From: Hypomesus transpacificus
Lineage: Eukaryota > Chordata > Actinopteri > Osmeriformes > Osmeridae
Assembly (NCBI RefSeq): GCF_021917145.1
Contig: NC_061063.1
Location: forward strand, 1,018,930 to 1,082,929
Direction of reading: 5' to 3'
Length of the DNA: 64,000 nt
The notes beneath the pieces are model-generated. The model did no database searches. It had not been told where the DNA came from and was given only the letters and a program-made list of their open reading frames with translations. A program made the translations under genes and the position numbers. Numbering within the stretch: the first letter of the stretch is position 1; each line of letters starts with the position of its first letter. Of the stretch, positions 1-64,000 are shown in pieces.

Positions 1-843
1 TGTGTGTGAGTCATAACCCCGAAATGGCCAGTAAGAGTAGATGACCTTGAGTGGTTAGTTATGGTGCAGTCCTTTGGGCAACAGCGTAGATTGTGCCAGT
101 GTGTGTGTGTGTGTGTGTGTATGTGAGAGCACATGTGTGTGTGTGTGTCCCCTGGCGCAGGGGCAGATTGCTGAGCAGACAAACGTGTCAGTCACACAGA
201 GAGAGGAGCGTCTGGGAACAGGAGGACCACCCAGGCCCCTGGGCCCCTTCACTCGGACTAATCAATGAGCACAGAGAGGAGGCAGAGGGAGGAGGAGGAG
301 TGTGGAGATGGAGGGAGAGAAGAGGAGGTGGAGGAGGAGGAGATGGGGGGGTGATAAGTGATGTTTGAAAAAGGTAGAGGGAGCGAGAGAGAGAGAGCGA
401 GAGAGAGAGAGAGAGAGAGAGAGATGTAAAAGAGTTCATGGAGAGGCATACTGAAAGGAACAGAGAAAGGAGGAAGAGAGAAACAAGGAGGTGTGAGGGA
501 TTAAAAGATAGAGGATGGATGCTGGGGGGGTGTAGGTGGGTGGGGTGTAGATGGAGGGTGGAGGGTGGCGGGGTTGATGGGATGTGTAGATAGAGGATGG
601 GGTTGGGGGATGGGGTTGTAGATGGAGCATGGGATGGGGGGGTGGGGATGTCATGTGTGCTGAAGCGAGGAGGGAGAGCTGTCTCTCTGGGCTAGGCTTA
701 AGACTGTACAGACTGAGAAGCTTCATTAAAAACACTGTACCACAGAGAGAAAACCACGACGGAATCAAATCTCATCTTTTGAAAGGGAGGATGTGCCCTC
801 TGTCTCCCTCTCTGACATACATAGTGGTCTCTCTCTCTTTGAC

Positions 844-879
<36 letters not shown>

Positions 880-1501
880 AGAGGCTGTTCTTTCAAGATA
901 TTCAGTTCCTTGGCAAATTAACCTCAGAGCAGTTCTACTGATGACCCACTGTAGTTTAATCATATCTGGCTTCATAAAACGAAAATAGGGACTGTTCAAA
1001 ATGGTTTGGCTTATAATAATGTATCGTCATACTATTTAATCTATGGTAAAATGGTAATGCTGAATGATGAATCGTGTTCAACTCGTTACTGATACCCTTT
1101 TGAAATCATTTGCAAATTCACAATTTGTTCTATAGTGATGAACAATTACCAAACGTAATTTGGGATATCATAAGATTAAAAGGGCATGCCAGAATTTCAT
1201 CACATTTTGACTGGGCTGGCTTCTCTGTTAGACCAGCGGTGATTCATTGAAACCGTTCTAGAGGTTTATTAAATGTCAGTTTGTTAGCATGATTAGCAAT
1301 TGTGGGAGTAATGGAGAACATTGGAGCGGGTGTGTGATGTGTCCCTGATTTGTCCGGAATTTACTGATGTGTTTGTGTGTGTTTACTGCTGTGTGTCTGT
1401 GTGTGTGTGTATGCACTTGTCGTCTAAATCTTTTTTTCCTAAGACATCTGAAATTCAGCAATAAATGACAAGTTCAAAGACCCTGTATCCAACTGAGCCC
1501 G

Positions 1502-1535
<34 letters not shown>

Positions 1536-1649
1536 AACACTACTACAAATGTGTAGACTCTGCAGCTTAGATCTGAAATTTTTACTAAGATCCCCTGCCC
1601 TCTAAGAAACGGACTGAAGTTAAATCCACCCATTGACTACATAGAACTC

Positions 1650-1682
1650 TCACACACACACACATACACACACACACACACA

Positions 1683-1779
<97 letters not shown>

Positions 1780-1794
1780 ACCAGCACATACACA
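1650..1794. repeat. (CA)n microsatellite
   Basis: About 145 bp of CA dinucleotides with a few T or A interruptions. Confidence 0.9.
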
Positions 1795-2327
1795 CTCCCA
1801 GTCCCTGGAGGTGCAGCCAAACATCAGAGGGACATCACTGATCCCCTGTGACCAACTTTCTGTGAAGTTGCGAAGACTTCCTGTCTGGTTGGAACATGAC
1901 AGAGAACATTCCAGAAGTGCCTACAAAGACACATCAGAAGCGTTTAGGTCAGCCAGGAGACTTTCCCACCAGACAGATATGAGCATGAGGCAGAGATCAG
2001 AGGATCCTGATTCTAATTTAACTCCATTTATCTTTTGGTCCTACGATGTGTTCTAAAATTTGACAGAGGGACAACTCTCTTCGTCAAAACGTTGTTTATT
2101 TTACGTTGTATATTTTTCAAAACATAGAACAATTCAAACCATGTGCTGTCATTTTGTCTACCTGAGCAGGTGATGGTCCAAGAGTTACTGAAATGGAGTC
2201 ACTGTGGGGAGCAGGAGAGGAAGTGCTGGTGGGTCTTTTTCAGTCTGGAAGATACCTTCCAAGCCAGGACTCAATACAGCAACAGAGACGCAAGGAGAAT
2301 TGAACGGCTGCTATTTCCTCATATCCC

Positions 2328-2483
2328 ACCCCCCCCCTCCCCACGCACACACACACACTCACCCCCCCCCTCCCCCCCACACACACACACACACTCACCC
2401 CCCCCTCCCCTCCCCCCACACACACACACACTCACCCCCCCCCCCCCCCGTCCACACGCACACACACTCACCCCCCCCCCCCA
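2328..2483. repeat. C-run / CA compound repeat
   Basis: Alternating poly-C blocks and short ACACAC blocks, repeated about four times with ACTCACCCCC links. It is a compound tandem repeat, not coding. Confidence 0.85.
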
Positions 2484-4192
2484 CTCAGTTCTACACAGAT
2501 GCCTCTCCTAATTGTATTAACATTTCAGGGGTGAGAGCTGAGAATGACAGTGTGGTGAACGAGGGGGCGAGGGGTGGGGGTGGGGGGTGTATCCTGCCGT
2601 TTCTAGACTGAGCCGAAAAGTCGTATCCACCCGTGCCGTGTCTCCGTCAACGGGAGGAGTGAGGTGCCGGTGAGAGCCGGTAAGAGGATCCGACGCTGCT
2701 AAATCGGCTCAGGGGTGCGTCGGGCTGCACCCGCACACACACACACATCTACATTTGCGCACGCACACACTCACAGACATATTTCCACACCGTACTGTAC
2801 ACCACATCCCTTACTAATACTTTTCTCCTTCCTCCTTTCGTTTCTCTCTCCTCCCTCATCCTCCACTCGTGGCCTTGCCAAGCTAAGCCTGGAGGGGTCC
2901 CATCCATACAAAGACGTCCAGCTGGCGGAGAGGTGGGAGAGAGAGGGTGATAGAAAGAGAGAGAAAAATGGGAAAGAGAGATGAGGAAGGGGGGGGGGGA
3001 TTGATGTGGCTGAATACCTTTGTCAGCTAGTATTGGGCTGATGGAGAGAGGAGAAGCGGTGAGGAGAGGAGAGGAGTAGAGGTAAGGAGAGAAGGTGAGG
3101 TAAGGAGAGGAGAGGAGACTATCAAACTATAGTACTTAAAGCATCCATTTCCCATTGTGATGTAATCTGAAGTCATTCTCACACTCGGGACCATGTGTGG
3201 GTGATTCTACGTATTCTAAATTGTATGTCAAGGTGAGAGATAGAGGAGGGTTGACAAGAAGTTCTAGTGCTGAAAACAGACGTTACACCAAGGCCTTCCC
3301 AAGTTTTGAAATATCAAAGCAGTCGTTAGCCTTTAGATCGAAATGGATGTGTGTTTGAGTTAGTGTGTTGACAGCATGAGTGCTGGACCACGGACTACCC
3401 TCATCTTCGTCAGAGCTCAATGACCTCGTTTCTGTTTGTCTGTTTGTCTGTCCATGACTGTCTGTCTGCCTGTCTGTCTGCCTGTAAGCATGTGTCTATC
3501 CGTCTGTCTTTATGTGTCTGCCTGTAAACCAGTTGGTCTGTCCATGGCGGTCCATGTCTGTCTGCCTATGTGTCTGTCTGCCTAGGTGTGTACCTCCCTA
3601 CTTGTCTGTACACCTTTGCCTGTCTGTCTGCTTGCCTCTTTTTCTTTCGTTCTTTTTCTCTCCCTCCCTCTCTGACTCGCATGCGCACACACACACACAC
3701 TATCAGGCAGCCAGTCATTTGCGATGGCAACTATTTTTAGCCTGGTTGTATCTCTGCGGGTCTGATCATTTTCTCTCCTCTGTTACTATGCTCACTCTGT
3801 GGTTACCAACGACAGGCCCCATTGTCCAATCAGCTTCCTCCGTGGGTGATGGATGAGTGGATGCAGCTCTTGGCATGTTCAAATGGGTGTGTGCACGTGT
3901 GTGTGTGTGTGCGCACGTGTGTCTGTGCATGTCGACAGCTTGCTTTACACTGAACCAGACAGGCGACATGGAAGCTGCAACATTGAAATAGACAACTGAA
4001 ACAAGCCAGCACAGACCCAGTCAAACATTCTGTCTCTTTTTTCCTGTATGGTAATGTTAAACTGGAACAGCCTGTCAAACAAGGTAAGGGCTTTGTGGGA
4101 AGGATGACAAAAGGAGAGAGGGAATGATGGGGTGTGGGTAGTAAAGGAGGACTCCCCACTGTGGCCAGAACAGGAGAGGAGGAAGGCAGGGG

Positions 4193-4195
<3 letters not shown>

Positions 4196-4238
<43 letters not shown>
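4196..4238. repeat. (GT)n microsatellite
   Basis: Uninterrupted GT dinucleotides of about 42 bp. Confidence 0.9.
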
Positions 4239-4241
<3 letters not shown>

Positions 4242-4759
4242 TCCATGTGTTTTAACAGGACAATTGGTCAGAATACACACCACACTAGAAGGACATTTTG
4301 AATTAACAGGACAGGAGCAGTGTCCTGCTAATTTCGACAAAATTCTAAAAGTGTAGAATGGTTTCTATTGGTCCATTAACCCTAAAAATGCAAAAAAACC
4401 AAGATGTCCGTTTAATACATATAAACATGATTTGTGTGTAAAATCTGTGTATCACCACAGCGCCCCCTACGGCAGGTTGTGTACTAGCAGGACTTCATGA
4501 ATATGCACACAGCGTCTTATGCTGATTGGTTGTCTGCCGGAAGGTCCTGATAATTACTACACTGTCCTTCCAATTCAAGTCGCTATTTACACAGGGGATG
4601 AGTTAGCAATACGATAAAAGCAAAATGTATTATAAACCATGTATCTTGAAATATTGAATGAAATTAACAAAATATTACGTAAGTGAGTTGTTTTCTTCTT
4701 CCTGAATAAATCAAACTATGCTCTTTAGAAACGAAAAAGGAATTCTTATTTTGTCATAC

Positions 4760-4862
4760 CCCTCCTCTTCTATCAACGTGGTACAATCCGTCAAGTTTTG
4801 CCGCGAAACATTAGTACTTTCTAATTGAACACCTCTCATCCCTGCATGCGTGGAGGACGAGG
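4760..4862 (+). other. candidate non-coding first exon of the exon-array gene
   Basis: A GAGGACGAG|GTAAGA donor lies at 4862/4863. The phase-0 frame that would join the downstream array has a TGA shortly upstream and no ATG. The ATG at about 4848 would run into a stop in the next exon. If this exon is used it is therefore probably 5' UTR. Its upstream limit is unknown; 4760 is only a placeholder. Confidence 0.3.
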
Positions 4863-5286
4863 TAAGACCCATTTAATATTCTTTACACATTTAGGTACAT
4901 ATTGTTATGTAATCTGCTAAAACAATGACTAAAGGTAAATTATGCAGAATGGATTAGGTTACTTGATGTTTGTATGCACCAAAACATCTGATCTATGACA
5001 GTTTAGCTAGTTATTAGCAAGTGGCCAGTGACGTGCGGTGAGGTTCTTGGCTGGGGAGGCACGTAGGCATACTGACTCTTTCAAAATCAGATTTACAAAT
5101 ATATTTATTCAACAGAGCAGCTGCTTGCACATAGACTAATGGTTATGTTTCATATCCCTAACAAGTAACACTAGCAGGTAGTAGCATTGCTACGAGTATT
5201 ATGCTAGGTTGCTAGGTAACCGAAGCTAACTAGAGCTAGCTAGCTTCCGTTTTGGAAAATAACATCTAATATCATTAAATCATATT

Positions 5287-8200
5287 GTATACTGAAATTA
5301 CATGTACAAAGAAATGAAAGTACATTAAGAAGTGCGCAGACACACAGGTCCTGTGTAATACTCAACATGTAAGGTGCAGGAATAAGGAAGACTGAGTTTT
5401 GAAATTACATGTACAGAGGAATGAAAGTACATTAAGAAGTGCGCAGACACACAGGTCCTGTGTAATACTCAACATGTAAGGTGCAGGAATAAGGAGGACT
5501 GAGTACTGTACATGAGAAACAAACTCTCATTCAGTGATTGTTCTTTACATCTCAGATCTCCAAAGAGATGCCATGCCAGGCTGAGGATGTGGACGCATGC
5601 GGATCCTTTTCAGGCAACACACTAGAGGTAAGTTTCATCTTTTAAGGCATATTTATTGTCTAAAATAAAGTCATGAGAATGATATTCAGAAGTATTCAGA
5701 CACACAAGTACGATGTAACCTTTATATGTAAGGTGCAGGAATTTGGAGGATTGAGTTTTGAAATTACATGTACAAAGGAATGAAAGTACATTAAGAAGTG
5801 CGCAGACACACAGGTCCTGTGTAATACTCAACATGTAAGGTGCAGGAATAAGGAGGACTGAGTACTGTACATGAGAAACAAACTCTCATTCAGTGATTGT
5901 TCTTTACATCTCAGATCTCCAAAGAGATGCCATGCCAGGCTGAGGATGTGGACGCATGCGGATCCTTTTCAGGCAACACACTAAAGGTAAGTTTAATCTT
6001 TCTAAGGCTTATTTATTGTCTAAAATAAAGTCATGAGAATGATATTCAGCAGTATTCAGACACACAGGTACGATATAACCTTAATATGTAAGATGCTGGA
6101 ATTTGGAGGACTGAATTTTGAAATTACATGTACAGAGGAATGAAAGTACATTAAGAAGTGCGCAGACACACAGGTCCTGTGTAATACTCAACATGTAAGG
6201 TGCAGGAATAAGGAGGACTGAGTACTGTACATGAGAAACAAACTCTCATTCAGTGATTGTTCTTTACATCTCAGATCTCCAAAGAGATGCCATGCCAGGC
6301 TGAGGATGTGGACGCATGCGGATCCTTTTCAGGCAACACACTAGAGGTAAGTTTCATCTTTTAAGGCATATTTATTGTCTAAAATAAAGTCATGAGAATG
6401 ATATTCAGAAGTATTCAGACACACAAGTACGATGTAACCTTTATATGTAAGGTGCAGGAATTTAGAGGATTGAGTTTTGAAATTACATGTACAAAGGAAT
6501 GAAAGTACATTAAGAAGTGCGCAGACACACAGGTCCTGTGTAATACTCAACATGTAAGGTGCAGGAATAAGGAGGACTGAGTTTTGCAACACACATGTAA
6601 GGTGCAGGAATAAGGAGGACTGAGTTTTGAAATTACATGTACAGAGGAATGAAAGTACATTAAGAAGTGCGCAGACACACAGGTCCTGTGTAATACTCAA
6701 CATGTAAGGTGCAGGAATAAGGAGGACTGAGTACTGTACATGAGAAACAAACTCTCATTCAGTGATTGTTCTTTACATCTCAGATCTCCAAAGAGATGCC
6801 ATGCCAGGCTGAGGATGTGGACGCATGCGGATCCTTTTCAGGCAACACACTAGAGGTAAGTTTCATCTTTTAAGGCATATTTATTGTCTAAAATAAAGTC
6901 ATGAGAATGATATTCAGAAGTATTCAGACACACAAGTACGATGTAACCTTTATATGTAAGGTGCAGGAATTTGGAGGATTGAAGTTTTGAAATTACATGT
7001 ACAAGAGGAATGAAAGTACATTAAGAAGTGCGCAGACACACAGGTCCTGTGTAATACTCAACATGTAAGGTGCAGGAATAAGGAGGACTGAGTACTGTAC
7101 ATGAGAAACAAACTCTCATTCAGTGATTGTTCTTTACATCTCAGATCTCCAAAGAGATGCCATGCCAGGCTGAGGATGTGGACGCATGCGGATCCTTTTC
7201 AGGCAACACACTAGAGGTAAGTTTAATCTTTCTAAGGCTTATTTATTGTCTAAAATAAAGTCATGAGAATGATATTCAGCAGTATTCAGACACACAGGTA
7301 CGATATAACCTTAATATGTAAGATGCTGGAATTTGGAGGACTGAATTTTGAAATTACATGTACAGAGGAATGAAAGTACATTAAGAAGTGCGCAGACACA
7401 TAGGTCCTGTGTAATACTCAACATGTAAGGTGCAGGAATAAGGAGGACTGAGTACTGTACATGAGAAACAAACTCTCATTCAGTGATTGTTCTTTACATC
7501 TCAGATCTCCAAAGAGATGCCATGCCAGGCTGAGGATGTGGACGCATGCGGATCCTTTTCAGGCAACACACTAGAGGTAAGTTTCATATTTTAAGGCATA
7601 TTTATTGTCTAAAATAAAGTCAGGAGAATGATATTCAACAGTATTCAGACACACAGGTACGATGTAACCTTAATATGTAAGGTGCAGGAATTTGGAGGAC
7701 TGAGATTTGAAATTACATGTACAAAGGAATGAAAGTACATTAAGAAGTGCGCAGACACACAGGTCCTGTGTAATACTCAACATGTAAGGTGCAGGAATAA
7801 GGAGGACTGAGTACTGTACATGAGAAACAAACTCTCATTCAGTGATTGTTCTTTACATCTCAGATCTCCAAAGAGATGCCATGCCAGGCTGAGGATGTGG
7901 ACGCATGCGGATCCTTTTCAGGCAACACACTAGAGGTAAGTTTCATCTTTTAAGGCATATTTATTGTCTAAAATAAAGTCATGAGAATGATATTCAGAAG
8001 TATTCAGACACACAAGTACGATGTAACCTTTATATGTAAGGTGCAGGAATTTAAAGGATTGAGTTTTGAAATTACATGTACAAAGGAATGAAAGTACATT
8101 AAGAAGTGCGCAGACACACAGGTCCTGTGTAATACTCAACATGTAAGGTGCAGGAATAAGGAGGACTGAGTTTTGAAATTACATGTACAGAGGAATGAAA

Positions 8201-10372
8201 GTACATTAAGAAGTGCGCAGACACACAGGTCCTGTGTAATACTCAACATGTAAGGTGCAGGAATAAGGAGGACTGAGTACTGTACATGAGAAACAAACTC
8301 TCATTCAGTGATTGTTCTTTACATCTCAGATCTCCAAAGAGATGCCATGCCAGGCTGAGGATGTGGACGCATGCGGATCCTTTTCAGGCAACACACTAGA
8401 GGTAAGTTTCATCTTTTAAGGCATATTTATTGTCTAAAATAAAGTCATGAGAATGATATTCAGAAGTATTCAGACACACAAGTACGATGTAACCTTTATA
8501 TGTAAGGTGCAGGAATTTGGAGGATTGAGTTTTGAAATTACATGTACAAAGGAATGAAAGTACATTAAGAAGTGCGCAGACACACAGGTCCTGTGTAATA
8601 CTCAACATGTAAGGTGCAGGAATAAGGAGGACTGAGTACTGTACATGAGAAACAAACTCTCATTCAGTGATTGTTCTTTACATCTCAGATCTCCAAAGAG
8701 ATGCCATGCCAGGCTGAGGATGTGGACGCATGCGGATCCTTTTCAGGCAACACACTAGAGGTAAGTTTAATCTTTCTAAGGCTTATTCATTGTCTAAAAT
8801 AAAGTCATGAGAATGATATTCAGCAGTATTCAGACACACAGGTACGATATAACCTTAATATGTAAGATGCTGGAATTTGGAGGACTGAATTTTGAAATTA
8901 CATGTACAGAGGAATGAAAGTACATTAAGAAGTGCGCAGACACATAGGTCCTGTGTAATACTCAACATGTAAGGTGCAGGAATAAGGAGGACTGAGTACT
9001 GTACATGAGAAACAAACTCTCATTCAGTGATTGTTCTTTACATCTCAGATCTCCAAAGAGATGCCATGCCAGGCTGAGGATGTGGACGCATGCGGATCCT
9101 TTTCAGGCAACACACTAGAGGTAAGTTTCATATTTTAAGGCATATTTATTGTCTAAAATAAAGTCAGGAGAATGATATTCAACAGTATTCAGACACACAG
9201 GTACGATGTAACCTTAATATGTAAGGTGCAGGAATTTGGAGGACTGAGATTTGAAATTACATGTACAAAGGAATGAAAGTACATTAAGAAGTGCGCAGAC
9301 ACACAGGTCCTGTGTAATACTCAACATGTAAGGTGCAGGAATAAGGAGGACTGAGTACTGTACATGAGAAACAAACTCTCATTCAGTGATTGTTCTTTAC
9401 ATCTCAGATCTCCAAAGAGATGCCATGCCAGGCTGAGGATGTGGACGCATGCGGATCCTTTTCAGGCAACACACTAGAGGTAAGTTTCATCTTTTAAGGC
9501 ATATTTATTGTCTAAAATAAAGTCATGAGAATGATATTCAGAAGTATTCAGACACACAAGTACGATGTAACCTTTATATGTAAGGTGCAGGAATTTAAAG
9601 GATTGAGTTTTGAAATTACATGTACAAAGGAATGAAAGTACATTAAGAAGTGCGCAGACACACAGGTCCTGTGTAATACTCAACATGTAAGGTGCAGGAA
9701 TAAGGAGGACTGAGTTTTGAAATTACATGTACAGAGGAATGAAAGTACATTAAGAAGTGCGCAGACACACAGGTCCTGTGTAATACTCAACATGTAAGGT
9801 GCAGGAATAAGGAGGACTGAGTACTGTACATGAGAAACAAACTCTCATTCAGTGATTGTTCTTTACATCTCAGATCTCCAAAGAGATGCCATGCCAGGCT
9901 GAGGATGTGGACGCATGCGGATCCTTTTCAGGCAACACACTAGAGGTAAGTTTCATATTTTAAGGCATATTTATTGTCTAAAATAAAGTCAGGAGAATGA
10001 TATTCAACAGTATTCAGACACACAGGTACGATGTAACCTTAATATGTAAGGTGCAGGAATTTGGAGGACTGAGATTTGAAATTACATGTACAAAGGAATG
10101 AAAGTACATTAAGAAGTGCGCAGACACACAGGTCCTGTGTAATACTCAACATGTAAGGTGCAGGAATAAGGAGGACTGAGTACTGTACATGAGAAACAAA
10201 CTCTCATTCAGTGATTGTTCTTTACATCTCAGATCTCCAAAGAGATGCCATGCCAGGCTGAGGATGTGGACGCATGCGGATCCTTTTCAGGCAACACACT
10301 AGAGGTAAGTTTCATCTTTTAAGGCATATTTATTGTCCAAAATAAAGTCATGAGAATGATATTCAGCAGTTA
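5287..10372 (+). repeat. tandem exon-containing repeat array with higher-order structure
   Basis: Units of about 360 bp each carry one 72-bp exon plus intron. Spacings between exon starts are 359, 360, 509, 361, 360, 359, 466, 359, 360, 359, 466 and 359. The longer units hold an extra copy of a roughly 107-bp intronic sub-repeat containing GTGCGCAGACACACAGG. Three intron types follow the exons: A (GTAAGTTTCATCT), B (GTAAGTTTAATCT) and C (GTAAGTTTCATAT). Their order is A B A' A B C A' A B C A' C A, where A' is the longer form, so a four-unit block of about 1.55 kb has itself been duplicated. Two exon-less sub-repeats lead in at 5287-5510. Confidence 0.92.
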
Positions 10373-11890
10373 TACATTAACTTTATTTAAATCTGAATTC
10401 ATAAGAATTGCATTCAGCTGTGTATAGATTCACAGGTTTTTTTTTTTTTTTTGAGATAGCAATTGAGTGCTCATGCAAACAGACATCCACAGTTGGTTTG
10501 CGTTCTACTCGTGGGCCTCTATGAAGTCACATACAAAGATGGCAAAGGGTGCCGTATGCCAATTAGATTTTTCAACGTTTCCTGGTTTATTCTGTGAAAG
10601 TCTGCTTTTGTCCAAACTTAACTGCATGTGCCAAATGACACATGCAGTGACATGACATGGCAAAGGTAACTTAAGTTAACCAAACTTTCTCTGTAATACT
10701 CATCTTTATTTCTATGTATGTAATGAAGTATATTATATTTTATTACAGGTTGTGCAAGAACTGTTGATGGTCGGGCAACCTGTCGAGGAACCTGCGCCAT
10801 TATCACAAGGTTAACTCTTATCCTCAGTCTACATGTCACCTTCTTTGATTGCTTTTAGGCTATGAAATAATGCATTGTGGATTCAGACCTTCTTCACTCG
10901 TTTCAATGTTGTTGTCACGGCAACAGTTCAGGTAAATGGGAGGCATGTAAGCTAAATTTCAAGTGATGTGAATGTAGATTACAGAAGTAGTAGCTTTAAC
11001 CGATGACCAGGAAATTATTTTCAATCTAACAATGAACTTTTTGAATACATTACAGTGCAACAAGGAACATATAGGCCTGGCTGCTGCTCTTCAGTACGCA
11101 CGACAGCAACGACACTGCCTTCAAAATAAAAGCACTTCTAATCATATCATTCATAATGACAAATCAACTTGGAAGCAAATAATGTTCCAGCCTAAGCGCT
11201 TTACAGTGAATGTATTTGTTATTTATTATTCATCCATCAGTTGCTTGAGCATCTTGGACTTCACCGTATTTAAGGACCCTACCCTACAACAAATAAATGC
11301 TCATCCATTGTTATTTGTCTTTATTTCTTCATTTCAGCACAAAGTCAACACACAGATGCTAAGGGGGAAGAACCCAACAGAAGACTAAAAAAGAAGGACA
11401 AAGGGCCCAGCAGAAAAAAGAACACGAAGAAACATTCTGGTAAATGCGAAAACACATACTCAGTCACTAAACACCAAGTTACTTAAGTATAACTGAAGAA
11501 TGATAAAAATAAATTATCCATACCACCCAAAGGCAATATGATGACCATTCTCTTCTTTCTGCGGGATACTGTTTATACTACTACTACTATTCCTTATTTA
11601 AAACATGTTTAAAGTGGAGTTGGTTTTCATTGATTTATTTGTCTTTTTTTCTAGTATCTCTGGAAAGTGCCAGGAGAGCAAAAAAGCATCTTTGGTCTCC
11701 CATGGAGGTTGCCGCAGTCATGAGACATTTTGGCCAACACATCAAAAAAGGGAAACTGGCCACTATGATTGAATGCCAGCAATGCAAGAAGGCTGAAAAT
11801 CTTGCTCTGGCTGGTCGCTCTATCCAAAACATAAGAGATTTTGTAAGGAATCGGGGCGTAACTTTGAAAAGAAAAGAAAATCCTGGATAG
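5568..11890 (+). CDS. uncharacterised protein: tandem 24-aa exon repeats plus Myb/SANT-like C-terminal domain
   Basis: I do not recognise a named gene. Thirteen 72-bp exons (5556-5627, 5915-5986, 6275-6346, 6784-6855, 7145-7216, 7505-7576, 7864-7935, 8330-8401, 8689-8760, 9049-9120, 9408-9479, 9874-9945, 10233-10304) each follow TTTACATCTCAG and precede GTAAGT. Each is open only in phase 0 and encodes 24 residues starting ISKEMPCQAED and ending SFSGNTLE. They join in frame to 10749-10809 (VVQELLMVG...), 11338-11439 (Lys-rich linker, RLKKKDKGPSRKK) and 11655-11890 (stop TAG). The last exon encodes LWSPMEVAAVMRHF, an ECQQC pair and SIQNIRDFVRNRG, like the C-terminal domain of multicopy teleost proteins that I compare by memory only to Myb/SANT folds. 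The start shown is the first ATG in copy 1 (G at -3) and is inferred. All copies spliced would give about 440 aa. How many copies are used is unknown, and nuclear or DNA-binding activity is inference. Confidence 0.65.
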
Positions 11891-11935
11891 ATACAACACC
11901 CTGCAGCAGAGCTGAAACATATCCAACATCACATC

Positions 11936-12293
11936 CTACATCACACCCAACATCACATCCAACATCCCATCCATGACATCTAACACCATACAGCTACAGT
12001 ACATCACATCCAACATCACATCTAACACCATACAGCTACAGTACTTCACATCCAACATCACATCTAACACCATACAGCTACAGTACATCCCATCCAACAT
12101 CACATCTAACACCACACAGCTACAGTACATCCCATCCAACACCACATCTAACACCACACTGCTACAGTACATCCCATCCAACATCACATCTAACACCACA
12201 CAGCTACAGTACATCACATCCAACATCACATCTAACACCATACAGCTACAGTACATCACATCCAACATCACATCTAACACCACATCCAACACC
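11936..12293. repeat. 42-bp minisatellite just after the stop codon
   Basis: About seven copies of a 42-bp unit built on ACAGCTACAGTACATC and CATCTAACACCA start roughly 50 bp after the stop of the exon-array gene, with shorter related CATCCAACAT motifs at both ends. The period is a multiple of three, so it stays open in two frames. Position and low complexity suggest 3' UTR, not coding. Confidence 0.85.
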
Positions 12294-12698
12294 AGGCCTG
12301 TTGTAACTGGAACACTGTTAGACATGCATTGGTCTAGTAGACATGCATAATTTCATTTTGACATTTATAAATGTTTTCCTTTCTGTTCACAAATACATTT
12401 CTGTTGCTCTGATATGTGGTCAAGGCGCTGTAAAATCCAGTCTACTTCTTTCTGTTTAGTCATATTCCATTTATCCATGTTTGGCCTTTTTAATACACAT
12501 AAACTTCACGTTTGTGTATGTGTATGGCTATGGTCCTGATAAAAAAGATGGTCCTGGCAATTACTGTTTGTGTCATGGGCGGAGCTAAGTACCTCATTAT
12601 CTTGTGTCCTCTTAATACAGCATTCCGTCAGGTTCTTGTATCTTGAGTTCTGATGTGTGTATCTAACTTTTGAAGTGAGATTTGTGCTGTATGGCTCA

Positions 12699-12704
12699 AA
12701 TAAA
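12699..12704 (+). terminator. candidate polyadenylation signal for the exon-array gene
   Basis: AATAAA about 0.8 kb past the stop at 11890, with no other gene between. Confidence 0.4.
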
Positions 12705-12810
12705 ATTTTTGAAGATTCACTACATCTTTCTAGCATAAGTGGAAAGAGGTGTCCGTTTAGTGTTGCAAAAAACTGGTTTGAAAAAATTGTCCCTCTAATA
12801 CATAAGGACC

Positions 12811-12912
<102 letters not shown>

Positions 12913-13287
12913 TGAGTGAGGCATGATAGCCCCCATGAACCGAAGCAAGAGTTTAGACTGCAGGAACTGGGGCTTCCTATCCTGTGTCCTTCCCAGAGGA
13001 GAGCTGGTGTATGTGTGTGCGTGTGTGTATGTATGTATGTGTGTGTCTGTGTATGTGTGTGTGTCTGTGCTTGTGTCTGTCTGTGTGTGTGTGTGCCTTG
13101 AACTGTACTGTGCTGAAGGGCAGCACAGACACAGCAATGAAGGGAACAGGGAAGAAATGGGTGAGGTTAGGGGAGGAATGGGTGAGGTTTAAAAGCCTTT
13201 TCTGACTTCTCTTGTCTTATCATGTGTTTGAGGATTTGGAGGAGGCTAGGAAAGAGGAAGCTAGGAGAGAGGAGGTCATGTGTAGAA

Positions 13288-13466
13288 TCAGGTGGCTGAG
13301 CGGTTAGGGAATTGGGCTAGTAATCTGAAGGTCGCCAGTTTGATTCCCGGCCACACCAAATGACGTTGTGTCCTTGGGCAAGGCACTTCACCCTACTTGC
13401 CTCAGGGGAATGTTCCTGTACTTACTGTGAGTCGCTCTGGATAAGAGTGTCCGCTAAATGTAATGA
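13288..13466 (+). mobile_element. tRNA-derived SINE
   Basis: The head has a pol III A box (TGGCTGAGCGG) and a B-box-like segment (AGTTTGATTCC). A shared body contains CCTTGGGCAAGGCACTTCAC. The tail reads CTGGATAAGAGTGTCCGC. Related copies lie at 48313-48500 (-), 48598-48798, 51298-51490 and 62990-63178. Confidence 0.85.
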
Positions 13467-13700
13467 ATCAACAACAACAGTTTGATACATGCTGTAGTTT
13501 ACTTCCTTACCACTGTGTGGCGCTGTCTCTTGAACAGTCTTACTATCTGGTTTAACACACAACTTCATGTACATAGAGATTTGACTGTTCTTCTATGCCA
13601 GGGTTTGCCAACCCTATTCCAAGTTTACAGTACAACCCTGCTCCTGTAGGAGAACTTCCTGTAGGTTTACGCTCCAACTAGGGTCTTCCATCTTTTCGCT

Positions 13701-14235
13701 CTTTTGTCCTCCTTTTGAATCCTTCCTGCCCACCGTAGCAATTGATCACTCGCGTGGGCTTCAGTCCCAAAAAGAAAGACCTCCTTCAAACCTACGTGGA
13801 GTTCAGAACTCCACTTTGCCACTAAGAGCAGCACAGATCAATAACATGCCTTCTGTAAGCTCTGTCACATTGATATAGACGTGAGTAGTAGGAGAAAGGG
13901 GCTTTAGAGTGGCATGCCGCTACAGAACGGCACAAGGATAATGCTACGTCTGACGGGCACTCTTCCTTAACAACATTTTTTGCTCCGAACACAACAACAG
14001 TGGATGATAAAACAACCGCTGCTGAGCTGACCAAATTCTTTCATGCTGTGAAACATCACCACTCTTACAGGAGTTCAGACTGCGGTTTAGACTGTTGACT
14101 TACTAAAATGACTAATGTTATTGTCTTAATTTCATACTAATGGCCCCCATCCCCCCCGGTCAACAACTCTTGGGGATTGTCCTCCTTTTTGGACCCAAGT
14201 GTCCTCCTGCTCAGGGTCATGCTTCTGGTCACCCT
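13701..14235 (-). mobile_element. truncated hAT-like element, inverted copy of 15613-16234
   Basis: This stretch is nearly the reverse complement of the element at 15613. The right side keeps the terminus CTGGTCACCCT; the other terminus (about 80 bp) is missing. A 70-codon open frame is shared by both copies with one residue changed. The other strand shows KHHHSYRSSDC, which resembles fragments of hAT-type transposase proteins (recalled, not searched). It is non-functional. Confidence 0.7.
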
Positions 14236-14247
14236 AACAGTTAGGGA

Positions 14248-14328
14248 TAATTAGCTGCTTGATTTGTTCAATCAAGTTGGTTGCAACTGTTGCAACCAAC
14301 TTGATTGAACAAATCAAGAAGCTAATTA
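14248..14328. repeat. near-perfect palindrome, arms about 39 bp
   Basis: The left arm TAATTAGC...GTTGCAAC is mirrored by GTTGCAAC...GCTAATTA around a very short centre. The arm includes TTGATTTGTTCAATCAAG, itself partly palindromic. It lies 13 bp from the end of the hAT-like fragment. Confidence 0.88.
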
Positions 14329-15612
14329 TTTGAGGCAGGTGTGCTGGAGTGGTGTGGCAGTGAAGACCTACCAGAAGGTATCTCTCCAGGAACAGGGTTA
14401 AAGAGCCCTTCTCACTTAGGTAAGAGAACAGTGTTCAATAATTGTTCTTGATCGTTCCACAACTATTTAGTTGTAGATACAAGTCTTTTGTCTCCTCGCC
14501 TCCTCTTATTTTCCTGAGTGAGTGTATGCCAGTTGGACCAGCACTTCACCACACTCGTTTTTGACATTCGATGTAGCCTATGTGTACGTGTACCAATCAA
14601 AACGTTCTTCTGTTGCCATGTTACACACGGTTCTGTGTAAGATGTTTAAGGTTTCCAACATCCCTTTTCACAGGGTATGGAGCAAATGCATTAATTCTCA
14701 AATGTGTAGTATACAGGTTGAATACTTTGCAAAGAAATACTTTGCAGCTCTTTCAACTGAGAAATAAAAGTTATGAAAGTGCAAGAGGTAAAAGAGGGAA
14801 ATAAGGGGCTTATGCTCGAGTGATGTGCCAAAGTCAGTGCAAGTTGCCTTTGGGACTAATAGGAGCATGTCGTGCAATTTTGTCATTGTGTGCACTGTGC
14901 AAATGAGATGCTAGTTTTGTCAGGCCCCTGGACGTTACAGTTCAAAGCTCGGAGGTAGAAACCCATTTTTCGCAAACATTTGACTCCAAGGCATTCTGTC
15001 TCTCCCCTTCCCATCCTGTCTATCATCCTCTCTTCTCCCATACCTTGTTCTCTCCCTCTGTCGTTTTCTCTCATCCTTTCATCCCCTGCTCTGTGCAATC
15101 CCTCAGGTCAGAGGGAGCTAGCTAGCTAACCGTCTGCCATCACCTAAACAAGACACAACGCTTATGCTAATGCCTATGATTCATTGCGAGGGCCTAACAG
15201 CTTGACCTAGCCCGCTAAGCTAAATTCTAAGCCAGTATGCACACCGACCTGCACTGAATCTAAACAGCTAGCGCGACAGGCTAATTGGTATTGATGGTGA
15301 AGGCTCGGGACAATAAGCAGCGAGCACGGCATGCCAGCAATCTCTCTCCAAACCAGAAATAACCTGGAGGTGTTCTGTTTGCTGTTTTATGCTATTATTG
15401 TTGCACCCTGTCTCATAGTTGAGAGATGTTATTTTGCATTGTGCCTGGTAAATACAGAGCGTTCCTTAACTCCTTATCATTTACTATAGGTACTATTCGT
15501 ATATTGGTTAAGACAAGTGTTGAATGAAACACATTTCAAATGAAACAAAGACTCCCTTTGTTGTGTGTGTGTGTGTGTGTGTGTGGAAACCGGTGGCTGT
15601 TGGGTCGTATTT
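14329..15612. other. no gene seen between the inverted elements
   Basis: About 1.3 kb of unique-looking sequence separates the two inverted elements, with one short GT run at 15563-15585. No exon with good splice sites or a recognisable protein was found. Confidence 0.5.
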
Positions 15613-16234
15613 AGGGTGACCAGAAGCATGACCCTGAGCAGGAGGACACTTGGGTCCAAAAAGGAGGACAATCCCCAAGAGTTGTTGACCGGGGGGGATG
15701 GGGGCCATTAGTATGAAATTAAGACAATAACATTAGTCATTTTAGTAAGTCAACAGTCTAAACCGCAGTCTGAACTCCTGTAAGAGTGGTGATGTTTCAC
15801 AGCATGAAAGAATTTGGTCAGCTCAGCAGCGGTTGTTTTATCATCCACTGTTGTTGTGTTCGGAGCAAAAAATGTTGTTAAGGAAGAGTGCCCGTCAGAC
15901 GTAGCATTATCCTTGTGCCGTTCTGTAGCGGCATGCCGCTCTAAAGCCCCTTTCTCCTACTACTCACGTCTATATCAATGTGACAGAGCTTACAGAAGGC
16001 ATGTTATTGATCTGTGCTGCTCTTAGTGGCAAAGTGGAGTTCTGAACTCCACGTAGGTTTGAAGGAGGTCTTTCTTTTTGGCAGTGAAGCCCACGCGAGT
16101 GGGAAATTGCGACAGTGGGCAGGAAGGATCAAAAAGGAGGACAAAAGGGCAAAAAGGAGGACATGCAACGGCGGTCCGGTCAAAGGGCTGGAAAACCGGA
16201 CTGTCCGGATGAAATCCAGATGTCTGGTCACCCT
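15613..16234 (+). mobile_element. hAT-like non-autonomous element, both termini present
   Basis: It begins AGGGTGACCAG and ends CTGGTCACCCT, an 11-bp terminal inverted repeat. The 622-bp body has no full transposase, only a 70-codon open frame at 15814-16026. No clean 8-bp target duplication was seen. It pairs in inverted orientation with 13701-14235. Confidence 0.75.
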
Positions 16235-16668
16235 TGATCCCTCCTGGCCCAATACAGGAATTGGTGTCGACTCTAAAAGCATTCCATGGTCCAAACTTCT
16301 CATTGAACTAATCTCTATCTTGGCTCTCAAGTTTTATTAAAACTTTCTGGTTATGTTTTCAGATGATTTAACTCGAGACAATTATCATCTCGGTATGCCT
16401 GCGCCTGCGTTAATTGCATATGGCGGGACAAGTTATCCCTTACTTCTCAGCGTGAGAAATGGTTGAAAGGCGCGAGAAATACGAGGTGTTGTGTGAGAGC
16501 GTGAGGAATGGCTGAAATGTGTGAGACTGCACGTGTGAGACGGGCTATCGAGTCTATCTATCTGAACTCATCTCCATCTCTCCTCTCTTCTCCCCAGACA
16601 GTGCTCTCAGCTGGCCCGGATCTCCCACAATGCTTTGCTGAAGCCCCGTCCTCTCGTCCCCCATCAAG

Positions 16669-33006
<16,338 letters not shown>

Positions 33007-34415
33007 TGCCAATGCGGACCGAGGGAGGGAGGGGAGGGGGAGGGGGACTGAACTGGACTGAACCCGTTCCTGGATTCCCTCCTGGAGGTGTTTTCCGTTG
33101 AAAGTCCAACTTGACTCGGCACGCAGGGCCAGATGGGGAAGAGGGGGTTGTTCCCACGACGGCCATACGCGAGAGACAGACTCCTCGTCATCCTCCTTCC
33201 CTCTCCCTCCCTCCCTCTCTCTCTCTCTGTGCGTCGCAGTCGTTCCTCCAGGCTTGGCAGAGCGTTCCCCGAGGTCCCCGTCGCGAGCCCTGCATCGTGT
33301 CTCAACCTGCAGCTCCCTTGCCTAGACCCAGTCAGAGAGGTGTCTGCCTCTGGTGGGAGAGGAACCCGCCAGCACGTCGGCCCAGGGGCGCCCCCCTGTG
33401 GACGGCCTGGTCACTGCGGCGCCTGCTGCCACCTCACCTGATGAATGCCCGGCTGTACCATATTGGTACATGGCGACTCCACTGCGGTCTGGCCCCGCAG
33501 CCCTGGGGAGGGGAGATAGTGAGAGAGAAGAGAGCCCTCGGTGGTAAAGAAAGACTTCCAGGAAGTATTCTGGCCATTATCTCGCCCCTCGGAGGTCGAG
33601 AAAGAGAGAGAGCGGGTTTTCAGAGCTGATTTTACTAGAGGTTCCAGGCGGAACCTCTTCTCTGATGAGAGGAACTCTACTAACACCGTACACACGAATA
33701 TAGTGTTCACACACACGCATACATACAGTGGGAGTTAGCCGGTTAAGATGGAACATTCGAGGGTAACCTGTAGACGCGATTGGCTACCCCATTTTCACAC
33801 TGTTGGTGGTTGGCTGCCGAATTCTCACTCTCTTGCAAGATATTAGTGTGTACGTGCTCACATTCACAACGTCCCCCTTGACTTGAGGGATAAAGCAATA
33901 ACTAACCATAGTTCTCATGCAGGGAGGGCCAACCAGGGAGCTACCACCCTGTTGAAGCTGACCACCAGAACCTTCTCTGGCTCTGGAAAAAAACGTTGTG
34001 TTTTGAAACTGAAAGAGAGATTTTGTGGAATTAAGACTGCTGAGATTAACTCGGGTCGAACACCTGAACCCTGGGTGACTGTCTTGGGGGGGGGGGGCAA
34101 GGTTGTGGGGTCGGGTTCTGGGCGCCCTAACAGGAAAGCCGTCTGTTGGGATGTGTTGTGGAACAAGGATGCTGATTGATCTTCTAGACAGGAAGCTCTG
34201 ACCTGTGCTTGGATCTTCAATGGAGTCTCCAGAGAGCTGAACTAAATCCAGGTCTTCAAGACAGACAGCGCGACCCTGAACAATAGACACGTATTTCAGC
34301 CCTCAGAAATTATTTGCAGTGCTTTGGCACCCTCTTGTGGAAAAGGCTATTATAACAGTGTAACAGAGAACGCTTTTGTGTTGACCATATTGCTATAAAT
34401 GTGGATATTGATGTA

Positions 34416-34421
34416 AATAAA
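34416..34421 (+). terminator. polyadenylation signal of the semaphorin gene
   Basis: AATAAA about 1.4 kb after the stop at 33006. 33007-34440 would be 3' UTR and holds no other gene. Confidence 0.6.
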
Positions 34422-34439
34422 GACAATTGTGGAATTATA

Positions 34440-35991
34440 CTCGCAAATCTTTGGTTGTGTGTCATATGTGGGATTTGGTGAACAGAGCGTGCTGGGAGGA
34501 AGGATGACCATCCATTGTCTGATACTGTTCAAGAAGAAAGACAAACTTCTGTGTGAGTTCCAAAGACTACAGGATGGTAAGTATTTGAAACCTCAACCGC
34601 CCCTGAGGGTATAGTTAGCTTAACCTTGGGAACGTTTCATTTAAGACCGTGAAAGAACGCAATAAAGACAGCGCACCACATTTGATTAGAGATCAACTTT
34701 AATTACCTTCACGATATGCTTCGATCAAGACCTCCAGTTTAATCACGACATCCAACGGCAGGTTCATATTTCGTTTTTTGGCGAAACAACTTTGGAGCTC
34801 CAGCTATCACGAGAGATCAGCAAACGCTAAATCAAGGTGACTAGCTTTGTGTTTTGTTTTGTGCGTTTGTTAGGTAAGGTACATTGGTATCTGTAGTTGG
34901 GGGGGTTAAATAAAAGTCCATAAAGTAATTCAGCTTGTCAAAAACACGAGACGATAGATACTATAAATATAAAAATGTTTACCAACTATAAATATAAAAA
35001 TGTTTACCAACTAGCTAACTACATTTGGAAATCTCTAATGTCACATAAAACAATCTCATGATTACATTGTCAATAAAATACTTGAAATTGATATTTTCAT
35101 TCAAAAAGATCTGTAAAGCCATCCCTATTTCAAATCTCTATACAGACCTATTTATAAAACTGAAATAACTACTGAAAATGACCAAAACAAATGAATACAA
35201 AGTTTGCTTTCTGTGTAGTTGTGGCATCATTAAAATTATTGCTCATTTTCAGTGCTCATATTCCAGTACTGCAGCCCAACCTTCCTCTAACGACATTGTG
35301 CAGTCGGGTGTCCTTGAACTTTCCAGAAGAACAGGCTTGAATCTGGGTTGTCACCTTCAGCACCATCATCCTCGTTTCCACTTGTCTATCTGGATGCTTC
35401 CGTTCTCCCTCGGCATCACTACACCAGAGAGGCTTGAGCCGCTTTAGTACTGTGTCTGCTGCTCTAAGTAGTGTTTGGGTTTAGCTCCATTCAGAAACAG
35501 ATGTAGTAGTGCCACGAAATCTCCTCATTCAAACTATCTCCTTCCTCCCCCCACATTCAGAACATATCACTTCAAATACCATATATACAGTACTACAAAT
35601 TACCACAGTACTACATAATACCATATATACAGTATTACAATCTAAAACAGACAACTTTGTTCTTGGAAGAAAGAAAAGTTGAGATGAGATGGTTAAACTC
35701 AGTTTCATGCAATCTCTTCAATGACATCACAAAGACCTATGGAGGTAGCAGGTAAACGTTCCGACTTTTCTCTCGTTTTGTACAGTTCATTTCTTGTGTC
35801 GTCTTCCACGTTGCATAATTACTATTAGACTCCCAAGATGGACATTCGGTCAGGTCACCTCTAGGGAATTGTAGTCTTTAAACACGGCCCCCTGTGGGAG
35901 TGTAGTCTTGAACCAGGTCACTGTAGCTTGTCTGGTTCCTGTGTATGAGACGGGCTGGGTCAGGGGTCAGGGGTCAGGGTGGTAGCAGGAC
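34440..35991. other. intergenic / tmem65 3' UTR
   Basis: This lies between the semaphorin poly(A) signal and the tmem65 stop, probably tmem65 3' UTR in part. A 26-bp direct duplication (ACTATAAATATAAAAATG) sits at about 34955-35010. No coding exon was seen and no clear minus-strand AATAAA was found. Confidence 0.5.
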
Positions 35992-36204
35992 CTAGGCGTT
36001 TGGGGCTGTTAGGGCTGCCTTCCTCTTCTTCTTCTCCTCCTCGTCATCATCGCTGAGGAAGAAGAGGGGGAACATCCCCAGGATGCAGCCGATCGTCACT
36101 CCAATGGCCTTACCCTGGACACAGCAGCACAGGGTCACACACACACACAGCAGCAGCACAAGGTCACACACACCAGGAGCACTGAGTTATCACACACAGA
36201 TGTA

Positions 36205-36240
<36 letters not shown>

Positions 36241-36624
36241 AGCACTCAGTTATCACACGCACCACAAGGGCACAGGGTTGGCTATCACACCCGTACAGCA
36301 CATCAACACAGGTTTAGCCATCATTTTAGGGTGGGGATTCCTCAAACGGTCAAGGCCAACCAACACTACCACACAGCATCATACATCTCATTCTCTCATG
36401 ACGAATGAGTTTAGAGTATTGACCTTGGGGGTTTCTTTTAAAAGACACTTTTAATGCCATGATGAGCAGGTATGAATCACACCCCCCACACACGCACACA
36501 CACACACACGCTCACCATGTGAGAGCTGACTCTGGTCTGCCACATGTCCGCCTGCTTGGGGGTGAGATCAGGGCCCTGCATCCCTAACCTGGAGGCTAGG
36601 GCCTCCACATAGCCTGCCAGCCTG

Positions 36625-36656
<32 letters not shown>

Positions 36657-39600
36657 AGCTGTGAGCATTTGGCATGATCTGAAGACAAATGGTGTCCCTT
36701 TATAGGATGGAAAACAGGATTCCTGTCTACGAGGAAACACAGTTCAGTAGTAAAGCATTTGACAGCAGATCAAGCGGTTGTCGGTCCCCCTGTCGTTTGG
36801 GTCATGGATACATTGCTATCATGACATCCATCACGGTTTCTATAGAAACAGAACCCAGTGTTGCCCGGTTGGACACCTGGCTGTCCAGGGCCATGTGTGT
36901 TCTGGTTATGTTGTTGTGCTTAGGAACGGTTGTGCTGTGTGCGGTTGCTGTAGGTGTGTTGCGGTCGTGCTGTCGTTGACGTACCCCAGTCCGGCCAGGT
37001 CCGACACCAGGTTGCCGAGGGCAGCAGCTGAGAGGAGAGCGCAGCACAGAGAGAGGGATGATTGACAGCTAATAACAACAACAACAACATGATTCGAGCT
37101 GTGTGTGTGTGTGTGTGTTTGAGAGGCTCTTACCTGCCATGGTGGATATGCCAAAGGTGATCCCTATAGACATCTCAATCTGGGTGCCCTACAGACAACA
37201 CACCGAAACACGGCATACTGTCAAACCACAGTGAATGGAACTGCTCCACACACACACACCCCAACATGTGAGAACTTGTGAGGACCAAGACAATGTCCCC
37301 ACAGGGCCAAGCGTTTCTTCTTTTCCATGTTTAACACGCCCCAGCGCGCGCGCACGCACGCACACACACACACACAGGATAATAAACACGAGAACATGAG
37401 ATGAGCGCTCCCCCCACACACACCGTGAGAACATGCGGAGGGCCTACCACTTACGGCTGCTATCATGATGGCGTTGTCTAGGAAACCAAAACCAACGAAG
37501 GGGATGGAGTTATGGAAGAGAACTGTAGAAGAGAGAGAAAGGGGAGATATCTTTAAAACACAGCAGTTAAGAGTGTGTGTGTCTGTGTTAGGGGTGGGCG
37601 GTATACCGGTATGAACGCGAATACCGGTATTGCGTTGTGCCACGATATGGATTTTGCCATTTCACGATATATTCATAAATGTATTCGTAAAGTGTTTCTG
37701 TTTGGTATAAAATATAAGTCAAGTGATACTGCCTAGTGGGCTAGTTCAAATGTGTATCTTTTACAACAACAAAAAACATGCAGCATGGACGCTGCACGCA
37801 TTGTGCCAGCCAATGAAAGTCAACAAACAAGCTAGCGCAACTCCAGAGGAAGCAAACATTCACATGAGTAAACTGCTTTTGTTGGTGTTGTTAATAATGT
37901 CTGAAAATAACGCCATTGGGGTTGATTTTGGCGGACAAAGAAGAATTGTAAAAAAAAAGATGCACACTAGGGCTTGGGGCAGATCTAGAGATTTTCATTC
38001 GGGGTGGAAATGGGGTGGTAGAAGGAAGTTGTTGGGTGGCCTCCTGGAGGCGAATCAAACCCAAAGTAGGGAGGTAGAGTACTTCCTATGATAAATGATT
38101 AGGCTAGATATTTGTAGTTTAAATTAAACAGTAACATTAATATTATTTAGGAAATGTTCTGTAATGTACAAATAATATTTTTCCATGGGAAGATTGAGGT
38201 TCATGTTGTTTAATTGTAACTTGTTTCACTACATGCTCTTATGGTTCTTCCCTTTGGAACTGTTTTTTCACAATGTATGCTTCATGTTGTGGTTACCCGC
38301 AATGTTTGGGGCTATCTCGTTATGATCAGAGACCTATGCACTTTTGTAAAGCTCTCTCTTGGAAGTCACTTTGGATAAAAGCGTCTGCTAAATGCATTTA
38401 GTTTTTTTAAATGGCACCCCTTAGATCCGCCACTGGCTAGGGGAGGCTGGGAGGTTGGGAGGATGGAGGCTGGGAGGTTGGGGGAGGCTGGGAGGTTGGG
38501 AGGATGGAGGCTGGGAGGTTGGGGGAGGCTGGGAGGTTGGAAGCTGGGAGGATGGGGGAGGTTGGGAGGATGGAGGCTGGGAGGATGGGGGAGGCTGGGA
38601 GGATGGGGGAGGCTGGGAGGATGGAGGCTGGGAGCATGGAGGCTGGGAGGATGGGATGTTTAGAGGAGGCTGGGTAGACAGTTCGGATGCTTCTTTCTTA
38701 CCATATTTGATCTGTGCTCTTGTGGGCGGAGTAGGCTGCAACGTCTCTGCAACACACACACACACACAACTTGTCAAAATCTGCTGTTGCGTTTCCGGAC
38801 AGAAAAAGAACTGGAGCGTCAGGTTCCATGACAGAAGACAGACTGAGCAGGCAGTATCAAAACACACCAGAGAAAGTCACAATAGCACCAGCATTTACAT
38901 ACCATTCGATTATTTTAGCAACATACACAGTACAGAACGTACAGCAGAAACTCGAATCAGAAGTGCATCCGTTTTCACAGCTTTTTGGTGACAGGGAACG
39001 GCCTATGTTTACCAGGCACAGTGCAAAATAACATCTCAGCAAATAGAGGACGGCGCAGCAACAATGATATCTCAGCTCCAGTATTACATAGCACAGCGCA
39101 GCCAGATGTTAGGAGCAACATCAAACTGCACTGCGATAGTCTCGTATGCTGAGACAACAACAAACACTGCGCCATGGTCTTCATTCAGCCATCAGGCACC
39201 ACATGAACGCCAGGGGCCTCCAGACTCCCTGCTCAGTGGTGTGGCTGTGCCGGAACATTCTGACTGAGCAGGATAGAAACTAGAGCTGCCTGGACTCTCT
39301 TTGGGTCACTGGGGCACAGAGCATTCTGGGAAGGGGTCATGGAAGCTTCACATGTTATTTATGGGAGCCTTCGGCTCCTCAAGAGTCCTTCACTGTGTGT
39401 GTGTCCAGTCCGAAGCACACACACACACACACACACACATAGCCTAATATGAAGGCATAGTGGAAAGAGAGGGGGGAGAGTGTCTATTCTTGGACAGGGG
39501 GCTTCAGCTACGATAGTAATAAACTGTAGTTAAACTGTGGTCAAACTGTAGTCAATCAGTTGTTAAACTGTAGTCATACTGCAGTCTCAGTTTTCAAACT

Positions 39601-39813
39601 GTAGTTCAGCCACGACTGAGGATTCAGCCACGATAGTAATAAACTGTAGTTAAACCGGTCATACTGTAGTCAAACTGTGGTCAATAAGTTGTTAAACTGT
39701 AGTTAATCAGTTGGCAAACTGCAGTCAAACTGGAGTCAGACTATTCTTTAAGTTGTCAAACTGTAGTCAAGTCAAAAAGGCAGAACTTTGGCGGGGGTAG
39801 AACATGCAGGGCT

Positions 39814-39844
<31 letters not shown>

Positions 39845-41346
39845 GTGGTGCAAACACACTTGGCTATACCCAGTGGCGCTAACCCTGAGCTGGGAGCTGG
39901 ACTGGCAGGATCTCTGCTGCTTGACTTATCTGAAAAACGAGTTTACACATCAGTCAGGATCCCACGTGCTGAGTACATATGACCAAGCCCCAGTTTCCCT
40001 GACAACCACATATCAACATGGACCATCACAGAGGGTCTGGAACAAGGGTCCACATCCACTCGGGGTTCAAGTTCAGTCAGGTATTCCGTCATCCTATCGT
40101 CCAGTCATCCTATTGTCCAGTCAACCTGTCATTCAGTCAACCATGCATTACCTGACAGGGTGTGGCTAGCACTACACAGACAGTGAAAAACACGCCATGG
40201 ATGTACGGAATGTTCCAGATATAGAGAAGAAGGAGAGAGAGAGTGAGTGAGAGACAGTGAGTGAGAGACAGTGAGTGAGAAAGAGAGTGAGAGAATGAAA
40301 GGAGATAGAAGAAGAGTGAATAAAGGGAGTGAGAAAGAAGGAAAGGATAAAGACAGAATGAAAGGAGAGAAGGAGAGTTAGAAGGAAACTCGTTCCAGAG
40401 AAACAGGGGAAAGTGAAAGACTGGGGCAGTCAGATGTAACTGCTTTGGTAGAGGTAGAGAGAGGTAGAGAGAGAGGTAGAGAGAGAGGTAGAGAGAGAGG
40501 GAGAGAGAGAGAGAGAGAGAGAGATGAGTCAGAGTGCTTACAGTCAGAGGTTTGGCTTTGGTTGGGATGGGAAACAGAAAATGGAGCCATCAACGGAGTT
40601 CTCCTCCATGGACTATGGGTGTGGCAAGCTCTTACACACACACACACACACTTTCTCTCTATGCATCTCTCTTAGACACACACATAGGTAGAAGTGTACA
40701 CACCACAGACCAATACAGGTCACACCCACCACACAACACAGGCCTACCTCCCTTTCATACACACACTTTAGTCAATATACTTCCCCACACAGATAACCTA
40801 CCACAACAGTTCATACACATCACTCCCCAGTTACGAAATCTGTCCCACAAACCACACAACCATATATCAAGTGTTGAGTGAATCTATGAGAGAACAGTGA
40901 CAGTTCAAAACGTGCAGTACAACTTTCATATTCCATAGAAACTAAGTGCTCACCAAAAACCATGGACGTATAATATATCATTTACTTTTGGCCCCACATC
41001 AATAAACGAATGTACACGGGTAGTAGAATAGTGGCATTATCTCCTGGTATGTCTCAAGTCATCCCTTATGACTTAGCTTACCTTGAGCTATGGCTATGGA
41101 CTCGAAGCTCTGCAGTTCCATGAGCAAGCACGTCCTCTCCTTGGGGTGCAAGCTGTAGATGAAGTCCTTTGCACTCTTTGGGGAGTTCAGGGGCTCGCGG
41201 GGCTCGTTGCGCCCGCGGGTACCCATCTGGCAGCTGTGAATATGGGGCACGATCGGAACCTTTCTGACGGTGACCGCCGGATCCAGCGCTGATCGGGACA
41301 GGAGGACGGCGGGTCGTAAAGACCTCTGTAGGCAAAGCTTAATCAT
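35992..41346 (-). CDS. tmem65: transmembrane protein 65 (7 coding exons)
   Basis: TMEM65 is an inner mitochondrial membrane protein, also reported at cardiac intercalated discs. Exons 5' to 3': 41346-41082, 38746-38702, 37522-37455, 37188-37134, 37027-36985, 36621-36516, 36114-35992. Phases close exactly to 705 nt, 234 aa (human 240). Exon 1 gives a basic N-terminus (MIKLCLQRSLRP) fitting a mitochondrial presequence, then AKDFIYSLHPKERTCLL and FESIAIAQ. Later exons give IPFVGFGFLDNAIMIAAGTQ, STMAAAALGNLVSDLAGLGL and AGYVEALASRLG, then LTPKQADMWQTR and GVTIGCILGMFPLFF, with about three membrane spans. The acidic/basic tail ends AALTAPNA. A good acceptor at 41378 suggests a 5' UTR exon further up, so an in-frame upstream ATG was not chosen. 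TMEM65 next to rnf139 and tatdn1 matches human 8q24.13. Confidence 0.95.
36202..36238. repeat. (CA)n microsatellite
   Basis: About 37 bp of CA in the last tmem65 intron. Confidence 0.85.
36623..36651. repeat. (CA)n abutting a tmem65 splice acceptor
   Basis: On the minus strand this reads (TG)n GCAG immediately before the exon at 36621-36516. The usual polypyrimidine tract is replaced by TG dinucleotides. Confidence 0.85.
37589..37960 (+). mobile_element. 5' fragment of a hAT-like element
   Basis: It begins TAGGGGTGGGCGGTATACC, a typical terminus, and continues with CACGATAT motifs. A short open frame begins MSENNAIGVDFGGQ near 37897. No matching right terminus was found, so it is truncated. 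It lies in tmem65 intron 2. Confidence 0.55.
38195..38402 (+). mobile_element. SINE-like repeat
   Basis: Related to 29290-29548, with tail TTGGATAAAAGCGTCTGC. It is followed by CCCCTTAGATCCGCCACTGG, a common transposon end in fish, suggesting nested insertions. Confidence 0.6.
38437..38665. repeat. GGCTGGGAGG minisatellite
   Basis: Tandem GGCTGGGAGGTTGGGGGA / GGATGG variants, about 230 bp, in tmem65 intron 2, ending about 40 bp from the exon at 38702-38746. Confidence 0.88.
39814..39842. repeat. poly-G run of about 29 bases
   Basis: Uninterrupted G run in tmem65 intron 1. Its exact length is uncertain in any assembly. Confidence 0.85.
40450..40524. repeat. (GA)n tract
   Basis: AGAGAGGTAGAG and GA dinucleotides of about 75 bp in tmem65 intron 1. 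Confidence 0.85.
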
Positions 41347-41399
41347 GATAGCAACGCTGGTGTTCCACGTACAATATCTGAAATGAAAGAAGCTCAAAT

Positions 41400-43670
41400 G
41401 AGTTGGCTGAGAACTGATCAAATCGAATAGTGTAGCCTAATGTTGTCTACTAGTAGCAGCTATCAGTAACAATGAGGATTGTTGGATAACACTTTAGACT
41501 AGGTGGTGGAATCGGCAACTTCAAAAATCGCGATTAGCGAACCAGCTAACACTGGCTCGCCCAGTTAGCATAATGCTCTGCAGTGTAAACCATAACAACC
41601 TTTTTCCGTTTCAGTTCCTGCTCCTCTTCTTTTCGGAGTAGAGAAGAAAGTGGCCGTAAAAGAACATTACATAAAGCGCGGTGGACGTGAACAAGCGAGC
41701 TAGCTAGTCAAGCTAACTTGTGGAGAATGAGCTGCTAATCTTGGTTTATGGTTGCATTATGACTGGTGTGTTGGCACTATACTGAGACTGTGACTTCAGT
41801 GAAACACCGCCCTCTCCACTCCCACAGCAGGGGTAGTTGCCTGGTTTAGGGTTAGCATAGCAGGCTGTCAGTCTTGCAAATTTAGCAGGTAATCTGGTTT
41901 TGGTCTGCGAGTCCATTTCATATTTAGGTAGTCTGCCTCGCTCTGCTGAGCAAATCTGTTGTAACTCATGCAATGTATTGTCACTGTTATCCGATTCTTG
42001 CCAAATCCTATTAATGTCTAGTTTGACCTTTAGCCTTTTTATTGTTGGCTTTCGGCAAGCAAACCGTGACCGTCAAAGCCACCCCTTTCCTTCATAGGGG
42101 TCTTGGTTGTCACCCTGCTTCGCAGCAGCTGTTGTTGACAGTATTTTATGGAAACACCGCCCCTAAATGTTGTAGGGCTAAACTCAATGAGATTTCACAC
42201 AAATACAGTCTCTTTCCCATTCAATGACAAACACGTTTCCATCTCAGCACACACAAATGATTGTAAAATAGATTATCAAAATCAATAGTAAATGTATGTA
42301 TCCTTACTAGCGAATAGATGCAGTAATGCTGCCATCTAGAGTTAGAAAAAGACGCCAGTAGAAAGAAACGGTCCCCCCTCAATATTGTCTGGTGTTATGA
42401 TAAGCTTATCGCCCGCAAAGCCACTATTTTATGTGAGGTTTGAGCATGTTCCATCTTTGTATGTGTAAATAATGTAGACATCGACAAAAAACATCAAATC
42501 ATTTGCAGTTTACAACAGCTGAGAACCAAATGTATATTCACTATTGTCTCACTTGTGAACCAAACCATTATTAAAGGTGATTTTTATTTACATCAATTTC
42601 TTTTAAACAAAAAGGCAAAAATTAACAACTTTACCTTTCCCCCCGCCCCAAAATGCTAACAACTAATCCAATCATCAAAGTCCTTCGTTGAAACAAACAG
42701 CTGTTGAACAGAATGTGATGTCTGTCCTGGTCGGAACAGGGTGATACCTCACAGCTGCTTCTACTTTCATCAGTCTTAATTATTACCACTGTAACAAATA
42801 ATCAAACCTTTAAATAAAATCTTTAAGACAGTCTCGCTCTGGAAGGTGTTGTCATTTTTAGATAACATCATACTCACTTGTGCTTGTTAAGAAGCGTATT
42901 GATCATGAATGTAAAATAAAAAACAAATCGACTGCCAAATGGAATTTGCAAAAACGCAGATAGGTGAACACCTTTGCAAATGATCGCGGCAGAAACCTTC
43001 TTTGTAGCCGAGCAGCTTGGTTCAAAAGCAGCGATTAGCCATGAACAGATATGGTGACTGAGTGGAGCGTGGAGCGACGAAGGCTCTCGTCTCCAAATAC
43101 TCGTTACAATACAACCCTTCTCCTTTGTCTCCCGAGGGAAGGTGCATGTGTGTGTTAATGACATGTACAATAACGTACACAATTGAAGCAAGGTCACACA
43201 AGAGACCAGTAGTCGATAAAGAGGTAGCCTATATCTGAGAACACAGTAGCACGTCACCTGCAGACCTCACTCTCTGGAACTGCCCTCCGCTTCCTGTCTC
43301 CTCTCTCTGCTTCCTGTCCTTCTCCCTCTCTCTCGCACGCGCGCTCAGCCAAACAGCACGCACACGACCAACGCCATCCCTACGAAACAAGAGGAACGTG
43401 TGTCTCTCACTGAGCTGCACCTCTTGGATCCTACCCCTGTCTAGGCACACTAGTACAGTAGTTACATCTGGATCGAGCCCTTGGATGGGCAAACCCAGAC
43501 ATATCCCCCCCCCCTGCCCCCCCAAAAAGATATTCTAGATGGAGAGAAAATAATCAATTTCCCTGATGTTGTAAAAATTAAGATGTTTTTCTTATCTTTT
43601 TTTTGTTTGTTTAGTTTTAACTTAATATATATATATATATTTCTCTCTCTTTACATGAACGTGTCTGTGT
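41400..43670. other. tmem65 upstream region and rnf139 3' UTR
   Basis: About 41400-41760 is upstream of tmem65 and probably holds its promoter and first non-coding exon. The part next to 43670 is probably rnf139 3' UTR. No coding exon and no TRMT12-like open frame was recognised in this gap. Confidence 0.5.
42583..42588 (-). terminator. candidate polyadenylation signal of rnf139
   Basis: TTTATT on the plus strand (AATAAA on the minus strand), about 1.1 kb past the rnf139 stop. Confidence 0.3.
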
Positions 43671-46499
43671 TTAGTCCCCGTTCGAGTCTGTGTCGTCGTT
43701 AATGTAGTCCTCCTCCACGGGCGAGCCCCCGTTCTGCGCCCCCCACTCGTCCTCGTCGTACTCTATGCTGTCATTATCCTCCAGCAGCTCGTTCTCGGGC
43801 TCCGCCCCACCTGCCGCCGCCGCCTCCTCCGCCAGCTGCCGCTCGCCAAAGTCCCCGGGGTCCTCCTCGCCACCGGGGGCGGCGTAGCCGTTGTTGTTGG
43901 AGAAGGGCGCCCGGTCGCGGCCCTCCTCCTCGATGTAGACCTTCTGGTGGCACATGGGGCACGTGTCCTGGATGTAAAGCCACTTGCGGAGGCAGAGGGC
44001 GTGGAAGTAGTGGTGGCACGGCGTGAGGCGGGCCGACGTGGCAAACTCCTGGTAGCAGATGGCGCACACGTCCTCGATGTCGCGCAGCTCCTCGCCCTTC
44101 ATCTCCGGCAGGGAGTTGATCTTCTTCACGGCCGTGCGGCGGTTGATGAACGTCTTCCAGCCGTTCTTGGCCTGCAGGTAGATGTTGAAGTAGGCGTGGA
44201 GGCACATCATGCACGCCCGGATCTTGCTGCCCGACTCGAACGCCATGGTGTACGCCCCGTTGCCGAACATGATCACGCCGAACACAAACTCGACGACATT
44301 GCCCGACGAGCGCACGTAGTACACGTAGTCGTCCAGCTTCTCCCACAGGACGTTGTGGTAGCCGTCCACCATGAAGAGGCCGTACACCGTCAGGGACACC
44401 AGCACCTTCAAGCACAGCTCCACGCAGAAGGCCGTGACGGCAAACAGCCAGGTGTTGAGCTCGTAGAGGTGCCACAGCGCGTAGCTCAGCGCCACCGGGA
44501 GGGCGAAGAGGCTCAGCGACACCAGGAGCACGGGGAAGTGGCGGCGGAAGGAGGAGACGTGGGAGGCGCTCAGCGACATCAGGACCGGGTCGGTCATGCC
44601 GTGGATGAAGTGCAGGATGGCGGTGAGCAGGAGGCACATGTTGCGGCTGAGGCGCACGAGGCGGTCCTCGGGGTCCAGGCCGCTTAGGCCCGTCTGCAGG
44701 GCCAGGATGAAGAAGAGGACGGGCGCCACGAAGCCCAGCCGCTTGTCCTCCTCCTCGGTGGAGCCGATGAAGGCCAGGATGCTCAGGCCCAGGTAGTGGG
44801 CGAGGGACGAGATGACGGCGCTCATGCCCAGCACGGTCAGCGTCGAGTCGCAGCCGCTGATGATCAGGTTGCTGAACAGGTCCCAGAACACGTCCCGCGT
44901 CAAGTAGCCGTGGGGATCGCCGCCGCCCCCGCCGACGTCGACGCCCACCCCGGCGCTCTCGTGGCGCACGGCCCGGACCACGTACACCAGGATGATGGCC
45001 TGCGCCGTGACGCGAGTCAGCCAGAACACCCTCAACACGTCCGGGAAGCGAATCCTCTTCCACGTGTCCTCCACCAGGAGCTGCAGCCCGTAGATGCGGT
45101 ACATGTGCCGGACGAGCAGGTAGACGTAGCGGCACGAGTAGTAGAACCACTTGAGCTTCAGCGCCAGACACACGGCCGTGTGGAGGGCCAGGGCCAGGCC
45201 CGACGCCACGGCCACCAGTTGCCTCACGTCCACGGGCAGCTGGAGGATCAGCCCCCACAGGGGGATCATGATGTCCAGCACCACCAGGGCGGCGCACACG
45301 GACTGGATGTTGAGCAGGAAGACGTAGCCCATGCCAAACACCAGCTGCAGCACCGCCATGCCCAGCCAAAGGGTGGGGCCGTTCCTGGGCAGCAGGCGGA
45401 AGCCCAGAGCCGCTTTGTAGTAGGCGCTGTAGAAGTCTATGTGGGAGGTGGCGTAGTAGTTGATCAGGACGGCCACCATTCCCAGGAGCACGGCGAAGAA
45501 GAGAGTGTAGAACTTGAACAGGGCCTTCTGGGAAAGGACCAGCACCACACTGGACACTAGGATGCCTGAGGGAAACGGGATAAACAAGATTATATATGTG
45601 CCTCCTGAGCAAAAACACACACACACAACAATAGAGGGGTATGATGCCGATGTTCAAACGTCCAACATTTCTGAGCATTGGAAAACACAAGCAGAAAAAC
45701 GGAATGGTATAACGCCATGTAAGGTTGACGTTTATCCATAGAGTAACCTTGTAAAGTAGACGTTCATTTATCTCCCTTACAACCAGTTCGCTGAACTGTG
45801 GAGCTGTAGTGTAAACATAAATGAGGTCGGAGTGCAAATACCCAACCGAGGGCCTCTATGAGTTTCTGACAGCTGTGAGTGATGGCTGCACTGCAGCCAC
45901 GTCCTGTATTTAGCTAACTAACCTAGATATCTAAAACTACGTCAACAGTCCATTTATGGCCTGAGATTAGCGCACTGCCTACTGTACCTGTCGATTAACT
46001 GGCTAGCTCAGCTAGCTACTGTTGCTATCTCGCTAGCATACTTACAGGAATAGGTCACTATATTGTGGCAACGTGGGCTAAAAACATGTGCCTGCATAAC
46101 ATGTCATTTAAGGGTTTACTAGCTGTGTCACATGAAAAAGCACTTTTATGTTGTTTCCGCCAGTAACTAAATCGGCTTCGCGAGGAGTAAAGTGCAAGAG
46201 GCCATTGACAGGTGAGCGTCTCACTGCGCATGTTAGCTAGCTAGCTGTCATTTTTTCTGAGCGCGGATGACAGTGGTTGTCAGTGAAAAGCGTTGTAGCT
46301 TGCTAAACCGAGTTGTAAAACACGCATTCGTCTTACCCATGACTCTGACAAAAATCTTTCCTGCTGTCCCGGCCCATCCTGACCCGGGATCATAGTAAGA
46401 GTTAAAAATGGCGTCGATAATAAAGATGCAAGGGACGCGAAGTGCCACATCCAGCACCGCCAAGGCCTGTTGGCTGATCCGGATCTGAGCGGACGCCAT
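43671..46499 (-). CDS. rnf139: E3 ubiquitin ligase RNF139 / TRC8 (2 exons)
   Basis: RNF139 is a multi-pass ER membrane RING E3 ligase acting in ER-associated degradation and sterol-linked control. Exon 1 is 46499-46337 (MASAQIRISQQALAVLDV..., 54 codons plus 1 base); exon 2 is 45565-43671. The total is 685 aa, against 664 in human. Exon 2 encodes a long run of hydrophobic spans (for example TLFFAVLLGMVAVLINYY, VFLLNIQSVCAALVVLDI). The RING-H2 is at residues 555-594: CAIC, then TPCHHYFHALC, then CPMC, with all eight metal ligands present. The acidic C-terminus ends DDTDSNGD. A Gly-rich insert (VGVDVGGGGGDPHG) sits in a loop. The start was chosen at the ATG opening exon 1; the frame upstream of the exon 2 acceptor is intronic. 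Two-exon structure and sequence make this a firm call. Confidence 0.97.
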
Positions 46500-46760
46500 G
46501 GACTTTGTGGGATGAAGGTCCTGGAGGACTCAGTCACCCCGTTTGAAAATTAAAAAACTCCAGCCACTGCCTGTTGTTGTTTCAACCTCCCAGACGTTAT
46601 TTATCGGGGTCCGCACTATCAGCCATCTTCGCCGTCCTCCTGTTGCTATGCGAAGAACGCGGAAGTTGCTTCTGTTTTTCGTCCCCGTGAGTGACGTTTC
46701 AAACGTCAAAAGGTGTGGCTCACAATACAAAAAATATATGATTAGAAATTGCTCAGTGGC
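46500..46760 (-). promoter_or_regulatory. putative rnf139 promoter
   Basis: Immediately upstream of the rnf139 ATG. It has an ETS-type CGGAAGT near 46661 and a CRE-like GTGACGT near 46691. No TATA box was seen. An overlapping plus-strand open frame looks spurious. Confidence 0.35.
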
Positions 46761-46792
46761 AAATCTTGTTTCTCAGCTTTATATCATTTTTC

Positions 46793-46798
46793 TTTATT
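46793..46798 (-). terminator. candidate polyadenylation signal of tatdn1
   Basis: TTTATT on the plus strand, about 490 bp past the tatdn1 stop at 47283 and before the rnf139 promoter. Confidence 0.35.
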
Positions 46799-47282
46799 TC
46801 ACATATTAATGATATTATATTATGAAGACATGGTCAGGTCGTAAATCTCCTAAAACCACCACCATCATCATGGATACATTATTCAGTTACAGTCGTAATT
46901 TAGAAAAACAGCTTTAGGGTTACTAAAAGCTATAGACTAACATCGGGCATTTGGAGATAATCAATTGAAACTTGAAAAAAATTCAACCATTTTAATTGAA
47001 ACAAAACTTGTGTTTAAACTCTAATATAAGGAAGAGCACAAGCCACACATCTCAGTTAAATCCACAACGTTCCAGAAGGGCAGAGAACAACATCTTCAAC
47101 TTCATGCAAAGTTAGCCTCTAGCATGACAAGGCATTTTCGAAGACGTCTGAAGACCGTCATCAGTGACTGACAGCAGCAGGTGTTGACGACAGGGGCAGT
47201 GAAACCTTCCCCGCCTGAGGTGAAATCACACACCCCTCCTCGGCGAATTCTGAGGAGCAGTCCTGAGCAAGGACATCCTCCG

Positions 47283-50200
47283 TCAGCTCCCTGTGAAGAA
47301 CACTTTCACCGTGTTGTTGTAGATGGTGTCGGCCATCTCTGCCGGGTCCTCGTTCCTGGACGCTGCCATGACTTCTAGCACTTGTCTGACACGTGAAGAG
47401 ACAGCAATGAAGTACCGTTATACACGCAAAGTATCTCTAATGGAAACTGGAAAGTGGTTTCAGCCATGGTATATCATCCATATTCTATGGTCATCAGTCG
47501 ATGACATTACTACAAACGCAACACATATGACCTTTTTTTCCTGTGCTGAAACAGTGAAGTACAACTACAAGACTTATCACTATCACACCAGAGAGAGGCG
47601 CAATGGAGGCCCAAAGGGAAGGAACTGGAACAGAAGCATCTCGAGAACATGCTGAAAGAGTTCCAGCATGAGTTCTACATTCAATTCAACAATGATTGAA
47701 TGAATGATTAATGACTGAATTAATTCACTTTTAGAATCGATAGCTGGGTAAACCTTAAACTGGAGAACCCTGCTCCTGGAGATTTACCCTCCTGTAGCCC
47801 TACCCTCCAAATCCACTCCAAAAACATGATTTAGCTCATCAACCACAAGATGATGAGAATCAGGTGGGTTGGAATGAGGGTAGATGTCTTTATCATCCTC
47901 TCTTTCACCTTCCTTTTCTCTAATTTCCTCCCTCCTCTCATGACTCGTCCCTCCATCTACCCCTTCCTTCCAATTTCCCTCCTCCGCTAGACTGCCTTCC
48001 TTTCCTCCCTCTATCCATCCCTCCTTCCCTTGCTCCATCCATCTATCCCCCCCCTCCATCTCTCCCTCCCGCCTCCAGGTACACCTACATGATGTGGGAG
48101 GGCTCGTTCCTGTCCTTCAGACAGTGTCCCTCCTCCCATTTCTTCTTGGTGGGAAACGTAGTCCTGATGTGTTTGGAGCCTGCGTGAGTGTTCTTTACCC
48201 CGCACCAAGGTGCATCTAGGGGAACACACAACCATCAGTACTCCAACAGCTCTCTTTGGAAAACACACACACATCAGTACCGCCACCTGTCCTTCTCCTT
48301 GCCTTGGCCTATACATTTACATTTAGTCATTTAGCAGACGCTCGTATCCAGAGCGACTTACACTAAGTAGAGGGACATTCCCCCGAGGCAAGTAGGGTGA
48401 AGTGCCTTGCCCAAGGACACAACGTAATTTTCACAGCCGGTAATTGAACCGGCAACCTTCTGATTACTAGCCCGATTCCCTAACCGCTCAGCCACCTGAC
48501 TATATATGAACTGGAAGATTCTTCATAAAAAGTTACAGAGTCAGAGGATCTGTGCACTTCTGAGGAACTAATGTATAAATGGAGGCTTATAGGGAAGAGA
48601 TGGATGAGCGGTGAGGGAGTCGGGCTAGTAATCGGGCTAGTAATCAGAAGGTTGCCGGATCGATTCCCCGCCGTGCAAAATGACGTTGTGTCCGGGCAAG
48701 GCACTTCACCCTACTTGCCTCGGGGGGGGATGTCCCTGTACTTACTGTAAGTCGATCTGGATGAGAGCGTCTGCTAAATGACTGAATGTAAATGTAAAGA
48801 GAATTAAGGAGAGACGGAGGGAGGGGTTAACACACCAGTCTCTATCATCAGTCTCTCAGTGGGGATGGACTTCATGGCCTCGATATTCGCTTCCGTTTTC
48901 AGGGAACTGAAAGTAAATGAGAGCCACTTAAGAGGAATTCGGAACCAGGCAACTTAGAAGTCACATCTATCTTCCGGAGAATTCGTTTTGAACCCTGGAC
49001 TGTGACGGTTCGCTAGTCTCTTACCAGCCATTGATTCCGATGTACAGATCCAGATCTACAAGAGCAGCTGCATCTTCTGCACTGCCATCGAAGGAGTGGA
49101 CCTGCAGCAGGGATGGAAGGTGGTCGAGGAACGTGCCCGGATGGTTGTGAACTTTGGAACAAGCAGGGCATCTACATGTACATCCCAAGCTAGCCCAGGA
49201 GAGTATAGCACAGTGGTAGAGCATTTGACTGAACCTCAAGAAATCACAGGTTCAAATCCCCTGCACTTTGCATTGGTCAAATGCGTCTACTAAATCAATA
49301 CATTTGAGATATAAAGATGATGTTAAAAAGATGATGAAGTTTAAGATTGTCAGCGAAGGCCTTTGCGACTCGTGGGGGATTACAGTTAAGATGGATTTGA
49401 TTGAAGGTGTGTGGTTCCACAGGGAAACATGCGACACGTTAGCCAGACAGTGTTCTTACCACGCCTCCTACACATCGGCCCCTGTTCCTCTTCATGATGT
49501 CTGTGGACGTCAAGACAAATTCACCATTGTAATTATGTAAGCAATAAGGTCATGTTAATCATGTATGCAATAAGCTAATACATATCTGAATATAAGTCAT
49601 AAGATAATTTAATCATGTAATACATATTCAATAAGGTAGTATATGTCAAATAATTGAAAGAATACCTATAGTTAATTTGTATTTATGTACATATCTTTAC
49701 TATGATTGTAATAAGAGGACAGTTCCTTTAGGTGGTTTTGTTTACAGGTACACAAACCTAGGAACTGCTGGTGGGAGTTCCTACAGTGGAGGAACATGGG
49801 CAGTTTGGTCTCCTCAGCCAGGTCAAACTGCTTCTCAAAATACCTGGTGGGACCCCAGAGGTCACAACAGGGCCTGACTCACACATCCCACAATCCCCAG
49901 TACAAGAGGACGGCCTGACTCACATATCCCACAATCCCCAATACAAGAGGACGGCTTGACTCACATATCCCACAATCCCCAATACGAGAGGACGGCCTGA
50001 CTCACTTCATCTGAGTTTCCTTCGGACAGAATTCCAGTCGGTCGAAATCTGAGATGGTCAAAAAGAGAAAGAGGGATGAAGCCTCGTGCTTAATATCCTT
50101 CTAATGTATACACAGACACTGTTCCTACCTTCTAATGTATACACAGACACTGTTCCTACCTTCTAATGTATACACAGACACTGTTCCTACCTTCTAATGT

Positions 50201-52222
50201 ATACACAGACACTGTTCCTACCTTTCTAATGTATACACAGACACTGTTCCTACCTTCTAATGTATACACAGACACTGTTCCTACCTTCTAATGTATACAC
50301 AGACACTGTTCCTACCTTCTAATGTATACACAGACACTGTTCCTACCTTCTAATGTATACACAGACACTGTTCCTACCTTCTAATGTATACACAGACACT
50401 GTTCCTACCTTCTAATGTATACACAGACACTGTTCCTACCTTCTAATGTATACACAGACACGGTTCCTACCTTCTAATGTATACACAGACACTGTTTCTA
50501 CTTGGTTGAGGTATTATTTGTGTTGCACTGCCTGGTAGTTCAGATGTGGTTATTTGACTCTGCCAAGTAAATACAGACTATTCCTTGATTCAGACCACCA
50601 AAATACTGTGAGAACTATCGTGCACATGTGATCCTGGACTTCCTATATAATCATGCTGTACTTTCTATATGCGCTGTTGTGTGAATAAAGGTGTATGCTC
50701 AATGAATAACGGGTTGACAGTAATGTTGTAAACTGCTGACACATGCCCTCACGCCATACTAGGTGGGACAAAGTGGAGTGCGGCAGTGTTCTGACACCTC
50801 ACCTAGTCCACATTCCCCGATGGCCACCACCTTCCCTCTGCTGGCTGTGGCCAGCTCCCTCAGACCAGACAGGTACTGGTCAGGTCCGTTCTGGTCAAAC
50901 TCCCCACAGCGTGTCGGATGGCACCCCACTGTGCTGTAGAACCCCTCTGTTCAGGTGTGTGTGGGGGGGGAGGGGGGGGGTCAACACAGACTTCTTAAAA
51001 TCAACTAATAACCCAGTCAACTTGATCAGTAAATAACGTTTATTTTTATTTTTATTGATCACTTCTTATGACCAGTTGTAGATCGATCAGGAAATTAGAA
51101 AATGTGTATTTCTGTGACAGTGTCTTTTTTATTTTATTGATTTACTCTGACCAGAAGTCTGTGTAGTCATGCATCACCTCTGGACTCTGCTAGTGTCAGG
51201 GCCTCCTTGCTGTCCTCCAGACTTCCCCCTGTGATCATGAACTGCAAAAACACAGAGTTTAAACACTGTCCCTGGTGAGGGAGAAACCAAACTTCAATAG
51301 CCAGCTGGCTGAGAGGTTAGGGAATCGGGCTAGTAATCTGAAGGTTGCCAGTTCGATTCCCGTGCCAAATGACGGTGTGTCCTTGGGCAAGGCACTACAC
51401 CCTACTTGCCTCGGGGGAATGTCCCTGTACTTACTGTAAGTCGCTCTGGATATGAGCGTCTGCTAAATGACTAAATGTCTAAATGTAAATAACACTGTTT
51501 TCTTTCAGCAAACAATATAGTTTAGGTAGGATCTGTGAATCTGTGACGTTTACATCTATAGGCATCTGTGTAACTCTTTACCTATACAGATCAATATTAT
51601 TTGATGATATATTATCGCCATGCACCAAAATGACATGACAAACCTACCTTTTGGACCCCAACTTTCACAGCTCTGTCGATAACCTGATCAAAGTCATCTG
51701 ATGAGAGGAATACGGTCTGTTAAGAGTTGATTCCGTCAGCCTGACATCGGATCCTTGGCTAACCTACAGTAGCTATGCAATGTCCAACAGCAGCACACTG
51801 ACTGAGTAGATACTCACCATTATGTTTCTGCTTGCCTCTGTAGAGACCCCTGAACATGGGATCTGTCAGATTGATACCGATGTCTGAACAGGAGAACGGT
51901 TTGCGTCATCATCATCATCATTAACACCATCATTCAACTACATTCAATTCAGTACATCCTCATCATTGACATATTAGATAGGGTAACCTTTTATTCATGT
52001 TGAATGTTACTTTATTTGTAAAATAAAAAACTGCTGTTGTTGAGGTATTGAAAACATGCTAGCAGATAAGCTAGCTAGTGTGTCACTTCTGTAGAAAAAA
52101 ACATCTTTAGAACAGATACAGTACAGTAGACGTGCAGATGCAGTTAGCATTGTCTGATATCGGATGCATGAACTAACGCATGTTTGTTGTGTATACTTAC
52201 CTATAAACTTGAAGTGTGTCAT
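47283..52222 (-). CDS. tatdn1: TatD-family deoxyribonuclease TATDN1 (12 exons)
   Basis: TATDN1 is a metal-dependent nuclease of the TatD amidohydrolase family. Exons 5' to 3': 52222-52201, 51883-51818, 51697-51648, 51241-51178, 50946-50803, 50048-50006, 49843-49758, 49500-49460, 49101-49025, 48906-48836, 48215-48089, 47385-47283. Phases close to 894 nt, 297 aa, the human length. Motifs in order: [94 protein letters not shown]; the His, Glu and Asp metal ligands of the family are present. It ends VKVFFTGS. Exon 11 uses a GTAGGT donor after CACATCAT; reading on would meet TAG at once. Exon 7 has a weak GTTTGT donor. MTHFKFI was chosen as start by family length; an in-frame ATG lies 33 bp upstream. 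Confidence 0.97.
48313..48500 (-). mobile_element. tRNA-derived SINE
   Basis: Reverse-oriented copy of the 13288 family: tail CATTTAGCAGACGCT complement at the left, head TCAGCCACCTGACT complement at the right. In tatdn1 intron 10. Confidence 0.85.
48598..48798 (+). mobile_element. tRNA-derived SINE with a short head duplication
   Basis: Same family. The segment ATCGGGCTAGTA is tandemly duplicated in the head. It lies just downstream of tatdn1 exon 10 on the minus strand and only 98 bp from the oppositely oriented SINE at 48313. Confidence 0.85.
49199..49310 (+). mobile_element. tRNA-Cys-like SINE fragment
   Basis: TATAGCACAGTGGTAGAGCA then TTTGACTG and GGTTCAAATCCC match the A-box and B-box regions of tRNA-Cys. 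The anticodon arm is degraded and the acceptor ends do not pair, so it is not a working tRNA. A tail with AATGCGTCTACTAAAT follows. Confidence 0.6.
49870..50003. repeat. about 42-bp minisatellite next to tatdn1 exon 6
   Basis: Three to four copies of a unit with GCCTGACTCACATATCCC and AATCCCCAATACAAGAGGAC. On the minus strand each copy carries GTGAGTCAGGCC, the exact donor sequence of exon 6 (50006-50048). Confidence 0.85.
50096..50502. repeat. 31-bp minisatellite, about 13 copies
   Basis: Near-identical units of CTTCTAATGTATACACAGAC plus ACTGTTCCTAC in tatdn1 intron 5. The high identity points to a young, probably length-variable array. Confidence 0.93.
51298..51490 (+). mobile_element. tRNA-derived SINE
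   Basis: Same family as 13288, with AGTTCGATTCC B box and tail GCGTCTGCTAAATGACTAAA. In tatdn1 intron 3. Confidence 0.85.
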
Positions 52223-52567
52223 GTTTTTGCAAAGCTGCTGAAAAAGGATCCACATGCAGCTCTAACAATTCCCATAATTCTACATGACCGTTTACACTAT
52301 AATATGTGCGCAATCCTAAAACAGAGTATCCTTGTATCTGTCTCCAACCAATAACGACAATTCAAAAACCTCAAATGATATCTAGATATGTTATTGTATT
52401 GTAACAATTACACAGCAACGTCATTATGAATACAAACTAAAATTAATGTACTGTTAGAAATAGTATGATGAAAATACAATGCGCACTTGGTACATGAAAA
52501 AAAAGAACAAGAATCCAGCCCCACAATGCTCCTGGCCTGAGTTAGAAGGTGACAGGGGACGGGGAAA
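52223..52567. promoter_or_regulatory. bidirectional tatdn1 / ndufb9 promoter
   Basis: 345 bp separate the tatdn1 ATG (-) and the ndufb9 ATG (+). A CCAAT motif is at about 52346 (CTCCAACCAATAACG). No TATA box stands out. The human genes are also head to head. Confidence 0.7.
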
Positions 52568-53923
52568 ATGGCAACTGCGTATCTTACCCACCACCAAAAA
52601 GTCCTGCGGCTTTACAAAAAGTCGTTGAGGCACCTGGAATCATGGTGCATATTCAGGTGAGTGAAGGTTCGGAGTTTTCGCCCTACATATTTGGGTTAAA
52701 CAACGTGAAGCGTGCTGTGGTAGGCCCATCGGAATCAACTGATCTTAGCAAGCAACACTAGCTATCTTAGCTTTTTTTGCCAGCTAGGTCACCTACTCTC
52801 GTCAGCCTAGTGTTAGCTAGCCATCTGGCCCGGACTAGCGCCATCAAACCAATCCAATGTTATTGTTATTGTGGCCCGGCAAGTTACTAAGAGATAATAT
52901 TGTTTAATAGGAAGCTACGTGTTTTCCGTCTGCATCTGCAATTATGACATTTTAGGGCTCGTAGTGTTCAGTCTGCTTTTGCATATTGGTACGATTTTAC
53001 AGCTAATCCTATGTACGTTGTTGTTGACGATGATGATGATCCGGTGAACGTTGTTTTTAGGGACAAGTACCGATTTTACGCGTGCATGCTGAGGGCGCGC
53101 TTCGATGACAACATGGGCGAGAAAGATATGGTGAAAGCTACCAAGATGCTGAAGGCAGGGGAAGAGGAGTTCTGGGCCAACCAGCACCCGCAGCCCTACC
53201 TCTTCCCCGACTCTCCCGGAGGAACCTCATACGAGAGATACGAATGCTACAAGGTAACAGGTTCATGTTGCATCCACACCAGTTTGTGTCTCTCCTGTGG
53301 TTAACGTTACGCAGCTTCAGTAGGAGCAGTATGTTCGGGGTTTGTTTATGTGAGTTGAGTTTAAAAGAGACTGACAGAAATGTGTGAGAAAGGCAGAGGC
53401 GTAACGTGAGGTCTGTGTTATTGTGTCCTGGCCCCAGGTTCCAGAGTGGTGTCTGGATCACTGGCACCCCTCTGAGAAGGCCATGTACCCTGACTACTTT
53501 GCCAAGCGGGAGCAGTGGAAGAAACTGAGGGAGCAGAGCTGGGACAGGGAGGTAGGCTGTCGCCCAACCAGAACCCTCACATCAACCCTCCTTTGCTGTG
53601 TCTTTTGTTGCTTTAAGTTTCAAACCATATCTCCTCCCCTCCCCCTCCCCCCCCCCCCCCTCCTCACCTGTCTCCCATCCTGTCCACTCCCCTCCCATCC
53701 TCTCTCCTCTCCCATCCTCTTCCCTCCCATTCTCTCTCCTCTTCCCTCCCATCCTCTCTCCTCTCCCCTCCCGTCACTCTCCCCTCCTCAGGTCCAGCAG
53801 CTGGAGGCAGAGACCCCCGCGGACGGGCCCAAGTCCGAGGCTCTCCCCCCGGCCCGCAAGGAGGGCGACCTCCCCCCTCTGTGGTGGCAGTACGTCACCC
53901 GCCCCAGGGAGCGCCCCGTCTAA
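52568..53923 (+). CDS. ndufb9: NADH:ubiquinone oxidoreductase subunit B9 (4 exons)
   Basis: NDUFB9 is an accessory LYR-motif subunit of mitochondrial complex I on the inner membrane. Exons: 52568-52656, 53061-53253, 53438-53551, 53792-53923. They total 528 nt, 175 aa (human 179). The N-terminus [20 protein letters not shown] holds the LYR/LYK motif. Then come [52 protein letters not shown] and [18 protein letters not shown]. It ends [17 protein letters not shown]. All junctions are GT-AG with matching phase. The start ATG follows GGGGAAA (A at -3). Confidence 0.97.
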
Positions 53924-54184
53924 GATCCCCACCCCCCATCTCCCCCGGTCTCCCCCTCACACCCTGGTCTCCCCCCCATGGCCGACCACCACTCTGCAGA
54001 ATTGTGACTCAGCTCTCTTGTGAACCAGTCTCTAACTGTAAGGGGATCGCTGTATAATGGAGTGCTTGTGGAGAGCTGCATGCAGGGTGAATGTGTGTTC
54101 CACCGGCCTGAACTGAACCTTTATTCTGAAGAAATGGGAGACCTTTGAAATATGCTTTAGCTGTGCTTCATCTATACCTGTACA

Positions 54185-54194
54185 AATAAATAAA
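54185..54194 (+). terminator. polyadenylation signal of ndufb9
   Basis: Overlapping AATAAATAAA about 260 bp past the stop. Confidence 0.7.
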
Positions 54195-54199
54195 TGATT

Positions 54200-56489
54200 A
54201 ATGAATCTCTTGTGAATCTGGCTTTATCCCAATACCCTTGCTGATGGCTGGCCATAGGACACTAATTACACAGATCATACACACACCTAAATATGTAAAG
54301 GAGATAAATGTTTTCATCTATTACTGAGAAAGTAGATCAGAACCAAACTGTTCTGAGATCAGTAAGTGGAATAAATACATTGGGTCAGTTTTGGTTCAAC
54401 AGACACACTTCCTGCTACGTTTTATTGTTACCTGAAATAACAGTTACATAGAAAAAAGGACACATGATTCAGGAACTGGACAGTAGACTATCAAGTGCCA
54501 GGGTACAGACAGAGTTCACATGGTTAAGATCCGTCCAATCGCAACATCAGCTCACAGTGTCCTAATTGTCAACAATAGCTTCAATTACCAACGGGCAGTA
54601 CATCTAAAGTGCAACTAAACTCACCAATTTCAGCCTTATTCCGCCCCTTCTCCCTTTCAATTGCTTTCTGGTGAAAATTTGTGGGTGTTTTTTTCTCAAA
54701 CTTTCATTTTGGGACTTTCTCTAACACTTCAACTGATACAGGAACACAATCCCTCCTTGTGATACTGTGAAAAAGCAGTCATACATCAATAATTTCTTTA
54801 AACGTTTTTAAAGTGCGGGCATTTAGCCTACCACATTTTGTAATTGTATAATTCACTTTATTATAACACATCTGCAACTATTTGTCGGAAATGAAGACCC
54901 AGGAATCATGGGTTTAGCCGTGCGTGAGTATTAAGCACAGGGGTTTCACAAATAAAAAGAAAAATTGAGTTTAGTTACAAGTTAACATTCCTGAATACTA
55001 CTTTCACCAATCCTCACCGACATGAAGATAAAATCATCGCCGAAGAGAGAAAAGGCGACGCCTCGAGTCTTCTTCGACAACGACATTCAAAACACCAACT
55101 GAAACGACTGCTAACCGTTAAGCGCATAGAAGATTTTGGCAACTTGTGATACACATCAGCAGCTGTGCTTGGAGAGGAATCCACGAGCAGTGTTATATTA
55201 CAGATGGGTAAAGGGACGGCGTCGGACTTCTTACAGCACCAGAGAGATGCCCTCTTCTCTCAGGACTCACAGCGTCATGTGCATGGAGTTGCATCGGCTA
55301 CATGTTCAACGTTTCCCCGTCTTGGTTTATATCGGAAGGAGGGCAACCAGAGGCTTCAGTCGTCATACACAACGTCCAACCGCTCTCCAAGACCAGCAGG
55401 AATATGTCGAAAAACACTTACAAAAACCACATGCTGTATTCTACGTTTCTATGTGTCGATGGAGGGCGCGTCTACCACAGCACACACTGGGATGAGAGCA
55501 GATGAGAAGGACTCAACTAAAGGTCAACATGAGGCCAAGGACAAGATGTTACAAGATGGTGGCTATGTGGGATATTGGTTCACTGGGACGTACACGGGAG
55601 AACGGGGATCAAACCCGGGTCTCCTCTCTAAAACGTCTACCATTAGACCAAGAGGAGAACAACTGAGGGCAAACTCATCCAGAGCGAGTGGTTCCCAACC
55701 GGCTCTGCTACACTACCGCATATTAAGCTTTGTAACTGTAAAAGACTTGTAACTTAACATTTACTAATACTGCAGGTTTGTAAATGCTTAGCCACTACAC
55801 CTGCGACTGATTACATTCTGAGTAGCTGAGTCTACCGGACGTCGTATCAGGGTCTGAGGGAAACACTGTGGTGTCACCTCAGCGGAAAACTGCCGGGCTG
55901 AATTCTGGGAGGACATTCTTAAAGTTGAACGTTGTCAGAAACTGCGCTGATTTCAGTTTGTCCGTCAGTCAGTGACATAGGTTTCAGTGTTTTCCATCCT
56001 TGTGTGACCTAGTCAGTCACAGATACTGAGGATTCAGTGTAGTCGATGCGAGGAGTTTCCTGTTGGACATGCAAGTATCTGTTTTTTTTTTCCAATACAT
56101 CTGAATCATCTTCAACTTAGAATAAAGTGTTATTGAAACACCACTAAAGAGTTGACTTGCTCTCCTTTGACGCTCTGACAACTTGAGTGTTTTCTCTGTG
56201 AAACACAGTCTGAGGACACACAGAGAAGATTCGCTCTGTTAAAGACAATAAAGCCCGTGGGTTATTCTAGCTCTCGTTGGCACCTTTTATAGGGATTCAG
56301 GAAGGCTGGGAAAGGTTAAGAAGAGGGTCAAGAGGACCACTGATTAAACATACAAACACTTCAAAATATAAATATGTACATACAAATAAACATTTGATCT
56401 TTTCCATTCATTTGAAAATAAATGCAAAGCAAGGCCAGACCAGGCCGGACTGGACCAGACTAGGCCAGACCAAGCATCCCCAGGCCTCT
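54200..56489. other. mtss1 3' UTR / intergenic
   Basis: This lies between converging ndufb9 and mtss1. A minus-strand AATAAA (TTTATT at 54421-54426) would give mtss1 a roughly 2-kb 3' UTR. A 195-codon plus-strand frame (55165-55752) has no recognisable domain and overlaps a degenerate tRNA-like segment on the minus strand (about 55600-55650), so I do not call a gene. Confidence 0.45.
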
Positions 56490-59400
56490 TCACACTATCC
56501 TGGGCGCGGAGCGGTCGTTGGTGGTGGTCTTCTTCAGCCTCACCCCCCGTCGTATGGCCACCAGCATGTCCTCCCCCTCCCCCCCAGCCTCCCCTGCCTC
56601 CCCTCCCAGCTCCCCCTCCTCCAGCACCTCTGGGAGGGCCTGCCATTCCGGGCCCCGCCCACCGGGCTGGGGGGGCGGGGTGGGGGGGTCAGAGGAGGTG
56701 TGACGCGGGGCATCCCAGAGGCTTCGGGGGGCCCGGGGCCCAGTGCTGCTGTTGTTGTTGTTGTTGCCAGGCGACAGCGGGCTGCGCAGACTCGGCGGGC
56801 CCCCCTCGCTGCTCTCCTGCAGGGCCCCCCCGGGGAAGAAGCCCCCCCCAGGGTGGTCAGGGACGGTGGGGGTCTTGACGGGGATCATGGGGGGTCGGAT
56901 TGGGATGGGCCCCAGGCCCCCGGAGGGCCTGCGCAGGTTGGGCTTGGAGGAGGGGGTCCTTCGAATGGTGGCCACGCCGGGGGTGATGATGGCAGGGCCG
57001 GGGGAGGGAATGCCGGTGGTGGAGGCGGGGCGCTTGGTCTGAAAGGCCCGGCGGTAGGACTGGCTGATCTCGCTGGTGCGGGGGATGGTACAGGACCTGT
57101 CATCCACCTCCTGATCTCCGCCCACTGTGAAGTAGTCGTAGTCTGAGACTGGTGGAGAGACAGGAAGGGGAGGGGGGTAAGACAGGAAGGGGAGGGGGGA
57201 AAGACAGGAAGGGGAGGGGGGAAAGACAGGAAGGGGAGGGACGGAAAGACAGGAAGGGGAGGGGGGAAAGACAGGAAGGGGAGGGGGGAAGACAGGAAGG
57301 GGAGGGGGGAAAGACAGGAAGGGGAGGGGCATCAGCAAGTGAAATAGAATAATGACGTTTCAAATCTATTGTTCTCAGTAAGTCTGTAATTGTGCGTGCA
57401 CGCGTGTGAAAACAAATGTGTGGGCGGGAATGTGTGTGTGTGTGTTACCCTGGGAAGGAATGGCGTCCTCAGAACAGCAGGGCGTGTTGGTCTGGGTGCT
57501 GTAGCCACTGGAGCCCTGGAGAGAGTCTCTGCTGCAGGGCTGGATGTCCAGATGCAGCCCTCTGGACAGAGCCCTGGCCAGCTCCTCATGCACCTCCACG
57601 TCCTCCTGCAGGCACACACACACACACACACACAGACACACGCACTTTACTAATGTACCCTGATTCGAGTGTCGGTGACAGCTAACCGCTTGTTGTGACA
57701 GCTAGCTGACAGTTTGTCATTATAATAATCAATCATCACGTCCATAATCTAGAGGTGTCCTGTCCAATTACTGTGGGCCTCACCTTCGGTGAAGAGTTGT
57801 GAATGGTGCTCCTGGCCCTCTGAGGCTCCTCCCGCGGGGTGGTGGCCTCGGTGCCCAGGGGCATGCTGGGATCTGTAGTGTCCTTCCTGTCCCTGGGGCG
57901 CCTCAGTGTGTTCACCATGGGCTGGTCATAGGGCCCAGGCTTGGCCCAGTCCTGTAAGAGAGGCACGATGGGTTAGGACACACTCTGATGTTTGTGTGTA
58001 CATGTGTCTGATTATATGTATATGTGTGTAAATGTGTATAGATATTAGGGGTGGGAATCTTTTGGTACCTCACGATTTGATTCGAATTGATTCTTGGGGT
58101 CACGATTCAATTAAAATCGATTCAAGATTTTTTATCACATTTCGATTCAATATATGCTTACATTTGATTCCAGTTTGCTGTTTAGTGTTACTTGTTTGTA
58201 TTTGACTGTGATAGGCAGTTAGGTGTTGAAGAAAAAAATCCCAATGCATCAAAACCTTGAAATTTAAAGTTTTTCTTGCAGTTTAGTAAACTCATTAAAA
58301 AAACATTATATACCCCCCCTCAATTTTAGAAATGTATGAATCGATATGAATAGCTAGAAGACTGAATCGCGATTCAAATGCAAATCGATATTTACCCTCA
58401 CCCCTAATAGATATGTGTATGTACTACAGATATACATGTGTGATTATATGTATGTATGTGTGTGTGTGTGTGGGGTATATGGGTTGGGCCTGGCTTGGCC
58501 CAGTCCTGACAGGAGAGAGCAATTCAGGTGAGACAAGGCCTAAATACATGCTCTGGTTTGTATGTGAGTGTATGTGTGTTTTTGGATACATGTCTGCGTG
58601 CGTGTGTGTGTTGTGTGTGAGTGTGTGTGTGCGGCTGCCTGTTCCTAGAAGGCCGGACAGTTGCATGGACATGAGATAAAGACACCATGACAACACAACC
58701 TGGGTGAGAAGGAAGGAAGAGAGGAGGAGGAGAGGAGGAAGACAGGAGAGGAGGAGGAAAGAAGAGGAGAGGAGAGGAGGAAGACAGGAGAGGAGGAGGA
58801 AAGGAGAGGAGAGGAGGAAGACAGGAGAGGAGGAGGAGAGGAGAGGATGAAGACAGGAAAGGAGGAGGAGGAAAGGAGAGGAGGAAGACAGGAGAGGAGG
58901 AAAGAGATGACGGAAGAGAGGAGTTGAGGAACAATGAGAGGGAGAAGGAGATTCGATGAGGATGGAAGGAAAGGAAGGATGAAAGGGAAAGGAGGAGAGG
59001 AAGGAGGAGAGGGAGAGTGGGGCGATGGTCGGACGCACCTTCCAAGTAGGGACCTTGGAGGATGGGACCATGCCAGGTCCCAGGATGCAATAGGGAGGGG
59101 AGGAGCCTGATCTGGGCCCCGCCCACATGGGAGAGGTGGGGGAGGCGAGGGGGGAGGAGGAGTGGGAGAATGGAGGGAGGTGGAGGGGGAGGTGGAGGTG
59201 GCTCTCCTGTAATGCCCCTCCAGGTGAACAGAGGGCGCCGGTGAGCACTTGATGGTCGAAGCCGTTTGACAACTGAACGTGAGCGGAGGACAAAAAAATG
59301 AGATGAGTGAGAAGACACGCTGATTAAACCGTCATGAGGTCGGGTCATGAGGTCAGGTCATGAGGTCACGTCATGAGGTCAGGTCATGAGGTCACGTCAT

Positions 59401-62400
59401 GAGGTCACGTCAAAACAACCGTTTCAAACCACAGACCATGGAAACAAACACCTGGTGCTTCGACAAACACCGAAGATGGACTGGCAACAACCAGCTCTGA
59501 AACACCTCCTGTTTGTGTTAGCGGGCGTGTCTGTGTGCACGTGTGTGTGTGGGTGGGATGTACTGTGTTTATGTTTGTGCATGCATGCATCTCGATTGTG
59601 TGCGTGTCTGTGTGTGTTCACCTTTTCTGGCCCTGTGCTGGAGCAAGGCTCCTTAAGGTCAGGTGACGATGAGGAGGAAGAGGAAGAATTTTCCTGGCTG
59701 ACAGTTTGAGAGACAGCTGGAGATAGACAGGTCTACAGCCAAGCGATGACACAGGATAAGAAGCAGCACGCGCACACACACACACACACAAATACAAAGT
59801 CAGCCATTTGAAAAATGCTGTACCCAAGTGTACCCAAGAGCACAATACACAATAAGAACAGAATGCAAGAGAAAGACAGGCAGGCAGAAGACAGACAAGC
59901 AAGCAGACAGACAGGAAATAACGGCACATTATGACGCTCGCTAGATTGATAATTTGAAGGGAAAAAAATATCAATTACAGGTTTTAAAGAAAGAAAGCTA
60001 TGCAATAAGCATGAAAAGCACATACAACAGTGGGGAGGTGTGTGTGTGTGTATGATTGTGAGGGCGGGTGGATATGTGTGTGTGTGTGTGTATGAGTGTG
60101 GGTGTGTGTGGGTGTGTATGTATGTCTGTGAGTGGGTGTGTGTGCAGTATGACTGTGTGTGTAAGTATGTATGTATGTATGTATGAGTGTGTGTGTGTTA
60201 CAGAGTGAGTCATCACTTCTGTAAGCAGGAAGCTCTCACCGAGCAATCATTGGGGCTCGCGCTCATGAGCCGGACCGTTACCTAGCAACCTGGGAGCTCA
60301 GGGCCAGCCCAGCCAGGCTCCGCAGGAGGCGATTGGTCGGAGCGGAACACCGCGGATGTGACATGTTCAGCATGGCGTGCTTGGGTGCGTTTTTGTCTGG
60401 TTCGAATAATGGACTCGTTTAGCAGACACCTGAAACCTTTTGACCTGCAGTCAAACGCTCTGCCGAACCCTGGGAGATACTCGTGTCTGGGGGAGTGGGG
60501 GTGGGGGTGGGGTGTACCTGAGTGTCTGGAGGGGGCATGGGCGAGGGGGACTTGGACTGGTAGGCGTCCTGGGAGATGAATCCAGAGTCGTGGGAGGAGA
60601 CGCTGGAGAGGCGGGCGGTTCCCTGCTGGGGGAGGGCGGAGCTCCGGTACCGGAAGTGCGAGGTGGGGGAGTGGCAGTGGGAGCCACTGGAGCGAGAGTC
60701 ACTGCTGTTCACACTGTTCAGACTGCTGCAGGGGGGGAGGGGAGAGAGAGAGAGAGAGGGAGAGATGGGGAGAGAGGGAGAGAGAGAGAGATAGATAGAT
60801 AGATAAGAGAGAGAGAGGTAGGGAAGGAAAGAGAGAGAGGAGAGAGAGAGAGTGAGGCACAGGAGAGAGAGAGGTTTAAGTGTACCAGGTGGCTTTACAG
60901 GGCCTACTGCCCCCAAGGCTCATGTCGAATGAGTCCATTAGCTTCATCTTAACGCCTTCATATGGTGAGAGCAGGGAAGTTGCTGTATCACAACTTGGCC
61001 ACAAGGTGGCATGGAAGGACCGGGGAGATGAAAGCACTGCCATTTATAATATGTTTATTTCTGTTTCTCGATTTCCTTTTTTCCCTCTCTCCTCCACTCT
61101 GTCTCCATAACACCCATTGGTGTAGAACATACAAGGTTCCCCTCCCCTTGATATTCTCCGCCAATAAGGCGACAGGAAGTTATGAGGAAATCATCAACAG
61201 ATTCTGTCTGCCTGAGAAGTTTTAGGGTGACGCGCGGTTGCTAGGCGCCCAACGTACCTGCACATGCTTGACTTCCTGGATACGGTGGTGCTGGGGGAGG
61301 AGGGTGGAGTCTGGTAGGCCCAGACGCAGTCGGAACCCTTCAGGTCCACGATCACCTGCAGGGCAAACAACATCAACAACAAAGTTAACAACAAGAAAGT
61401 AACAAACAGGGAGGACACAGACAAGAGACAGACAGAAGACAGACAGGAGACAGACAGGAGACAGACAGGAGACAGACAGGAGACAAACAGCAGACAGACA
61501 GCAGACAGACAGACAGCAGACAGACAGACAGCAGACAGACAGCAGACAGACAGGAGACAGACAGGAGACAGACAGGAGACAGACAGGAGACAGACAGCAG
61601 ACAGACAGCAGACAGACAGCAGACAGACAGGAGACAGACAGGAGACAGACAGGAGACAGACAGCAGACAGACAGCAGACAGACAGCAGACAGACAGACAG
61701 GAGACAGACAGGAGACAGACAGGAGAGGTGTCTGCAGAGCTCAGCCTCAGCAGGGGGAGGAACAGCCGACGTCTGAACATGGTTACAAACAACCAGCACC
61801 TTGCTAGTTAGGATTTCTCCCAGATTAAGGTGAAGAGGTCTGTGTGAGTGTGTGTGTGTGTGTACCTGCTCGCTAGCCGGGGGCAGCTTGTGGGGGTCCA
61901 TGGTCAGGGACTTCAAGTCATCATTCAGGGTCTGGAGGTGGGTGATCTCCCCCAGCATGGACATCTCCTCCTCCTGCAGAGCACAAACCAGGCTGGAGGT
62001 GACACGGACGAGTGGATCCACCCACCCATCCATCTATCTATCTACCCATCTATCTATCTACCCATCTACCTATCTATCTACCTATCTATCTATCTACCCA
62101 TCTATCTATCTACCCATCTACCTATCTATCTACCTATCTATCTACCTATCTATCTATCTATCTATCTATCTACCCATATATCTATCCATCCATCCATCTA
62201 CCCATCCATGCATCCATTCATCCATCTATCTACCCATCCATCCATTCATCCATCTATCTACCCATCCATCCATAACATAACATCATAACATTGTGCATAC
62301 CAATGTATGTACCAGGGTAAATAACAATGGGTTTACCCCATACACCCCATCACGTAGCTAACCCCTGTTAAACACCCTAGGTAAGGAGCGGGTGCCACCC

Positions 62401-63435
62401 ATGTCTGTTTTATTAGCATAGGGATGTCTTTGGTTAGGTAGAGTAGGACTCTTTGGTTGATTACTTTTCTTTGGCACCGCTCGTAGTTCCACTGCACCCT
62501 GTCGGCTGTGTTTTCCCTTTTTGTGTTATTGTGTTTAAGATTAAACGCTTGTTTGCTTTCACCCCAGTGTGTCCTCGGTCCTTGTGTATAGGTTCCTTGG
62601 GTAGTGTTACGGCCTTCCCCCTAGACAGGTTCCGTAACAAGCAGTATATAACAGTTTATACCTGAGTATACCAGTATATTATATTAAGTATAATATATAT
62701 TATTAGAAGTATACCATGGTATAACAGTGTGCATACCAGTATATAGCAGTGTATACCAGTATATATAATAGGGTGTATACCAGCCGTAAATAACTGGGTA
62801 TACACCGGTGGTGTATAACAGTGTACATGCCGTTTTTTCTCCCGTTGGGAGTTTTTCTGGGAGTTTTTCCTCGTCTTCCTTGAGGGTTTAGGTTGGGTGA
62901 GGAGCAGTTCTATGGGCGTATGTGAAGCCCTCTGTGACATGCTTGCGTGTAAAAAGGGCTATACAAATAAATTTAGGGAGATTTAGGGAGTCAGATGGCT
63001 GAGCGGTGAGGGAGTCGGGCTAGTAATCAAAAGGTTGCCGGATCGATTCCCTGCCGTGCCACATGATGTTGTGTCCTTGGGAAAGGCACTTCACCCTACT
63101 TGCCTCGGGGGGAATGTCCCTGTAATTACTGTAAGTCGCTCTGGATAAGAGCGTCTGCTAAATGACTAAATGTAAATTTGATTTGATTTGACATGCCAGC
63201 AGGGTCTACCAGGGTAGAACAGTGTATGTACCTGCAGGCTCTACCAGGGTATAACAGGGTGTATGAAGGGTCCTCACCACCACCGGCTTCAGCATGGAGA
63301 CGAAGGAGCAGAATCGGCTCCTCTCCTCCACCAGAGCCTTCCTCAGCGCCTGCTTCTCTGTCTCCTCCAGCAGCAGACACTTATCACTCACATCCTGCCT
63401 GGCGCTGTCCAGCTGGGGCTGGACGTCCCCGCGGC
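56490..63435 (-). CDS. mtss1: MTSS1 (missing-in-metastasis) I-BAR protein, C-terminal part
   Basis: MTSS1 bends membranes through an N-terminal I-BAR domain and binds actin through a C-terminal WH2. Partial: the 5' exons lie beyond 64000. Exons 5' to 3': 63435-63278, 61973-61866, 61355-61258, 60725-60518, 59693-59622 (optional), 59272-59039, 57951-57784, 57605-57449, 57148-56490; together 619 residues, all phases matching. The first two exons close the I-BAR ([60 protein letters not shown]). Then [105 protein letters not shown] and the WH2 end [19 protein letters not shown]. The order and residues follow human MTSS1, not its paralogue. Confidence 0.96.
57160..57335. repeat. about 20-bp purine minisatellite
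   Basis: About eight copies of GGGAAAGACAGGAAGGGGAG in the last mtss1 intron, ending about 10 bp short of the last exon's acceptor region. Confidence 0.9.
58046..58406. mobile_element. hAT-type MITE with perfect 8-bp target duplication
   Basis: It starts TAGGGGTGGGA and ends CACCCCTA, flanked on both sides by ATAGATAT (58038-58045 and 58407-58414). The interior is AT-rich with CGATTTGATTCGAATTGATT-type motifs and has no coding sequence. In an mtss1 intron. Confidence 0.9.
58705..59015. repeat. (GGAGGA)n purine tract
   Basis: About 310 bp of GGA/GAA triplet-rich sequence with GAAGACAGGAGAGGAGG repeats, directly downstream of the mtss1 exon at 59039-59272 (minus strand). Confidence 0.85.
59331..59411. 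repeat. tandem GGTCATGAGGTCA repeats
   Basis: About six copies of a 13-bp motif (GTCATGAGGTCAG/C). It contains repeated AGGTCA hexamers spaced by TG. Confidence 0.85.
59622..59693 (-). CDS. mtss1: mtss1 Ser-rich cassette exon (putative)
   Basis: 72 bp between CAGCCAG and GTGAAC, phase 0 on both sides. It encodes EN, eight Ser, then [14 protein letters not shown]. The flanking exons (ending PPPDTQ, starting LSNGFDH) also join in phase 0 and are contiguous in the human form I recall, so this exon would be optional. Confidence 0.5.
61423..61728. repeat. CAGACAGA / CAGGAGACAGA minisatellite
   Basis: About 300 bp of ACAGACAG units in an mtss1 intron, with higher-order alternation of CAGGAGACAGA and CAGCAGACAGA blocks. 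Confidence 0.92.
62025..62272. repeat. (ATCT)n / (ATCC)n tetranucleotide repeat
   Basis: About 245 bp of CTAT and CCAT tetranucleotides directly after the mtss1 exon at 61866-61973. Confidence 0.93.
62340..62640. other. possible retroelement relic
   Basis: A unique-looking block ending in GTTACGGCCTTCCCCC...GGTTCCGTAACA, reminiscent of LTR ends, but no paired LTR or protein was found. Family not identified. Confidence 0.25.
62830..62985 (+). mobile_element. LINE-type 3' end relic
   Basis: GGGAGTTTTTCCTCGTCTTC ... GTGAAGCCCTCTGTGACATG ... AAAAAGGGCTATACAAATAA resembles the 3' end of fish L2/Maui-like LINEs (recalled). No reverse transcriptase is present. Confidence 0.55.
62990..63178 (+). 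mobile_element. tRNA-derived SINE
   Basis: Same family as 13288, with tail CTGGATAAGAGCGTCTGC, placed directly after the LINE-type relic. Confidence 0.85.
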
Positions 63436-64000
63436 CTGCACACACGCACACGCACACACACACACACAGAGCCACGAACACACACACAGAGCCACACACA
63501 CACAGAGCCACACACACACACACGGAACCAGCAGCACACACAGAAGCAGAAACACCCCCACACACACACGACCAGAAAACACACGCAGACAGGTTAGTCA
63601 GACCCCCTGGATGATGAGAGACTAAGTAGAAGAGAGAGAGGGAAGACGAGAGGACAATGCAGAGGAGAGGAAGACAGAGAGAGGCAAGAGCTATCCAACC
63701 CAGAGGCAGGCGCACAGACAGTCCCAAGACTCAGCCTTGCGTAACCAAGTCCTCACTGAACCATGTGGCCAGTCTGGTTTCAGACCCGATCCAGACCCAC
63801 GATCCAGGCCCTTTCGTCCACAGCATCAACAAACGCAGCTGTGGGTTTCTGGCTGGAAGGCATGCTTCTTACGTTTCTGAATACCAAGTTGTGGATTTAA
63901 GAGTTCACGATCAGAGGAAAGGATTAAGTATCTGGACATGGCGTTCTAGAAGGTTCTAATGGGACTCTGGGAACCGCTCTCTAATCTCTTCTGTGTGCTT
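63436..64000. other. mtss1 intron, window edge
   Basis: CA-rich repeats (63440-63575) then unique sequence. No further I-BAR exon was recognised before the window ends. Confidence 0.6.

Follow-up and report, generated by a model that had tools for sequence, protein, structure and literature searches.

Repeat exons in the window

The window, meaning the whole 64-kb stretch of DNA analysed, carries on its forward strand a tandem array of 72-nt exons followed by three further exons (Table 1). A search of both strands of the window with the 72-mer exon, allowing up to 24 mismatches, returned exactly 13 matches spread over 5556-10304, as many as had been counted in an earlier note made from the sequence. 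In line with that note, 12 of the 13 copies are identical and copy 2 alone deviates, by one base (exon position 70, window position 5984) that turns GAG into AAG and the glutamate into a lysine. The intact splice signals it described were likewise recovered at 13/13 exons, with TTTACATCTCAG ahead and GTAAGT behind, as were the symmetric exon length of 24 codons (72 nt, phase 0 on both sides) and the onward frame, which runs stop-free through the three downstream exons to a TAG. The further claim that each copy is open in one frame only holds for the forward strand, where frame 0 alone is open, but not for the reverse strand, where two of the three frames are also open; therefore, an open frame of 24 codons counts for little when taken alone.

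The array units measure 359-360 bp, inserts being 107 or 150 bp long, and the array displays a higher-order repeat of four units (about 1544 bp), a 107-bp tandem repeat being nested in its introns. A Pfam search with the 24-aa repeat gave only matches below the cut-off, the best (0.00084, 19.6 bits against 21) being obtained with three repeats joined; these were regarded as chance and a family name for the repeat was dropped.

Table 1. Features of the element copy in the window.
Feature	Position	Strand	Basis
Entire mobile element, short form	4239..12812 (ends approximate to a few bases)	+	homology limits of dispersed copies; flanks outside differ
Left flanking (GT)n tract, likely target	4195..4242	.	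sequence
Right flanking (TG)n tract, likely target	12811..12906	.	sequence
Presumed 5' exon, out-of-frame ATG at 4846	4741..4861 (left limit unset; GTAAGA follows 4861)	+	sequence reading
107-bp minisatellite, two copies; same repeat nested in array introns	5293..5504	+	
Repeat exon 1	5556..5627	+	72-mer match
Repeat exon 2 (last codon E to K)	5915..5986	+	72-mer match
Repeat exon 3	6275..6346	+	72-mer match
Repeat exon 4	6784..6855	+	72-mer match
Repeat exon 5	7145..7216	+	72-mer match
Repeat exon 6	7505..7576	+	72-mer match
Repeat exon 7	7864..7935	+	72-mer match
Repeat exon 8	8330..8401	+	72-mer match
Repeat exon 9	8689..8760	+	72-mer match
Repeat exon 10	9049..9120	+	72-mer match
Repeat exon 11	9408..9479	+	72-mer match
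Repeat exon 12	9874..9945	+	72-mer match
Repeat exon 13	10233..10304	+	72-mer match
T-run site where long copies have ~3.5 kb extra (C1-finger and recombinase exons)	10440..10453	+	
Exon VVQELL..., phase 0 in, phase 1 out	10749..10809	+	
Lysine-rich exon, phase 1 in, phase 1 out	11338..11439	+	
Terminal exon with stop; encodes a small C-terminal domain, all-helical by prediction (moderate confidence)	11655..11890	+	

The array belongs to a dispersed mobile element

Searching the fish's own genome returned 65 stretches matching the window element. With up to 3 mismatches allowed, a 27-base exon core was matched 211 times genome-wide and its reversed-pattern control 0 times, so the array exon is not a product of chance. 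The assembly holds 18 copies of the element, namely 8 long ones (12.6-15.5 kb), 9 short ones and a broken relic (C374), and the exons of these classes (112, 95 and 4 respectively) account for all 211 core matches; in this one assembly there are 7-18 exons per copy, and 4 in the relic. The copies have their ends in common and differ in flanking sequence. The flanks are TG-rich on the left in 10 of 11 copies and on the right in 10 of 10; of six further left flanks read by eye, five are TG-rich and the sixth is unreadable. The left flank of C353 is not TG-rich, and for C22b no right end was found within the sequence piece examined. As for terminal inverted repeats, the two ends align in inverted orientation with a top score of 13, compared with a mean of 10.5 and a maximum of 19 for shuffled sequences.

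C353, located on a 39.9-kb contig, has one-base irregularities of intron length, and it has its right flank in common with C94 (99.7% over 887 bp) but not its left flank.

The array thus sits in a dispersed mobile element, at about 4239-12812 of the window, and not in an ordinary host gene as the earlier note had read it, since the array and its adjoining exons belong to the 18-copy element. A host gene with a length-variable 24-aa module on a mini-exon array would fit the exon anatomy, the intact splice signals and the frame open to a stop. Against it, the same exons recur in dispersed copies with common ends and unlike flanks, the exon core is not in excess over these copies, and the window copy is devoid of the long-form start exon, which leaves such a gene highly improbable; a host gene with a private repeat was discarded on the strength of the genome searches.

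The gene of the long copies and its short form

In the long copies the gene is predicted to consist of a start exon, a KMT5A-like SET domain, n exons of the 24-aa repeat and a C1 zinc finger, then a probable recombinase, acidic repeats, a lysine-rich exon and a C-terminal domain. With a single repeat included, the reading frame stays open all the way from the start exon to the recombinase. Since the repeat exons are phase 0 on both sides and the exons flanking the array meet at phase 0, the frame is kept at any n. The SET domain is recognised by Pfam at 6.1e-20, its nearest PDB entries being KMT5A/SETD8 (6.2e-23 over 113 residues). What we take to be its NHS-type motif reads NDE here, so the activity of this SET-like domain is uncertain. 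The C1 finger scores above the cut-off (2.5e-7) solely with two exons joined.

A 713-aa frame, the same in 6 of the 8 long copies, is a probable tyrosine recombinase and may be active as such. Its Phage_integrase match in Pfam (E=0.0017, 18.6 bits) lies below the cut-off of 27.1, and the motifs RRRGGE, LRKH, LGH and REYY were picked by eye as what we presume to be the tyrosine-recombinase boxes. No integrase was matched among PDB sequences (best CENP-T, 0.58), PHROGs or NCBIfam (just one unrelated match, 0.077), none of the phages searched matched, and no viral contig was confirmed for either the recombinase or the C-terminal part. The C-terminal domain had no Pfam match and reached at best 0.15 with PDB sequences; a single-sequence structure model of the last exon gave a pTM of 0.42, a quality regarded as insufficient for comparing folds.

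The window copy is without the start-codon exon, the SET exons, the C1-finger exons and the recombinase exon of the long form. The window gene is without a good start: if 4741-4861 serves as exon 1 and is joined to the array, translation from the earliest ATG (4846) runs out of frame and ends after 14 residues, and an ATG in frame comes only at codon 5 of repeat 1. The window copy is a short derivative, presumably mobilised by the long copies, with its array probably a passenger.

Variation in exons and introns

In the long copies, 1 of 72 exon sites is variable compared to 20 of 138 intron sites (P=0.0014) and 0 of 26 splice-signal sites, and all 112 exons preserve frame and splice signals. 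In the short copies, the window's type, the exons show no excess constraint over the introns (4/72 against 12/138, P=0.59) and the four exon changes are all nonsynonymous. The lower exon variation of the long copies leans on two of them, C353 and C4b, as P rises to 0.029 without C353 and to 0.17 without both. Pooled over all copies, 5 of 10 exon changes are nonsynonymous (P=0.075), and C374 contributes 4 of the 5 synonymous ones; in this broken gene the other exons have 12 nonsynonymous and 5 synonymous changes, i.e. they evolve about neutrally. An early count of 7 exon changes, 2 of them nonsynonymous (P 0.007-0.02), was lost once further short copies were added, and an early site count over 152 units (exon 2/72, intron 18/137, two-sided P=0.014) was superseded by the separate long and short counts.

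These figures bear on whether the array is coding at all. Conceivably no transcript retains its exons, all being skipped or removed by splicing; the array would then be a satellite that expanded within an intron of the transposon's gene, or would work at the DNA level, binding sites being one example. Skipping would cost nothing, the flanking exons being phase-compatible; invariance in the window reaches into the upstream intron, and both the exon changes of the short copies and the dependence of the long-copy result on two copies are in keeping with a non-coding array. The contrast between exon, splice-signal and intron sites in the long copies, along with the preservation of their 112 exons, argues against it, and we consider a non-coding array unlikely.

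Change in exon number between copies

Identical exons with intact splice signals lie in cis in numbers of 13 in the window and 7-18 in other recent copies. Outside the array, seven long copies are free of substitutions over roughly 8 kb, whereas within it they have 11-18 exons and differ by whole units, so that the gain and loss of in-frame exons put forward in the earlier note is observed between dispersed copies. An identical string of 12 introns is found in C73, C23a and C4a, which lie at different sites, and C14 has the same string with one inserted unit; C9 and C23b, also at different sites, have in common a 9-exon array at 99.86% identity. Most of these differences could be assembly errors in a near-identical tandem repeat, in agreement with the near identity of the units, the contig and intron lengths of C353 and the flank it has in common with C94 on one side only. 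The strings recurring at separate sites speak against this, and counts from 4 to 18 over 18 copies would require many independent errors; hence assembly error is a very unlikely source of most of the variation.

The near-identical introns and the nested 107-bp minisatellite would give extended homologous stretches on which unequal exchange or slippage could act, and n may thereby shift quickly, the remaining element staying constant. The repeats, once spliced and translated, might serve as a length-tolerant linker from the SET part to the finger-recombinase part.

Interpretation and comparison with known systems

Taken together, the array is probably a block of internal exons in a gene that belongs to a Crypton-like DNA transposon of the tyrosine-recombinase type, which inserts into TG microsatellites. 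A bolder proposal, and an unlikely one, is that the exon array between the SET-like domain and the recombinase constitutes a built-in hypermutable length dial, whose number outpaces any base change elsewhere; selection on active copies would read linker length or recombinase output, each new insertion sampling another protein.

The element makes it possible to follow how repeat number changes within a predicted coding region across separate, otherwise identical insertions. Provided that the array is translated, this is a case of a transposon varying a protein without frameshift, and of one gene uniting a chromatin-type domain with a probable tyrosine recombinase. It also illustrates that an eye-catching array of exons in a raw stretch of sequence may be part of a transposon. 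Among the best-ranked open-access titles and abstracts, no precedent was found for a transposon with an exon array or for a Crypton with a SET domain.

Symmetric tandem exons whose copy number varies free of frame loss occur in schistosome micro-exon genes and in the kringle exons of apolipoprotein(a), which are host genes with proteins unrelated to the element's. The element would resemble Cryptons, whose sole transposase is a tyrosine recombinase, in its probable recombinase of this type, and it resembles animal Cryptons in having no clear terminal inverted repeats. Its TG-rich flanks recall the insertion in microsatellites of some CryptonV families, as described in PMC8869645, and its short copies the non-autonomous derivatives of medaka Cryptons, as mentioned in PMC3212892. 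It differs from Cryptons, compared by description only, in its KMT5A-like SET domain, C1 finger, C-terminal domain and exon array, CryptonA and CryptonI of animals being described without a C-terminal domain in the same paper, PMC3212892. HarbingerS and MuDR of Phytophthora are, according to PMC12730594, DNA transposons with captured SET genes, and thus also bear a SET histone-methyltransferase-like domain; they differ by transposase type and host, SET and recombinase standing here in one reading frame. Finally, the frog caerulein and magainin precursor genes have, according to PMC3899252, tandem duplicated exons encoding nearly identical peptides, and are in this respect like the element's array, but they are host secretory genes, immobile and of no known sequence relation to it.

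The exon array is part of a dispersed mobile element

The 13 copies of one 72-nt exon described in the earlier note were recovered from the window sequence, 12 of the 13 being identical and copy 2 differing by one base in its last codon (GAG to AAG). Intact acceptor and donor sites, the same in 13/13 copies, and the frame continuing through three downstream exons to a stop were also found as described. The 24-codon copies are indeed open, but not in one frame only: two of the reverse frames also lack stops, and openness is by itself weak evidence. Array units measure 359-360 bp, with inserts of 107 and 150 bp; a 107-bp minisatellite is nested in the array, and four units together form a higher-order repeat (~1544 bp).

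Window positions 5000-11000 were searched against the species' own assembly, which comprises 437 Mb in 376 contigs. This returned at least 65 matching stretches, a lower bound since scoring covers the best candidates only, and most of the long ones match at 96-99%. They lie on contigs C4, C9, C14, C19, C22, C23, C73, C94, C201, C353, C366 and C374. The sequences examined comprised ten copies with flanks, one relic, five further arrays and one more, L002. Homology between copies begins near 4239 and stops near 12812, and the flanks beyond differ. Therefore, the array, which had been assigned to a protein gene, belongs instead to a mobile element. Compared were 11 flanks on the left side and 10 on the right; C4c, C9, C201, C19a, C19b and C23b entered the analysis without their right ends, and no right end was found in the piece examined of C22b. 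The sole common flank was the right one of C94 and C353 (887 bp, 99.7%), so that these two copies may be one locus. The C353 array (L019-L020) is irregular, its intron lengths deviating by a single base; its oddities (this array, a left flank not rich in TG and the C94 right flank) could represent an allele, a rearrangement or an assembly fault.

The host genes around the element are listed in the table, and the order RNF139, NDUFB9, MTSS1 presumably resembles that of human 8q24. A piece of ~105 bp within the element's left part matches six unrelated places in the genome at 96-97% and may be a small inserted repeat. At the 42-bp minisatellite behind the stop codon the match between copies is interrupted, so this repeat may be variable in length too.

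Features of the window and exon numbers of the short copies and the relic
Feature	Position	Strand	Remark
Exon array	5556-10304		13 exons in the window's short copy
Last three exons	10749-10809, 11338-11439, 11655-11890		same frame, then stop
~105-bp piece	5158-5263		left part of element
42-bp minisatellite	11921-12291		behind stop codon of element's gene
NDUFB9-like, MTSS1-like exons	~17.7-33 kb, 56-63 kb	+, -	by eye
RNF139/TRC8-like host gene	43671-45653	-	TRC8_N 1.6e-173
31-bp tandem repeat	50097-50501		13 copies, 98%; unrelated to element
Semaphorin host gene	52948-53923	+	Sema 1e-17
Short copies, C22 (two)			14 and 13 exons
Short copy, C9			9 exons
Short copy, C201			7 exons
Short copies, C19 (two)			8 and 7 exons
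Short copy, C23b			9 exons
Short copy, C4c			15 exons (14 in piece fetched; 15 among exon-core matches listed)
Relic C374			4 exons

The long form and its gene

Eight copies, 12.6-15.5 kb in length, are longer than the window copy at two points: an additional ~1.3 kb separates the left part from the array, and after 10440 the match to the window is interrupted for about 3.5 kb before continuing at 10453. These extra stretches contain exons, whose splice sites were assigned by eye. The start exon (MAGTRPQRAK...) precedes a SET domain (Pfam 6e-20; closest PDB entries KMT5A/SETD8, 6e-23), whose final exon ends in phase 0 directly before the array, and the exon after the array starts in phase 0. 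Joined to the next exon, the latter gives a C1 zinc finger (2.5e-7, above cut-off), absent from the profile search of unjoined frames. A 713-aa open frame follows. Its integrase match (0.0017) does not reach the cut-off, and PDB sequences, PHROGs, NCBIfam and phages gave no integrase; its motifs RRRGGE, LRKH, LGH and REYY we take to be tyrosine recombinase boxes. In the long form, start exon, SET, one repeat exon, finger and recombinase can be read in succession without a stop.

The long copies agree exactly (8/8) in the three exons that encode the start and SET, and 6/8 agree in the 713-aa frame; this frame has a different end in C4b, and C353 yielded none of 300 codons that carries the motif. 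In C94 (L009-L010, oriented 15172-15369), an exon behind the recombinase encodes acidic six-residue repeats, (EVDAES)n, a second in-frame repeat of the long gene.

Besides the array, the window copy retains exon 1 and the last three exons. Once the array is spliced to exon 1, the first reading is a 14-residue out-of-frame peptide, and the first in-frame ATG lies after it, in the fifth codon of the repeat. For this copy, repeats joined to the C-terminal domain are thus a possible protein, but not the favoured reading.

Exon census and array dynamics

Allowing up to 3 mismatches, a genome-wide search for the 27-base exon core gave 211 occurrences, compared with 0 for the reversed control. The eight long copies hold 17, 13, 13, 13, 13, 18, 11 and 14 exons (112), the nine short copies 95 and the relic 4, which equals 211; therefore no exon core is left outside the element. 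This agreement is by total and not per place, the matches listed giving the first 100 of the 211 places.

Outside the array, no substitution separates seven of the eight long copies from one another, over 2341 bp on its left side and 5803-5841 bp on its right; C4b departs from them by 2 and 8-9 respectively. Exon number in these near-identical copies nevertheless ranges from 11 to 18. When the arrays are coded by intron type, C73, C23a and C4a share the same string, that of C14 is one unit longer and that of C94 has acquired repeated pairs of units. A common array (99.86%) is present in the short copies C9 and C23b, between different flanks. Whole units thus change faster than bases, and the proposed gain and loss of exon copies is borne out as whole-unit differences between dispersed, otherwise near-identical copies. 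The near-identical introns and nested minisatellite would provide the homology for such exchange; single arrays might nevertheless contain assembly errors.

Constraint on the repeat exon

Counts of variable sites cover positions -104 to +60 relative to the exon and 197 units from 16 copies, with C374 kept separate; C23b, outside this set, has only variants already seen. Over all units, 5/72 exon, 2/26 splice-signal and 30/138 intron sites vary (P=0.006). The long copies (112 units) have 1/72 (synonymous), 0/26 and 20/138 (P=0.0014) and the short copies (85 units) 4/72 (all nonsynonymous), 2/26 and 12/138 (P=0.59). Without the irregular C353, the long copies give 0/72 exon versus 9/138 intron sites (P=0.029), and without C353 and C4b 0/72 versus 5/138 (P=0.17); tested singly, C353 only is significant.

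Exon changes in long copies and C374 are 5 synonymous and 1 nonsynonymous, compared with 0 and 4 in short copies (P=0.048); pooled, 5/10 are nonsynonymous (P=0.075, not significant). The synonymous excess is soft evidence, because 4 of the 5 come from C374, a broken relic whose other coding exons have 12 nonsynonymous and 5 synonymous changes. Its recombinase exon is split by an insert of ~1.1 kb (L029, 5861-6949 of the reverse complement), and the 8 kb examined showed neither SET exons nor element ends. We read these patterns as probable translation of the repeat in long copies; in short copies, including that of the window, the repeat is probably free to drift.

Probable target site, proposed working and relation to known systems

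The element is flanked by TG tracts, read as TG on its plus strand. The TG/GT dinucleotide share is at least 0.64 in 10/11 left flanks (the exception, C353, has 0.26) and at least 0.72 in 10/10 right flanks, against a background in the rest of the window where ~2% of 40-mers reach 0.5 and ~0.5% reach 0.7. Five of six further left flanks are TG-like by eye, the sixth being unreadable. The terminal inverted match of the element ends was not above shuffles.

The recombinase of a long copy would move both long and short forms into TG tracts. Every repeat exon of the long gene would insert 24 residues between SET and finger, probably as a tolerated linker; as the junctions are in phase 0, copy-number change and exon skipping are both frame-silent.

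We call the element Crypton-like, perhaps near CryptonV, and do not file it as a Crypton member since the integrase match is weak. We consider it likely that the array is an exon block in the gene of a Crypton-like transposon inserting in TG microsatellites. Among the literature matches listed, there was neither an exon array in a transposon nor a Crypton with SET. CryptonV elements are described as DNA transposons with a tyrosine recombinase, some families being microsatellite-specific in their insertion (PMC8869645, 2022), which the TG-tract flanks resemble; a terminal inverted match no better than shuffles agrees with animal Cryptons, which lack terminal repeats according to PMC3212892. Two further sources offer likenesses: SET genes are carried within the HarbingerS and MuDR transposons of Phytophthora (PMC12730594), as in the long form, and the frog caerulein and magainin genes, like the array, have tandem, nearly identical exons (PMC3899252).
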